Of a stretch of 64,000 bases of DNA, positions 1 to 64,000 are shown one piece after another. The DNA lies in assembly GCF_027532945.1 (NCBI RefSeq), contig NZ_JAPZTZ010000014.1:62001-126000 (forward strand), given 5' to 3'. The stretch comes from Phreatobacter sp. Lineage in GTDB: Bacteria; Pseudomonadota; Alphaproteobacteria; Rhizobiales; Phreatobacteraceae. The notes below the pieces were generated by a model. The model was not told the DNA's origin, made no database searches, and worked only from the letters and a program-made list of their open reading frames with translations. The number at the start of each line of letters is the position of its first letter. The stretch's first letter is position 1. The position numbers were made by a program, and so were the translations under genes.

Positions 1-95
1 TTCCTCCCGGATGATCGTTGATCTGCAGTAGGCCGGGGCGCACAGCGCAAGGGAAGCCACGGGCGCGCATGGCCGGCCGCCGCTTTGCCGTTGCC

Positions 96-2996
96 TCACG
101 CCGCCTGGGCGAGCGCGGCCTTGAGCAGCTTGGTCGCCTGGTCGGCGGTCATCGGCTCGCCGAAGGCAAAGCCCTGAGCATAGTCGCAGCCGAGCTGGAA
201 GAGTTCGACGGCATCCGCGTCGCTCTCGGCGCCTTCGGCCACCACCTCCATCCCGAGGTCCTGGCCGAGCGAGATGATGGTCCGCAGGATAACGGGGCGC
301 ACGCCGCGCTGGTCGGCACGCACGAAGCTCTTGTCGATCTTGATCGTGTCGAAGGGGAAGCGCTGCAGGTAAGACAGCGAGGAATAGCCGGTGCCGAAAT
401 CGTCGAGCGACAGGCCGGCGCCGAGTTCGCGGATGCGCTGGAGCATCTGCGCGGCATATTCCGGGTTCTCCATGACGAGGCTCTCGGTGAGCTCGAGCTT
501 CAGCGAGCCGCGGGCCACCGTCGAGCGCGACAGCACGCCCTTGATGTCCTGCAGGAGGTCGTGGCGCAGCAGCTGGCGGCTCGACACATTGACCGAGACG
601 AAGAGCGGCGGGTCGAGCGCCATGAGCTGCTGCCACGAGGCGAGCTGCCGGGCCGAACGGTCCATGACGAAGAGGCCGAGCTCGACGATGAGGCCCGTCT
701 CCTCGGCGATGGCGATGAACTCGCCCGGCGGCAGGCGGCCGAGGCGCGGATGGTCCCAGCGCACCAGCGCCTCGAAACCCGCGAGGGTGCGGTCGGCAAG
801 GCGCACCACCGGCTGGTAGACGATGGCGATCTCGTTGCGCTCCAGCGCCCGCCTGAGGTCGCTTTCCAGCGCCAGCCGGTCGCTCTTTACCGCCCGCAGC
901 GCCGGCTTGAACACCTCGATGCGATCGCCGCCGAGCCGCTTGGCGTGATAGGAGGCAAGCTCGGCATCCTTCAGCAGGTCGTCACGCTTGACCTGCGTCC
1001 CGTCGGCCAGCGCGATGCCGATGGAGCCGGTGAGGAAAATCTCGCGGTCGCCGAAGGCGATGGGCGCGCGCAGCGCCTTGCGGAGCGTCTCGGCAAAGCC
1101 GGTGATGCGCTCGGGTGTGCGTTCCGAGACGAGGATGATGGCGAACTGGTCTCCGGCGAGGCGGGCCAGCGTGTCCTGCGGCTTGATCAGGCGGGCAAGG
1201 CGCCGCGACACGCTGAGCAGGATGGAATCGCCCACCGACATGCCGACGGAATCGTTCACCTGCTTGAACCGGTCGATGTCGAGCACCATGACGGTCGGCC
1301 GGCGCCCATCCTCGGCGGCGAGGCTGGTCAGCGAGGCATCGAGGCGGTCGAGGAAGAGCTCGCGGTTCGGCAGGCCGGTGAGATTGTCGTGGACGGCATC
1401 ATGGAGCAGCCGCTCCTCCGCCGCCTTGAACTCGGTGATGTCGGCGAGCGTACCGACGAGGCGCACCACCTCGCCGTCAGACCCGACGACGGGCCGGGCG
1501 CGCAGCACCATCCAGATGAAATGACCGTCCGCCGCGCGCAGGCGGAACTCTTCGACCAGCCGGCCGCGGCGATGTTCGACCACCGTGTCGAGGGTCGAGC
1601 GGATGCGATCGCGATCGGCGGGATGCAGCGCCTCGACGAAGCGGGTGGCGACGCCCTCGAGCGTGCCGCGCTTCAGGCCGAGCTGCGGCTCGAGCTCCGG
1701 CCCGACCCAGATGCGGTTGGTGCCGACGTCCCAGTCGAAGATGACATCGCCCGCCCCGGTCAGCGCCAGCGCCTTGCGTTCGGTATCGGAGACGAGGCCG
1801 CGCGGCACGCCCGCGCCGGAGAAGGCGTGCTGCATCACCGTGAAGCCGATGAGCATAACCAGCAGCACCAGCGCGCCGAGCATGGCGGGGGCGGCGATCT
1901 CGTTGTTGAGGCGGCCGGATACCATCAGAAGCGCCGCGCCCGACCAGACCATGAACAGGACCCAGGTCGGCAACAGGTTGATGGCGCGGTCGTAACGCAG
2001 CACCGAGAGATAGACGAGGATCACCGTGCCGAGGATGGTCACCGCGCCGATGCCGAGGCGGGCGATGCCGGCGGCAATCGACGGGTCGAACCAGGCAACC
2101 GTGAGCATGCCGCCGGCGAAGGCCAGCCAGACCGCCATGAGCACGGTGTAGCGCACGTGCCAGCGGTTGAGGTCGAGATAGGCGAAGAGGAAGATCATCA
2201 ACGTCGCCGAGAGGATCGCCTCCGCCACGGCGCGCCAGAAGGCGACGACCTCCGGCGCCAGTTCCATCACCCGCGTCCAGAAGCCGAAGTCGAGCGCCAG
2301 CGTGCCGAGAACCGCCCAGGCGAGGAGCGCGGCGGCCGGGAACATCAGCGAGCCCTTCACCACGAAGAGGATGGTGAGGAACAGGGCGAGCAGGCCGGCA
2401 ATGCCGAGGATGATGCCGCGGTAGAGGGTGAAGGAGTTCTCGCGGTCCTTGAAGGCGTCCGGCTGCCACAGTGTGATCTGCGGAATGCGCGGATCATGCA
2501 GCTCGGCGACGAAGGTGACGGTGGTGCCGGGGTCGAGCGTGATGAGGAACACGTCCTGGTCGACGGCGGTCTGCCGCTCCGGCCGGAAGCCCTGGCTGGG
2601 GGTGAGCGAGACGAGGCGCTGCGCGCCGAGGTCCGGACGCAACAGGCCTGAGCGGATCAGCCGGTAATGCGGCACGACGACAAGGCGATCGACCTGCTCG
2701 TCCGTGGCGTTGGAGAGGGTGAAGACGCCCCAGACCGAACTCGAATCGGTGCGGGTCTGGCGCACCTCCATGCGGCGGACGATGCCGTCGCTGCCGGGGG
2801 CGGTCGGCACGGAGACGCGGTCGCCCTCGCCCTGCACGAAGGTCAGGGCGCGACCGAGATTGATGGCCGGCGAGGTGGCCGTCACCGCCACGGCATCGAC
2901 GCCCTGCGCCAGCGCCGGCGCAACGGCCGGGCCGAGCGCGAGGATCACCAGCGCCAGCAGTCGGGGGAGAAGGGAAAACGTCGTCCGCACGAGCAT
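96..2996 (-). CDS. Membrane GGDEF/PAS/EAL protein, probable c-di-GMP phosphodiesterase with degenerate GGDEF
   Basis: ORF 96..3089. Likely start is the Met at 2996, which precedes a signal peptide ([22 protein letters not shown]). Multiple TM helices, PAS/PAC segment, GGDEF-like domain (motif AGDQF), full EAL domain ([20 protein letters not shown]). Confidence 0.9.
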
Positions 2997-3149
2997 CCGT
3001 CGAGGCTTGGCCGTGAGCGCTGGTTCTGCAACAGGCGGCACGCCATGAGCCCCGTGTGTGGCGCCATTGCGGCGCTCGTTCGTACGCAACGTTCGAGACT
3101 TAGACTCGCGGGGTGGTAACCGGCAAGGGCATGGCGGCGAATTCGCCTC

Positions 3150-4268
3150 TCAATCCAGCGATTTCGCATGAATCTCGAAGGCTTGCGGACGGATCGCGGT
3201 CCCGGCGCCGGGGCGCTCCGGACGCATCACGTCACCGTTGGTCACGGTAACCGGCTCCTCGAAGCAGGTGCGGATCCACGGGATGTATTCGAAGGAGGTG
3301 GTCGCCGGGTGCCAGAAGGACAGATGGACATGGACCTGGCCCATGTCCCCGGCATGGGCGACGACCGGCAGCCGCGCGGCATGGGCGGCCTCCGCGACGC
3401 GGATATACTCGGTGATGCCCGCGAGCCTTGCGACGTCCGGCTGGACATAGTGCATGGCGCCGCGGCGAATGAAGTCGAAGAAGGCCTCCGCCGTATAGAG
3501 CTGCTCGCCGAGCGCCACCGGCACGCCGCCCTCGGCGCAAAGGCGCACATGGCCCTCCACGTCGTCGTACCAGAGCGGCTCCTCGAACCAGAGGAGGTCG
3601 AGGTCCCGGGCCGCGCGGGTGAAGCGCAGGCAGGTCGGCAGGTCCCAGCGGCCATTGGCATCGGTGGCGATGGTGACGCGGTCGCCGACCGCGCGGCGCA
3701 CAGCGGTGAGCCGGGCGATATCGCGGCCGATATCCGCGGAGCCGACCTTCACCTTGATGCCGCGGAAGCCCTCCTCCTCCACCGCGCGGCGGGCGCCGGC
3801 GACGAGATCCTCGTCGGAGAGCGACAGCCAGCCGATATCGGTGTTGTAGGCGGTGAGTTGCTCTGAGGTCGCCCCGCCGAGCAGCTTCCAGAGCGGCAGG
3901 CCGGCGGCCTGCGCCTTCAGGTCCCACAGCGCCACGTCGACGGCGCCAAGGGCCAGATGGGCGATGCCGGCGCGGCCGATCCATTGCAGCGGAGGGTGGC
4001 GGGCTACCTTCTGCCACAACCGCGTCACGTCGCGCTCATCCTCGCCAATGAGGAGGTCGGTGAGGGAGGTGGCGATGCAGCGGGCAATCAGCCGATCCCC
4101 GGCAATGTCCGCATGGGTGCCGGTGAAACCGGTGCCGACAAGCCCCTCGCGGGTGTGGATGCGGCAGCCGACCACGCCCCAGTGGGAGAGGGTGTGGGTC
4201 GAATCGGAGATCGAGGAGCCCGTCACCGGCACGTGCAGGATGAAGGGCTCGATACGGCTGATGGTCAT
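3150..4268 (-). CDS. Mandelate racemase/muconate lactonizing enzyme family protein (enolase superfamily)
   Basis: Enolase-superfamily motifs ([45 protein letters not shown]). Confidence 0.88.
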
Positions 4269-4356
4269 GGGGCGCCCCGCCAAAGGTCGGGCGGAGTGTG
4301 GGCGCGCCTGCGGATGCGCTCAAGGCAGCCGGAGGGGGAGCCTGCCCCAAACGAAA

Positions 4357-4380
4357 AAGGCGGGCATCGCTGCCCGCCTT
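4357..4380 (-). terminator. Intrinsic terminator downstream of ftsH
   Basis: Perfect 10-bp stem aaggcgggca-tcgc-tgcccgcctt; read on the minus strand it is followed by TTTTTCG. Confidence 0.8.
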
Positions 4381-4402
4381 GTGCATTCGATCAAGACCTC
4401 GA

Positions 4403-6322
<1,920 letters not shown>

Positions 6323-6520
6323 CGCGTGTCCATCCCCAGGGTCTCACCGCGGACGCGGCGCCGAAGCGGCGCGCTATCCGTGCTCATGCCCGATGCGTCA
6401 TGCGGCATTACCCGTACCTGCTCAATGTAGGAGCCCGCCGGGGACTTGCCAAGGAGCAGCCGTTCAACCGTTCACGCGTTTGGGACCCAAACCCGAGAGG
6501 CGGTCAACCGTTCCCTACCA

Positions 6521-7558
6521 TCATTTACGGGGAGAGCGGCGCGCCGGCTCACGTGCCACGATGACGCGCCCCTGCGGCGAGACCGAAACCAGCGCCCCCT
6601 GGAGGTTGCGGCGCAGCGCCTCGCCGCCGGCAATTGCCATCAGCACCTCGCCGGTGAGCGCCTCCAGCGCTTCGAGCCTCGCATCGACCTCCGGGTCGCC
6701 GAGGGTGGCGATGGTATCGGCCAGCAGGCGCAGCACGTCGACGAAGGGCGCCTCCAGCCAGGCCAGCCCGTCATAGGCCTGCGCGCCCTGCGTGCCCGCC
6801 GGCTGCATCGTCGCCTCGGCGAGCCGGGCGGCATGGTGGGCGCCGGCGGCATCGAGCATCTGCATGCGACCTGCGAGAATGGCGAGCCTTTCGGCGTCGA
6901 GCCCCTCCCCTGCGAGGTCGCGGAAGAGGCGGCGGATGCGGACGCGGGTGAATCGCGGGTCGTCGTTCGAGGGGTCGTGCACGGGCGTGAGACCGGCGGC
7001 GCGCGCCGTTGCGGCCAGCCGCGCCTTCGGCACGAAGAGGAAGGGACGCAGCAGCGCAAGTCCGTCGCGCTCGGCTGTTGCCGCCATGCCCTTGAGGCCG
7101 AGCGGACCGGAGCCGCGCACCAGACGCATCAGCACCGTCTCGGCCTGGTCCTCGCGGTGATGGGCGAGGACGATCCCCGTCGCGCCCTTCGCGCGGGCAT
7201 GGGTCACGAGCAGGCGGTGGCGGGCGTCCCGCGCCGCCTCCTGCAGGCCGGTCGCAGGCTTGTCACCGTCCCAGGCAAGCACGGCCGCGGGCAGGCCGAG
7301 GCGGCCGGCCGTTTTCACCACCATGGCGCATTCGCCCGCCGCTTCCGGCCTCAGGCCATGGTCGACGCTCGCGACGTGAAGGACAGGGCCCTCACCGACA
7401 AGCGCGCGCCAGCGGGCGGCAGCGACCATCAGGCCGAGCGAATCGGGGCCACCGGACACCGCAAGGACAAGGGCGGGGTGGCCGTGGAAGGATGACAGGA
7501 GGTCTTGGATCTCGTCGTCGTCGAGCGGGGCCTCGGCCACCGGCTCAGCAGCTGGCAC
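6521..7558 (-). CDS. tilS: tRNA(Ile)-lysidine synthetase TilS
   Basis: PP-loop motif SGGPDS; lies between ybgF and ftsH as is usual in alphaproteobacteria. Confidence 0.93.
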   Translation of the reverse strand: MPAAEPVAEAPLDDDEIQDLLSSFHGHPALVLAVSGGPDSLGLMVAAARWRALVGEGPVLHVASVDHGLRPEAAGECAMVVKTAGRLGLPAAVLAWDGDKPATGLQEAARDARHRLLVTHARAKGATGIVLAHHREDQAETVLMRLVRGSGPLGLKGMAATAERDGLALLRPFLFVPKARLAATARAAGLTPVHDPSNDDPRFTRVRIRRLFRDLAGEGLDAERLAILAGRMQMLDAAGAHHAARLAEATMQPAGTQGAQAYDGLAWLEAPFVDVLRLLADTIATLGDPEVDARLEALEALTGEVLMAIAGGEALRRNLQGALVSVSPQGRVIVAREPARRSPRK

Positions 7559-8555
7559 GGCGCTGCTCGCTCACCACCGCCGTCTTCGTCGCGGGGGCGG
7601 CATTCGGGAACTTGCGATTGAACTCGGCATAGGCGGCGCAGGCGGCCTCGCGCTCGCCGAGGGCGTTCAGCGACTGGCCAAGGCGCAGAAGGCTCGACGG
7701 GGCGCGGCTGGCGCGGGGAAAGTCGGTCGAGACCTTGAGGAACTGTTCGGCCGCCTCGCGATACTGGCGGCGCTGGTACATGGTCTCACCAAGCTGATGC
7801 GTGGCATCGCCAACGAGCCGGTCGCGTGGGTGGTTCTGCAGGAAGGCGCGCAGGGTGATTTCCGCCTGCTCGTAGTCGCGGCGCGAGATGAAGGCGACAG
7901 CGGCGTTGTACTCATCACGCGGCGAGGACGCGATAATCGGCTGGGTGCCGGTGCTACCGGTGGAGGCCACCGCACCAGGGATGGCGGACCGCGGCTCGGC
8001 CGGGGCGAGCGAGGGATCGGCCGCAGCCCGTCCGGCGAGCTGGCCGAGATCGAGCGGCTGGGCACCGCCGGCGCCACCGGCAGCCGCGCTGCGCGGCGGC
8101 GCGGCATTGGAGCCGGGGGGCAGAGTGCCGAGGTCGCGCGGCGCGCCGGGAGCGGCCTGCTGCTCGGACGGGTCGAAGACGTCCGATCGCCGCTGCGGCG
8201 GCTGCCCCTGTTGCTGCTGTTGCTGCGGCGGCTGGCCAGCCGGCTGCTGCGTCTGCGGCCGGCGCGCCCCACCGCGGGCATTCTCAAGCTCGTTGAGGCG
8301 GAACTCGATATCGGCCTGCATGCGGCGCTGCTGGTCCTCCATCTGGCGGACCCGGAACTGCGACTGTTCCAGCTGGCCATTGAGCGAGCGCACCAGCGCC
8401 TCAAGGCGCTGGATGCGGTCCATCAGATCGGCGGCGCTCTGCGCACGGGCCGGGGCGACCGCGAGCCAGAGTACGAGGAGGGCGGAGCCGCCCACCATCG
8501 CCGCGATGTCGAACCGGAACCAGGCCCTCGCCACCCGTCCCATCATCATTGTCAT
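7545..8555 (-). CDS. ybgF: Tol-Pal system protein YbgF/CpoB (TPR, coiled coil)
   Basis: Signal peptide, N-terminal coiled coil, Q/P-rich linker, C-terminal TPR (YNAAVAFISRRDYEQAEITLRAFLQNHP). Confidence 0.92.
   Translation of the reverse strand: MTMMMGRVARAWFRFDIAAMVGGSALLVLWLAVAPARAQSAADLMDRIQRLEALVRSLNGQLEQSQFRVRQMEDQQRRMQADIEFRLNELENARGGARRPQTQQPAGQPPQQQQQQGQPPQRRSDVFDPSEQQAAPGAPRDLGTLPPGSNAAPPRSAAAGGAGGAQPLDLGQLAGRAAADPSLAPAEPRSAIPGAVASTGSTGTQPIIASSPRDEYNAAVAFISRRDYEQAEITLRAFLQNHPRDRLVGDATHQLGETMYQRRQYREAAEQFLKVSTDFPRASRAPSSLLRLGQSLNALGEREAACAAYAEFNRKFPNAAPATKTAVVSEQRRASC
8196..8260. repeat. Low-complexity CAG/CTG-rich tract in the YbgF linker
   Basis: Encodes QQPAGQPPQQQQQQGQPPQ; runs of ctgctgttgctgctg. 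Confidence 0.75.
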
Positions 8556-8622
8556 CCCTTCAGCCCGAGCAGCGGAAATTCACGCGGGGAATTGGGCGAG
8601 ATTTCGGCCCATTTCAAGCGAA

Positions 8623-8651
8623 AACGGCGCCCGGTGGGTCCGGGCGCCGTT
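8623..8651 (-). terminator. Intrinsic terminator downstream of pal
   Basis: 12-bp stem aacggcgcccgg-tgggt-ccgggcgccgtt; minus-strand reading ends GCCGTTTTCG. Confidence 0.65.
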
Positions 8652-8674
8652 GTCTGATGCCGTATGCGGACGGA

Positions 8675-9169
8675 TCAGGAGCCGGCGCCGCCAGAGAGCA
8701 CGGTGACCGTGCGGCGGTTCTGCGACCAGCAGGAGATGTCGTTACAGACCGCGACCGGGCGCTCCTTGCCGTAGGAGATGGTGCGCATGCGGGCCGAGGA
8801 CACGCCGCGGGCGGCGAGATAGTCGCGCACCGTCTGGGCGCGGCGGGCGCCGAGGGCAATGTTGTACTCGCGGGTGCCGCGCTCGTCCGCATGGCCCTCG
8901 ACGGTGAAGGAATAGCGGTTGTACTGGTTCAGCCAGACAGACTGCTTGTCGAGCGTGGCGCGGGCCTGGGGGGTCAGCTCAGAGGAATCGGTCTCGAAGA
9001 AGACGCGGTCGCCGACATTGACGACGAAGTCCTGGGCGCTGCCCGGGGTCGCCGCACCGGCGCCGGCACCAGCCTGGTTGGTGGGGTTTTGGGCGCAGGC
9101 GCCGAGCACCAGCCCGAACGCCATGATGGCAGCAAACTTCAGATTGCGGCCCAGAGCCATGGTCAGCAT
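8675..9169 (-). CDS. pal: Peptidoglycan-associated lipoprotein Pal
   Basis: Lipobox LVLGAC; OmpA-like domain (VEGHADERGTREYNIALGARRA). Start taken at MLTMALGRN rather than the longer ORF start. Confidence 0.95.
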   Translation of the reverse strand: MLTMALGRNLKFAAIMAFGLVLGACAQNPTNQAGAGAGAATPGSAQDFVVNVGDRVFFETDSSELTPQARATLDKQSVWLNQYNRYSFTVEGHADERGTREYNIALGARRAQTVRDYLAARGVSSARMRTISYGKERPVAVCNDISCWSQNRRTVTVLSGGAGS

Positions 9170-9550
9170 GATGGTCTCCTTGACCTGAAAATGTGACGGC
9201 ACCTCTAACAGGAGGTCGGTTAATCGAACCTTCCGCGGAAGAGCCGATCCGGGCCCGTCGCCTTCACCAGCGCCGGTCCGATGCGTCACATCCAGGTGGT
9301 TATCGTCCTGAATGATCTGTTCTTTTTGCGATCGCCCGGACGGTGAGGCGTTAAAACCTCGCTGCCCGGCCAATCGCCGGAATGGTCAACCATTGGTTAA
9401 TGGAAGCCCGGAATTCGTCGTGTCGGCGCGTGACGCACTGCGACACCACCCCCGCATCGCGGCGGAGCGTGACGAGACTGTGGCAAGCAGGTGGCCGTGG
9501 GGAGAAGCAAGCCACCTGCGAAGCCCTTCATGGCGACTGTTGCGCAAATG

Positions 9551-10927
9551 TCACGTTGGCCGGCGACCCCAGGGGGTGACCCACAGCGCGAGGACCGAGC
9601 CGGCGCCGTAAATCGCCATGGCGAAGCCGACCAGGGCGAACATGGCCCAGGGCTGCTGGTCGGTGGCAACCAGGGCCCATCCCCCGAGCGCGATGACGAC
9701 GAGCCGCGCCGTGCCGGCGAGAACCGGACCGATCACCCTCCCCGCACCCTGCGCCGCAAAATAGAGGCAGAGGCCGAGGCCGAAGAAGCCGAAGCAGGGA
9801 CCGGCCCAGGTCAGATAGGACGCGGTGGCGGCGATGACGGCGGGATCGCGCGTGAACAGGCCCGCCCAGGCTTCGGGAAAGAACCAGCCGGCGATCCCCA
9901 CCGCACCGGTGACGAGGAAGGCCATGGCCCCGCCCGTCCAGGCGGCGCGGCGGGCGCGGGCGGCGTTCCCCGCGCCGATCGCCATGCCCACCATCGGCAC
10001 CAGCGACACACCGATGGCGAAGGTGACGGGGATGAGCAGGAACTCGAGCCGCGAGCCGATGCCATAACCGGCAAGCGCCGCATCGCCGAAGCGCGCGACG
10101 AGGCGCGTGAGGATCAACACGGTCAGCACCGATTGCAGCGAGGAGACCATGGCGATGGTGCCGACCTTCAGGATATCGGCAGCATGGTCCCAGCGCGGCC
10201 GGACGCCGACCAGCGGCAGGACGAACCGGCCGCGCCCCGAGCGCAGCCAGGCCAGAAGGGCGAAGGCGCCGAGGCCATAGGCAATGACCTGACCGGCCGC
10301 GACACCGGCCATGCCGAAGCGCGGGATCGGCCCGACGCCGAGGCCGAGGCCGCCGCCGATCACCACCTGCAGGCCGGCGACCGCCAGCAGGATCACGGAT
10401 GGCACAACCATGTTGCCCATGCCGCGCACGACCGAGGCGAGGAGGTTGCACAGCCAGATGGCGAGCGCCCCGACGAAGACGACGTTGGAATAGGTCAGGG
10501 CCTCTGCCAGCGCCGCACCGCGGCCGCCGAGGAGAGCATAGAGCGCCGGGCCGACGCCGACGAAGAGCAGGCTCATGCCGATCCCGCCCCCGAGTGCGAT
10601 CAGCACGGTGTGGAAGGCGAGCGAGCGGGCCCGCTCGATGTCGCCGGCGCCGAGCGCCCGGCTGACCGCGGACGACACGCCGCCGCCCATGGCCCCCGCC
10701 GACATCATCTGCTGCAGCATCACCACCGGAAAGACCAGCGCCATGCCGGCGAGCGAGGCCGTGCCGAGCAGCCCGACATAGGCGGTCTCGGCGATGGCCA
10801 CGGCGGCGGTGGCCACCATCGCCATGAGGTTCGGCGTCGACAGCTTGAGGATCGTCGGCAGGATTGGCGCGGAGAGGATCGGATTGGCGCGCGGCGCGGC
10901 AGGGGCGGAGACAGCGGGGGCGGTCAT
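9551..10927 (-). CDS. MATE family efflux transporter
   Basis: About 12 TM helices, MatE-like repeats; start taken at MTAPAVSAPAAPRANP. Confidence 0.9.
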   Translation of the reverse strand: MTAPAVSAPAAPRANPILSAPILPTILKLSTPNLMAMVATAAVAIAETAYVGLLGTASLAGMALVFPVVMLQQMMSAGAMGGGVSSAVSRALGAGDIERARSLAFHTVLIALGGGIGMSLLFVGVGPALYALLGGRGAALAEALTYSNVVFVGALAIWLCNLLASVVRGMGNMVVPSVILLAVAGLQVVIGGGLGLGVGPIPRFGMAGVAAGQVIAYGLGAFALLAWLRSGRGRFVLPLVGVRPRWDHAADILKVGTIAMVSSLQSVLTVLILTRLVARFGDAALAGYGIGSRLEFLLIPVTFAIGVSLVPMVGMAIGAGNAARARRAAWTGGAMAFLVTGAVGIAGWFFPEAWAGLFTRDPAVIAATASYLTWAGPCFGFFGLGLCLYFAAQGAGRVIGPVLAGTARLVVIALGGWALVATDQQPWAMFALVGFAMAIYGAGSVLALWVTPWGRRPT

Positions 10928-10970
10928 GATGTCGAGCTCCGCGGCGCAGATCGGGCTGGAATGTCGGGTG

Positions 10971-11426
10971 TCATGGCTCGGCAGCCGGAACGGTGCCGAG
11001 CCGGGCGAGTGTGTCATCGAGGTGCAAGACGAGGGCGGTGCTCGCCTCCTCCCCAAGCGCGGCACGAACCTCGGCCTGCGCGGCTTCCCAGCCCTTGCGG
11101 GCGCTCTTCAGCAGGGCGCGGCCAGGCTCCGTCAGGGCGAGGCGGCGGGTGCGCCGGTCGGCGGGGTCGGGGGTCAGCGTCAGCAGGCCGCGCCGTTCCA
11201 GCGGACGGAGGGCGCGCGTCAGGGTCGTCGGATCCATCACCATCCTGTCGGCGAGCTGGCCGATGGACGGCGCGTCACCCGCCCGCACCTGCGCCATCAC
11301 CCCGAACTGGCTGATGGTGAGGCCATGCGGCTCCAGGTGGCGATCATAGATCTGCGAGACCCGCCGCGTCGTCCGCCTCAGGCGCGCGCAGATGCAGGGG
11401 AAGGCGGTTGCCGGACCAACGATCAT
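10971..11426 (-). CDS. MarR family transcriptional regulator
   Basis: wHTH (PSIGQLADRMVMDPTTLTRALRPLERRGLLTLTPDPADRRTRRLALTEPGR). Confidence 0.9.
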   Translation of the reverse strand: MIVGPATAFPCICARLRRTTRRVSQIYDRHLEPHGLTISQFGVMAQVRAGDAPSIGQLADRMVMDPTTLTRALRPLERRGLLTLTPDPADRRTRRLALTEPGRALLKSARKGWEAAQAEVRAALGEEASTALVLHLDDTLARLGTVPAAEP

Positions 11427-11436
11427 GGTCTCATCA

Positions 11437-11456
11437 TTAGCTGCATATACAGCTTA
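11437..11456. promoter_or_regulatory. Candidate MarR autoregulatory operator
   Basis: TTAGCTG-CATATA-CAGCTTA, 6 of 7 arm positions symmetric, 11 bp upstream of the marR start. Confidence 0.6.
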
Positions 11457-11554
11457 TGCCATCGCGATGACGCGGAGCTGACCTGCGTCTTCCCCTTGAT
11501 CGGGAGCGGGTGCGCGCCCTACCCTCTGGCCCGGCGCTCTCACAAGGTCCCGCC

Positions 11555-12979
11555 ATGCGACACCTTCCGCGCCTCGTCCTTGTCCTCGCCGGGCTCCTCC
11601 TCGCCCCGGCCCTTGCCCTCGCCGATCCGCGCGGCTGCCCGCACAGCGCCGATGTGATGACGGCCTCCGACTATCTGCTCGTCGACCCGCAGAACGCCCA
11701 TCGCTTCTGGCGCGACCGCCAGGGCACTGAGGCCGCCTATCTGCTGATCCGCTATGGCGAACTGCCGCCCGCCGCGGCCCTCGCCCTCACCGAGCGCCTC
11801 GCGGCGCGCCAGCGCCCGCCCGAGCGGATCGAAGAGTTGAGGCTCGTGGTCGCATCGCCCGATCGCCGCCTCGCGGCGCTCGCGAGCCCGGACGCTGCAC
11901 AGGCAGCGCTGGCCCGTACGCCATCCGTGCAGCGGGCGCTGATCCTCGATGGCGAATGGCCCCGCGTCTTCGCCGATCTCGCCGGCCGCGCGACGGCACC
12001 GGGAGGCGCCATGGCGGAGATCGCCTTGGGGCGCGCCCTCGTCGACCTTGACGATGGCGAGAAGCTTCGGCTGGCGACGCTGGCCGAGGCGAGTGGTCTT
12101 TGGCAGCTCGCGGGCACTCTCCTCGCCACACGGGCTGATCTCTCGCCCTGGCTCGCGAGCCTCAGGCGGTCGCCCCTGGCCCCGACTGGCGAAGCCGACC
12201 TCGCAGCACGGTTCGCGCCGATCTGGTCAGGACAGCTCCTGCCCGGCCGTGCTCAACCACAACGGGCGGCCCTGCCGCCGGAGCTCGCCGCAGCGGTCGA
12301 CCGCCTCGGCGCCAACCGACCGGCAGGCGCCGCCGACATGGACCGCGTGCTCGCCCTCGGCTTCATCGCCCCCTCGACGCTCCTGCTGGCAACCGCTGCA
12401 AACCAGAGCGGCGATCCACGGCTCGGCAGCGAGGTCGCCGCCCCGCTCCTCGCCGCGATCCGCTCCGGACGACAATCGGCGGCCGACGTCGACGGACTGA
12501 GGACAGCGATCCTCGAGCGCAGCGTCGCCGTCCTCGGCCTCGACCGGGCTCGTACGCTCTTTGGCGGGGTGAGCCGGCAACCGGACCTGTGGGCATCGGG
12601 ATCGGCGCTGGAGACTCTGGAGCGATCGGTGGCGCGGCGCGCTCTCCTCGCCTTCGCCCGCGGCGAGGGACCGGCGCCGGCGCGCCCGCCCCTCCTGTCG
12701 CCGAGTTTTGACTGGGCGGGCTGGCGCAACGCGGCGGAAGCGATCCGCGCGGGCCAGCCGGCCTTCGACAGCTATCGTGGCATCGAGGCGGAACTGCTTC
12801 ACGCCATGGGTCGGCACGGCCGGGCGCTGCGGCTGTTGCGGGAGCTTGGACCGGGCGACGAGAACCGCCAGCGCGCCTATGGCATGCTCGTCACGCTGGA
12901 CCACATGTGTGGCGGCCTGCTCAGTCCCCATCCCTGGCTGGGGACGCCGCTGTTCACCTTCCCGCCGCGGCCGCGCTGA
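11555..12979 (+). CDS. Secreted hypothetical protein
   Basis: Signal peptide MRHLPRLVLVLAGLLLAPALALA followed by a long, mostly alpha-helical sequence; intact ORF. Confidence 0.75.
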   Translation: MRHLPRLVLVLAGLLLAPALALADPRGCPHSADVMTASDYLLVDPQNAHRFWRDRQGTEAAYLLIRYGELPPAAALALTERLAARQRPPERIEELRLVVASPDRRLAALASPDAAQAALARTPSVQRALILDGEWPRVFADLAGRATAPGGAMAEIALGRALVDLDDGEKLRLATLAEASGLWQLAGTLLATRADLSPWLASLRRSPLAPTGEADLAARFAPIWSGQLLPGRAQPQRAALPPELAAAVDRLGANRPAGAADMDRVLALGFIAPSTLLLATAANQSGDPRLGSEVAAPLLAAIRSGRQSAADVDGLRTAILERSVAVLGLDRARTLFGGVSRQPDLWASGSALETLERSVARRALLAFARGEGPAPARPPLLSPSFDWAGWRNAAEAIRAGQPAFDSYRGIEAELLHAMGRHGRALRLLRELGPGDENRQRAYGMLVTLDHMCGGLLSPHPWLGTPLFTFPPRPR

Positions 12980-12982
12980 CGG

Positions 12983-14302
12983 TCAGCGCAGCGTCGGGCT
13001 CCAGGCCGGATCCGAGGCGAAGCTCGGCGTCGGCACGACATTCTCCGAGCGGGCGAAAATATCCGCCTGGAATAGCTTGGGGCCGGCCCCCTGCTCGCGG
13101 AAGAACATGACGAACAATCCGTTCGGCGAGAAGGTCGGACCCTCGTTGTGGAAGCCCGAGGTGATGATGCGCTCGCCTGTGCCGTCCGGCCTGATGACGC
13201 CGATGGCGAACTGGCCGCCACCCTGGCGGGTGAAGGCGATGAAGTCGCCGCGCGGCGACCAGACCGGCGTGGAGTAACGGCCCTCGCCGAAGGAGATGCG
13301 GTTCGCCGCGCCGCCGCCGGCGCTCATCACATAGAGCTGCTGGCCGCCGCCGCGATCGCTCTCGAAGACGATCTGGCGGCCGTCCGGCGAATAGGAGGGC
13401 GAGGTATCGATGGCCGACCCGTCGGTGAGCCGCACCGCCGCGCGCGAGCGCAGGTCGAGCGCATAGAGCGAGGCGCCACCGCCCTGCTGCAGCGACAGCA
13501 CGATGCGCTGGCCATCCGGCGAGAAGCGCGGCGAGAAGGTCATGCCGGGGAAGTTGCCGACCTGCTCACGCTGGCCGTTCTCGATGTTGAGCAGGTAGAC
13601 CCGGGGCTCGCCGCCCGTATAGGCCATGTAGGTGATGTCCTGGCTCGACGGCGAGAAGCGCGGGGTGAGCACGAGGTCGCCGCCACGGGTGAGGTAGCGC
13701 ACATTGGCGCCGTCCTGGTCCATGATGGCGAGGCGCTTCTGGCGACGATCCTTCGGGCCGGTCTCGTCGACAAAGACGATGCGGGTGTCGAAATGGCCTT
13801 TCTCGCCGGTCACCCGCTCGAAGATCTGGTCCGAGACGAGATGGGCGATGCGCCGCCAGTTCTGCTCCTGGGTGGCGAACTGCTGGCCGTGGAGCTGGTT
13901 GCCCTGGGCAACGTCCCAGAGGCGGAACTCGACGCGCGAACGCCCGTCGGGGCCGCGGCCGGCGCGCCCGGTGACGATGCCGGCAGCGCCGAGCTGGCGG
14001 AACTGCGCGAAATTCGGCGGCGCGTCCGGATCGAGCGTCGCATTGCCATAGGCCTGGCGGTCGATGATGCGGAAGAAGCCGGAGCGGCGCAGGTTGTTCT
14101 CGATGACGCCCGACATGTTGCGGCCGAGATCGCCGTCGCCGCCGAGGTTCGGCACGACGATCGGGAAGGGCTGCACCTGGCCGCGGCGGATGTCGATGAC
14201 CGGCGGAGCGCCCTGGGCCATGGACCAGGGCGAGAACAGGGTCGTGCCGGCGATGGTGGAACCGGCGGACAGGATGGTGCGGCGGGTGAGGTGCAGGGTC
14301 AT
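12983..14302 (-). CDS. tolB: Tol-Pal system beta-propeller protein TolB
   Basis: Repeated WD40-like PD40 motifs ([25 protein letters not shown]); signal peptide; next to tolA. Confidence 0.97.
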
Positions 14303-14380
14303 GGCGGGTCTCTTCGGGCTTTCAGATGGCGCTGCACGCGGCTCGCGTCGAGGGTGTGACAGGGGCCGGGCGCCGGTCCG

Positions 14381-15577
14381 TCAGCGCATCATTTCCTTGG
14401 GGTCGAAGTTGAGGACGACTTCGCGCCAGGTGTCGTAGCGCTCGGGCGGGAGGCGGACGCCACCCTCCTGCGAGCACCGCATCACCGCGCGAACGGCGGA
14501 ATTGGCGAGGATCTGGAAGGCCGGATCGCCCCGCGGGTTCTGGATCTCCGGACGGGCGGACACGGTGCCGTCGCGGTTGAAGGACACGCGCAGGCGCACC
14601 GCCGGGCTGTTGCCCTCGCGCGCCGCGATCGGGACTTCCCAGCAGCGTTCGGCCCAGGCGCGGATCGCGTCGATCTCGCGGCCGGTGATGCGCGCGGCAG
14701 CCCCCGTCGCCGTGCCGAGCGAGGCGGTGCGGGCCGGAGCGGTGGCGCCCGTCGCCTCCGTACGGGAGGCCTGGCGGCGGTCGTTCTCCTGCGTCGAGCT
14801 CGACGCGAGGCGGGCTGCGATGGAATTGGGATCGAAGCGGCGGGCATCGGCCTGTTCCTGGCGCTGCCGTTCGGCGCGCTCGCGGGCCTCGCGCTGCTGG
14901 CGTTCGCGCTGTTCGCGGGCCTGGCGCTCGCGCTGTTCGCGCTCCTGCCGCTCACGGGCCTCTCGCTGCTCGCGTTCCTGGCGTTCTCGGGCCTCGCGCT
15001 GCTGGCGCTCGCGGATCTCCTGCTGGCGGCGCGCCTCGGCCTGGCGCTGCTGCTCCTGCTGGCGGCGCTCCTCCTCGCGCTTCTGCTGGGCGAGGAGCTC
15101 GGCCTCCTTGGCGGCCTGGTCCTCGCGCTCCTGCGCGGCGGCGGCGGCCGGTGTCGGCCGCGGCGCGGGCTGCGGCACCGGCACGGGAGGCGGCGGCGGG
15201 GCGGCCTGCGCCTGGCGAACGGGCGGCGTCGGCTCCGGCGGACGCGGATCGGCCTGCGCGGGGCGCGGCGGCGGTGGGGGCGGAACGTCGGTGGTCTGCA
15301 CCCGCTCGCGGGCGACCGGCAGCGTCGCCGGGTCCTGGGTCTGGCGCTCTTCCGGAGCCTGCCGATCGACGACGCGCTGCGGCGTCGGCGTCTGCTCGCC
15401 GCGGCGGTCGCCGCGGGTGGACTGGGCCGGCTCGTCCGAGACGATCTCGACCGGCACGCTTTCGCCCTCGTCGACCTTGGTGGGCGACGTCAGAAAGCCC
15501 ACGAGCCCGGCGACGACGAGCAGAACGTGCCCGCCGACCGAGATCCCGTAGCCGACCTTCTGGGGGTGAAGCGCCAA
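14381..15577 (-). CDS. tolA: TolA-like cell envelope integrity protein
   Basis: N-terminal TM, Pro-rich and Arg/Glu/Gln-rich coiled-coil domain II, C-terminal TonB/TolA-like domain; TTG start inferred at 15577 just after tolR. Confidence 0.85.
   Translation of the reverse strand: MALHPQKVGYGISVGGHVLLVVAGLVGFLTSPTKVDEGESVPVEIVSDEPAQSTRGDRRGEQTPTPQRVVDRQAPEERQTQDPATLPVARERVQTTDVPPPPPPRPAQADPRPPEPTPPVRQAQAAPPPPPVPVPQPAPRPTPAAAAAQEREDQAAKEAELLAQQKREEERRQQEQQRQAEARRQQEIRERQQREARERQEREQREARERQEREQRERQAREQRERQQREARERAERQRQEQADARRFDPNSIAARLASSSTQENDRRQASRTEATGATAPARTASLGTATGAAARITGREIDAIRAWAERCWEVPIAAREGNSPAVRLRVSFNRDGTVSARPEIQNPRGDPAFQILANSAVRAVMRCSQEGGVRLPPERYDTWREVVLNFDPKEMMR
14850..15110. repeat. 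Degenerate repeats encoding the R/E/Q-rich domain of TolA
   Basis: Protein REQRERQQREARERAERQRQEQ; iterated cgctgctcgcgttcctggcg-type units. Confidence 0.75.
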
Positions 15578-15587
15578 TCCGGTCTCC

Positions 15588-16037
15588 TCAGCGCGACGCA
15601 CGCTCGGTGGCGACCAGCGCCACCTTGGTGAAGCCGCCGCCCTTGAGCTGCGACAGCACGTCCATGATCGCCTGATAATTGGCGGCGGCATCGCCGCGCA
15701 CGAAGATGCGCTCCTCGGCGCCGTTGGTCGCCGTGGCGCGCACGCGCTCGACAAGGGCAGCGGCCTCGACCTTGGTGTCGCCGACATAGATCTCGCCGTT
15801 CTGGCGGACCGAGACGGTGATCGGCGGTTTGTCCTGCTGGATGGCGCGGGCCGAGGCCTGCGGCAGGTCGATGGGCACCGACACCGTCATCAGCGGCGCG
15901 GCGACCATGAAGATGATGAGGAGGACCAGCATCACGTCCACGAAGGGCGTGATGTTGATCTCGTTCATGACGTGCGAACGGCGCTTGCGGCGTCCACCGC
16001 CGCGACCGCCCCCGCCTCCTGCGAGTGAAGCACCCAT
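15588..16037 (-). CDS. tolR: Biopolymer transport protein TolR (ExbD family)
   Basis: EINITPFVDVMLVLLIIFMV signature. Confidence 0.96.
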   Translation of the reverse strand: MGASLAGGGGGRGGGRRKRRSHVMNEINITPFVDVMLVLLIIFMVAAPLMTVSVPIDLPQASARAIQQDKPPITVSVRQNGEIYVGDTKVEAAALVERVRATATNGAEERIFVRGDAAANYQAIMDVLSQLKGGGFTKVALVATERASR

Positions 16038-16049
16038 GATCGATGCTCC

Positions 16050-16775
16050 TTACGCTGCGCGCTGGTCGTAGCCGCCGGCCTGCTGGTCGATCTGGCGCGA
16101 CAGGATGGCGGAGAATTCGTCGGCGAAGCCTTCGAGACGGCTGGCGATCTTGTTCACCTCGCCGGCGAGCTTGTTGTAGGCGATGGTCGCGGGAATGGCG
16201 GCAACGAGGCCGATGGCGGTGGCGAAGAGCGCCTCGGCAATGCCGGGGGCGACGACGGCGAGAGAGGTGTTCTTCGACACGGCGATGGCCTGGAACGAGG
16301 TCATGATGCCCCATACCGTGCCGAAGAGGCCGATGAAGGGGCCCGCCGATGCGACGGTGGCCAGCATCATCAGGCGGGACTCGAGCCGCTCGACCTCGCG
16401 CTGGATGGTGACGTTCATGACGCGGTCGAGGCGCTGCTGCAGGCCGGCAAAGGAGCGCGAGGAGGTCTCATGGCTGCGCTTCCATTCGCGCATGGCGGCA
16501 ACGAAAAGCGCGGCCATGGCGGTCGTCGGCCGCTGGGCGAGCGAGCGATAGAGCTCCTCGAGGCTCTGGCCGGACCAGAAGACCTGCTCGAACCGGTCCA
16601 TCTGCGTCTTGGTGCGGCGATAGACGATGATCTTCTCGACGATGATCGCCCAGACCCAGATCGAGGCGACGACGAGGCCGAGCATCACGCCCTTGACGAC
16701 CCAATGGGCGGCCCAGAACAGGCCCCAGAGCGAAACGTCATGGGCGACGGCCGCGGCTGCATCGGCGGGGTTCAT
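16050..16775 (-). CDS. tolQ: Tol-Pal system protein TolQ (MotA/TolQ/ExbB)
   Basis: GPFIGLFGTVWGIMTSF signature; start at MNPADAAAAVAHD. Confidence 0.96.
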   Translation of the reverse strand: MNPADAAAAVAHDVSLWGLFWAAHWVVKGVMLGLVVASIWVWAIIVEKIIVYRRTKTQMDRFEQVFWSGQSLEELYRSLAQRPTTAMAALFVAAMREWKRSHETSSRSFAGLQQRLDRVMNVTIQREVERLESRLMMLATVASAGPFIGLFGTVWGIMTSFQAIAVSKNTSLAVVAPGIAEALFATAIGLVAAIPATIAYNKLAGEVNKIASRLEGFADEFSAILSRQIDQQAGGYDQRAA

Positions 16776-17134
16776 GGCAATATCCTTCTCGCGACGGGTC
16801 CGGCTTGGTGGTCGCGCGAACGCTCCCCGCCCTGATCGACACAACGTTCCAGCGGTTTAAGGCGTGAAATTCGCCCGCTGATGACGCCTTTGAGGGCGAA
16901 ATGGCCCTCGAATGTGTCTTGACCGTGGCGCGGACCGTGCTTCCGCGTGGAGACCTACCAAGCCATCGGTAAGGTTAAGGTCAGGTTATCTTCTGCACTG
17001 CAACAGGATGGCGGGCGGGCGTGGCGGAACAAGGGCCGGGGGGGCGTCGTACCCCCAGGCACGACAGGCTGCTGACAGGTTCCGCGATCAGCCTGTCCGA
17101 TAATCACACAAAAGGACAGGGAGACGACGCCGTT

Positions 17135-17773
17135 ATGGGAAAACTGCGGGTAAACAGCTTCGCCATTTCGATCGACGGCTTCGGGGCGGGGCCGGACCAG
17201 AGCCTCCAAAGCCCTCTCGGCTTAGGTGGCCAGCACCTGCATGACTGGTTTTTCCCCACACGCACGTTCCAGGCGATGATTGGCAAGGACGGCGGAACGA
17301 CCGGGCCAGACGACGCCTTTGCCGCGCGCGGCATGGACAATGTCGGCGCGTGGATATTGGGCCGCAACATGTTCGCCCCCTTCCGCGGCCCATGGCCCGA
17401 TGATTCATGGAAAGGATGGTGGGGAGACAATCCTCCCTATCACGTGCCGACCTTCGTTCTCACCCACCACGCCCGGCCCCCCTTGGAGATGGAGGGTGGA
17501 ACCACGTTCCACTTCGTGACGGGCGCCGAAGAGGCCCTGCGGCGGGCCAAGGCTGCGGCGGGCGCCAGGGATGTTCGCATTGGCGGCGGTGCGGCAACGA
17601 TCCGTCAATACCTGCAGGCCGGGTTGATCGACGAGATGCACCTGGTCCTCTCGCCCATCCTGCTGGGAAGAGGCGAGGTCCTGCTGCACGGTATCGATCT
17701 CGCTGAACTCGGCTATCGCTGCATCGATCATGTGGCAACGGAGCGCGCGACCCATGTCGTGATCGCGAAATGA
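17135..17773 (+). CDS. Dihydrofolate reductase family protein (RibD C-terminal-like)
   Basis: SIDGFGAG start, GRNMFAPFRGPW, THHARPPLEMEGGTTFHFV, GGGAATIRQYLQAGLIDEMHLVLSPILLG. Confidence 0.88.
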   Translation: MGKLRVNSFAISIDGFGAGPDQSLQSPLGLGGQHLHDWFFPTRTFQAMIGKDGGTTGPDDAFAARGMDNVGAWILGRNMFAPFRGPWPDDSWKGWWGDNPPYHVPTFVLTHHARPPLEMEGGTTFHFVTGAEEALRRAKAAAGARDVRIGGGAATIRQYLQAGLIDEMHLVLSPILLGRGEVLLHGIDLAELGYRCIDHVATERATHVVIAK

Positions 17774-17827
17774 CGCGCGGCCGGCTGGTGGCATGATCCC
17801 ACGGGGTCGATACCTCGGCGCGCCGCT

Positions 17828-18205
17828 TCATTCTAACGCCGAAAAGAACACCCGCTTCGCCGTCGCCTCCATCTCAGCAATCGTCGCCCCATCCAGCCCC
17901 AGCGCCTCCGGCAGCAACGCCGCCGCCTTCGCCACCGCCTCGTGCTGGGTCCAGGGCCAGTCGCTGCCCCACATCAGCCGCTCCGCGCCATAGGCCTCGA
18001 CGATCCGGCCGGCGAGGCCGCGGATGTCGGGATGGCGCACCCGATTGCGCGCCAACAGCTTCATGTGGATGCGCGGGTCCGCAGCCCAGCCGGTGACGAG
18101 CGCGGCATCATCCGGACCCGGCCGGCCGAAATGGTCGAGGGCAATGGGCCCAACAACGCCACGGAAATGGCGCGGCACGGCAGCGAGGTCGGGGTGGTCG
18201 GCATT
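17828..18205 (-). pseudogene. Truncated copy of the adjacent amidohydrolase (C-terminal part only)
   Basis: Encodes ALDHFGRPGPDDAALVTGWAADPRIHMKL...RLMWGSDWPWTQHEAVAKAAALLPEALGLDGATIAEMEATAKRVFF, near-identical to 19229..19996 but lacking the N-terminal HAH metal site. Confidence 0.85.
17841..18151. repeat. Direct repeat copy A (about 311 bp)
   Basis: Aligned by eye without gaps to 19242..19552 at a constant 1401-bp offset (e.g. tcgtgctgggtccagggccagtcgctgccccacatcagccgctccgcgccatagg in both). Confidence 0.9.
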
Positions 18206-18359
18206 CGCCCTATCCGTCTCTGCCAATCCAAAGGCAGCGCGAATGGACGAATATCTTCGGTTTCGCACTCGCACTTTCGCGCCAAAGAACCCTACGTTGC
18301 CACGATTGCCGACGACCGAGCCGCGCTTGAATCCAAGGCGGCTGCTCAAGGGGTTTCAC

Positions 18360-19217
18360 ATGCTCGTATCGGTCAACGGTGTCCGGCTGTTCGTGGATGT
18401 GGCGAACCCGGGTCTCGTGCCCGATGGCGACAGGATGCGCGAGAAGCCAACGCTCCTGATGCTTCATGGCGGGCCCGGCTTCGACCACACCGCATTCAAG
18501 GACGCCTTCTCCTGTCTCAGCGACGTGGCCCAGGTCGTCTTCTACGACCATCGCGGCAACGGCCGGAGTGACGGCGACGACCCCGCGGCCTGGAACCTCA
18601 CGCAATGGGCCGATGATGTGAAAGGCCTATGCGATGCCCTGGGCATCGTCCGTCCCATCGTCTGCGGCCTGTCCTTCGGCGGTTTCGTCGCGCAGGCCTA
18701 TGCCACGCGATATCCCGACCACCCGGGCAAGCTCATCCTGCTCAGCACGGTGGGGCGCGTCCACTTCCCCACGATCTTTGCCGCCTTCACGCGCATCGGC
18801 GGCCCCGAGATCGGAGCGATCGCGGAAAGCTATTGGATGAATCCGACGGCGGAGGGGCGAGCCGTCTATCTCCAGCGATGCGTGCCCTTCTATCGGCACC
18901 GCCGAAACAGGCCACCAGCCGACTTCTCGCGGGTCATCATGCGAACGCAGGTGGCGCTGCATTTCAACGGTCCGCAGAACGAGCACGGACGGTTCAACCT
19001 CCTGCCTGACCTCGCGCGGCTACGCTGTCCGGTGCTGATGATGGCGGGAGAGCACGACCCGATCGCGCCAATCGAACTGGCGGAGGAGACGGCCGCCGCC
19101 ATTCCGGCGGGACTCCTGCGCTTCGAACGCCTGAGTGGCTGCGGCCATGACGTCCATGGCGATGATCCGGAGCGGGTGTTCGGCGCGATTCGAACGTTCA
19201 TCGCGGCGGAGACCTGA
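18360..19217 (+). CDS. Alpha/beta hydrolase (proline iminopeptidase-like)
   Basis: HGGPGFDH, DHRGNGRSD, nucleophile elbow GLSFGG, C-terminal D and H (GEHDPI, GCGHDVHGD). Confidence 0.9.
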   Translation: MLVSVNGVRLFVDVANPGLVPDGDRMREKPTLLMLHGGPGFDHTAFKDAFSCLSDVAQVVFYDHRGNGRSDGDDPAAWNLTQWADDVKGLCDALGIVRPIVCGLSFGGFVAQAYATRYPDHPGKLILLSTVGRVHFPTIFAAFTRIGGPEIGAIAESYWMNPTAEGRAVYLQRCVPFYRHRRNRPPADFSRVIMRTQVALHFNGPQNEHGRFNLLPDLARLRCPVLMMAGEHDPIAPIELAEETAAAIPAGLLRFERLSGCGHDVHGDDPERVFGAIRTFIAAET

Positions 19218-19228
19218 GGCCGACCGCC

Positions 19229-19996
19229 TCACTCCCCCGCAGGAAAGAACACCCGCCGCGCCGTCGCCTCCATCACCGCAATGGTCGCCCCGTCCAAACC
19301 CAGCGCCTCCGGCAGCAACGCCGCCGCCTTCGCCGCCTCCTCGTGCTGGGTCCAGGGCCAGTCGCTGCCCCACATCAGCCGCTCCGCGCCATAGGCGTCG
19401 ACGATCCGGCCGGCGAGGCCACGGATGTCGGGATGGCGCACGCGATAGGGCGCTGACAGTTTCATGCGGACGCGAGGGTCCGCAGCCCAGCTGGTGACGA
19501 GCGCGGCATCGTCCGGACCCGGCCGGCCGAAATGGTCGAGGACGATGGGCCCGTCGAAGCTGCGGAGAAAAGGCAGCGCGGCGGCAAGGTCCGGCGCATC
19601 GGCATGGAGTTCGACATGCCAGCCGAGCGGCGCGGCGATGGCGAGCATCGCCATCGCATCGGCCGAGGCGAGGACCTCCGGCGAGCGACCGACGAGATTG
19701 TAGCGCAACCCGCGGATCCCGGCCGCCGCGAGGGCCTCCGCCGCCTTGGGCGCGATGCGCTCCTCGATTACCGCCACGCCGGCAAGGCGGCCGCCGGCCG
19801 CCCCCAGCGCCTTGAGCAGGAAACTGTTGTCGCTGCCGAGGAACGACGGCTGCACCAGCACGCCTTTGTCGGCCCCGATCCCGTCGAGAAAGGCGAGATA
19901 GGCGGAGAGCGGCGCGTCATAGGCGGGCACATAGCGGGCGGTCGGGATCGCCGGCAGGCCAAGCTCGAAGACATGGGCATGGGTGTCGATCCGCAT
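19229..19996 (-). CDS. Amidohydrolase family protein (amidohydrolase 2; PDC-lactonase-like)
   Basis: MRIDTHAHVFE metal site, VLDHFGRP, WGSDWPWTQHE. Confidence 0.9.
   Translation of the reverse strand: MRIDTHAHVFELGLPAIPTARYVPAYDAPLSAYLAFLDGIGADKGVLVQPSFLGSDNSFLLKALGAAGGRLAGVAVIEERIAPKAAEALAAAGIRGLRYNLVGRSPEVLASADAMAMLAIAAPLGWHVELHADAPDLAAALPFLRSFDGPIVLDHFGRPGPDDAALVTSWAADPRVRMKLSAPYRVRHPDIRGLAGRIVDAYGAERLMWGSDWPWTQHEEAAKAAALLPEALGLDGATIAVMEATARRVFFPAGE
19242..19552. repeat. Direct repeat copy B (about 311 bp)
   Basis: Partner of 17841..18151; lies in the 3' part of the intact amidohydrolase. Confidence 0.9.
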
Positions 19997-20065
19997 CGCG
20001 TGGCTCTTCAGCGCGCCAACATGGCGCAGGGGGGAACGACCTGACGCCCTTGCTGGATCCTGTCA

Positions 20066-20089
20066 ATTCCTCTAGTCCTATAGAGGAAT
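20066..20089. promoter_or_regulatory. Candidate GntR operator
   Basis: Perfect inverted repeat ATTCCTCTA-GTCCTA-TAGAGGAAT in the divergent amidohydrolase/gntR intergenic region; a further half-site ATAGAGG follows. Confidence 0.75.
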
Positions 20090-20102
20090 AGAGGTTTCCT
20101 CC

Positions 20103-20840
20103 GTGACCGCGCAAGTCCTCCCCCTCGACGACCGGCTGCCGCGCTACCAGCAATTGCGCGACCTGTTCGCCGCCGCTGTCGCTGACGGTCGCTGGCGTCC
20201 GGGCGAGGCCATTCCGCCCGAGGATAGCCTCGCCGAGCAGCACGGCGTCGCCGTCGGCACGGTGCGCAAGGCGCTCGCGGTCCTCGTCACGGAAGGGATG
20301 CTGGAGCGCCGCCAGGGGCGCGGCACCTTCGTGCGGCGTGGCAATTTCGGCAATGCGCTCGCCCGCTTCTTCCGCATGACCGATGCGAAGGGCCGGCCGA
20401 TGCGGCCGGTCTCGCGCATCCTGTCGCGAAAGGTCCTGCCCGCCGATGCCGAGGTGGCCGAGCATCTCGGCGTTGCGGACGGCGCCCCCATCATCGCGCT
20501 GACGCGTCTGCGCCTCGTTGATGGCGCGCCGCTGCTCTTCGAGGAGGTCCACCTGCCGCGCGATCCTTTCGCGGCGCTGCTCGACCTGCCCTTTGCCGAG
20601 TTCGGCGACCTGCTCTATCCGCTCTACGAGACGGCCTGCGGCAGGGTCGTCGCCTCGGCCCGCGAGACCATCCGCTTCGGCCAGCCGCCGGCCGCGGCCG
20701 CCGCGGAGCTCGGCATTGATGCGGGCGTGCCGACCGCCATCATCGACCGCATCGCCTTCGGCTTCGACCAGGCGCCGCTGGAGTTTCGCCGCTCCTACGG
20801 GCCGGCGGAGCGCTTCTCCTATTCCATCGACATCCGCTGA
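20103..20840 (+). CDS. GntR family transcriptional regulator (HutC/UTRA type)
   Basis: GntR wHTH (GEAIPPEDSLAEQHGVAVGTVRKALAVLVTEGMLERRQGRGTFV) plus UTRA domain. Confidence 0.93.
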   Translation: MTAQVLPLDDRLPRYQQLRDLFAAAVADGRWRPGEAIPPEDSLAEQHGVAVGTVRKALAVLVTEGMLERRQGRGTFVRRGNFGNALARFFRMTDAKGRPMRPVSRILSRKVLPADAEVAEHLGVADGAPIIALTRLRLVDGAPLLFEEVHLPRDPFAALLDLPFAEFGDLLYPLYETACGRVVASARETIRFGQPPAAAAAELGIDAGVPTAIIDRIAFGFDQAPLEFRRSYGPAERFSYSIDIR

Positions 20841-20850
20841 GGAGCATCCC

Positions 20851-21846
20851 ATGCCCCGACTGTCCCGCGCCCTGATCGATCGCCGCGCCGCGCTCGCCGG
20901 CGGCCTTGTCGCCCTCACCGCGCCGGCCTTTGCACCCGGCATCGCCCGCGCCCAGGCCTGGCCGGCCCGCCCCGTGCGAGTCGTCGTGCCCTATTCGGCC
21001 GGTGGCGGCGCCGACACGGTCGGCCGCATCCTCTTCCAGAAGCTCGCGGCCCTGACCGGCGGCAGCTTCGTCATCGAGAACCGCGGCGGCGCCGGCGGCA
21101 CCATTGGCGCCAATGCGGTGGCGACCGCCGAGGCCGATGGCTACACGATCCTCTTCGATGCGAGCGCCCACGCCTCCAATCCGACCCTCTTCCCGCGCCT
21201 GCCCTATGACACGGTGAAGGCCTTCCGGCCGGTCTTCCTCGCCGCCGTCGTGCCGAACGTGCTGGTGGTCCATCCGAGCGTGCCGGAGCGCACGGTCGCC
21301 GACATCATCGCCGCGGCGAAGCGCGCGCCGGGCAAGATCGACTGGGCCTCCTCCGGCAACGGCTCGGCGCAGCATCTGGCGCTGGAGCTGTTCAAGAGCA
21401 TGGCGGGGATCGACATCACCCACGTGCCCTATCGCGGCGGCGGCCCGGCCCTGAACGACCTCGTCGCCGGCCAGATCAAGTATTTCTTCTCGAACCTGTC
21501 CTCGTCCATCGAGCACATCCGCGGCGGCCTGCTGCGCGCCGTCGCCCACACCGCCTCCACGCCGGTCGAGGTCATGCCGGGCCTGCCGGCGGTCGCCGAC
21601 ACGCTCGCCGGCTACCAGGCGCTGGAATGGAACGGCGTCTTCGTGCCGGCAGGCACGCCGGATGCCGTCGTGGCGCGGCTCGGCAGCGCCCTGAATGAGG
21701 CGATCAGCGATCCAGCCATCAGCGCCCGCCTGACCTCGCTCTCGGTGACCAGCCGCCCCAACACGCCGGAGGAATTCGCCGCCTTCGTCCGGACAGAGAT
21801 GGACAAGTGGGGCCCGATCATCCGCAGTGCCAATATCCGCCTCTAG
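20851..21846 (+). CDS. Tripartite tricarboxylate transporter substrate-binding protein (Bug family)
   Basis: Tat/Sec-like leader; WPARPVRVVVPYSAGGGADTVGRIL, VIENRGGAGGTIGANAVA. Confidence 0.93.
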   Translation: MPRLSRALIDRRAALAGGLVALTAPAFAPGIARAQAWPARPVRVVVPYSAGGGADTVGRILFQKLAALTGGSFVIENRGGAGGTIGANAVATAEADGYTILFDASAHASNPTLFPRLPYDTVKAFRPVFLAAVVPNVLVVHPSVPERTVADIIAAAKRAPGKIDWASSGNGSAQHLALELFKSMAGIDITHVPYRGGGPALNDLVAGQIKYFFSNLSSSIEHIRGGLLRAVAHTASTPVEVMPGLPAVADTLAGYQALEWNGVFVPAGTPDAVVARLGSALNEAISDPAISARLTSLSVTSRPNTPEEFAAFVRTEMDKWGPIIRSANIRL

Positions 21847-21868
21847 GCATCGGCACCCTTCGGCGTCA

Positions 21869-22333
21869 TTAGATTGTGTTCGACGCCTTCGGCGTCATGG
21901 CCCGGCGCAGCCCATCGGGAATGCGCACCGGCTTGCCGCCGGCGAGGAAGGCGACGCGCACATTCGCCTCGACCAGCACCTCCTCGCCGCGCAGCACGCG
22001 CTGGGCGAGGTTCAGCGTCGCGCCCTTCACCACCTCGGTGCGGGTCTCCACTGTCAGCACGTCGTCGATGCGGGCTGGCCGCAGGAACTCGATGCCCATG
22101 GAGCGGACGACGAAGAAGAAGCCGGCGCCGGCCTCTTCCTTGGCCGTCTCGAACAGGTGCCCTTGAGCGACGCCCAGGAGGCGCAGAAAGTCCGTGCGGC
22201 CGCGCTCCATGAAGCGCAGGTAGCTCGCGTGATAGACGACGCCGGAAAAGTCGGTGTCCTCGTAATAGACCCGCACGGGGAGGATGTGAGTCTCACCGTC
22301 AATGCGGCCGGCCAGGCCCTGGCCATCGGTCAT
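21869..22333 (-). CDS. ybgC: Tol-Pal-associated acyl-CoA thioesterase YbgC
   Basis: Hotdog-fold motif VYYEDTDFSGVVYHASYLRFMERGRTDFLR. Confidence 0.93.
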   Translation of the reverse strand: MTDGQGLAGRIDGETHILPVRVYYEDTDFSGVVYHASYLRFMERGRTDFLRLLGVAQGHLFETAKEEAGAGFFFVVRSMGIEFLRPARIDDVLTVETRTEVVKGATLNLAQRVLRGEEVLVEANVRVAFLAGGKPVRIPDGLRRAMTPKASNTI

Positions 22334-22512
22334 TCCGCTCGCCCCTTGTCTTGGATCCGCTCGCCAGCCTTAGCGAGGGTGCGCGTCGAAAGCGAGGCGG
22401 ACATGTTTCCCCTGCAGGGAAGGTCTGCAGGGCGGCGGCATCGCTTTTGCGCCTCCAGCATGGTTGGGTCCGCCCGCCGCGCAGCCGCGCGGTCACATTG
22501 CATGAGCATCCC

Positions 22513-22746
22513 ATGAAGACCGTTCTCGCCGCCGCGATCGCCGTGGCCATCTCCTCCACCGCCTTCGCCCAGACCCCGGACACCTGCGCCGGTTACCTGA
22601 AGGCCCTCGCCGACATGCAGGCGGCGCTTCGCCAGTCCGGTGCAACCCCGCCGCCGACCGATCCGAACGACGCCAAGATCATCGCCTATTGCCGCGCCAA
22701 CCCCAATGCGCCGCTCGCCGACGCCATGACCAAGGCGTTCGAGTGA
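22513..22746 (+). CDS. Small secreted protein, HdeA/HdeB-like
   Basis: Signal peptide MKTVLAAAIAVAISSTAFA; about 77 aa with two Cys (TCAGYLKAL, IAYCRANP). Confidence 0.6.
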   Translation: MKTVLAAAIAVAISSTAFAQTPDTCAGYLKALADMQAALRQSGATPPPTDPNDAKIIAYCRANPNAPLADAMTKAFE

Positions 22747-22794
22747 CCAAGGCATTCCAGTAAGACAATGACCGGCCGCCGGCTCCGCCGGCGG

Positions 22795-23838
22795 TCACGC
22801 CTCCTCGTCGCCCTTGAACAGGGTGAACTGCGCCCCTTCGCGGGCCGGCTCGGCAAGGCCGAGATGGCGGAAGGCGTGGGATGTGAGCAATCGCCCGCGC
22901 GGCGTGCGTTGCAGGAAGCCCTGCTGGATGAGGAAGGGCTCGATGATCTCCTCAATGGCGTCGCGCGGCTCGGAGAGCGCCGCGGCCATGGTCTCGATCC
23001 CCACCGGCCCGCCGCCATAGTTCAGCGCGATGGCCTTGAGATAACGCCGGTCCATGGCGTCGAGGCCGGCATCGTCCACTTCGAGCCGGGTCAGCGCCTC
23101 GTCGGCAATGGTGCGGGTGATCGTGTCCGAGTCCTTGTAGATTGCGAAGTCGCGCACGCGGCGCAGCAGGCGGCCAGCGATGCGCGGCGTACCACGCGCC
23201 CGGCGGGCGATTTCGTTGGCCCCCTCCGGCATCATCCCGATGCCGAGAACGCGCGCGCCGCGGGTGACGATAAGCTCCAGCTCCTGAACCGTATAGAACT
23301 GCAGGCGGATCGGGATGCCGAAGCGGTCGCGCAGCGGCGTGGTGAGCAGGCCGGCGCGGGTGGTCGCGCCGACAAGGGTGAACTTGGCGAGGTCGATCTT
23401 CACCGAACGCGCCGCCGGCCCCTCGCCGATGATGAGGTCGAGCTGAAAATCCTCCATTGCGGGATAGAGGATCTCCTCCACCGCCGGGTTGAGGCGGTGG
23501 ATCTCGTCGATGAACAGCACGTCGCGCTCTTCGAGATTGGTCAGCTGCGCCGCGAGATCGCCGGCCTTGGCGATGACCGGGCCGGATGTGGCGCGGAAGC
23601 CGACGCCGAGCTCCTTGGCGAGGATCTGGGCCAGCGTCGTCTTGCCGAGGCCAGGAGGCCCAACGAATAGGACGTGATCGAGCGCATCGCCGCGGGTGCG
23701 CGCGGCGGAGATGAAGACCTCGAGATTCGATCGCGCCTGCGCCTGCCCGATGAACTCGGCGAGCCGCTGCGGCCGCAGATGCGTGTCGGCATCGTCGTCG
23801 CGGCGTTCGGCATCGAGAAGGCGGCGGGGCTCGGTCAA
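22795..23838 (-). CDS. ruvB: Holliday junction branch migration DNA helicase RuvB
   Basis: [25 protein letters not shown], full-length. Confidence 0.98.
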
Positions 23839-24452
23839 GACGACAGCTCCTTGAGGCCGAGCCGGATGAGCGTTTGAGTATTCGCCTCATCCCCCGCCTT
23901 CTTGGCCGCCGCGGCGATGGCGGCGGCCGCCTGCGGCTGGCCGTAGCCGAGATTGACCAGCGCGGAGATCGCATCCGCCACCGGCCCGGCCGCGCGCTTC
24001 TCGTCGACGTCGCCGGCGAGCTTCGCCAGCGCCGGGTCGATGTCGGTGAAGCCCGGCGCCTTGTCCTTGAGCTCGGTGATGATGCGCTCGGCGACCTTCG
24101 GGCCGACGCCGTTCGCCCGGCCGATCGCCGCCTTGTCGCGCATGGCGATGGCATGGGCGAGGTCGGAGGCCTTGAGGGTCGACAGCACTGACAGCGCCAC
24201 CTTGGCGCCGACGCCCTGGACGGCCAGCAGCAGGCGGAACCACTCGCGCTCCAGGTCATTGGCGAAACCGTAGAGGCGGATCATGTCCTCGCGCACCATG
24301 GTCTCGATGGACAGCACCGCCGCTTCGCCGGCCGCCGGCAGCGCCTGGAGGGTGCGGGAGGAGCAGTGCACGACATAGCCGACGCCATGGACGTCGATGA
24401 CGACCCAGTCAGGTCCGTAGCTGTCGATAGTGCCCTTGAGCTTGCCGATCAT
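23835..24452 (-). CDS. ruvA: Holliday junction branch migration protein RuvA
   Basis: [40 protein letters not shown]. Confidence 0.97.
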
Positions 24453-24507
24453 GATGGCTCCGCCGCTTCGAGACGCCGCTTATAGCGGATTCGGCGGCCC
24501 GCTCCTG

Positions 24508-25224
24508 CTACTCGTCCCCCGTCATCCGGCGCAGCGCCTCCGGCGGGTGGTTCTCGCCCACAGACATGGCGAGGATGCGCGAGATGTGGGTGCGCGGCAG
24601 GCTGGTCTCCACCGCCCAGGCGTTCACCTGCGCCTGGATCTTCTTCAGATCCCCCTTCGATGTCGGCTGCGCCGCGACATCCACACCGGCATCGCGCATC
24701 GCCGCCACCATGTCCTGCGAGGTGACGAAGCCGTCCCATCCGACGAAGCGCAGGAAATACTGGCCTGTCATGCCGCCGAGGCGGGCCCCGCGCTTGGCGA
24801 GGAGCTCCAGCAAACCGACCTGATCCTCCGCCGGCCATGAGCTCAGGAAGCGGCCGAAGGAGCCATGCTCCCTCGTCATCGCCTGGACGAAGGCGGCATT
24901 GTCGCGCACCGACCTGATCTTCTGCGGGTTCTTCACGATCCGACCATCGCGCGACAGATCGTGCCAGAACTCGTCGGGCTGGAAGGTGAGAGCCTGCGGC
25001 ACGAAACCGAGGAAGGCCTCCTCGAAGCCCGGCCATTTCTTCTCGATGACGCTCCAGACGAAGCCGGCGGAAAAGACCCGCTTCGTCATCTCGGCCAGGA
25101 TGCGGTCGTCGGTCATGGCGGCCAGCGCTGCCCTGTCGGGGACGGCGGGGAGCAGGCCGGCGAGCACTGCCTCGCCGCCCTTGCGCTTGGCCGCGCGTGT
25201 CTGGATCGTCTTGAATTTCATCAT
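24508..25224 (-). CDS. DNA-3-methyladenine glycosylase I family protein
   Basis: VFSAGFVWSVIEKKWPGFEEAF, RDNAAFVQ, SWPAEDQVGLLELLAKRGARLGGMTGQYFLRFVGWDGF. Confidence 0.75.
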   Translation of the reverse strand: MMKFKTIQTRAAKRKGGEAVLAGLLPAVPDRAALAAMTDDRILAEMTKRVFSAGFVWSVIEKKWPGFEEAFLGFVPQALTFQPDEFWHDLSRDGRIVKNPQKIRSVRDNAAFVQAMTREHGSFGRFLSSWPAEDQVGLLELLAKRGARLGGMTGQYFLRFVGWDGFVTSQDMVAAMRDAGVDVAAQPTSKGDLKKIQAQVNAWAVETSLPRTHISRILAMSVGENHPPEALRRMTGDE

Positions 25225-25282
25225 GCTGCCATCCCCCACCCCATAGTCCACGCCCGAAGGCAGCATCGCGGCAAGAGCGCGC

Positions 25283-25774
25283 CTAGCGCCGCCCCGGGCC
25301 CGTCCGGTGATGGGCGTGGGTCACCGCGATGGCCAGCGCATCGGCGGCGTCCATGGTCTTCGGATCGGCCTTGGGCAGCAGGATGCCGATCATCATGTGG
25401 ATCTGGTTCTTCTCGGCGTGACCGGCGCCGACCACCGACTTCTTGACCTTGTTGGGCTCGTATTCGGCGACGGGAATGCCTGCGAGCGCCGGCACCACCA
25501 TGGCGATGCCGCGTGCCTGGCCGAGCTTCAGCGTTGCGGTCGCGTCCTTGTTGACGAAGGTCTGCTCGACCGCCGCCTCTTCCGGCGACCAGGCCGCGAG
25601 CACGTCGGTAAGGCCTCGGTGCAGACTGGCGAGGCGCGTCGCGAGATCGGCCTTGTCGTCTGACGTGACCGTGCCGCAGGCGACGAAGGCGAGGCGATTG
25701 CCGGTGACGTCAATGACGCCCCACCCCGTTCGGCGCAGGCCTGGATCAATGCCGATAATGCGAATCGTGCCCAT
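25283..25774 (-). CDS. ruvC: Crossover junction endodeoxyribonuclease RuvC
   Basis: [52 protein letters not shown]. Confidence 0.97.
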
Positions 25775-25829
25775 CATGGCGCCAATCTAGCCGAATTGCA
25801 GGCGTGCCCCGCGCCGCCCGATATTCCGG

Positions 25830-26642
25830 TTGGCTTCCATTGCCCTTAAGCGAGAGGGAACGACACGCCGCAAAGGCCCTGCCTTGGACCTCCTCGCCCA
25901 GCTCGGCGCTCCCCCGCCCCTCGCCGTCCTGCTTGCCGCCTTCTTCGCCGGCATGGTGCGCGGCTATACCGGCTTCGGCTCGGCCATGATCTTCATGCCG
26001 GTCGCGGGCGCCTATCTCGGGCCCAAGACCGCCATCGGCATCATGTCGATCATCGACGCGGTGCTGCAGTTCGCCATGATCCGCTCCACCTGGCGCCATG
26101 CGCGCTGGGGCGAGATCGGGCCGCTCTTCGTCGGCTATGTCGTGGGACTGCCGCTCGGCGTCTGGCTGCTAGTGACGATCGATCCCTCGCCGGTGCGCTG
26201 GGTGACCTCGCTCTCCATCGTGCTGGTGCTGACGCTTCTGCTCACCGTCGGGCGCATCGAGCGCTCGCCGGGCCTGCCGGCGACGCTCGCCACCGGCATC
26301 ACCTCTGGCGTCATTTCCGGCCTCGCCAGCCTCGGCGGCATGGTCCTGTCGCTGTTCTGGCTGGCCGGCCCCAGCCACAATGCCGGCGTGCGCGGCTCCT
26401 CGGTCGCCTTCTTCGTGCCGGCCTCGGTCCTGTCGATGAGCCTGCTGGCCTATGCCGGCATCTTCACGCCCGCGGTCTTCCAGGGCGCGGCCTGGACCAT
26501 CCTGCCCTATGCGGTGGGCATCGGCCTCGGCTCCTTGCTGTTCGGCAGGGCGGACCCGCGCTTCTTCCGCCCCGTTGCCTTCGGCGTCATCGCCGCAGCT
26601 GCCATCACCAGCATGCCGCTGCTCGACCGGGTGCTGCGCTAG
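25830..26642 (+). CDS. Sulfite exporter TauE/SafE family protein
   Basis: FFAGMVRGYTGFGSAMIFMPV plus multiple TM helices; start may be downstream near 25884. Confidence 0.85.
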   Translation: MASIALKREGTTRRKGPALDLLAQLGAPPPLAVLLAAFFAGMVRGYTGFGSAMIFMPVAGAYLGPKTAIGIMSIIDAVLQFAMIRSTWRHARWGEIGPLFVGYVVGLPLGVWLLVTIDPSPVRWVTSLSIVLVLTLLLTVGRIERSPGLPATLATGITSGVISGLASLGGMVLSLFWLAGPSHNAGVRGSSVAFFVPASVLSMSLLAYAGIFTPAVFQGAAWTILPYAVGIGLGSLLFGRADPRFFRPVAFGVIAAAAITSMPLLDRVLR

Positions 26643-26650
26643 GGGCGGCC

Positions 26651-27397
26651 TCAGCCGCCCATCTTCGCCACGAGCGCCTCGGACAACTCGAAGTTGGAAT
26701 AGACGTTCTGCACGTCGTCGTTCTCGTCGAGATTGTCCATGAGACGCAGCAGCTTCTCGCCGGTCTCGTCGTCGACGGCGACATTGTTCTGCGGCTTCCA
26801 GGTCAGGGCGGTCTTCTTCGGCTCGCCGAACTTCGCCTCAAGGGCCTTCGCCACCTCGGCGAGGGCGTCGGACGCGGTGGTGATCTCGTGGCCGGCCTCG
26901 GAGGAGACCACGTCCTCTGCCCCCGCCTCGATGGCGGCTTCCAGCATGTCGTCGGCGGAGGCCTTGTCTGCGGCAAACTCGATCGTGCCGACCCGGTCAA
27001 ACATGAAGGAGACGGCGCCGGTCTCGGCGAGGTTGCCGCCGGACTTGGTGAAATAGGAGCGCACCTCGGAGGCGGTGCGGTTGCGGTTGTCGGTCAGCGC
27101 CTCGACGATGACGGCGACGCCGCCGGGGCCGTAGCCCTCGTAGCGGATCTCCTCATAATTCTCGGTGTCGCCGCCGGCCGCCTTCTTGATGGCGCGCTCG
27201 ATATTGTCCTTCGGCATGTTCTCGGCGCGGGCCGCGATGATGGCGGCGCGGAGGCGCGGGTTCATGTTCGGATCGGGCAGACCCATCTTGGCCGCGACCG
27301 TGATCTCACGGGCGAGCTTGCCGAAGAGCTTGGACCGCATCGCGTCCTGGCGGCCCTTGCGATGCATGATGTTCTTGAACTGTGAATGCCCGGCCAT
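26651..27397 (-). CDS. yebC: YebC/PmpR family DNA-binding regulatory protein
   Basis: [32 protein letters not shown] signature. Confidence 0.97.
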
Positions 27398-27523
27398 GGG
27401 ACTCTCTTCGCGGTGGTCAGCCGGGCGGGGCGCCGTTCCGTGCGCCGCTCCAACGCGCCGGCTTGGTCAGTCGGCGCGACTTATAGGCAAGCGTGGCGGC
27501 GAAATCCAGCGCCGCCAGCCGGC

Positions 27524-28051
27524 TCAGCGACGGGCGCCGAAGGCGTTGGCGAGCAGGTCGATCTGGCTCGAAATGGCATTGCTGGCAGCGGCCGGCGCGA
27601 TCTCGGCAAACAGCAGCTTGTCCATGTGGACGATGCGCTCCTGCAGGCGCATGGCCTTGCCGATGAGAGCGGAGAGCTGCTCGGGGAGCTCCTCCAGCGT
27701 CGCCTGCGGGGTCGGCGCACCGACCGAGGAGAGGCGCACCTTGGATTTCTCCTGCGCGGCCTGCTCCTGGGTGAGCTCGCCCTCGTTGACGGCACGCTGC
27801 AGCAGCAGCCAAGAGGCGAGCTGCATCAGGCGGGTGGTCAGGCGCATGCTCTCGGTGGCGTAGGCGAGAGCCGGCCCGCGGTCGAGGCTGCGGCTGTCGT
27901 TGCGGCCCGGGCCGTCGAGATAGGCGGCTGTCTCCTCGACCAGCGACATCCCCTCGCGGAACAGGTCCTTGAAGGCCTGGGAGCTGGCGAGCCGGGTCCC
28001 GAAGGCCACGGCGGTCTCGGCGACGGGCGAAACGCTCTCTTGCGACATCAC
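27524..28051 (-). CDS. rcdA: RcdA (DUF1465), CtrA proteolysis adaptor
   Basis: DUF1465-type sequence (FKDLFREGMSLVEETAAYLDGPGR, ESMRLTTRLMQLASWLLLQRAV). Confidence 0.85.
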   Translation of the reverse strand: MMSQESVSPVAETAVAFGTRLASSQAFKDLFREGMSLVEETAAYLDGPGRNDSRSLDRGPALAYATESMRLTTRLMQLASWLLLQRAVNEGELTQEQAAQEKSKVRLSSVGAPTPQATLEELPEQLSALIGKAMRLQERIVHMDKLLFAEIAPAAASNAISSQIDLLANAFGARR

Positions 28052-28111
28052 GCTACTACTCCCTCAGGGGTTCTGGTGTGCCGCCGTTTTCCCGACCCGT
28101 AAAGCGAATGC

Positions 28112-28126
28112 TTAAGGAAAGGTAAA
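28112..28126. promoter_or_regulatory. CtrA-like box upstream of rcdA
   Basis: TTAA-GGAAAGG-TAAA: TTAA-N7-TTAA with one mismatch, 61 bp upstream of the rcdA start. Confidence 0.5.
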
Positions 28127-28321
28127 CGGCGATGGTTCAACGGTCGAACCCTGTCGAGCAATCGGGGTGCCACCCCGCCCTGTGCCGCTTCGGGACAGAT
28201 CCTTCGGGCGGCAGGGCCAGCCCATCGAACGACGAAATCGCGGCGCTGCCAAGGCCGTGCGTCGTCGCGCCGCCGGCCTGTCCACTGTCCTAAGGGGAGA
28301 GGCGCCCGGCCGCATGAGGAC

Positions 28322-28348
28322 AAAAAAAGGCCGCCCGAAGGCGGCCTT
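28322..28348 (-). terminator. Strong intrinsic terminator (minus strand)
   Basis: AAGGCCGCC-TTCG-GGCGGCCTTTTTTT on the minus strand. Confidence 0.85.
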
Positions 28349-28410
28349 GAAGTGAAATACAGGGAGGCGTCAAACAGAGTGGACAGGAGCCACTCGCGTC
28401 CAGCGAACTG
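28322..28410 (-). ncRNA. Candidate trans-acting sRNA (possible alpha-r8/MmgR-like); 5' end not determined
   Basis: Minus strand: GAGTGG-CTCCTGT-CCACTC hairpin, single-stranded GACGCCTCCCTGTATTTCACTTC, then intrinsic terminator GGCCGCC-TTCG-GGCGGCCTTTTTTT. No minus-strand gene upstream that would use this terminator. Confidence 0.5.
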
Positions 28411-28573
28411 AACGATTTGTTTGATAAACGGGAAAGGTTAACCAGCCGTTAGCCGTTACCGGTGCAGCCGGCGATTCTTGCGCTGTGTCGGCCTTGACGG
28501 TGGCATGAAAATGCTGTGCGACATGGGTCCGCAACGGCGGGCGCGGGCCCGCGGCTCTCCAGGACCTGCCGAC

Positions 28574-29998
28574 ATGCTCGATCTCGATCTTGCCATCCGT
28601 GGTGGCACCGTCGTCACCGCTTCGGACACCATCCGCTGCGACGTCGGCATCAAGGACGGCAAGGTCGCGCTGCTGGCCGGCTCCATCACCGAGGCCGCCC
28701 GCACCATCGACGCATCCGGCCTCATCGTCATGCCCGGCGGCATCGACAGCCACGTCCACCTCGACCAGCCCTCGGGCCCGGATATCGTCATGGCTGACGG
28801 CTTCGAGAGCGGCACGCGCTCGGCCGCGGCCGGCGGCAACACGACCGTCATCCCCTTCGCCATGCAGATCAAGGGCACGTCGCTGCGCGCCTGCGTGACC
28901 GACTATCACAAGAAGGCGGAGGGCAAGGCCTATATCGATTACGGCTTCCACCTCGTCGTCTCGGACCCGACGCCGACCGTGCTGAACCAGGAGCTGCCGG
29001 CCCTGTTCTCGGACGGCTGCACCTCCTTCAAGGTCTTCATGACCTATGACGACCTCGTCCTTTCGGACCGCCAGCTCCTCGAGGTCTTCGACGTCGCCCG
29101 CCGCGAACAGGCGCTGGTGATGGTCCATTGCGAGGGCTACGACAACATCCGCTTCCTCACCGAGCGGCTGGAAGCGGCCGGCAAGACCGCGCCCTATTAC
29201 CATGGCCCCTCGCGGCCGCAGGTGATCGAGCGCGAGGCGACCCACCGCGCCATCAGCCATGCCGAGCTGCTCGACGTGCCGATGATGGTCGTCCACGTCT
29301 CCGGCCGCGAGGCCATGGAACAGATCCGCTGGGCCCGCCAGCGCGGCCTCAAGGTCTATGCCGAGACCTGCCCGCAGTACATCACGCTGGTCGAGGACGA
29401 CATGAAGGGCCTGAACATGGACATGTCGGGCGCGAAATATGTCTGCTCGCCGCCGCCGCGCGACCGCGACAGCCATGCCGCCATCTGGGAAGGCCTTGAG
29501 CAGGGCATCTTCCAGACCTTCTCGTCGGATCACTGCCCGTTCTACTACGACAGCCCCAAGGGCAAGCTCGCCGAGAAGGGCCGCACCTCCTTCCGCTGGG
29601 TGCCGAACGGCATTCCCGGCGTCGAGACGCGGATGCCCATCCTCTGGTCGGAGGGCGTCGCCAAGGGCCGCATCTCGATGAACGAGTTCGTGGCGCTGAC
29701 CTCGACCAACCATGCCAAGCTCTACGGGCTCTACCCGAAGAAGGGCACGATCGCGGTCGGCTCGGATGCCGACATCGTGCTGTGGGACGCGAACCGCAAG
29801 GAGACGATCCGCCAGGAGATCCTCCACCACGGCTCGGATTATACGCCGTGGGAGGGCTTCGCGGTCACCGGCTGGCCGGTCATGACCATCGCCCGCGGCC
29901 GCACCATCGTCGAGGAAGGCAAGGTGCTGGGCGAGCCGGGCTTCGGCGGCTTCCTCGCCCGCGACAAGAGCCCCTACGCCGTGCCGAAGGGGGCGTGA
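28574..29998 (+). CDS. hydA: Dihydropyrimidinase / D-hydantoinase family
   Basis: GGIDSHVHLDQP, CTSFKVFMTYDDL (carboxylated Lys), VHVSGREAMEQIRWAR, FSSDHCPFYY. Confidence 0.92.
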   Translation: MLDLDLAIRGGTVVTASDTIRCDVGIKDGKVALLAGSITEAARTIDASGLIVMPGGIDSHVHLDQPSGPDIVMADGFESGTRSAAAGGNTTVIPFAMQIKGTSLRACVTDYHKKAEGKAYIDYGFHLVVSDPTPTVLNQELPALFSDGCTSFKVFMTYDDLVLSDRQLLEVFDVARREQALVMVHCEGYDNIRFLTERLEAAGKTAPYYHGPSRPQVIEREATHRAISHAELLDVPMMVVHVSGREAMEQIRWARQRGLKVYAETCPQYITLVEDDMKGLNMDMSGAKYVCSPPPRDRDSHAAIWEGLEQGIFQTFSSDHCPFYYDSPKGKLAEKGRTSFRWVPNGIPGVETRMPILWSEGVAKGRISMNEFVALTSTNHAKLYGLYPKKGTIAVGSDADIVLWDANRKETIRQEILHHGSDYTPWEGFAVTGWPVMTIARGRTIVEEGKVLGEPGFGGFLARDKSPYAVPKGA

Positions 29999-30030
29999 GG
30001 CCTCAGGCCATCTCAACGAGGCGCGGCCTT

Positions 30031-30055
30031 CACCTCTCCCCGCCGGGGAGAGGTG
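30031..30055. repeat. REP-like intergenic palindrome
   Basis: Perfect 12-1-12 palindrome CACCTCTCCCCG-C-CGGGGAGAGGTG. Confidence 0.6.
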
Positions 30056-30128
30056 GGGCGCAGTGCCAACCCATACCGCGCCGCCCTATCCGGCGTGGCA
30101 GATGCGATCCCCGAACCGGCGTGATGCC

Positions 30129-31127
30129 TCACACCGTCAGCACGATCTTGCCGACATGGGTGCTGCCCTCCATGCGGGCATGGGCCTTGGAGGCCTCGGC
30201 GAGGGGATAAGTCGAGTCCATCACCACCTTCACCTGCCCACTCTCCAGCAGCGGCCAGACCTTAGTCTGGAGCGCATCGGCCAGTGCCGCCTTGAAGGCG
30301 ATGTCGCGGATGCGCAGCGTCGAGCCGGTAAAGGTGACGCGCTTCAGCATGAGCCAGCGCAGGTCGACCTTCACCTCCGAGCCATGCAGGAAGGCGATCT
30401 GCACGATCCGCCCGTCCGCGGCGACGCAGTCGAGGTTCTTCTGCACATAGTCGCCGCCGACCATGTCGAGGATGAGGTTCGCGCCCTTCTTGCCGGTGAT
30501 CGCCATGACCTCGGCGCCATAGTCCTGGGTGCGGTAGTTGATGGCATGGTCGGCGCCGAGCGCCTTGGCCGCCGCGCATTTGTCGTCCGAGCCGGCCGTG
30601 GTGATGACCGTCGCGCCGAAGGCCTTGGCGAGCTGGATGGCGGTGACGCCGATGCCGGACGTGCCGCCATGGATCAGGATGGTCTCGCCGGCCTTGAGGC
30701 CGCCGCGGTCGAAGACATTGGACCAGACGGTGAAGAAGGTCTCGGGAATGCCGGCGGCCTCCACCATGGACAGGCCCTTCGGCACGGGGAGGGCATTGGT
30801 CTCGTGCACCACGGCATATTCGGCATAGCCGCCGCCGGAGACCAGGGCGCAGACCTTGTCGCCGACCTTGAAGCGGCTCGCGCCGTCACCGCAGACCACG
30901 ACCTCACCGGAAAATTCGAGGCCGGGAATGTCGGAGGCGCCCTTCGGCGGCGGATAGCCACCGGCCCGCTGCAGCACGTCTGGACGATTGACGCCCGCTG
31001 CCGCGATCCGGACGAGGATCTCGCCCGCGCCAGGAGCAGGAACAGGGCGCGTCTCCGGCACGAGGGCCTCGGGGCCACCGGGAACGGGAATGGCGACGGC
31101 GATCATGGTGGCGGGAAGAGCGGTCAT
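30129..31127 (-). CDS. NAD(P)H-quinone oxidoreductase (zinc-binding dehydrogenase family)
   Basis: NRPDVLQRAGGYPPPKGASDIPGLEFSGEV, IHGGTSGIGVTAIQLAKAFGATVITTAGS. Confidence 0.92.
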   Translation of the reverse strand: MTALPATMIAVAIPVPGGPEALVPETRPVPAPGAGEILVRIAAAGVNRPDVLQRAGGYPPPKGASDIPGLEFSGEVVVCGDGASRFKVGDKVCALVSGGGYAEYAVVHETNALPVPKGLSMVEAAGIPETFFTVWSNVFDRGGLKAGETILIHGGTSGIGVTAIQLAKAFGATVITTAGSDDKCAAAKALGADHAINYRTQDYGAEVMAITGKKGANLILDMVGGDYVQKNLDCVAADGRIVQIAFLHGSEVKVDLRWLMLKRVTFTGSTLRIRDIAFKAALADALQTKVWPLLESGQVKVVMDSTYPLAEASKAHARMEGSTHVGKIVLTV

Positions 31128-31214
31128 CGGGACACCGTTTCGACAGCGGGGGGTGAGACGGTGTAGCCTCGCGCCACCCGCTTTGCCAGTCGCCCGCCAG
31201 ACGGGGAGGCCCTC

Positions 31215-31406
31215 ATGTTCGACGACGACCTGAAACCCCGTCCCAAGCCGCCCGCCCATGTGGTGGGACAGGACCTCGCCGCCCTCTCCGTGCACGAGCT
31301 CGCCGAGCGCATCGCCCTGTTGAAAGAGGAAATCACGCGGCTGGAGGCCGACATGGCGAAGAAGGAAGCCAGCAAGTCCGCCGCGGCGAGCGTGTTCAAG
31401 TTCTAG
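31215..31406 (+). CDS. DUF1192 domain-containing protein
   Basis: LSVHELAERIALLKEEITRLEADMAKKEASKSAA. Confidence 0.88.
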   Translation: MFDDDLKPRPKPPAHVVGQDLAALSVHELAERIALLKEEITRLEADMAKKEASKSAAASVFKF

Positions 31407-31717
31407 GCGCGGGTTGCTGCGGGCAGGTTGTCCGCGCGGATCGTGACCGTCACCCGCTCGCCGATGGCGAGCCCGTTCTCCGCCCGGCACATGATGCGCG
31501 GCCCCTCGACCAGCGTCACCAGCGCAATGCCATAGCCGCCGGGGACATCCAGTTCGGAAAGCGGCGCGCGCATCACCTGCGTCACCGACCAGACGGTGCC
31601 CTGGCCGCTCGCCGCGATCTCGCTGACCTCGGCCGAGCCGCAGGCCGGACAGGCGCCGCGGCGAAACTGCCAGCGCCGGCAGCAGGCCCCGCAGGATTGG
31701 AGCATCGGCCCGTTCAT
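31403..31717 (-). CDS. Zn-ribbon/OB-fold (DUF35) protein, thiolase partner
   Basis: CGACCRRWQFRRGACPACGS zinc ribbon plus OB-fold; 4-nt overlap with the upstream thiolase gene. Confidence 0.85.
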   Translation of the reverse strand: MNGPMLQSCGACCRRWQFRRGACPACGSAEVSEIAASGQGTVWSVTQVMRAPLSELDVPGGYGIALVTLVEGPRIMCRAENGLAIGERVTVTIRADNLPAATRA

Positions 31718-32853
31718 GCCGTCCGCTCCAGCACAAAGCCGGCATGGCTGGAGAAGACCCCGCCATCGGCATGGCAATAGGCGAGCGGCGGCGGACCCTT
31801 GACCTGCCGGGTGCCGGCCTCGCCGCGCATCTGCCTGACAACCTCGACCACATGGGCGAGGAAGCCCGCCACGCCGGGATGGCCATAGGACAGGAGCCCG
31901 CCATGCAGGTTCAGCGGGAAGTGCCCGTCGCGGCCGAAGAGGCCGTCGCGCGCCATCGGCCCCGCCTGTCCGGGCGCGGCGAAGCCGAGGGCTTCGAGGA
32001 AGATGGCGAGCGTCGGTGTGAAGCTATCGTAGAGACCGAGCAGGCGCATGTCGGAAGCAGTTCGGCCGGCCCTCTCGAAGGCCGCTGATGCCGCCATCCG
32101 CGCGCCGAGGCCGAGATCATCCGGCATTTCCGAGACATGCTGGTGGGTGTGCGCCTCGCCCCAGCCGGCGAGCCGGATGGAGGCCCCCTGCCCCGGCTCC
32201 GCCGAGACCACCACGGCCGCTGCGCCGTCCGAGATCGGACAGCAGTCGAGCAGCTTCAGCGGCGTCGCCACGGGCTTTGAGGCCATGACGTCGTCGACGC
32301 CAATGGGCTTGGTCAGTTGCGCGCCGGGATGGTCGGCGGCATGGCGGCGCATGAGCACCGCGAGCTCGGCGAGGTCGCCTTCGCTGGCCCCGGTCTCATG
32401 CAGATGGCGGGCCGCCACCAGCGCATAATAGGCGGGAACAGAGGCGCCGAGCGGCACTTCGTGGACGGGATGGCCGACTCCCGCGAGGGTTTTGACCGCA
32501 TCGTCGCGGCTCTGGCCGGTGAGCCGGTTTTCGCCGCCCAGCACGAGAACATGCCGGCAGGCCCCGGCGGCGATGAGATGCCGGGCGAGGAGGATGCCGA
32601 CCGCGCCGGTCGCGCCGCCAACCGCCGCCTGATGGGCGTGGCGGGGCTTCAGCCCCAGCCGCTCCACCATGACGGTGGCGGTCATCAGATGCGGGAAGGT
32701 CGTGGCATAGCCGCAGACGAGCCCATCCACGGCCTCCAGCGGCAGGCCCGCATCGGTGATGGCGGTCCGTGCCGCCGTCTCCATCAGCGTCGGCGCGTCG
32801 GAACCCGGATGTTTGCCGAAGGCGGTGGCGGCGACGCCGGTGAGAAAGGCCAT
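31714..32853 (-). CDS. Thiolase family protein (SCP-x/acetyl-CoA acetyltransferase-like)
   Basis: GGATGAVGILLARHLIAAGACRHVLVLGGENR, LLDCCPISDGAAAVVV, LHGGLLSYGHPG. Confidence 0.9.
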   Translation of the reverse strand: MAFLTGVAATAFGKHPGSDAPTLMETAARTAITDAGLPLEAVDGLVCGYATTFPHLMTATVMVERLGLKPRHAHQAAVGGATGAVGILLARHLIAAGACRHVLVLGGENRLTGQSRDDAVKTLAGVGHPVHEVPLGASVPAYYALVAARHLHETGASEGDLAELAVLMRRHAADHPGAQLTKPIGVDDVMASKPVATPLKLLDCCPISDGAAAVVVSAEPGQGASIRLAGWGEAHTHQHVSEMPDDLGLGARMAASAAFERAGRTASDMRLLGLYDSFTPTLAIFLEALGFAAPGQAGPMARDGLFGRDGHFPLNLHGGLLSYGHPGVAGFLAHVVEVVRQMRGEAGTRQVKGPPPLAYCHADGGVFSSHAGFVLERTA

Positions 32854-32868
32854 GCGTCGCCCGGACCG

Positions 32869-33954
32869 TCAGGCCGTCGCTTCCAGCACGATGCGTCCGG
32901 CGACCTTGCCGGCCTCGAGGTCGTGCAGCGCCGCGTTCACCTGGCTCATCGGGCGCTTCTCGATCGGGATCGCCGGCAGCTTCACCTTGCGCACCAGGTC
33001 GATGAACTCCTTGAGCTCCTTCAGCGAGCCGACATAGGAGCCGCGGATGGAGATGGCCCGCATAGGGATGAAGGGCAGCGGATAGCGCAGCTCGCCGCCA
33101 TAGAGACCGACGATGACGAGCTGGCCGCCCTTGCGCAGGGCGTTGATGGCAAGCGTCGTCGTGCCCTCGGCACCGACGAAGTCGAGGGCGGAGGCGAGCT
33201 TACCCTCGCCGAAAGCGGCAAGCTGCTTCGCCGCATCCGGCGCGTTGGGGTCGAGCGTCGCGGCGACGCCGATGCTCTCGGCGATCTTCCGCTTCTCGGG
33301 CGAGGGATCGACGGCGATCACCGGGCCCATGCCGAGGGCTTTCAGCAGCTGAAGCGCCGTCTGACCGAGGCCGCCAATGCCGAAGACGGCGATCTTCTCG
33401 CCCTCGCGATGCGGGCGGATCTTGTTGACGGCGCTGAACACCGTGACGCCCGAACAGGCATAGGTGGCGGCCAGCGCCGGATCGAGACCCTCGACATCGA
33501 CGAGGAAGTCTTCGTCGCGCACCAGCACATGCTCGGCGAAGCCGCCGCGCGCCTGGACGCCGAGGAATTGCGGCTGGGCGCAGAGGTTCTCGTCGCCCGA
33601 CTTGCAGAGCGCGCAGTCGCCGCAGCCGATCCAGGTGTGGAGGAGCCGCCGGTCACCCGGCTTCACGCTGGTGACCTCGGGCCCGACCGCCTCGACCGTG
33701 CCGAGGATCTCGTGGCCAAGGGTCAGCGGCAGCTTGAGGCCGCGGTCGGAGAGGTTCAGCACCTTGCCGCCGCCGATATTGTACTTGCCCTCGCGGATGT
33801 GGATGTCCGAGTGGCAGACGCCGCAATGGCTGACCTTCATCAGCACTTCCCGGCCCTTCGGCACGGGACGCGGCTCCTCGGTCAGCACCAGCGGCTCGCA
33901 GGAGACGTTCAGCCGCCAGGAATGGGTGGTGCGGGCCTGCGTGAAACCGTCCAT
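32869..33954 (-). CDS. NAD(P)-dependent zinc alcohol dehydrogenase
   Basis: CGVCHSDIHI, LGHEILGTVEAVGPEV, GCGDCALCKSGDENLC, GIGGLGQTALQLLKA. Confidence 0.93.
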   Translation of the reverse strand: MDGFTQARTTHSWRLNVSCEPLVLTEEPRPVPKGREVLMKVSHCGVCHSDIHIREGKYNIGGGKVLNLSDRGLKLPLTLGHEILGTVEAVGPEVTSVKPGDRRLLHTWIGCGDCALCKSGDENLCAQPQFLGVQARGGFAEHVLVRDEDFLVDVEGLDPALAATYACSGVTVFSAVNKIRPHREGEKIAVFGIGGLGQTALQLLKALGMGPVIAVDPSPEKRKIAESIGVAATLDPNAPDAAKQLAAFGEGKLASALDFVGAEGTTTLAINALRKGGQLVIVGLYGGELRYPLPFIPMRAISIRGSYVGSLKELKEFIDLVRKVKLPAIPIEKRPMSQVNAALHDLEAGKVAGRIVLEATA

Positions 33955-34066
33955 GGCTGTCCTCCGTTCGGCCGCGCCCGTTGCCCGGGCGTCACTGCGA
34001 TGGAGGGGACGCTACCACGCGTTGCAGGTGAGACAATGTGCCGAAGGGCCGAGCCGCCCTGCACGC

Positions 34067-34456
34067 TCAGGCCGGGGTGGCGATGACGCTCACATGGGCG
34101 GCGACGACGCGCCAGCCCTCGGGCATCCGCGCCCAGGTCTGCATCTGCCGGCCGATCTTCTCAGGTCCCATGCTGGCCCGGCGGAACAGGGTCGAGGCAG
34201 TCGCCATGTCCCGGCCATAGGTGGTGATGACCGTGCGGTCCAGCGTGCGCTCGAGGCCCATGGGCGAGCGCCCGGCGCGGAAGGCGGCGATCTCGCCGAA
34301 GCCGTAGAGGTTCTCGGTGACGCCGTAGCGGATGGTCTGCGGCGCGTTCCAGAACAGCGCGTCGAGCGTGTCGACATCGTTGGTGGTGAGGGCCTTCTCG
34401 TAAATGGCGAAGGCGGCGCTCACCTCGGCGTGGACTTCTGGGTCGTTGATGACCAT
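34067..34456 (-). CDS. AtzH/HpxZ-like protein (DUF3225)
   Basis: [63 protein letters not shown]. Confidence 0.88.
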
Positions 34457-34482
34457 GGCAGGCTCCGGAAGGGGCGCCGCGG

Positions 34483-34611
34483 TCAGGGATGGCTCCCCGC
34501 CGCCAGCGCCGGGTGGATCAGGTTGAGGCCCGCCGCCGGATCGGCAGCGGCGACAATGGCGGCAACCGCGCAGGCGGTGACGAGAACCGTGGCGAAGACC
34601 AGGACACGCAT
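34483..34611 (-). CDS. Putative 42-aa small exported/membrane peptide
   Basis: [42 protein letters not shown], preceded by GGGGAGGATGTC-ATG. Confidence 0.5.
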
Positions 34612-34723
34612 GACATCCTCCCCGGATATGGGAGGACAACGCCCCGCGACGGCAAGGGTCCCCTTGGTCGCGCGCCTTTGAAGACAATCGTCCCCATCGT
34701 GGTGAACGCTCCGTTAAGCGCGG

Positions 34724-36124
34724 TCACAGCCGGGCGATCCGCGAGGCGACGACGCCTTCGCGCTCCAGATGGGCGGCAACCCGCACGGCCACGTCCTCGC
34801 GCCACGGTGCAGCAATGACCTGGACGCCGATCGGCAAGGCCTCGCCCGCGGTCCAGACGGGCACGCTCACCACCGGCAGGCCGATGAAGGAGAAGGGCTG
34901 CGTGAACAGGCCGAGATTGGCCCGCACCGGCATGGACTTGCCGTCGAGGTCGAAGACCTTCTGCCCAAGCGCAGGCGCCGGCGTCGGCGTGGAGGGCGCG
35001 AGGATCACGTCCACGTCGCGGAAGAGTTCGAGCACGGCGGCACGGTAGGTGCGGCGCAGCCGCTGGGCGCGGTGGACATGGACAGCCGGCAGCAGCGCCC
35101 CGGCGATCAACCGGTCACGGGTGTCAGGGTCGAAATCGCCGGCGCGGGTCCTCAGCCGGTCGAGATGCAGCGCCCCGCCCTCCGAGCAGGTGATGACGAA
35201 GGCGGCAGCGCGGGCGGCAGCGACGTTCGGGATCTCGACCGTCCCAGCGCCGAGCGCGTCGGCGACCCGTGCCGTGGCGGCGCGGGCAGCCTCCGTCTGC
35301 ATCTGGTCGAAATAGCCGGTGGCGCGGGCGACGCGCAGTCCGCCGATGCCGCGCTCGACCTCGGGCGTCAGCGGCGGTGCGGGCCGATCCTGCGAGACCG
35401 GGTCATCCGGGTCGTGGCCGCGCATGGCATCGTAGAAGGCGGCGATGTCGGCGGTGGACCGGCCGAGCGGCCCCAGATGGTCGAGGCTGGTGACGAAGGG
35501 AAAGGACCGCGCCCGCGACAGCCGCCCGAAGGTCGGTTTCAGGCCGAACAAGCCGCAGAGCGACGCGGGCACGCGGATGGAGCCATTGGTGTCCGAGCCG
35601 AGCGCCACCGGCACGAAACCGGCGGCGGGCGCTGCGCCGGACCCACCGGACGAGCCGCCCGTCATGCGGGTCAGGTCATGCGGATTGCGCGAGGGCCCAT
35701 CATGGGCATTCTCACCGGTGAAGTCATAGGCATATTCGCCCATGTTGAGCGCGCCGAGCAGGACGGCATCGGCGGCGGCGAGCTTCTCGATCAGCGCCGC
35801 ATCGCGCGGGGCCGGCGGGTGGTCGCGGTTGATCTTGGAGCCCGCGACCGTCGGCATCCCCGCGATGTCGAAGAGGTTCTTCACCGCATAGGGCACGCCG
35901 GCGAGCGGCCCAACCGGCGCGCCGCCGCGGATCTTCGCATCGACCGCATCGGCCTCGGCAAGCGCCCGCTCCGTGGTGACCGCCGTGAAGGCCCCGACCT
36001 TCCCGTCATGGGTGGCGATGCGGACGAGATGGGCCTCGGCGACGGCGCGGGCGGAGAAGGTCCCGGAACGCACACCCGCGGCGATGGCGGTGGCGGAGAG
36101 CTGGGTCAGGTCGTCCATGGTCAC
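34724..36124 (-). CDS. AtzE/HpxY-like amidase signature family protein
   Basis: Amidase signature (GSSGGSGAAPAAGFVPVALGSDTNGSIRVPASLCGLFGLKPT); GTG start overlaps the stop of the upstream atzG-like gene. Confidence 0.9.
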   Translation of the reverse strand: MTMDDLTQLSATAIAAGVRSGTFSARAVAEAHLVRIATHDGKVGAFTAVTTERALAEADAVDAKIRGGAPVGPLAGVPYAVKNLFDIAGMPTVAGSKINRDHPPAPRDAALIEKLAAADAVLLGALNMGEYAYDFTGENAHDGPSRNPHDLTRMTGGSSGGSGAAPAAGFVPVALGSDTNGSIRVPASLCGLFGLKPTFGRLSRARSFPFVTSLDHLGPLGRSTADIAAFYDAMRGHDPDDPVSQDRPAPPLTPEVERGIGGLRVARATGYFDQMQTEAARAATARVADALGAGTVEIPNVAAARAAAFVITCSEGGALHLDRLRTRAGDFDPDTRDRLIAGALLPAVHVHRAQRLRRTYRAAVLELFRDVDVILAPSTPTPAPALGQKVFDLDGKSMPVRANLGLFTQPFSFIGLPVVSVPVWTAGEALPIGVQVIAAPWREDVAVRVAAHLEREGVVASRIARL

Positions 36125-36342
36125 GCCTCGAACACGGGCGCGGGCTCGTCATGATCGCCGAGATCGGCGCTGGCGACGAGGGCGGCGAGGCGAAGCGCGA
36201 TCTGCAGGTTGAGAACGACGCCGGGCCGATAGGTCTCGGTGACCTCAAGCCCCATCAGCGGCGCCATGGCATCGATCAGGCGCTCGGCCTCCTCGGCCGT
36301 GGGTTCCGAAGCTGACATTGCGCCCTCCCTGCCTGCAAGCAT
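36121..36342 (-). CDS. AtzG/HpxX-like small subunit (DUF4089)
   Basis: LIDAMAPLMGLEVTETYRPGVVLNLQIALRLAALV; directly upstream of and overlapping the atzE-like gene. Confidence 0.85.
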   Translation of the reverse strand: MLAGREGAMSASEPTAEEAERLIDAMAPLMGLEVTETYRPGVVLNLQIALRLAALVASADLGDHDEPAPVFEA

Positions 36343-36436
36343 GCGTCATATGCCTTGAAAACAGGCACAAGGCCGGCGCGACATCGCCGTTGCATACAGG
36401 GGAGCAAGAGCGGGGCCACGCCCCGCCCGGTGGGCG

Positions 36437-37717
36437 TCAATGCCCGCGATAGAGCAGGCGCGCGCGGATCGTGCCGGGCAGGTCGCGGATCTGGTCGAGG
36501 ATGGCTTCCGCCTCCGGCACCGCGCCATCGGCCTCCAGCACCACGTAACCGATCTCGCCGTCGGTCTGGTAATACTGCGCGGCAATGTTGATGCTGCGGG
36601 CGGCGAAGACGTCGTTGAGGCGGCGGAGTTCGCCCGGCAGGTTGCGCTGCACCTGGATGAAGCGGGTGCCGGCGGGCCGCACCGGCAGCTGCACCTGCGG
36701 GAAATTCACCGCGCCGGTGGTCGAACCGACGTCGGAATACTCGACGAACTTGCGCGCGACCTCCGCGCCGATCCGCTCCTGCGCCTCTTCCGTCGAGCCG
36801 CCGACATGCGGCGTGAGGATGACGTTGTCGAGGCCCTGGATCGGGGTCACGAAGGGATCGGCATTGGACGAAGGCTCGACCGGGAAGACGTCGACGGCAG
36901 CGCCGCGCAGATGGCCGGATTTCAGCGCTGCCGCCAGTGCGTCAAGGTCCAACACCGTGCCGCGGGCATTGTTGATGAGATAGGCGCCCTTCTTCATGGC
37001 GGCGATCTCGCGCGCTCCGATCATGCCCTGCGTCGCCGGCGTCTCCGGCAGATGCAGCGAGATGACGTCCGAGCGACCGAGGAGATCCAGCAGGTCCTCC
37101 GCCGGTTCCACATTGCCGTGGCGCAGTTTGTCGGTGTGATCGAAATAGATGACCCGCATGCCCATGGCCTCGGCCAGCACGGCGAGCTGCGAGCCGATAT
37201 TGCCGTATCCGACGATGCCGAGCGTCTTGCCGCGCACCTCGGAACTGTCGATGGCCGACTTGTCCCAGGCCCCCGCATGGGCGGCTGTGGATTTGGGGAA
37301 GATGCGCCGCATTAGCATGACGATCTCGGCAATCGTCAGTTCGGCCACCGACCGGGTGTTGGAGAAGGGCGCGTTGAAGACCGGCACGCCCGCACGGTTG
37401 GCCGCGACGAGATCGACCTGGTTGGTGCCAACCGAAAAACAGCCAATGGCGATGAGCCGGTCGGCAGCGGCGAGGATCTCCGGCGTGATCTGGGTGCGCG
37501 AGCGGATGCCAAGCAGATGGACGCCGCGGATCGCCTTGGTCAGAGCCGCACCGTCCAGCGCCTTGGGCAGCCGCTCGATATTGGTGTAGCCAGCGGTTTT
37601 GAGGACGTTCACCGCGGTGTCGGAAATGCCCTCGAGCAGGAGGATCTTGATCCGATCCTTCGACAGCGACAGCGCGGCCTTTGCGCCAGGCGCGGCGGTT
37701 TTCTTGGACGAGGGCAT
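36437..37717 (-). CDS. serA: D-3-phosphoglycerate dehydrogenase
   Basis: LLGIRSRTQITPEILAAADRLIAIGCFSVGTNQVDL, GIVGYGNIGSQLAVLAEAMGM, C-terminal ACT-like domain. Confidence 0.93.
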   Translation of the reverse strand: MPSSKKTAAPGAKAALSLSKDRIKILLLEGISDTAVNVLKTAGYTNIERLPKALDGAALTKAIRGVHLLGIRSRTQITPEILAAADRLIAIGCFSVGTNQVDLVAANRAGVPVFNAPFSNTRSVAELTIAEIVMLMRRIFPKSTAAHAGAWDKSAIDSSEVRGKTLGIVGYGNIGSQLAVLAEAMGMRVIYFDHTDKLRHGNVEPAEDLLDLLGRSDVISLHLPETPATQGMIGAREIAAMKKGAYLINNARGTVLDLDALAAALKSGHLRGAAVDVFPVEPSSNADPFVTPIQGLDNVILTPHVGGSTEEAQERIGAEVARKFVEYSDVGSTTGAVNFPQVQLPVRPAGTRFIQVQRNLPGELRRLNDVFAARSINIAAQYYQTDGEIGYVVLEADGAVPEAEAILDQIRDLPGTIRARLLYRGH

Positions 37718-37856
37718 GGGGAGTTCCGTCAGCGGCGGTCGAGGCGCCACGGCATGACAGGAAGCGGGCGTCGGGGCAAGGGCGAGGCCGCTCTTGCGGA
37801 CAAGGGCAGGCCGTACCGCACGCCGGGAGCCGCTGGTGCGGCTCCCGCGGGAGCGA

Positions 37857-38315
37857 TCACCGCGTGCGGTCGATCATCTGGGTGAGCGTGTCGTGCGTGC
37901 GCTTCAGTTCGATGATCGCCTCTTCGATCTCGCGCTTCTGCTGCTCGAGATGGGCGATCTGCTCGAGGCACTTCTCGCGCGACAGCTTGAGCTGCTGGTC
38001 GGGGCCGGCATCGTTGCGCTCATGGGCCTCGATCATCTCGGCGATCTCGGCAAGGGTGAAGCCGAGGCGCTTGCCCTTAAGGATCAGCTGCAGACGAACG
38101 CGGTCGGCCGCGCTGTAGAGGCGGGCGAGACCCTCGCGGCGCGGCGAGAGCAGGCCCTTGTCCTCGTAGAAGCGCAGGGCGCGGAGGGTGACGTCAAACT
38201 CACGGGCGAGGTCGCCGATCGTGTAGACGGCCGGACCGGACTTGGCGGCCTCGGCGTCGTCTTCGATCCAAAAGACGTCGTCGTCGTTGCGGGTCATGAA
38301 GGACTTCCGTTCCAT
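37857..38315 (-). CDS. MerR family transcriptional regulator
   Basis: YTIGDLAREFDVTLRALRFYEDKGLLSPRREGLARLYSAADRVRLQLI. Confidence 0.9.
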   Translation of the reverse strand: MERKSFMTRNDDDVFWIEDDAEAAKSGPAVYTIGDLAREFDVTLRALRFYEDKGLLSPRREGLARLYSAADRVRLQLILKGKRLGFTLAEIAEMIEAHERNDAGPDQQLKLSREKCLEQIAHLEQQKREIEEAIIELKRTHDTLTQMIDRTR

Positions 38316-38523
38316 AATCTGCTCCGTCCTCGCGGGCGAGGAAACCACAAGCGATGAAGGGACCACGTTAGCCGACGCGACGGGTCCGAATCCACCCTTT
38401 GGGGCCATGCCGATACGTTAGTTACCGTTAGGATAAGGCGACGTACGCAGACAGCTAGGCCTACAAACACTTACCAGCGGTTTAACGGTTAACGTGTGTT
38501 TCCCGGACGCCGAAATTTTTCCG

Positions 38524-38538
38524 TTAACGCTCCATTTA
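38524..38538. promoter_or_regulatory. CtrA-like box upstream of the podJ-like gene
   Basis: TTAA-CGCTCCA-TTTA (one mismatch to TTAA-N7-TTAA); a second TTAACGGTTAAC cluster lies at 38482-38493. Confidence 0.45.
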
Positions 38539-38670
38539 CCATGAGGACCGAGATTGCACGTGGGTCGTGCTGCGGCGGCACCCAAGGATTCGCCACCGAG
38601 AATGCCCCGAACGGAACCAGCCGTCCAGCACGGCGGCCGTGACGTCTGTTTCGCCAAGTGTGGACCCGGC

Positions 38671-41600
38671 ATGCGACACACGATCCCCTGGAGCGTGAAA
38701 GGCGTCGATCAGGACGCTAAGGAGGCCGCGAAAGAGGCCGCCCGGCGCTCGGGCATGTCGCTTGGCGAATGGCTGAACACGGTCATCGCCGAACAGGCCG
38801 CCGACGCTGCGCCGGAAGACCAGGACAGCGGCCTCGCCACGGTCACCCGCCGGCTTGAGTCGATTTCCCAGCGTCTCGACGCGGTGACGCGCCGCGAGAG
38901 CGCAACCGCCATCCCCGCTGCCTCCGTCGCCCGCACCGACCAGACGGACATCGTCCGTGCCCTCGACGCGGTGGCGCGGCTGGCCGAGATTTCCGAGCGC
39001 CGGTCGGCCGCCGCCATCGAGGCGGTTGAGCGCATCGGCTCGCGCCCGGCTGCAACGCCGGGCATGGCTGCCCCTCTCCCGCAGGCGGCCCCGCGCCAGG
39101 ACCACAGCGCCGAACTCGACGCCATCGCCCGGTCGATCCGCAATCTCGACATGCCGGCACCGCGCCGGCAGCCCATCGAGCCGCCGGCCGCCCGTCGCGG
39201 CCTGCGCGGTGACATCGATTCCTCCATGGCCGAGATCGCGGCGCGCCAGCATGCGCTCGCGGGCAGCCGTGGCGCTCCGGCTGTGGCGGCGGCGCCGCCG
39301 CCGGTGACCATCGCGGCCCCGCCACTCGCCCCGGCCCAGCCGATCACCCTCGACCTCAGCCCGATCGCCAACCGGCTGGACGCCTTGTCGCGGCAGATCG
39401 ACACGGTGCTCGCCCAGGCCCGCCCGGCGGCGAAGCCGGCAGATGCCCAGCTTGCCGGCGAGATCGGACGCCTGTCGCAGCGCATCGACACCCTCGCAGC
39501 CCCCGTCAGCGACGGGCTCCACGGCGAGATCCGCAGCCTGTCCGGCCGCATCGAGCAGATGCGCCGCGAACTCGCCGCGCGTGAAACCGGCCAGCACGAC
39601 CATGCGGTGGCCGGCCTTCGCGCCGACATCGCCGCCATGGCCGAGCAACTCGCCGACCTCGCCCCCCGGCGCGCCGTCGAGTCGCTGGAAGCCGAGGTCC
39701 ACGCCCTCGCCGACCGCCTGCACGAGATCCGCGCCAAAGGCCTGCCAGCGGAGCCGCTGCAGGACCTCATCGGCGAGTTCGAGCGCACCATCTCCCGTCT
39801 CATGCCGGCCGAGGGCATCGCCGAGGAGCTGCGCGACATGTCGCGGCGCATCGACGACCTCTCCGCCCGCGGCATGAGCCAGGCCCAGGTCGCCCGCCTT
39901 GCCGACGAAACCTTTGCCATTCGCTCCATGCTCGCCGATACGGTGAGCCGCGACGTGGTCGATGCGCTGGGCGCTCAGATCGCGGCGCTCGGCCGCCGCA
40001 TCGACGACATGGCCCACGAAATAGCCGAGGAGCGCGCCCGCCCCGCTCCCGCCAGCGACGTCACGGCCATCACCGCCGCCATCGAGGCGCGGATCGACGA
40101 GATCGCCGACCGCCTGGCCGCTGCGCCGCGTCCCGCGGTGCCTGCTGCCTCCAATCCCCAGCTCGAGGAGGCGCTGCGTCGCCTCGCCGACAAGCTGGAA
40201 GACAGCCACACGCGTCCGGACGATCCGAAGGCTCTTGCCGAGATCGAGCGCCACATTCTCAGCCTCGCCGCCAAGATCGACGCCGCGGACGGTCGCTTCG
40301 CCCAACTCGGCACCATCGAGCGCGGCCTGTCCGATCTCTTCGTGCAGATGGAGGAGATGCGGGCGAGCGCCGTGGAGGCCGCCGAACGTGCCGCTCGCCA
40401 GGCGGTTGCCGCCGCGAATGCCGGTGCTGCGCCCTCCGAGGGCGAGATCGAGGCGCTGCGACGGGAGATCGCCGAAGTCCGCCGCGCCCGCGAGGCGCTG
40501 GATGCCGCCCCGGCCGCCCAGACCGTCGATGCCGTCCAGCAGACCTTCGAGCGGGTCGCCCGCCGCATCGCCGAGATTGAGCCGACCGCCGCGCCCGCTG
40601 CGGCCGAGCCTGCTCCCTCCACGGCCCGCACTGAGCCCGCCACCGATCGCCGGGCCGCAACGCCCGTCGTCGCCGAGCGCGCCGCCTCTCCGGTCGCCCG
40701 CCAGGGCGCCCCGTCGCGTCCGCCGGGCAGCGTCGACCTGCCGCTTGAGCCAGGCTCAGGGGCACCGCGTGTCCGCCCGCCCGCGGCCGGCGCGACCCAG
40801 TCCGCCAGCGCGACCAAGACCGATTTCATCGCTGCCGCCCGCCGCGCCGCCAAGGCCGCCGCGGCCGAGCCGACCCAGCGCGACAATAGTGCCGATGCCC
40901 CGGCGAAGGCTGGCTTTCTTGCCCGCTTCCGCGGCGGTGCCAAGGCCGTGCCGACCGACGAGGCAACTCCCGCCAAGGAGCCCCGCTTCCGCCTGCCCGG
41001 CATGGGCAGCAAAGCTGCTGCGGCAAAGGTCGAACCCGAGGTAGAGACCGTCCAGGCTGCCGCTCCGGCCGCCGCACCGGCTGCCGAGCCTGTGATCGCG
41101 ATCGACGCTGCCGAGCGCCCGGTCGTTTCGGTGAACCGCAAGACTCTGCTCATGGGCATCGCCGCGGCACTGCTGGTGCTCGCCGCCGGCATCGCCACCA
41201 TGCCGAAGATCCGCAGCCTCATCGACGCCACCGGCCAGCAGCAGGTCACAGCGCCCCGCGCCGCCGGCGAGGCTCCCGCCGCCACGGCTCCGGCCGCAGC
41301 GCCCGCACCGGCGGCTGCCACGATCACCTCCGCGCCGGCCGAGGCGACGCCGGCTGCGGACCCCGCGCCAACACCGCCGGCCGCCGAAACCGCGCCGGAG
41401 ACCACCGGCTCCGTCGCGCGGACCCCGCCGACCGGCGCCGGCACGACGCTGTCGCCCTCGGGCTGGCAGCCCATCGACACCCGCACGGGGCGTCCGGTCA
41501 CCATCCCGCCGGCCCTGAAGGCCGCCGCCGATGCGGGCGATCCGATCGCCGCGTTCGAACTCGGCACCCGCTATCTCGAGGGCCGCGGCGTCGCCGTCAG

Positions 41601-42186
41601 CGCCAGCGAGGCGGCAAGGTGGTACCAGCGCGCCGCGGATGCCGGTGTCGTACCGGCCCAGTACCGCCTCGGCAGCCTCTATGAGAAGGGCACCGGCGTG
41701 CTGCGCGATTTCGAGCGTGCCCGCCGCCTCTACGAGCGCTCGGGCGAGGCCGGCAACGCCAAGGCCATGCATAACCTCGCGGTCATGTACGCCCAGGGTC
41801 AGATCACCCAGCGCCCGGACTACCGCGCTGCTGCCACCTGGTTCCGTCGCGCCGCCGAGCATGGTGTCGCCGACAGCCAGTACAATCTCGGCATCCTCTA
41901 TGCCCGGGGCCTCGGCGTCGAGCAGAGCCTCGCCGAGAGCTACAAGTGGTTCGCCCTCGCCGCCGCCGGCGGCGACCAGGACGCCGGCAAGAAGCGCGAC
42001 GAGGTCGCCGCCCGCATCGACGCCCAGACCCTGGTCGCGGCGCGCCTCGCGGTGCAGACCTTCTCCGCAAAGACTGAGCCGGACCAGGCGGTGCGCGTCG
42101 CAGCGCCCGCCGAGTGGAGCGATGCCCCGGCCGATCCCGCCCAGCCGGCGCGCCCCGCCCCGCGCCGCGCCCAGTCGACCCGCTGA
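38671..42186 (+). CDS. podJ: PodJ-like localization factor (coiled coil, TM, Sel1/TPR repeats)
   Basis: N-terminal MRHTIPWSVKGVDQDAKEAAKEAARRSGMSLGEWLNTVI, long coiled coil, TM (LLMGIAAALLVLAAGIA), Sel1 repeats (AARWYQRAADAGVVPAQYRLGSLYEKGTGV). Confidence 0.82.
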   Translation: MRHTIPWSVKGVDQDAKEAAKEAARRSGMSLGEWLNTVIAEQAADAAPEDQDSGLATVTRRLESISQRLDAVTRRESATAIPAASVARTDQTDIVRALDAVARLAEISERRSAAAIEAVERIGSRPAATPGMAAPLPQAAPRQDHSAELDAIARSIRNLDMPAPRRQPIEPPAARRGLRGDIDSSMAEIAARQHALAGSRGAPAVAAAPPPVTIAAPPLAPAQPITLDLSPIANRLDALSRQIDTVLAQARPAAKPADAQLAGEIGRLSQRIDTLAAPVSDGLHGEIRSLSGRIEQMRRELAARETGQHDHAVAGLRADIAAMAEQLADLAPRRAVESLEAEVHALADRLHEIRAKGLPAEPLQDLIGEFERTISRLMPAEGIAEELRDMSRRIDDLSARGMSQAQVARLADETFAIRSMLADTVSRDVVDALGAQIAALGRRIDDMAHEIAEERARPAPASDVTAITAAIEARIDEIADRLAAAPRPAVPAASNPQLEEALRRLADKLEDSHTRPDDPKALAEIERHILSLAAKIDAADGRFAQLGTIERGLSDLFVQMEEMRASAVEAAERAARQAVAAANAGAAPSEGEIEALRREIAEVRRAREALDAAPAAQTVDAVQQTFERVARRIAEIEPTAAPAAAEPAPSTARTEPATDRRAATPVVAERAASPVARQGAPSRPPGSVDLPLEPGSGAPRVRPPAAGATQSASATKTDFIAAARRAAKAAAAEPTQRDNSADAPAKAGFLARFRGGAKAVPTDEATPAKEPRFRLPGMGSKAAAAKVEPEVETVQAAAPAAAPAAEPVIAIDAAERPVVSVNRKTLLMGIAAALLVLAAGIATMPKIRSLIDATGQQQVTAPRAAGEAPAATAPAAAPAPAAATITSAPAEATPAADPAPTPPAAETAPETTGSVARTPPTGAGTTLSPSGWQPIDTRTGRPVTIPPALKAAADAGDPIAAFELGTRYLEGRGVAVSASEAARWYQRAADAGVVPAQYRLGSLYEKGTGVLRDFERARRLYERSGEAGNAKAMHNLAVMYAQGQITQRPDYRAAATWFRRAAEHGVADSQYNLGILYARGLGVEQSLAESYKWFALAAAGGDQDAGKKRDEVAARIDAQTLVAARLAVQTFSAKTEPDQAVRVAAPAEWSDAPADPAQPARPAPRRAQSTR

Positions 42187-42241
42187 CACCGCACCTTCAG
42201 GCCATGCCGGGACGCGTCACGGCATGGTGAGCGGGCCGCCA

Positions 42242-42269
42242 TTGACAATCATGCTGCACTGCACAATAT
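42242..42269 (+). promoter_or_regulatory. Candidate sigma-70 promoter overlapped by a TGC-rich motif
   Basis: TTGACA - N16 - CAATAT; the spacer contains CATGCTGCACTGCACAAT. Confidence 0.5.
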
Positions 42270-42323
42270 CCGTGCCTCTAGGGATGTGAACGCCTCGGGA
42301 TCCTGATTCACGAGGAGATCACC

Positions 42324-42869
42324 ATGGCACGGGCCACGAACGAGCTCGGCACCATCCGCGAACTGTCCGGCCGCGACGCCGACCTTCATCGCGAGCACCT
42401 CCTGCGGCTCGACGCCGAAGGCCGTCGCGAGCGTTTCAACGGCGTCGCCGGCGACCATTTCATCCGCGACTATGCGGCGCGCTGTTTCGCAGGCCGCACC
42501 CGCGTGTTCGCCTTCATCGACGCCGAGGGCATCGTCCGCGGCGCGGCGGAACTCCATGCACCCGCGCGTGGCGAACCCGCGGACATCGCCTTCTCGGTCG
42601 AGCCGACCTTCCGCCAGTCCGGCATCGGCAGCCGCCTGTTCGAGGTCGTCATCGCCGCCGCGCGCTATTCGCGCTTCCCGGAGCTGCGCATCACCTCCAC
42701 CGCCGGCAACCGCGCCATGCGGGCGCTGGCCCGCAAGTTCGGTGCGCGCTTCACCTTCGAGGCTGGCGAAGTGGTTGGCCTGATCGGCCTCGCCGTTAGC
42801 CACGGCAAGGTCTCGGCCGCCCGCCGTGCATCGACGCTGCCTTTCGAGCGCTACGCCGCGGCCGTCTGA
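42324..42869 (+). CDS. GNAT family N-acetyltransferase
   Basis: DIAFSVEPTFRQSGIGSRLFEVVIAAARYSRFPELRITSTAGNRAMRALARKFG. Confidence 0.88.
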   Translation: MARATNELGTIRELSGRDADLHREHLLRLDAEGRRERFNGVAGDHFIRDYAARCFAGRTRVFAFIDAEGIVRGAAELHAPARGEPADIAFSVEPTFRQSGIGSRLFEVVIAAARYSRFPELRITSTAGNRAMRALARKFGARFTFEAGEVVGLIGLAVSHGKVSAARRASTLPFERYAAAV

Positions 42870-42896
42870 ACCTTCGCATCGCCCCGATGACGCAGA

Positions 42897-42926
42897 AAAG
42901 CCCGCCGGATCGCTCCGGCGGGCTTT
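42897..42926. terminator. Bidirectional-type intrinsic terminator
   Basis: Perfect 13-bp stem AAAGCCCGCCGGA-TCGC-TCCGGCGGGCTTT between convergent genes. Confidence 0.85.
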
Positions 42927-42950
42927 CTCATGGGGGGAACAGTGGGTCCG

Positions 42951-43460
42951 TCAGGCGGCCTTGGCGGCCTTCGTCGCCTTGGCGGCCTTGGTCACGATGG
43001 CCTCGGCCTCGGTGCGCAGCGTCTCGGCGCCGTCGGTGGCAAGGCCGCGCAGCTTGGCGAACGTCGCCTCGGCACGTGCGCGATTGTCGTCGCCGAACGT
43101 CTGGACGAAGGCGACCTGGCGCTCGACGGCAGCCTGGAGGCTGGGGGCGGCGAGCACGTCGCGGGTCGCGTCGATGACGAGGGTGGCATTGGCCACGGCG
43201 CCAGCGAAGGCGTCACGCATGAACTCGGCACCGGTGCCGGCAGCGGCGACGGCAGCCTTCTCGGCCTTGGCGGCGACGGTCAGCGAGGCGGTCTCGGCCT
43301 CGGCAAGGCCGGCCTTGGCCGCATCGGCGGCGCGGACGGCGAAATCCTTGAGGGCGGGCGGCGGGGTCATGGTGCCCGGCGCGGTGCCGAAGGCGGCAAA
43401 GGCCTGCTTCATCTGGCCGAGGGCGGTGTCGGCGGCGGTCTTGAAGGTCTGGTCGAACAT
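42951..43460 (-). CDS. Phasin family protein
   Basis: MFDQTFKTAADTALGQMKQAFAAFGTAPG..., Ala/Lys-rich amphipathic helices typical of Phasin_2. Confidence 0.8.
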   Translation of the reverse strand: MFDQTFKTAADTALGQMKQAFAAFGTAPGTMTPPPALKDFAVRAADAAKAGLAEAETASLTVAAKAEKAAVAAAGTGAEFMRDAFAGAVANATLVIDATRDVLAAPSLQAAVERQVAFVQTFGDDNRARAEATFAKLRGLATDGAETLRTEAEAIVTKAAKATKAAKAA

Positions 43461-43546
43461 CTCTGTCTCCATTCTCGTGTGTGAGCCATGGTCCGCCGTC
43501 CGGTTTCGGCCCAGCGGATGAGATTCATGTAGCCCATTTCATTGTG

Positions 43547-43577
43547 CATTGCAACATACATGCTGCGACGCACAATG
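43547..43577. promoter_or_regulatory. TGC-rich inverted repeat in the phasin upstream region
   Basis: CATTGTGC ... GCACAATG arms with CATGCTGCGACGCACAAT at 43559-43576. Confidence 0.45.
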
Positions 43578-43669
43578 CCTGCAGGGCCCGGGCCGTGGAT
43601 GCGAACCCTTCCTGCGCCGGAGCGTTGCGCCTATCTCAGGACGATAAGCCCCGAAGGAGATGGCCGATC

Positions 43670-44959
43670 ATGGCGCCGGACCAGACCGCCGAGACCGACG
43701 CCGCCCAGCGCGAGCGCGAGAAACAGGCCGCTCTCACCCGCGCCAAGCGTCTGGCGACGCTGCTGCTGCTCACCAGCGTCACCGTCATGGTCATCGCCAA
43801 GGCGCTGGAGCATCGCCATCCCGCCTTCGGCTTCATCGCCGCCTTCGCCGAAGCCGCGACCATCGGCGGGCTCGCCGACTGGTACGCCGTGGTCGCGCTG
43901 TTCCGCCATCCCATGGGCCTGCCGATCCCCCATACGGCCATCATCCAGAAGAACCAGTCCCGCATCGCCGACAGCCTCGGCAAGTTCGTCGAGACCAACT
44001 TCCTCGCCCCCGGCCCGGTCGGCGCAAAGCTCCGCGAGGTCGATTTCGCCTCGATGATCGCCGCATGGCTCGCCGATCCCGCCAAGAGCGCCAGCCTGTC
44101 CCGCTTCGTCGTCAACCTGCTGCCGCAGGCGGTCGCCGGCATGGACCAGTCGCGCATGAAGGAGTTCCTCGCCGAGCGGCTCACCGACCAGCTCGCCGCG
44201 CTGAAGCTCGGCCCGCTGGCGGCGAAGCTCCTCGGCGCCGTCACCGAGGACCGCCGCCACCAGAGGCTTCTGGACGAGGTAATTGATGCGGTGGAGCGCA
44301 TCCTGGCCGACCAGTCCACCGTCGACGGTATCCGCGACAAGATCCGCCAGGAGCTGCCCACTCTCTTCAACCTGTTCAAGGCGGACGCCTATCTGCTCAG
44401 CCGCATCCTGAAATCCACCGCCAGCTTCCTCGACGAGGTGCGCACCGATCCCGACCACGCGCTGCGGCTGGAATTCGACCGCTTCGTCGAGAACTTCATC
44501 ACCAGCCTGCGCGACAGCCCGGATTACGAGGCCCGCGCCGAGAAGCTGAAGCAGGACATTCTCGGCCGGCAGGAGGTGCGCGACCTTGCCCAGACGCTCT
44601 GGCGCAACCTCGTCGACTATGTCGAGCGCGACGCCGCATCGCCCGACTCCCGCATCGAGGCCCAGATCACCCTGATCCTCAGCCATGTCGGCGAGAAGCT
44701 CGCCACCGATCCCCGGCTCAAGGCGGAGATGAACGACGGTTTCGTCGTCACGCTCTCCACCCTGGTGGAGCAGCAGAAGAGCGGCGCCTCGCGTTTCATC
44801 GCCGACCAGGTCAAGGCTTGGAACATGCAGCAGCTCATCCGGTTGATCGAGCTGAACGTCGGGCGCGACCTCCAGTACATCCGCCTCAACGGCACGCTGA
44901 TCGGCGGCCTCGCCGGCCTCGTCCTGCACACGATCGAGGTGCTGATCCGCGCGTCTTGA
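43670..44959 (+). CDS. DUF445 family membrane protein
   Basis: AAFAEAATIGGLADWYAVVALFRHPMGLPIPHTAIIQKNQSRIADSLGKFVETNFL. Confidence 0.9.
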   Translation: MAPDQTAETDAAQREREKQAALTRAKRLATLLLLTSVTVMVIAKALEHRHPAFGFIAAFAEAATIGGLADWYAVVALFRHPMGLPIPHTAIIQKNQSRIADSLGKFVETNFLAPGPVGAKLREVDFASMIAAWLADPAKSASLSRFVVNLLPQAVAGMDQSRMKEFLAERLTDQLAALKLGPLAAKLLGAVTEDRRHQRLLDEVIDAVERILADQSTVDGIRDKIRQELPTLFNLFKADAYLLSRILKSTASFLDEVRTDPDHALRLEFDRFVENFITSLRDSPDYEARAEKLKQDILGRQEVRDLAQTLWRNLVDYVERDAASPDSRIEAQITLILSHVGEKLATDPRLKAEMNDGFVVTLSTLVEQQKSGASRFIADQVKAWNMQQLIRLIELNVGRDLQYIRLNGTLIGGLAGLVLHTIEVLIRAS

Positions 44960-45050
44960 TGTGGTCACCGGTGAGGCCTAGCGTCGCTACCGCCCGGGCA
45001 GGCATTCCCGGCGTCGTTCCCCGCTTTGCCATGACCGATGGAGTTGCCTT

Positions 45051-45476
45051 ATGACGCCTAATCCCCAGCCCTTCCTCGACATGTTCAAGAAGCTCGGCGA
45101 AGACCTGAAGGTCCCGGCCGTCGCGCTGGAACCGATCTTGGCCCATCACCGCAAGAATCTTGAGGCACTCGCCGCCAGTGGCAAGGCCGCCGCCGAGGGC
45201 GCCACCGCCGTCGCCGCCAAGCAGCGCGAGATCATGGAAACCGCGGTGAAGGACATCCAGGAGGCCGCGCAAGCGTTCAAGATGCCCGGCAGCCCCCAGG
45301 AGATGATGGCGGCACAGGCCGACTTCGCCCGGCGTGCCATGGAGGCCGCGGTGAAGAACACGCGCGATCTCGCCGAGCTCGTGCAGAAGTCGAACAGTGA
45401 GGCTGTCCGCGTCATCCACGACCGGATGCAGGAGAGCTTCGAGGAGATCCGCCAGGCTTTCCAGCGCAAGGCCTGA
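45051..45476 (+). CDS. Phasin family protein
   Basis: FKKLGEDLKVPAVALEPILAHHRKNLEALAASGKAAAEG, QAAQAFK; Phasin_2-like. Confidence 0.82.
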   Translation: MTPNPQPFLDMFKKLGEDLKVPAVALEPILAHHRKNLEALAASGKAAAEGATAVAAKQREIMETAVKDIQEAAQAFKMPGSPQEMMAAQADFARRAMEAAVKNTRDLAELVQKSNSEAVRVIHDRMQESFEEIRQAFQRKA

Positions 45477-45630
45477 GCCGCCTGAAGACCTCCGCCATCT
45501 GCGGCCGCGCGAGAAAAATCCGCGCGGTCATTGAACCTGTGACGTTTGAAACGCGACCCAAGGGCTCGAACGGCACGCCTGACACGCACCGCGTGTACAT
45601 GGCCGCCATCCAAACCCTCGGAGTTTTGCC

Positions 45631-45837
45631 ATGTCCTACGTCGCAACCTCGGCTTCCAAGCCGACTTCCACTCTCTCGCTTCTGGCCGATCGCATCGCGA
45701 CCGGCTTCACCAATCTCCTCCGCGAGATCCGGGCCCGTCACGCCTCCAACGAGCTGCGGGACCTCAACCCGGCGCTGCTCAAGGATATGGGCATTTCCCG
45801 TTCCGACATCGACCGGGTGGTGCGTCTCGGCCGCTGA
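45631..45837 (+). CDS. DUF1127 domain-containing protein
   Basis: C-terminal ASNELRDLNPALLKDMGISRSDIDRVVR. Confidence 0.88.
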   Translation: MSYVATSASKPTSTLSLLADRIATGFTNLLREIRARHASNELRDLNPALLKDMGISRSDIDRVVRLGR

Positions 45838-45855
45838 TCGGCCCGCGGGCGGCGG

Positions 45856-47247
45856 TCACTCCGCTGCCTGTTTGCCCCGGCTGGCATCGAGCGCCGCGCG
45901 GATGCGGTCGGCGAGCGAAAGCTCGCCGGCCCGCCGGCGACGACCGCCCGACCCGGGCACGGCCGCGAGAATCTCGTCGATCCGGGAATCCGGGCCTTCG
46001 AGCATGGCCGTGACCCGCGCCACCTCGATGGCGACATCATCGATGCGGGCGCGCAGGTCCTCGGCCTGGCGCGCCTCGCGCGCCAGGGTCGTCTCGGCCG
46101 CCTTGGTGAGAGACGAGACCTGCCGCTGGATCCGTGTCCGGTCCTCGCGCACCTTGGCGAGCGAGCCTTCCAGCATGTTCTTCTCGGCAATGGCCGTCTC
46201 GGCAGCGAGCTGGAGCCGCCGCGCCGTCTCGGCAGCATCCTCCCGCACCGCCTGGATGTCGCGGGCAAGGCGATCGCGCTCGGCCTCGATCCGGGCGACG
46301 CCGCGCTCGGCCGCATCGCGGGCGGTCTGCTCGCGGGTGGCCCGTTCGATTTCAGCCGCGACAGCCGCCTCCAGCCGCTGCCGCTCCTCGACCAGCTTGG
46401 CGACCTTGGCCTCTTCCGCGGCGAGCGCTGCGGCGAGGCGCTTCACCTCGGCGGCCCGCTCGGACGCAGCGCGCGCTTCGGCGGTGAGCCGTGTCGAGGT
46501 CTCGGCGAGCTCCCGGCCGCGCGCGGCGAGGTCCGCCCGCAAGCCCGCGACCTCCTCCTGCTCGCGCTTCAGCTGCGCCTGCAGATCGGCGATGCGCTGG
46601 CGCTCTCCGGTCAGGAGGTTCGATGTCTCGGCATAGGTGAGGCGATGGGCGGCAAGATCGCTGTTGGCGGAGGCGAGTTCGGCCGTCAGCGCGGCGATCT
46701 GGTTGCGCTGGTTGTCGCCCTGGGTGCGCAGCGCCACGATCTCCACCCGCTGCGCGTCACTCTCGGCGATCTTGGCCTTGTGCTCGGCGGTCAGCGCGGC
46801 GAGGGAAGCATCGCGGGTGGCGATGGTCTCAATGGCGGTGGCGATCTCCGCGGATTTGGCTGCGATGGTCTCCCGCGCCTCGCCGATGACCCCCTCGAGC
46901 CGGCTCACCTCGGCCTCCCGCTCGGTGATCCGCGCGGCGCGACTGTCGAGTTCGGCTTCGAGGTCGCGGATAGTCTCGGTGCGCCGGGCAAGATCGATGA
47001 GGTGGCGGTTCGCCGCCTCGCGCTGACGTTCGGCCTCGATCTCGGCCTGGCGGATGCGCAGCGCGCCTTCCGCCCTCACCTGATCCTTCTCGGCCTTGAT
47101 CTCGGCCATGGACAGCGGCATGGCCGCCTGGACGCGCCGCGTCGTGAGCCGCACCGCGCGCTGCCACACGGCGCCCATCAGCGCCAGCGCCAGGAGGCCG
47201 GCGACGACGAAGCCCAGGACGAAGACCATGGCGGTCTCGATGGTCAC
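45856..47247 (-). CDS. Membrane-anchored coiled-coil hypothetical protein
   Basis: N-terminal TM (MVFVLGFVVAGLLALALMGAVW) followed by about 400 aa of E/A/R-rich coiled coil. Confidence 0.75.
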   Translation of the reverse strand: MTIETAMVFVLGFVVAGLLALALMGAVWQRAVRLTTRRVQAAMPLSMAEIKAEKDQVRAEGALRIRQAEIEAERQREAANRHLIDLARRTETIRDLEAELDSRAARITEREAEVSRLEGVIGEARETIAAKSAEIATAIETIATRDASLAALTAEHKAKIAESDAQRVEIVALRTQGDNQRNQIAALTAELASANSDLAAHRLTYAETSNLLTGERQRIADLQAQLKREQEEVAGLRADLAARGRELAETSTRLTAEARAASERAAEVKRLAAALAAEEAKVAKLVEERQRLEAAVAAEIERATREQTARDAAERGVARIEAERDRLARDIQAVREDAAETARRLQLAAETAIAEKNMLEGSLAKVREDRTRIQRQVSSLTKAAETTLAREARQAEDLRARIDDVAIEVARVTAMLEGPDSRIDEILAAVPGSGGRRRRAGELSLADRIRAALDASRGKQAAE

Positions 47248-47359
47248 GGCTCAGCGCCTCCTGTGACGGCCGGTGCACTCTTCTGCCATGGGCGCAGCGC
47301 CGCGGGAAGGGCCGAGACGGCAGGGCGGAACACAAGGCGTTCCGTCGCGCCGCTCCCGA

Positions 47360-47950
47360 TCAGAAGGGGTTCCAGGTCGGCCGGGCGGTGAACTTGAGGT
47401 AACCGCCGTTGACGCCGAGGCGGGCGCCGACCCCGGTGCGGATCGGCACGACCAGCATGTTGTCGGCGCCGAGCGCCGTCATGCCAAGGCCGCCCACAAG
47501 ATAGGCCGAGCCGTCAATGCCGATGAAACGGCGCTCGAGGTCGCGGACGTCGCGGACCCGGTAGGCCAGCATCATGGTGCGGGCGCCATCGCCGCCAAAA
47601 TCGAAGCCGAGCGACGGGCCCTGCCAGTAGACTTTCGCGTCGCTGCCGCCCTTGGTGTAGAGCATGCCCTCGCCGTAGCGCAGGCCCGCGACGAAGGCGC
47701 CGGAACCCTCCTGCCCGAGAATATAGGCGCTCGGACGGCCCCACTGCTGGGTGGCGCGCTCGATGAGATTGGCGAGGCCGCGGCTGGTGCCACCGAAGAA
47801 GCGGTGGCCAGCGCCGAGGACCTCGTTGCCCGAGAACGTGCTCGGCGACTGCGAATCATAGGAGCGCTGGGCGACGGCGGGACCGGCGACGAGGCTGGCT
47901 CCGAGGCCGGCGAGGAGGGTGCGGCGGTCGAGGGAAGCGGGGCGGCGCAT
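47360..47950 (-). CDS. DUF1134 family protein
   Basis: YDSQSPSTFSGNEVLGAGHRFFGGTSRGLANLIERA..., signal sequence. Confidence 0.88.
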   Translation of the reverse strand: MRRPASLDRRTLLAGLGASLVAGPAVAQRSYDSQSPSTFSGNEVLGAGHRFFGGTSRGLANLIERATQQWGRPSAYILGQEGSGAFVAGLRYGEGMLYTKGGSDAKVYWQGPSLGFDFGGDGARTMMLAYRVRDVRDLERRFIGIDGSAYLVGGLGMTALGADNMLVVPIRTGVGARLGVNGGYLKFTARPTWNPF

Positions 47951-48128
47951 GATGACCTCTCGAATGTCTCCGCGGTTCTGCGGATGGCGGAACGGACTGC
48001 CTCCAGACTAGACCGGCGATGGTAACCATTTGGTCACCAGACGCGGATTTCAGCACGCGCGGTAAGACTCCGGTTACCCTCCGCCGGCATGGTCCGGTGG
48101 TGTCGGAGTGCAAGATTCGGGACCAAAC

Positions 48129-48638
48129 ATGTCAGTGATGAGGCAGTTCCTTCGTCCCCTGCTCCTCACCCTCGCGGTGACCGGTCTTTATGCGGGCGTC
48201 GCCCTGGTCGTCGGCATGACCGGTGACGAGAGCCGCGCCGCGACCACCGAGCGCGTGGTCACCGACCGCCTCACCGGCCTTGCCATCTATGGCTATGATC
48301 CGGTTGCCTATTTCACCGAAAGCGAGCCGCGCGAGGGCACCGCGGCTTTCGAACTGTCCTGGGCTGGCGCCACCTGGCGCTTCAGCAACGAGGGCAACCG
48401 CGACGCCTTCATGCAGGATCCCTCCGTCTACGAGCCGCGCTACGGCGGCTATGATCCCGTCGCCATTGGCACGGGCGTGCCGACCCCCGGTCATCCCGGC
48501 GTCTGGCTGGTGCACAACCAGCGCCTCTATGTCTTCCATTCCGAGTCCAACCGGGCGCTGTTCATGACCAGCCCGGCGGAAGCGATCCAGCGCGCCGAGG
48601 GCCATTGGGCTCAGGTCAAGGCGCAGCTCGTCCCCTGA
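48129..48638 (+). CDS. YHS domain-containing secreted protein
   Basis: LAIYGYDPVAYFTESEPREGTAAFELSWAGATWRFSNEGNRDAF. Confidence 0.88.
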   Translation: MSVMRQFLRPLLLTLAVTGLYAGVALVVGMTGDESRAATTERVVTDRLTGLAIYGYDPVAYFTESEPREGTAAFELSWAGATWRFSNEGNRDAFMQDPSVYEPRYGGYDPVAIGTGVPTPGHPGVWLVHNQRLYVFHSESNRALFMTSPAEAIQRAEGHWAQVKAQLVP

Positions 48639-48651
48639 CGGGTCCCGCAGG

Positions 48652-49602
48652 TCACGGTCGCCGCTTGTCGGCGAAGAAGGCCCAGATCTCCTCGTCCGTC
48701 TCCATGTCGTGGTTCGCCTGGCCGAGCATGGCGCCGACCACCGGCCGCATGCGGCGCTCCACGCGCGTTGGCGTGTGATGGCCACCGCCATCGACCCGGT
48801 AGAGCCGAGTCGCGTGCCGGCATCCGGTGCCTTCGAGGATGGTGATGCGGGAATTGTCCGTGCCGTCCTGATCCGGGAGCGCCCGCTCGCCCGTGCCGGT
48901 GCAGCCGTTGCGGGCCCGATAGAAGGCGAGCGTGTCGGCGATCGAGACCATCGCGCTATCCGGATCGGACCCGGAGCCGCGCCCGACGAAGGGCGTGATG
49001 CGGTCCTCGGTGCCAGCCACCATCACGACAGGCACAGCCGGCGCGGGGCATGACCGCGCCCAGATGATCGACAGCGAGGCGAGCAGCGGCGCGCCGGCGG
49101 CGAAGAGGTCGCCTGCCTCGCAGAGCAGCCGGTGGACCATGTCACCGCCGCCGCCGACGCCGACGACATAGACGCGGCGCCGGTCGAGCCGGCCGCGCGT
49201 CTCCAGTTCGGAGAGCAGGGTGCGGATGAAGGCGACGTCGTCCACCCGCGCCAGCGGGTTGAAGCGGCGGCCGTCCTTGGGTCGCCCGTCGTTCCAGGCA
49301 CCGCGCACGCCCTGCGGATAGACGACGATGAGCTTCTCGCGCCCACCAACCTCATCCCAGGTGAAGTAGCGGCGGATCTGCTCCGGGCTGCCGTTCTCGT
49401 CATGCAGGACGAGGACGACAGGTGCCCGCCGTCCCTGGGCGTGGTCGACCATCAGCGCAGTCCGATTGCCGCCGGGCAGCTGGAAGCTGAGGGTCGTCGT
49501 CGCTTGGCCGAGGGCGGGAAGCACGCCGGCGAGCATGACGAGAGCCGCTGCCAGACTGGCAAGCGCCATCCTCCCCGAACGAACGAGTTCACCGCGAATC
49601 AT
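48652..49602 (-). CDS. PHB depolymerase family / LpqC-like esterase
   Basis: Signal peptide; PVVLVLHDENGSPEQIRRY, VYPQGVRGAWNDGR, VYVVGVGGGGDMVHRLLCE, YRVDGGGHHTP. Confidence 0.8.
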   Translation of the reverse strand: MIRGELVRSGRMALASLAAALVMLAGVLPALGQATTTLSFQLPGGNRTALMVDHAQGRRAPVVLVLHDENGSPEQIRRYFTWDEVGGREKLIVVYPQGVRGAWNDGRPKDGRRFNPLARVDDVAFIRTLLSELETRGRLDRRRVYVVGVGGGGDMVHRLLCEAGDLFAAGAPLLASLSIIWARSCPAPAVPVVMVAGTEDRITPFVGRGSGSDPDSAMVSIADTLAFYRARNGCTGTGERALPDQDGTDNSRITILEGTGCRHATRLYRVDGGGHHTPTRVERRMRPVVGAMLGQANHDMETDEEIWAFFADKRRP

Positions 49603-49662
49603 CGGGGAATTGGGCGCTCATCCCGGCTGAATGACAATCCGGCTAAGCTGGTCGGGACGACG

Positions 49663-50634
49663 TCAGACGATGCCGTTCTTCAGCGGCTCGCCGCGGGAAA
49701 GGCGGCCGAGGTTCTCCACGAGGAGGTCGACCACCCGCCGCTCATAGGAGGCTGTCTCGCCGCCCGTATGCGGGGTGATGAGCACGTTTTCCATGGTCCA
49801 GAGGGGCGAGGCCTCCGGAAGAGGCTCCTCGCGGGTCACGTCGAGGCCGGCCGCGGCGATGGTGTTGGCCTTCAACGCCGCGATCAGCGCGTCCTCGTCG
49901 ACGACCTTGCCGCGGGCACAGTTGATGAGATGCGCCGTCGGCTTCATCGCCTTGAGCCGCTGCGCGTTGATGAGGCCTTCCGTCTCGGGGGTGAGCGGGC
50001 AGGTCAGCACGACGATGTCGGCCTCGCCCAGCGCCCGCTCGAGGTCGGCCGGGCCGACGAGGGCATCGACATTGTCGACCTTCACCGAGGTGTCGCGCTT
50101 CAGGCCGACGACGCGCATGTCGAAGGCCTTGGCAAAGCGCGCGAGCCGCCCGCCAATGCCGCCGAGGCCGATGATGAGCATGGTTTTGCCGGCGAGTTCG
50201 TCCTCGCGCGCGCGAGGGTCGGAGATCATCCCGCGCCAGTGCTTGCGCGCCTGGTTGTCGCGCGCGGTGTGGATCATGCGCGACAGCGCGAGGGTCAGGC
50301 CCATGGCGTGCTCGGCCACCGCGATGGCATTGGCCCCTTGAGCGCTCGCGAGGCGAATGCCGCGCGCCTTCAACGCGTCGAGACCGAAGACGTCGATGCC
50401 GGCGCTGACCGACTGGATGAACTTAAGCTTGCCGGCCTTCTCGATCGGCGCATTGCGCCAGAAGGCCGAGACGCAGACCACGTCGAAGGCATCGATCCGC
50501 GCGTGGAAATCGGCGGCGGAGCGGAACTCCTCGAAGCGGATGCCGGTGTTGCGCCGCGCGAATTCCGCGCCCAGCTGGTAGGCCGAATGGCCGAAGCCGA
50601 TGGTGATGTCGGAGAGCGGGGGCAGCGCGGTCAT
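49663..50634 (-). CDS. D-2-hydroxyacid dehydrogenase
   Basis: TMLIIGLGGIGGRLARFAKAFDMRVVGLKRD, LINCARGKVVDEDALIAAL. Confidence 0.9.
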   Translation of the reverse strand: MTALPPLSDITIGFGHSAYQLGAEFARRNTGIRFEEFRSAADFHARIDAFDVVCVSAFWRNAPIEKAGKLKFIQSVSAGIDVFGLDALKARGIRLASAQGANAIAVAEHAMGLTLALSRMIHTARDNQARKHWRGMISDPRAREDELAGKTMLIIGLGGIGGRLARFAKAFDMRVVGLKRDTSVKVDNVDALVGPADLERALGEADIVVLTCPLTPETEGLINAQRLKAMKPTAHLINCARGKVVDEDALIAALKANTIAAAGLDVTREEPLPEASPLWTMENVLITPHTGGETASYERRVVDLLVENLGRLSRGEPLKNGIV

Positions 50635-50803
50635 GGCGGGTCCTGGGGCGACGAAGGCGCCGATCTTCCCCATCGCGGCCGCCAAGGCAATGGGGCGCGG
50701 CGCGCCCGCCCCATGCGACGCGAGAGCGATACCCATGGCGGCATAGGCCTTGCTAGCCTCATGCGCCCCGCGGGACATGCCCGCCCCATGAGCAACGCCC
50801 ACC

Positions 50804-51730
50804 ATGTCCGACACGTCCGCACCGCCCGTCCTGCCGAGCCACGGCCGCTATGCCTACAGCGCCATCACCAAGCGCCCCGTCTATGACTGGCCGGGGGGCA
50901 AGCGCCTCGCCGTCTATCTCGGGGTGAACCTCGAGCATTTCGCCTTCGGCACCGGCCTCGGCGCCGAACTCGCCCCCGGCGGCCCGCAGCCTGACGTGCT
51001 GAACTACGCGTGGCGCGACTATGGCAATCGCGTCGGCGTCTGGCGGATGATCGAGCTCTTCGACCAGCTCTGCCTGCCGAGCTCGGTTCTGGTGAATTCT
51101 TCGATCTACGCCTATTGCCCGGAGGTGATGGAGGCCTTGCGCGCGCGAGGGGACGAAATCCTCGGCCACGGCCGCACCAATTCCGAGCGCCAGGGCATTC
51201 TCGACGAGGCCGGCGAGAAAACCCTGATCGAGGAGACGGCGGCGGTGATCACCGCCGCCGAGGGCAAGGCGCCGAAGGGCTGGCTCGGTCCCTGGATCTC
51301 ACAGAGCCACGTGACGCCCGACCTCCTAGCGGAAGCCGGCTACACCTACCTCCTCGACTGGTGCCAGGACGATCAGCCCATCTGGTTCGCAACCCGCAAC
51401 AACGGGCGCATCCTCTCCCTGCCCTATCCGCAGGAATTGAACGACATCCCGGCCATCGTCGCGCGCAAGGATTCGGCGAGCCAGTTTGCCGACATGATCA
51501 TCGACCAGTTCGACGAGATGCTGGAGCAGTCGAAGGCCATGCCGCTGGTCATGGGCATCGCGCTGCATCCTTACATCGTCGGCCAGCCCTATCGCCTGCG
51601 CCAGCTGCGCCGGGCTCTGGCCCATATCGTGGCGCGGCGCGACGAGGTCTGGGTCACCACGGCCGGGGCCATCGCGACCCACGTCGCGACGCTGCCCGAG
51701 GGCATCATCCCGGGATCGCGGGGGGCCTGA
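50804..51730 (+). CDS. Polysaccharide deacetylase family protein (PuuE-like)
   Basis: WRMIELFDQLCLPSSVLVNSSIYAYCPEVMEALRARGDEILGHGRTNS. Confidence 0.85.
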   Translation: MSDTSAPPVLPSHGRYAYSAITKRPVYDWPGGKRLAVYLGVNLEHFAFGTGLGAELAPGGPQPDVLNYAWRDYGNRVGVWRMIELFDQLCLPSSVLVNSSIYAYCPEVMEALRARGDEILGHGRTNSERQGILDEAGEKTLIEETAAVITAAEGKAPKGWLGPWISQSHVTPDLLAEAGYTYLLDWCQDDQPIWFATRNNGRILSLPYPQELNDIPAIVARKDSASQFADMIIDQFDEMLEQSKAMPLVMGIALHPYIVGQPYRLRQLRRALAHIVARRDEVWVTTAGAIATHVATLPEGIIPGSRGA

Positions 51731-51739
51731 GCCCCCCGC
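51718..51739. terminator. Strong hairpin between convergent genes
   Basis: GCGGGGGGC-CTGA-GCCCCCCGC includes the stop codon of the deacetylase gene; no U-tract, so terminator function is uncertain. Confidence 0.4.
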
Positions 51740-51747
51740 TGTCGCAT

Positions 51748-52806
51748 TCAGGTCATCCGGTAGCTCATCTCGCGCTCGGCGCGCGCCGGCAGGAACGAGC
51801 GGTTGAACACCTCGGCCGGCGAGGGCGCGCGCGGCAGCTCGTAGCCGGTGACCACCATGCCGATGGCGCGGGCGAGGCGGTCGTCCTTCACGTCGCCGGC
51901 GCCGATCTCCTTGAGCTCCGGGGAGACGATGAGCTTGTCGAAGGCGTATTGCAGCCGACGCTTCTCGACGGGAATGTTGACGAGGCCGTCATAGTTGCGG
52001 ACCGCCGCCATGCCCATTTCCTGGTCGCCCGCAACCTCAAGATTGGCGCGGTTCACGGCGCGCACGAGGCCGGCCACGGCCTGCGGATTCTCGCGGATCA
52101 GCTTCTGCGAGACCATCATGCCGTTGGAATAGAGGTCGAGTCCGTAATCGCCAAAGGCGAACCAGACGAAATCCTTGTCGGGATCCTGCCGGTTCAGCAC
52201 CAGGTTGAAGTAGCTGGTGATGTTGAAGACCAGAGCCGCATCGATCTGGCCCTGGATGAGCATGGGCTCCTGCAGGTTCGGCGCCATGCTGGTGACGGTC
52301 AGCTTCGACAGGTCGAGATTGTTGGCGCGGGCGAAGACCGGCAGCAGGCGCGTCGTCGGGGTGCCCGGGGCGCCGCCGAGCTTCTTGCCCTCGAGGTCCT
52401 TGATCGTGGCGATGCCGGAGGACTTCTTCGCCACGAAGGCGAAGGGCGGCTGGTTCCACATCTGGTAGACCATGACCGGGGCGTCGGCCGGCCGCGTCGA
52501 TGCATTCTGAATGATCGCATTGATGTCGCCGAAGCCTGCATCATAGGCACCGCCCATGATGCGGGTGACGGTCGCGCCCGAGCCCTCGCCCTGGTCGATG
52601 GTCACATCGAGGCCGGCGGCGCGGAAATAGCCCTTGTCGCGGGCGACGAAATAGGGGGCGTCGGACCCCTGGGTCTTCCAGCCCAGGGTGAACTTGATCG
52701 GCGTCAGCGTCTGCGCGCGCACCGCCGGGGCGAAGAGAGCGAGGCCGAGGCCTGCCGTGGCGCCGCGCCGCGTGAGCATGGGGCGGGAGGTCTTGCCGAT
52801 GGTCAT
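51748..52806 (-). CDS. ABC transporter substrate-binding protein (NitT/TauT family)
   Basis: Tat-like leader MLTRRGATAGLGLALFAPAVRA; IKFTLGWKTQGSDAPYFVARDKGYFRAAGLDVTI. Confidence 0.92.
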   Translation of the reverse strand: MTIGKTSRPMLTRRGATAGLGLALFAPAVRAQTLTPIKFTLGWKTQGSDAPYFVARDKGYFRAAGLDVTIDQGEGSGATVTRIMGGAYDAGFGDINAIIQNASTRPADAPVMVYQMWNQPPFAFVAKKSSGIATIKDLEGKKLGGAPGTPTTRLLPVFARANNLDLSKLTVTSMAPNLQEPMLIQGQIDAALVFNITSYFNLVLNRQDPDKDFVWFAFGDYGLDLYSNGMMVSQKLIRENPQAVAGLVRAVNRANLEVAGDQEMGMAAVRNYDGLVNIPVEKRRLQYAFDKLIVSPELKEIGAGDVKDDRLARAIGMVVTGYELPRAPSPAEVFNRSFLPARAEREMSYRMT

Positions 52807-52906
52807 GGGTCTTGGCTCCGCTCGTGGGGCCGCGATGCGGCCGGGATGTCACGGAGCCTTTCACGCAAGAACTTTGCCATATGGGGCAGACAGCTTGTCG
52901 CGGTCC

Positions 52907-53707
52907 TCAGCCCGCTGGTGGAAAGGTGACGAGCCGCCGATAGAGGTGCCAGGTCGCGTGTCCCCAGAGCGGCAGGACGATGAGCAGCCCGGCGAAGAGC
53001 GGCGCCATGGCGAGGAACATCGTCACGGCGGTGATGGCGCCCCATCCCAACATGACCTGCGGGCTCGCCTGCACTGCCCGCACCGAGGTGATGATCGCCG
53101 TCACCACGTCGTTCTCGCGGTCAAGGAGCAGCGGGAAGGAGACGACGGTGATGGTGAAGGTGAACAACGCCATGCAGGCCCCCACCCAGGTGCCAATGGC
53201 GAGGAAGGTCCAGCCGTCGGAGGTGAGGAACAGCGCCTTGGCGAAGAGAACCGGATCGAGGCTCGCGAAGCCGAAGAACAGCGCGTAGAGCATCCGCACC
53301 TGGTACATCCAGATGATGAAGACGAAGATGGTGAGGAAGGCGAGCCAGGAAAGCTCCCGCCCGCCCTGCCGCCACACCGTGGCGAGCACCGCGCCCCAGG
53401 TCGGCGTGATGCCCTGCTCCCGCAACCGCGACACCTCATAGAGGCCCACGGCGACGAAGGGCCCGATCAGCGCGAAACCGGCGGCGAGCGGAAAGACCGC
53501 CCAGGCATAGCCGAAGCGGGCGGGCAAGATGATGAGCGCGAGGCCCCCGAGGCAATAGATCCCGCCGAAGAACAGGCCGAAGAGCGGTGCGGCCTTCAGG
53601 TCGGCCCAGCCGGCTTCCAGCGCCGCCTTGATGTCGTCGATGGTCGCGGCACGCACCATCGGCTCAGGCGGGCGCGGCAGCGCGGCGGCGTCGTTCACAT
53701 CGGTCAT
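52907..53707 (-). CDS. DUF2189 family membrane protein
   Basis: LFGLFFGGIYCLGGLALIILPARFGYAWAVFPLAAGFALIGPFVAVGLYEVSRLRE; six-TM pattern. Confidence 0.85.
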   Translation of the reverse strand: MTDVNDAAALPRPPEPMVRAATIDDIKAALEAGWADLKAAPLFGLFFGGIYCLGGLALIILPARFGYAWAVFPLAAGFALIGPFVAVGLYEVSRLREQGITPTWGAVLATVWRQGGRELSWLAFLTIFVFIIWMYQVRMLYALFFGFASLDPVLFAKALFLTSDGWTFLAIGTWVGACMALFTFTITVVSFPLLLDRENDVVTAIITSVRAVQASPQVMLGWGAITAVTMFLAMAPLFAGLLIVLPLWGHATWHLYRRLVTFPPAG

Positions 53708-53808
53708 GGCAGGGCTCCCCGAAAGCATGGTTCTCCCGCCGGCATCGAGGCCGGCGGCGGTCGGGGGATGGTGCAGGGTTGGCGCGGCGGGCCGCGCCGT
53801 CAAGTCTC

Positions 53809-54813
53809 TCAGCTGGCGAGGCGCTGCGAGGCCTTGAGCGGCCAGGAGGTGAGGCCCTGAAGGCTGCGATACGCGTCCGCATATTCGCGCTTCAGCCGGG
53901 CGATGAATTCGCCAGCGCTCTCCACCGCCTTGATCGCGCCGATGCCCTGGCCAGAGCCCCAGATGTCGCGCCAGGCCTTGCTCTTCTCCGACCCGCCCGA
54001 GCCAAAGCTCATCTTGGAGGGATCGCTCTCCGGCAGGTTGTCCGGATCCATGCCCGCATTGACGATCGAGGCGCGCAGATAGTTGCCGTGCACGCCGGTG
54101 AAGAGGTTGGAATAGACAATGTCGCCCGCCGTGCTCTCGACGATGGCGTTCTTGTAGGCCTCCGAGGCATTGGCCTCCTTCGTGGCGATGAAGGCCGAGC
54201 CCATATAGCCGACATCAGCGCCCATGGCCTGGGCGGCGAGGATCGACCGGCCGGTGGCAATGGCGCCGGACAGCGCCAGGGGCCCATCGAAGAACTCGCG
54301 GATCTCCTGGATCAGCGCCAGCGGCGACAGCGTGCCGGCATGGCCGCCGGCGCCGGCCGCCACCGCGATGAGGCCGTCGGCGCCCTTCTCAAGCGCCTTC
54401 TTGGCGTGATTGATGTTGATGATGTCGTGGAAGGTGATGCCGCCATAGGAATGCACCGCCTCGTTGATCTCCGGCCGGGCGCCGAGCGAGGTGATGACCA
54501 CCGGCACCTTGTATTTCACGCACATTTCCATGTCGTGCATGAGCCGGTCGTTGGACTTGTGAACGATCTGGTTGACCGCGAAGGGCGCGGAGGGCGCATT
54601 CGGATGCGCCTCGTCATAGGCGCCGAGCTCCTCGGTGATGCGCTTCAGCCAGTCCTCCAGCACCGGGCCGGGCCGGGCGTTCAGGGCCGGGAAGGAGCCG
54701 ACGATGCCGGCCTTGCACTGGGCGATGACGAGGTCCGGGTTCGACACGATGAACAGCGGCGAGCCGATCAGCGGCAGCTGGAGCCGGCTGGCAAGCGAAG
54801 CGGGAAGAGCCAT
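53809..54813 (-). CDS. Nitronate monooxygenase / 2-nitropropane dioxygenase family
   Basis: LPLIGSPLFIVSNPDLVIAQCKAGIVGSFPALNARP, VAAGAGGHAGTLSPLALIQEIREFFDGPLALSGAIATGRSILAAQAMGADVGYMGSAFIATKEA. Confidence 0.93.
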   Translation of the reverse strand: MALPASLASRLQLPLIGSPLFIVSNPDLVIAQCKAGIVGSFPALNARPGPVLEDWLKRITEELGAYDEAHPNAPSAPFAVNQIVHKSNDRLMHDMEMCVKYKVPVVITSLGARPEINEAVHSYGGITFHDIININHAKKALEKGADGLIAVAAGAGGHAGTLSPLALIQEIREFFDGPLALSGAIATGRSILAAQAMGADVGYMGSAFIATKEANASEAYKNAIVESTAGDIVYSNLFTGVHGNYLRASIVNAGMDPDNLPESDPSKMSFGSGGSEKSKAWRDIWGSGQGIGAIKAVESAGEFIARLKREYADAYRSLQGLTSWPLKASQRLAS

Positions 54814-54920
54814 GGGGAGCGTTCCGGACCAATTGTTTCGTGACGTGTATCGACACGACGCATGAAAGCCGATCGACCGACGTGAGGGAAGCCCCGCCGG
54901 ACGGCGGAGGCCGTCCGGGC

Positions 54921-56495
54921 CTAGAGGTCCAGGGCCATCTGTCCAGCCTTCGCCACCGGCTTGGCCGGCTCCGGCGACAGTCCGTCGAGGAAGGCTTCGG
55001 CCTCCGTCAGGATCTGCGCCTTGCGGCCTGCCTCCATCTTCTCCCAGGTCTTGTAGGGCATGGCCATGCGCGGGTTGCCCTTGAGCTTGCCCGCATTGGC
55101 ATCGATGAAGTGCCAGTAGAGCAGGTTGAAGGGGCAGGCCCCCTCCCCGACCTTGACCTTGGGATCGTAGGCGCAGCCGGAGCAATAATCGGACATGCGA
55201 TCGATATAGGCGCCCGAGGCCGCATAGGGCTTGGAGGCGAGAAGCCCGCCATCAGCGAACATCACCATCCCGTGGACGTTCGGCAATTCCACCCAGTCAA
55301 AGGCGTCGACATAGACGGCGAGATACCAAGCCTCGATCTCCGCCGGGCGGATGCCGGCCAGAAGCGCGAAATTGCCGGTCACCATCAGCCGCTGGATATG
55401 GTGGGCATAGGCGTTCCGGCGGGTGTCGCCGACCACCTCGGCGATGCAGGCAAGGTCCGTCTCGCCCGACCAATAGAACCAGGGCAGCGGCCGCTCTGCG
55501 CCCAGCGCATTGGTCTCGGCATAGGCCGGCATCTGGTGCCAGTAGATGCCGCGGACATATTCGCGCCAGCCGAGGATCTGGCGGATGAAGCCCTCGACGG
55601 CGTTCAGCGGCGCGGCGCCCTTGCGATAGGCCATCTCCGCCGCGATGCAGACCTCGCGGGCGGTCAGCAGGCCGGCATTGAGATAGGGCGAGACGAGGCC
55701 GTGATAGAGGAAGGGCTCGCCACGTTTCATCGCGTCCTGGACATCGCCGAAGGAGGGCAGCGCCTCCGCGATGAAATGGTCGAGGGCCTTGAGGGCATCG
55801 GCGCGGGTCACCGCCCAGCCGAAGGGTTCGAGATCGCCGAAATGATCGGCGAAGCGTGCCGCGACGAGGGCCATCACCTCCTGAGTGATGGCATCGGGGG
55901 GAAAGCGCAGCCGGGAGGGCGGCCGGGCGCCCTTGGGCAGCGGCTTGCGGTTGTCGGAATCGAAGTTCCACTGCCCACCGACCGGCTCGCCCTCCTCCAT
56001 GAGGAGGCCCGTCTCCCGCCGCATCTCCCGATAGAAGAACTCCATGCGGAAGCCCTTGCGGCCCTCGGCCCAGCGGGCGAAGCGGCCGCGCGAGGCGATG
56101 AAGCGGTCGTCCTCGCGGATCTCGACGGGCAGGCCGGTCACGGCGCCCCACTGCTCCATCATGGCGCGCACGCGCCACTCGCCCGGCTCGGTCGCGACGA
56201 TGCGGTCGACCCTGTGGCGGGCCAGCGCCCGCTTGAGCTCGCCGGTGAAGCTGCCGGTGTTCTGTGGGTCATCGAGGCGGACGTAATCGACCGTGATCCC
56301 CTCGGCCTTCAGGTCCTCGGCGAAGTGGCGCATGGCCGAGAGGATGAAGACGATCTTCTGCTTGTGGTGCGGCACGTAGCGGGTCTCGTCCGCCACCTCG
56401 ATCATCAGCACCAAGTCCGAGGCCGGATCGAGCCCATCAAGGGCCGCGACCTCCCGCGTCAGCTGGTCGCCGAGGACGACGCGCAGAACCGCCAC
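54921..56495 (-). CDS. Cryptochrome/deoxyribodipyrimidine photolyase-related protein (PhrB/FeS-BCP type)
   Basis: LRVVLGDQLTREVAALDG..., C-terminal MSDYCSGCAYDPKVKVGEGACPFNLLYWHF (FeS Cys motif). Confidence 0.92.
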   Translation of the reverse strand: MAVLRVVLGDQLTREVAALDGLDPASDLVLMIEVADETRYVPHHKQKIVFILSAMRHFAEDLKAEGITVDYVRLDDPQNTGSFTGELKRALARHRVDRIVATEPGEWRVRAMMEQWGAVTGLPVEIREDDRFIASRGRFARWAEGRKGFRMEFFYREMRRETGLLMEEGEPVGGQWNFDSDNRKPLPKGARPPSRLRFPPDAITQEVMALVAARFADHFGDLEPFGWAVTRADALKALDHFIAEALPSFGDVQDAMKRGEPFLYHGLVSPYLNAGLLTAREVCIAAEMAYRKGAAPLNAVEGFIRQILGWREYVRGIYWHQMPAYAETNALGAERPLPWFYWSGETDLACIAEVVGDTRRNAYAHHIQRLMVTGNFALLAGIRPAEIEAWYLAVYVDAFDWVELPNVHGMVMFADGGLLASKPYAASGAYIDRMSDYCSGCAYDPKVKVGEGACPFNLLYWHFIDANAGKLKGNPRMAMPYKTWEKMEAGRKAQILTEAEAFLDGLSPEPAKPVAKAGQMALDL

Positions 56496-56498
56496 GCC

Positions 56499-57230
56499 TC
56501 AGCCCTTGGTGCGCAGCATGGAACGGCCGCCATCGACGCCGATGATCTGGCCGGTGATCCAGCCGGCCTCGCGGTCGAGCAGCAGTGCGCCGAGGGCGGC
56601 GACATCGTCGGCCTCGCCGAGGCGCGGGATGGCGTGAAGCGCGGCAATCGCCTTGGCCATCGTGTCATTGGAGGTCAGACCCTGCGCCAGCGGCGTGCGG
56701 GTGAGCGATGGGGCGACGCAATTGACGCGGATCTTCGGCGCAAGCTCGGCGGCGAGCGCGACGGTCAGGCCCTCGACGGCACCCTTGGCCATGGAGACGG
56801 AGGCATGGGCGGAGAAGCCCTGCGCCACCGCCACCGTCGAGACGAGCAGGATGGAAGCGCTCTCGCCCTCATAGGCCTTCAGCGCGGGAAGAGCCGCCTG
56901 GACCGCACGGACCGCGCCCAGCGCATTGATCTCGAAATCCCTGGTGAAATCGGCATCCGTCAGCCGCGCCACGGGCTTCAGGTTGATGGAGCCGACGCAA
57001 TAGGCAAGGCCCGCGAGGCTCGGACCGGCGGCAGCCGTTGCCGCGGCGATGGCGTCGCGGTCGGCGATGTCGGCAACCGACCAGGTGGCGCCGATCTCAC
57101 CGGCGAGCGCCGCGAGGCGGTTGGCGTCACGGGACACGAGATGCACACCGTATCCCTTGGCGCGCAGGCGCCGCGCCAGCGCCGATCCGATGCCGCCCGC
57201 GCCGCCGTAGATGAGATAGGTGTCCGCCAT
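56499..57230 (-). CDS. SDR family oxidoreductase
   Basis: YGGAGGIGSALARRLRAKGYGVHLVSRD, SMAKGAVEGLTVALAAELAPKIRVNCVAPSLTRTPL. Confidence 0.92.
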   Translation of the reverse strand: MADTYLIYGGAGGIGSALARRLRAKGYGVHLVSRDANRLAALAGEIGATWSVADIADRDAIAAATAAAGPSLAGLAYCVGSINLKPVARLTDADFTRDFEINALGAVRAVQAALPALKAYEGESASILLVSTVAVAQGFSAHASVSMAKGAVEGLTVALAAELAPKIRVNCVAPSLTRTPLAQGLTSNDTMAKAIAALHAIPRLGEADDVAALGALLLDREAGWITGQIIGVDGGRSMLRTKG

Positions 57231-57328
57231 GATGCCCTGCCTGCCGCCCGCCGAGCCCGATGCTCGGGCCCGCGGTTGAGGGTGATACGCCTCAGGGCGG
57301 GGGGCGGTTCAGGCGAGGGAGGGCCAGC

Positions 57329-57489
57329 GTGGCGAAGATGATCCGCAAGGCGGACCTGCCGACCAAGACCTGCGCCACCTGCGGCCGGCCTTTCGCCTGG
57401 CGCAAGAAGTGGGAGCGCGTCTGGGACGAGGTTCGCTATTGCTCGGACCGCTGCCGCGGCGCCCGCCCGGCGAAGGGCGGGCAAAAGGC

Positions 57490-57499
<10 letters not shown>
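57329..57499 (+). CDS. DUF2256 domain-containing protein (small Cys-rich)
   Basis: [50 protein letters not shown] start. Confidence 0.88.
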
Positions 57500-58869
<1,370 letters not shown>

Positions 58870-58882
58870 CGTTTCGGTCCCT

Positions 58883-59248
58883 TCAACGCTCGGCCTTGAT
58901 GATTTCGGTCATGGTCACGCCGAGGCGGTCCTCGACGAGCACCACCTCGCCGCGGGCGACGAGACGGTCGTTCACGTAGATGTCGATGGCCTCGCCGACC
59001 TTGCGGTCGAGCTCCAGCACCGTCCCCGGGCCGAGCTTGAGAAGCTCGCCCACATCCATGCGGGAGCGCCCCAGCACGGCCGAGACATTGACGGGCACGT
59101 CGAAGATCGCCTCCAGATCGGCGGCCTCCTTCGATCCATCGTCGCCGTCGTCGTCGACGGGGAAGCCAGCATTCGCGCCGGGCACAACGTCCATGCCCTC
59201 ATTTTCGAGATCAGGGAGGGGCATGCCGGGTTCGTTCGGATTGCTCAT
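58883..59248 (-). CDS. fliN: Flagellar motor switch protein FliN
   Basis: VPVNVSAVLGRSRMDVGELLKLGPGTVLELDRKVGEAIDIYVNDRLVARGEVVLVEDRLGVTMTEI. Confidence 0.95.
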   Translation of the reverse strand: MSNPNEPGMPLPDLENEGMDVVPGANAGFPVDDDGDDGSKEAADLEAIFDVPVNVSAVLGRSRMDVGELLKLGPGTVLELDRKVGEAIDIYVNDRLVARGEVVLVEDRLGVTMTEIIKAER

Positions 59249-59886
59249 GAGAAGTCTCCGGTCGCGGCGGCATGGCTGGAGGCGATGTAGCGGCCGACCG
59301 CCTCGGCGATGCGGGCGGCGATCTCGTCGCGGTCGAGCATGATGCCGCCCGTCGACCATTCGATGCGGCAGTCACCGACCGCGATGGACGGTTCGGCGAG
59401 GATGACCAGGCGGCCCTCGAACCCGCGCTCGGAAGCGAGACGCGTCAGTTCGGTGCTGGCGTCGTCGAGCAGGGCGTCGTTCACGCGCACGACGAGATGG
59501 GGGACGCCGCGCAGATTGGCGAAGCAATCGGCGACGAGGCGGCGGATCTCGTCCATCGGCTCGCGCGCCACCAGCGTGCCGGCGAGCTTGTTCGCGACGG
59601 CGACGGCGATGTCGATGGCCTCGGCCTCGAGCCGGCCCTCGATCCGCTCCAGCGCTGCGACGGAACCGTCGAGCCGCTCGCCGAGCATACCGAGCGCAAG
59701 CGCCCGCTGCCGCTCGATGGACCCCATGGCCTGCGCCTCGCCGGCGACGAAGCCGGCGGCATGGCCCTCCTGGCGCGCGAGCGCGAGGAGCTGGTGATGA
59801 TCCGTGAGCGCGATCTTCGGCTCGGCGGCGCGTTTCGCCTCCTGCGCGAATTCCGTGTCGAAGAGGAATTTGACCGGTGCCGCCAC
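59245..59886 (-). CDS. fliH: Flagellar assembly protein FliH (FlbE-like)
   Basis: FliH/HrpE-like sequence between fliG and fliN; overlaps the fliN start. Confidence 0.85.
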   Translation of the reverse strand: MAAPVKFLFDTEFAQEAKRAAEPKIALTDHHQLLALARQEGHAAGFVAGEAQAMGSIERQRALALGMLGERLDGSVAALERIEGRLEAEAIDIAVAVANKLAGTLVAREPMDEIRRLVADCFANLRGVPHLVVRVNDALLDDASTELTRLASERGFEGRLVILAEPSIAVGDCRIEWSTGGIMLDRDEIAARIAEAVGRYIASSHAAATGDFS

Positions 59887-59896
59887 GTTCCGTTCC

Positions 59897-60982
59897 TCAG
59901 AAGACCAGTTCGTCGTCGGCGCGATTCTTGGTGATCATGATCTCGCCCTTGGCGGCGAGATCCTTGGCGAGGTTGACCAGGATGCCCTGGGCCTCGTCGA
60001 CGTCCTTGAGGCGCATCGGACCCAGCGCCTGCATGTCGTCCTGCATCATCTTCGCCGCGCGCGTGGACATCTGCGCCAGGAAGAAGTCGCGCATGGTCTG
60101 GCTGGCGCCTTTGAGGGCGACCGCGAGCTTGTCCTTGTCGACCTGGCGCACCAGCGTCTGGGCCGAGCCCGCATCGAGCTTGGCGAGATCGTCGAAGGTG
60201 AACATCAGGTTCTTGATGCGCTCGGCGGAGTCGCGGTTCTGCTCCTCCAGCGCGGTGAGGAAGCGCGTCTCGGTCTGGCGATCGAAAGAGTTGAAGATCT
60301 CGGCCATGGCCTCGTGGCTGTCGCGCCGCGAGGTCTGCGAAAGGTTCGACATGAACTCGGTGCGCAGCGTCTGCTCGATGCGCTCCAGCACGTCCTTCTG
60401 GATCGCCTCCATCTTCAGCATGCGGCCGACCACGTCGAGAGCGAACTCCTCGGGGAGGATGGCGAGGACGCGGCCTGCATGCTCCGGCCTGATCTTGGAG
60501 AGCACGACCGCGACCGTCTGCGGATATTCGTTCTTCAGGTAGTTGGCGAGCACCTGCTCCTGCACGTTGGAGAGCTTCTCCCACATGTTGCGGCCCGCCG
60601 GGCCACGGATCTCCTCCATAAACATGGCAACGCGCTCGGGCGGCATGAACTGGCCGAGCAGACGTTCGGTCGCATCGAAATTGCCCATCAATCCGCCGGC
60701 TGCCGACAGGCGTCCGACGAATTCGAGCATGAGGCTTTCGACCACCTCCGGCTCGACGGTACCGAGCTGCGACATGGCGATCGAGAGCACGCGGATCTCG
60801 TCGTCGTCGAGCAGCTTCCAGATGCGCGCCGAGACCTTGTCACCGAGGGTCAGCATGAGGATCGCCGCACGCTGCTGGCCAGTGAGGCCCTTGGCTGCGA
60901 GGGTGTTCACGCGCCCGTCGTTGGCGAGAGCAGCAAGGGCCTGGGTGAACTCGGCGTCGCGTTGGATCTGGGCCACGGTCAC
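59897..60982 (-). CDS. fliG: Flagellar motor switch protein FliG
   Basis: [57 protein letters not shown]. Confidence 0.97.
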
Positions 60983-62679
60983 TGCTTCGGCTCCCCGTCA
61001 TTCAGCCACTGACGAATGATGGCCACGGTCTCGTGGGGGTTCTTGTCGACGAGCTCGCTCACCTTGGTGAGGGAGGCCTGGTGCACCTCGCCCTTGATCT
61101 GCGCCATCTCGATCATCTTCATCGTGGCGTTCTCTATGCCGGGGACGAGCGGCGGCGCGGCGAGTTTGCCGGCGGTCGCGCCTTCGCCGGTCTCCTGCCC
61201 GGGCTCGGCGCCGGCATTGCCGCCGCTCGAACCGCCGCCGCTGCTGCGCGAGCCTGCGGCCGCCACGGCGATGGCGCGCTCCTCCTCCGGCGCCATGATG
61301 CGGCGCATGAGCGGACGGACGACGAAGAGCAACACGAGCAGGGAGACGAGCAGCAGCACCCCCAGCTCGATGGCATAGCGGATGTCGTCCTTGGTGAAGT
61401 CATAGACCATCCACCAGGGCTTCGGGGCCTCAGGGGCGGCGAGCTGCGGCGCCTCGGCGAAGCGCAGGTTGACGATCTCGATCTGGTCGCCGCGGCGCTG
61501 GTCAAAGCCGATGGCCGAACGCACCAGCGCGCCGATCCGGTCGAGTTCCTCGGCCGAGCGCGGCTGGTAGTTGACGTTGCCCTGCGCGTCGCGGGCATAG
61601 ATGCCGTCGACCAGCACAGCGACCGACACGCGCTTCACCCGGCCCGCCTCGATCACCTCGGTGCGCTGGGTGCGGGCGATCTCGTAATTGACCGTCTCTT
61701 CGGTCTTGCGGCTCGCCTCGCGGGAATTGTTGCCACCCGCTCCGCCCTGGTTGGCGCCGGGCAGTTCGTTGCCGACGGTGACCTGGCCGTCGCGGCCCTC
61801 GTTCGAGCTCGACTGCTCCTCGCGGGTCTGGGTGGAGCGCACGACGCGGCGCTCCGGATCGAAGTCATCGAGCGTCTGGGTGATGCGGTTGAAGTCCATG
61901 TCGGCGGTGACCTGGACGCGGGCGCGGCCCGGCCCCACCACCGAGGCGATGATGCTCTCGACCTGCTCGCGGAGGCGACGCTCCTGGCCGGCCTTACGCT
62001 CGTCCACCGTCGAGCCCATCATGCCCGAGGCGTCGCCCGCCCCGTCGGCAAGAAGGCGGCCGCCCTCGTCGACGATGGAGATGCGCTGCGGCGACAGGCC
62101 CCGCACGGCGGATGCGACGAGGTGGCGGATGGCGCGGATCTGCGCCGGCTCGAGGCCGCCACGCACCCGGAGCACGATGGACGCCGAGGGCTCGGAGCGC
62201 TCGCGGGAGAACAGCGCCCGCTCCGGCAGGACGAGATGGACACGGGCGCTCTGCACCCGCTCGATGCCGCGGATGGTGCGGGCGAGTTCACCTTCCAGGG
62301 CGCGCAGCTGATTCATGCCCTGGACGAAGGAGGTCGAGGAGAGCGCGTCGCCCTTGTCGAAGATTTCGTAGCCGACGCCGCCACCGCGCGGCATGCCGCC
62401 CTCGGCGAGCTGCAGGCGAACGCGCGCCACCTGCTCCTGCGGCACGAAGACCTGCGCGCCTTCATTGCGCAGCTGGAAGCGCACCTGGCGGCGCTCCAGC
62501 TCCTTCACGATCGCCGAGGAATCCTCAAGCGTCAGGTCGGAGAAGAGCAGCGCCATCTGCGGCTGGCTCATCCTCAGGATGATGTAGACGAAGAAGCCGA
62601 TGAGGCCGAGCGAGACCGCGCCCATGGCCGCCAGCCGCGGGGCTCCCAGTTTCTTCGTGAACTCCAATATGCCGTTCAA
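60979..62679 (-). CDS. fliF: Flagellar basal-body M-ring protein FliF
   Basis: YsCJ/FliF domain, TM helices at both ends; ORF to 62736, but a promoter-like element overlaps that end, so a TTG start near 62679 is more likely. Confidence 0.95.
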
Positions 62680-62731
62680 GACGCCACCAGCCGCCCGATG
62701 AAGCTTCGTCCGGCGCTGCGCCGAACCGCTG

Positions 62732-62744
62732 GGCAAGATTTGCC
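62732..62744. promoter_or_regulatory. Palindromic element in the fliF promoter (candidate FlbD/ftr site)
   Basis: GGCAAGATTTGCC (minus strand GGCAAATCTTGCC). Confidence 0.55.
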
Positions 62745-62754
62745 GGGTGGGTGG

Positions 62755-62769
62755 TTACCGGATGGTTAA
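62755..62769. promoter_or_regulatory. CtrA-like box upstream of fliF
   Basis: Minus strand TTAA-CCATCCG-GTAA (one mismatch to TTAA-N7-TTAA). Confidence 0.6.
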
Positions 62770-62802
62770 CGACGTTAAGCGTTTTGGGTCGATCGGGCGA
62801 AT

Positions 62803-63180
62803 TTACCGCAGCGACCGCAACACAAGACCGATCCCGCCGGCCGTCAGCCCGAGCATCATCAGCGTGTTGAACAGGCTCGTCGGCACGAAATAGATGGTCA
62901 GGTTCATCAGGATTCCGGCGGCGATGATGACCAGCCCGACGAAAACCAGCAGGAAGCCGAGGCGCGAGGAGCCGTCGAAAAACAGCACGCCGATGCCAAA
63001 AAGCAACGGGATTAGCGACAATCCGAAGGCGGAATAGCCGCCGATCGTCCAGGAGCCGCCATGGACGGAGACCTGGGTCGTGAGCATGTAGGCGCCGGCG
63101 ACAGCCATACCGAGGCCAACGAAAAAAGGTATCAGGCCGCCCGGCGTGCCACCGGCTCCCGACAGACGAAATCCGCTCAT
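62803..63180 (-). CDS. Small membrane protein of unknown function (4 TM)
   Basis: Hydrophobic segments (GLIPFFVGLGMAVAGAYML, LIPLLFGIGVLFF, LGFLLVFVGLVIIAAGILM, LFNTLMMLGLTAGGIGLVL). Confidence 0.75.
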   Translation of the reverse strand: MSGFRLSGAGGTPGGLIPFFVGLGMAVAGAYMLTTQVSVHGGSWTIGGYSAFGLSLIPLLFGIGVLFFDGSSRLGFLLVFVGLVIIAAGILMNLTIYFVPTSLFNTLMMLGLTAGGIGLVLRSLR

Positions 63181-63277
63181 GCCCTGCCCTTCTCCTTCGG
63201 TGGTCGATCATAGCATGGACGCGTGGACTGGCGTCCCCGCTTCCCGTTCTGCGGCAATCCCGCGCGGGCGCGCCTCC

Positions 63278-63292
63278 TTAACCCGCCGTTAA
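63278..63292 (+). promoter_or_regulatory. CtrA box upstream of flhA
   Basis: Exact TTAA-CCCGCCG-TTAA. Confidence 0.7.
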
Positions 63293-63302
63293 CCACGCGC
63301 TG

Positions 63303-63315
63303 GGCAAATCTTGCC
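63303..63315. promoter_or_regulatory. Palindromic element in the flhA promoter (candidate FlbD/ftr site)
   Basis: GGCAAATCTTGCC, identical to the minus-strand element upstream of fliF. Confidence 0.55.
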
Positions 63316-63349
63316 GGGCCCGTTCACCTTTGCGGGCCGGGGATCACGC

Positions 63350-64000
63350 ATGACCGATGTGACGTCAGGACCGCGGCCATCGAACGCCATCGGCATGAAT
63401 GCCGGTGACGTGGCTGCCTGGCTGCGCCGTCCCGACCTGTGGATGGCCATGGGTGTCATCGGCATCCTGATCATCCTGATCTTCCCGCTGCCGGCGATCA
63501 TCCTCGACGTGATGCTGGCGGTGTCGATCATCTCCTCGGTCATGATCCTCATGACCGCGCTCTTCATCCACAAGCCGCTGGAATTCTCGTCCTTCCCGAC
63601 GGTTCTGCTCATCGCCACCATGCTGCGGCTGGCGCTGAACCTCGCCTCGACGCGCCTCATCCTGTCGCATGGCCACGAGGGCACGGCGGCGGCCGGCCAC
63701 GTCATCGAAGCCTTCGGCAATTTCGTGATGGGTGGCTCCTTCGTCATCGGAATCATCGTCTTCGCCATCCTGGTGATCGTGAACTTCATCGTCATCACCA
63801 AGGGCTCGGGCCGCATCGCCGAGGTCGCGGCGCGCTTCTCCCTCGACGCCATGCCGGGCAAGCAGATGGCCATCGACGCCGACCTGTCGGCCGGCCTCAT
63901 CGACGAGAAGACCGCCAAGACCCGCCGCAAGGAGCTGGAGGACGAGAGCGCCTTCTACGGTGCCATGGACGGCGCCTCGAAATTCGTGAAGGGCGACGCC
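63350..64000 (+). CDS. flhA: Flagellar biosynthesis protein FlhA (5' part, runs off the window)
   Basis: [76 protein letters not shown]. Confidence 0.97.

Follow-up and report, generated by a model that had tools for sequence, protein, structure and literature searches.

Organization of the locus

The window analysed was a 64,000-nucleotide stretch of a Phreatobacter genome. Its minus strand carries a small RNA (sRNA) gene, flanked by rcdA and by a dihydropyrimidinase-like gene on the plus strand, and the neighbouring genes were assigned by Pfam to DUF1465/RcdA, amidohydrolase, YebC and TauE. The product of rcdA is an adaptor for CtrA proteolysis in relatives. The rcdA gene (DUF1465; Pfam PF07323, E = 3.4e-56) occupies positions 27524-28051 of the minus strand, on the same strand as the sRNA and downstream of it, about 270 nt past the sRNA terminator. 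A sequence-only reading of this DNA had held that no annotated transcript uses this terminator, a statement that left out the same-strand rcdA.

In the order of transcription the minus strand carries a CtrA-like box, a -10-like element, two hairpins, a linker and a terminator. The box (28438-28452, minus strand) reads CTAA-N7-TTAA, with one mismatch, and is conserved across relatives. It is followed by the putative -10 element TTTATCAAAC (28419-28428, minus strand), which was assigned from conserved alignment columns; the family consensus there is TTTCC-N4-TATNAC, about 11-12 nt downstream of the box. The sRNA itself has a predicted length of about 93 nt (28322-28414, minus strand), within the range of about 75-110 nt proposed previously, and rests on an Rfam match, covariation and the fold, with a 5' end predicted at 28414 +/- 3.

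Hairpin 1 (CGTTCAG-TTCG-CTGGACG, 28397-28414, minus strand) is supported by covariation, and hairpin 2 (GAGTGG-CTCCTGT-CCACTC, 28377-28395, minus strand), which presents the anti-Shine-Dalgarno (anti-SD) motif CUCCU in its loop, by covariation and the fold. The linker TGTTTGACGCCTCCCTGTATTTCACTTCAA (28347-28376, minus strand), with the core UGUUUGACGCCUCCCUGU and the anti-SD motif CCUCCCUG (CCTCCC), is conserved and unpaired in the fold. The intrinsic terminator GGCCGCC-TTCG-GGCGGCC plus 7 T (28322-28346, minus strand) was recovered by the terminator scan, by the fold and as a covarying helix; it was the sole terminator detected in 2 kb, where about 0.9 would be expected by chance in such scans.

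Folding of the RNA from 28414 to 28321 gave two hairpins, an open linker and the terminator at -35.6 kcal/mol (z = -4.0), a value equalled by none of 200 shuffled sequences. The sequence-only reading had proposed a minus-strand sRNA with exposed anti-SD motifs, and the fold bears out their exposure, in the linker and in the loop of hairpin 2. The terminator, hairpin 2, the CCTCCC linker and the CtrA-like box were all found where that reading had placed them, but its description lacked hairpin 1, which is also part of the RNA. A seven-codon open reading frame over hairpin 2 (GTG GCT CCT GTC CAC TCT GTT TGA) was rejected as coding, because indels disrupt the frame in relatives that retain the hairpin.

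Family identity

The locus matched Rfam family RF02356 (BjrC1505) with 92.2 bits (E = 9e-18) over model positions 1-140, the cut-off being 50 bits. This was the only copy in the genome and the only match at Rfam gathering score within the window; GcvB and other weak matches were all under their cut-offs. By this match the locus is assigned to BjrC1505, a known but functionally unexplained sRNA family. The sequence-only reading had placed the sRNA in the alpha-r8 (suhB/MmgR) family and had proposed an Rfam search. When this search was run, the suhB model (RF00519) gave only 23.3 bits at the locus, under its cut-off of 41 bits, and the match was to RF02356 instead. A separate, bona fide suhB RNA without a CtrA box is present in the same genome (68.4 bits; contig C6, 231661-231737). 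What survives of the earlier proposal is the resemblance in architecture: the BjrC1505 sRNA and the true suhB/MmgR homologue have in common the layout and a 3' module, CCTCCCT..ACTT followed by the terminator, so that a comparison with the working of suhB is fair.

The first approximately 45 positions of the RF02356 model aligned to the CtrA box and the -10-like element, with many non-standard pairs. Because of this coincidence, the 140-nt model probably includes the promoter, and its initial part is probably not RNA. BjrC sRNAs have been detected as expressed in Bradyrhizobium (review PMC7143759). A literature search, covering work other than the original description of 2012, found no function, CtrA control or link to rcdA for BjrC1505.

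Conservation and covariation

RF02356 matches were present in 246 of 298 genomes of the order, and the sRNA is therefore near-universal there. Outside the order the Rfam model matched 36 of about 380 sampled genomes. A model of our own, R1, was built from 49 sequences (alignment A2) with the promoter left out. It matched 141 of 385 genomes outside the order at E <= 0.01 and scored the sRNA of the window, itself one of the sequences used for building, at 85 bits. The weaker matches among the 141 may represent related anti-SD sRNAs or have arisen by chance.

The three helices covary. Changes on both sides were seen in 15 of 20 pairs, compared with 6.8 in shuffled alignments, and none of 500 shuffles matched the true value; these shuffles do not remove relatedness. 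Among the 49 sequences, all six counted pairs of hairpin 1 and four of the six pairs of hairpin 2 had changed on both sides. The paired fraction was 93% for the true structure and 40-52% for slid structures, a comparison which keeps relatedness but favours the true structure, since this was read from the same sequences. Conservation in the family is highest in the linker, within which TTTGACGCCTCCCTG is nearly invariant across the alignments. Covariation and homologues in related genomes, together with the Rfam match and the fold, thus uphold the minus-strand sRNA.

Strongly diverged copies (L248, L250 and L251; 32-39 bits with R1) occur in some genera of Rhizobiaceae. These retain a downstream rcdA and a nearby CtrA box, and will be missed by Rfam at its cut-off. 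Tandem sRNA copies about 200 nt apart were seen in one family outside the order (G671:C6:79513-79813 and G505:C10:28-328). Five R1 matches elsewhere in the class (L104, L107, L110, L113 and L117) show a hairpin around GTCTCCCAGAC, then GTGAAGCCTCCCTGT and then a terminator; they have no CtrA box and are perhaps a related anti-SD family.

A conserved CtrA box in the sRNA promoter

The alphaproteobacterial cell cycle has CtrA as its master regulator, both in symbionts and in pathogens. A CtrA box was defined as TTAA-N7-TTAA with at most one mismatch. Nine such boxes occur in the 64-kb window, so a lone CtrA-like box is uninformative here, and its conservation is what gives it weight. At the order level a box was present in 56 of 58 loci and perfect in 21 of these; in five upstream control windows of the same size the counts were 1, 0, 0, 0 and 0. 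The position of the box was near-fixed, mostly between -76 and -86 relative to the linker; five loci were scored at -95 to -99, which in most of these is a second, more distant box. The class-level loci found with the promoter-less model, some of which had also contributed their RNA part alone to that model, provide the best test, and 24 of 26 had a box (background 0.034 per scan). All 77 named loci of Rhizobiaceae and related groups had one as well. The box of the window, with its one mismatch, lies at the conserved position, which would correspond to -35 in the promoter of the sRNA. The CtrA-like box just upstream, a passing remark in the sequence-only reading, in this way became the main result.

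The box and rcdA

In all 51 order-level loci rcdA lies just downstream of the sRNA on the same strand. Among the 77 named loci, mostly from Rhizobiaceae (Mesorhizobium, Brucella, Phyllobacterium, Hoeflea, Aminobacter and others), 71 had rcdA within the fetched DNA. The distance from linker to rcdA varied from about 160 to 510 nt. Nine class-level genomes from five families carry the sRNA without rcdA in the stretch read (1.5-3.5 kb), and the box was kept in all nine. In one of these genomes rcdA is absent and in eight it lies elsewhere, in one case 3.5 kb downstream; only one of these eight rcdA matches has a box no more than 330 nt away. As the box stays with the sRNA where rcdA has separated, it belongs to the sRNA promoter.

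In some genera rcdA has a CtrA box of its own. A box no more than 130 nt from rcdA was found in 8 of 51 order loci, among them this genus, where TTTACCTTTCCTTAA (28112-28126, minus strand) lies about 76 nt before rcdA and is also found in L025 and L026. Earlier comparative and transcription start site work assigned the CtrA motif at this place to rcdA (PMC2877005, PMC3616915). In S. meliloti, CtrA was bound upstream of rcdA, yet rcdA was unchanged on CtrA depletion (PMC4433202); this would be explained if the CtrA site is mainly the promoter of the sRNA. On balance we favour the view that the sRNA has belonged to the core of the CtrA regulon since ancient times, in Hyphomicrobiales as well as in several further lineages of Alphaproteobacteria, and that the CtrA site credited to rcdA is mainly the promoter of the sRNA.

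Target searches

No specific target emerged, nor did these searches, general in aim, show a link to PHB or to the phasin mRNAs. The 18-nt complement of the linker did not recur consistently anywhere except in the sRNA itself. In the rcdA and gcrA leaders, pairing with the linker was about that of shuffled linkers by a crude duplex measure that ignores accessibility. No GcrA (PF07750) match was found in this genome, a 97%-complete draft in which the absence may be a gap; congeners have one. Ribosome-binding sites matched AACAGGGAGG 59 times, compared with 61 for a permuted control.

Order-wide, ABC and TRAP substrate-binding proteins look abundant among the genes with AGGGAGG sites. Target predictions therefore call for caution, since transporters will come up as apparent targets for any CCUCCCU sRNA. 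Transporter mRNAs were rejected as a specific target class, since a permuted control of equal SD strength was just as transporter-rich, as judged by eye from N-termini; the signal comes from AGGGAGG ribosome sites as such. That the linker is conserved although no single long partner was found is in keeping with many short SD pairings, or with a protein as partner.

Proposed mechanism and alternative explanations

BjrC1505 is probably a CtrA-activated, SD-targeting trans-acting sRNA with its own promoter; CtrA activation is suggested by where the box stands with respect to the -10-like element. Phosphorylated CtrA would bind TTAA-N7-TTAA at -35 and recruit RNA polymerase to the TATNAC-like -10, and the RNA of about 93 nt would end at the intrinsic terminator ahead of rcdA. 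Target mRNAs would then be repressed through pairing of their Shine-Dalgarno regions with the linker core UGUUUGACGCCUCCCUGU and with the CUCCU in the loop of hairpin 2, which would give CtrA a means of post-transcriptional repression timed to the cell cycle.

The invariable same-strand rcdA of the order loci is also what would be seen if the RNA were a cis-acting leader or attenuator, with transcription from the CtrA promoter passing a conditional terminator into rcdA. The spacing to rcdA is, however, widely variable, the terminator is uniformly strong, and the probable homologue in S. meliloti was observed as a terminated RNA of about 80 nt (PMC2573895). Outside the order, RNA and box persist without rcdA nearby or at all. 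A leader is quite unlikely on these grounds, although low-level read-through into rcdA may occur. It is unlikely, too, that the sRNA is real but repressed by CtrA, or constitutive with another role for the box, for example as a DNA-level control region. A box by itself gives no direction of regulation, and a microarray column (PMC2573895) records the probable homologue from S. meliloti under several conditions, but the near-fixed spacing between box and -10-like element fits activation from -35. Against the favoured explanation count the one mismatch in the box of the window, the presence of a box before rcdA too in some genera, and the target searches, which gave no specific target.

Membership of alpha-r8 with an action on PHB granules, for which the layout and the common 3' module speak, is very improbable in view of the 23.3 bits (BjrC1505 scoring 92.2) and of the true suhB RNA elsewhere in the genome without a CtrA box. 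A reading of the element as no more than the end of some longer antisense mRNA, or as a structure formed by chance, had nothing in its favour beyond a caution in the sequence-only reading; covariation and order-wide conservation refute it, leaving it a negligible chance.

Comparison with known sRNAs

The RNA is like BjrC1505 of Rfam in sequence, structure and terminator, with its 92.2 bits extending over the full model, but differs in length, about 93 nt being predicted here and the model having 140 nt. SmelC671/Sm84/ReC71 of Sinorhizobium and Rhizobium are alike in length (about 80-110 nt; Sm84 is listed at 80 nt in PMC2573895) and terminator, and have relatives in Bradyrhizobiaceae and Methylobacteriaceae (PMC2573895, PMC3927594). 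The S. meliloti order on one strand is SMc03988> sm84> SMc03989> (PMC2573895, PMC3927594), in which SMc03989 is, from the layout, the presumed counterpart of rcdA. Layout, length and distribution, rather than the letters, make Sm84/SmelC671 the probable S. meliloti homologue of BjrC1505. In other Rhizobiaceae genera (g23, g122) the copies have diverged and score low.

suhB/MmgR (alpha-r8, RF00519) is alike in hairpin, CCUCCCU linker and terminator, but at this locus its model scores below cut-off, and the suhB RNA is a separate gene lacking the CtrA box. AbcR1/2 are anti-SD sRNAs of the same order that target transporter mRNAs; no Rfam family besides BjrC1505 matched the window at gathering score. 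CcnA of Caulobacter acts on the ctrA and gcrA mRNAs (PMC8959179). It has 182 nt and lies at the replication origin, whereas BjrC1505 lies elsewhere (the comparison being by location), and RF02356 had no match in 14 control genomes, Caulobacter vibrioides included. CcnA is at most a functional parallel. EcpR1, a conserved cell-cycle-linked sRNA of the order, has the loop UCCGCCGCAUCU and lies beside divK-pleD (PMC4414408); identity with EcpR1 was rejected, as neither this loop nor a divK-pleD neighbourhood was found here.

Significance

The sRNA family was already known; the uncommon finding is regulatory, namely a conserved sRNA beside rcdA that is probably CtrA-controlled. As a CtrA site stands near-invariably in its promoter across the order and beyond, BjrC1505 has probably been overlooked as part of the cell-cycle programme of Alphaproteobacteria. 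If true, this would provide a likely regulator for an Rfam family that is expressed but unexplained, and would offer a simple account of the published puzzle of CtrA bound before rcdA with rcdA unaffected by depletion. It would also supply a missing post-transcriptional layer in the CtrA circuit, conserved nearly order-wide and linked to the gene for a CtrA-proteolysis adaptor.
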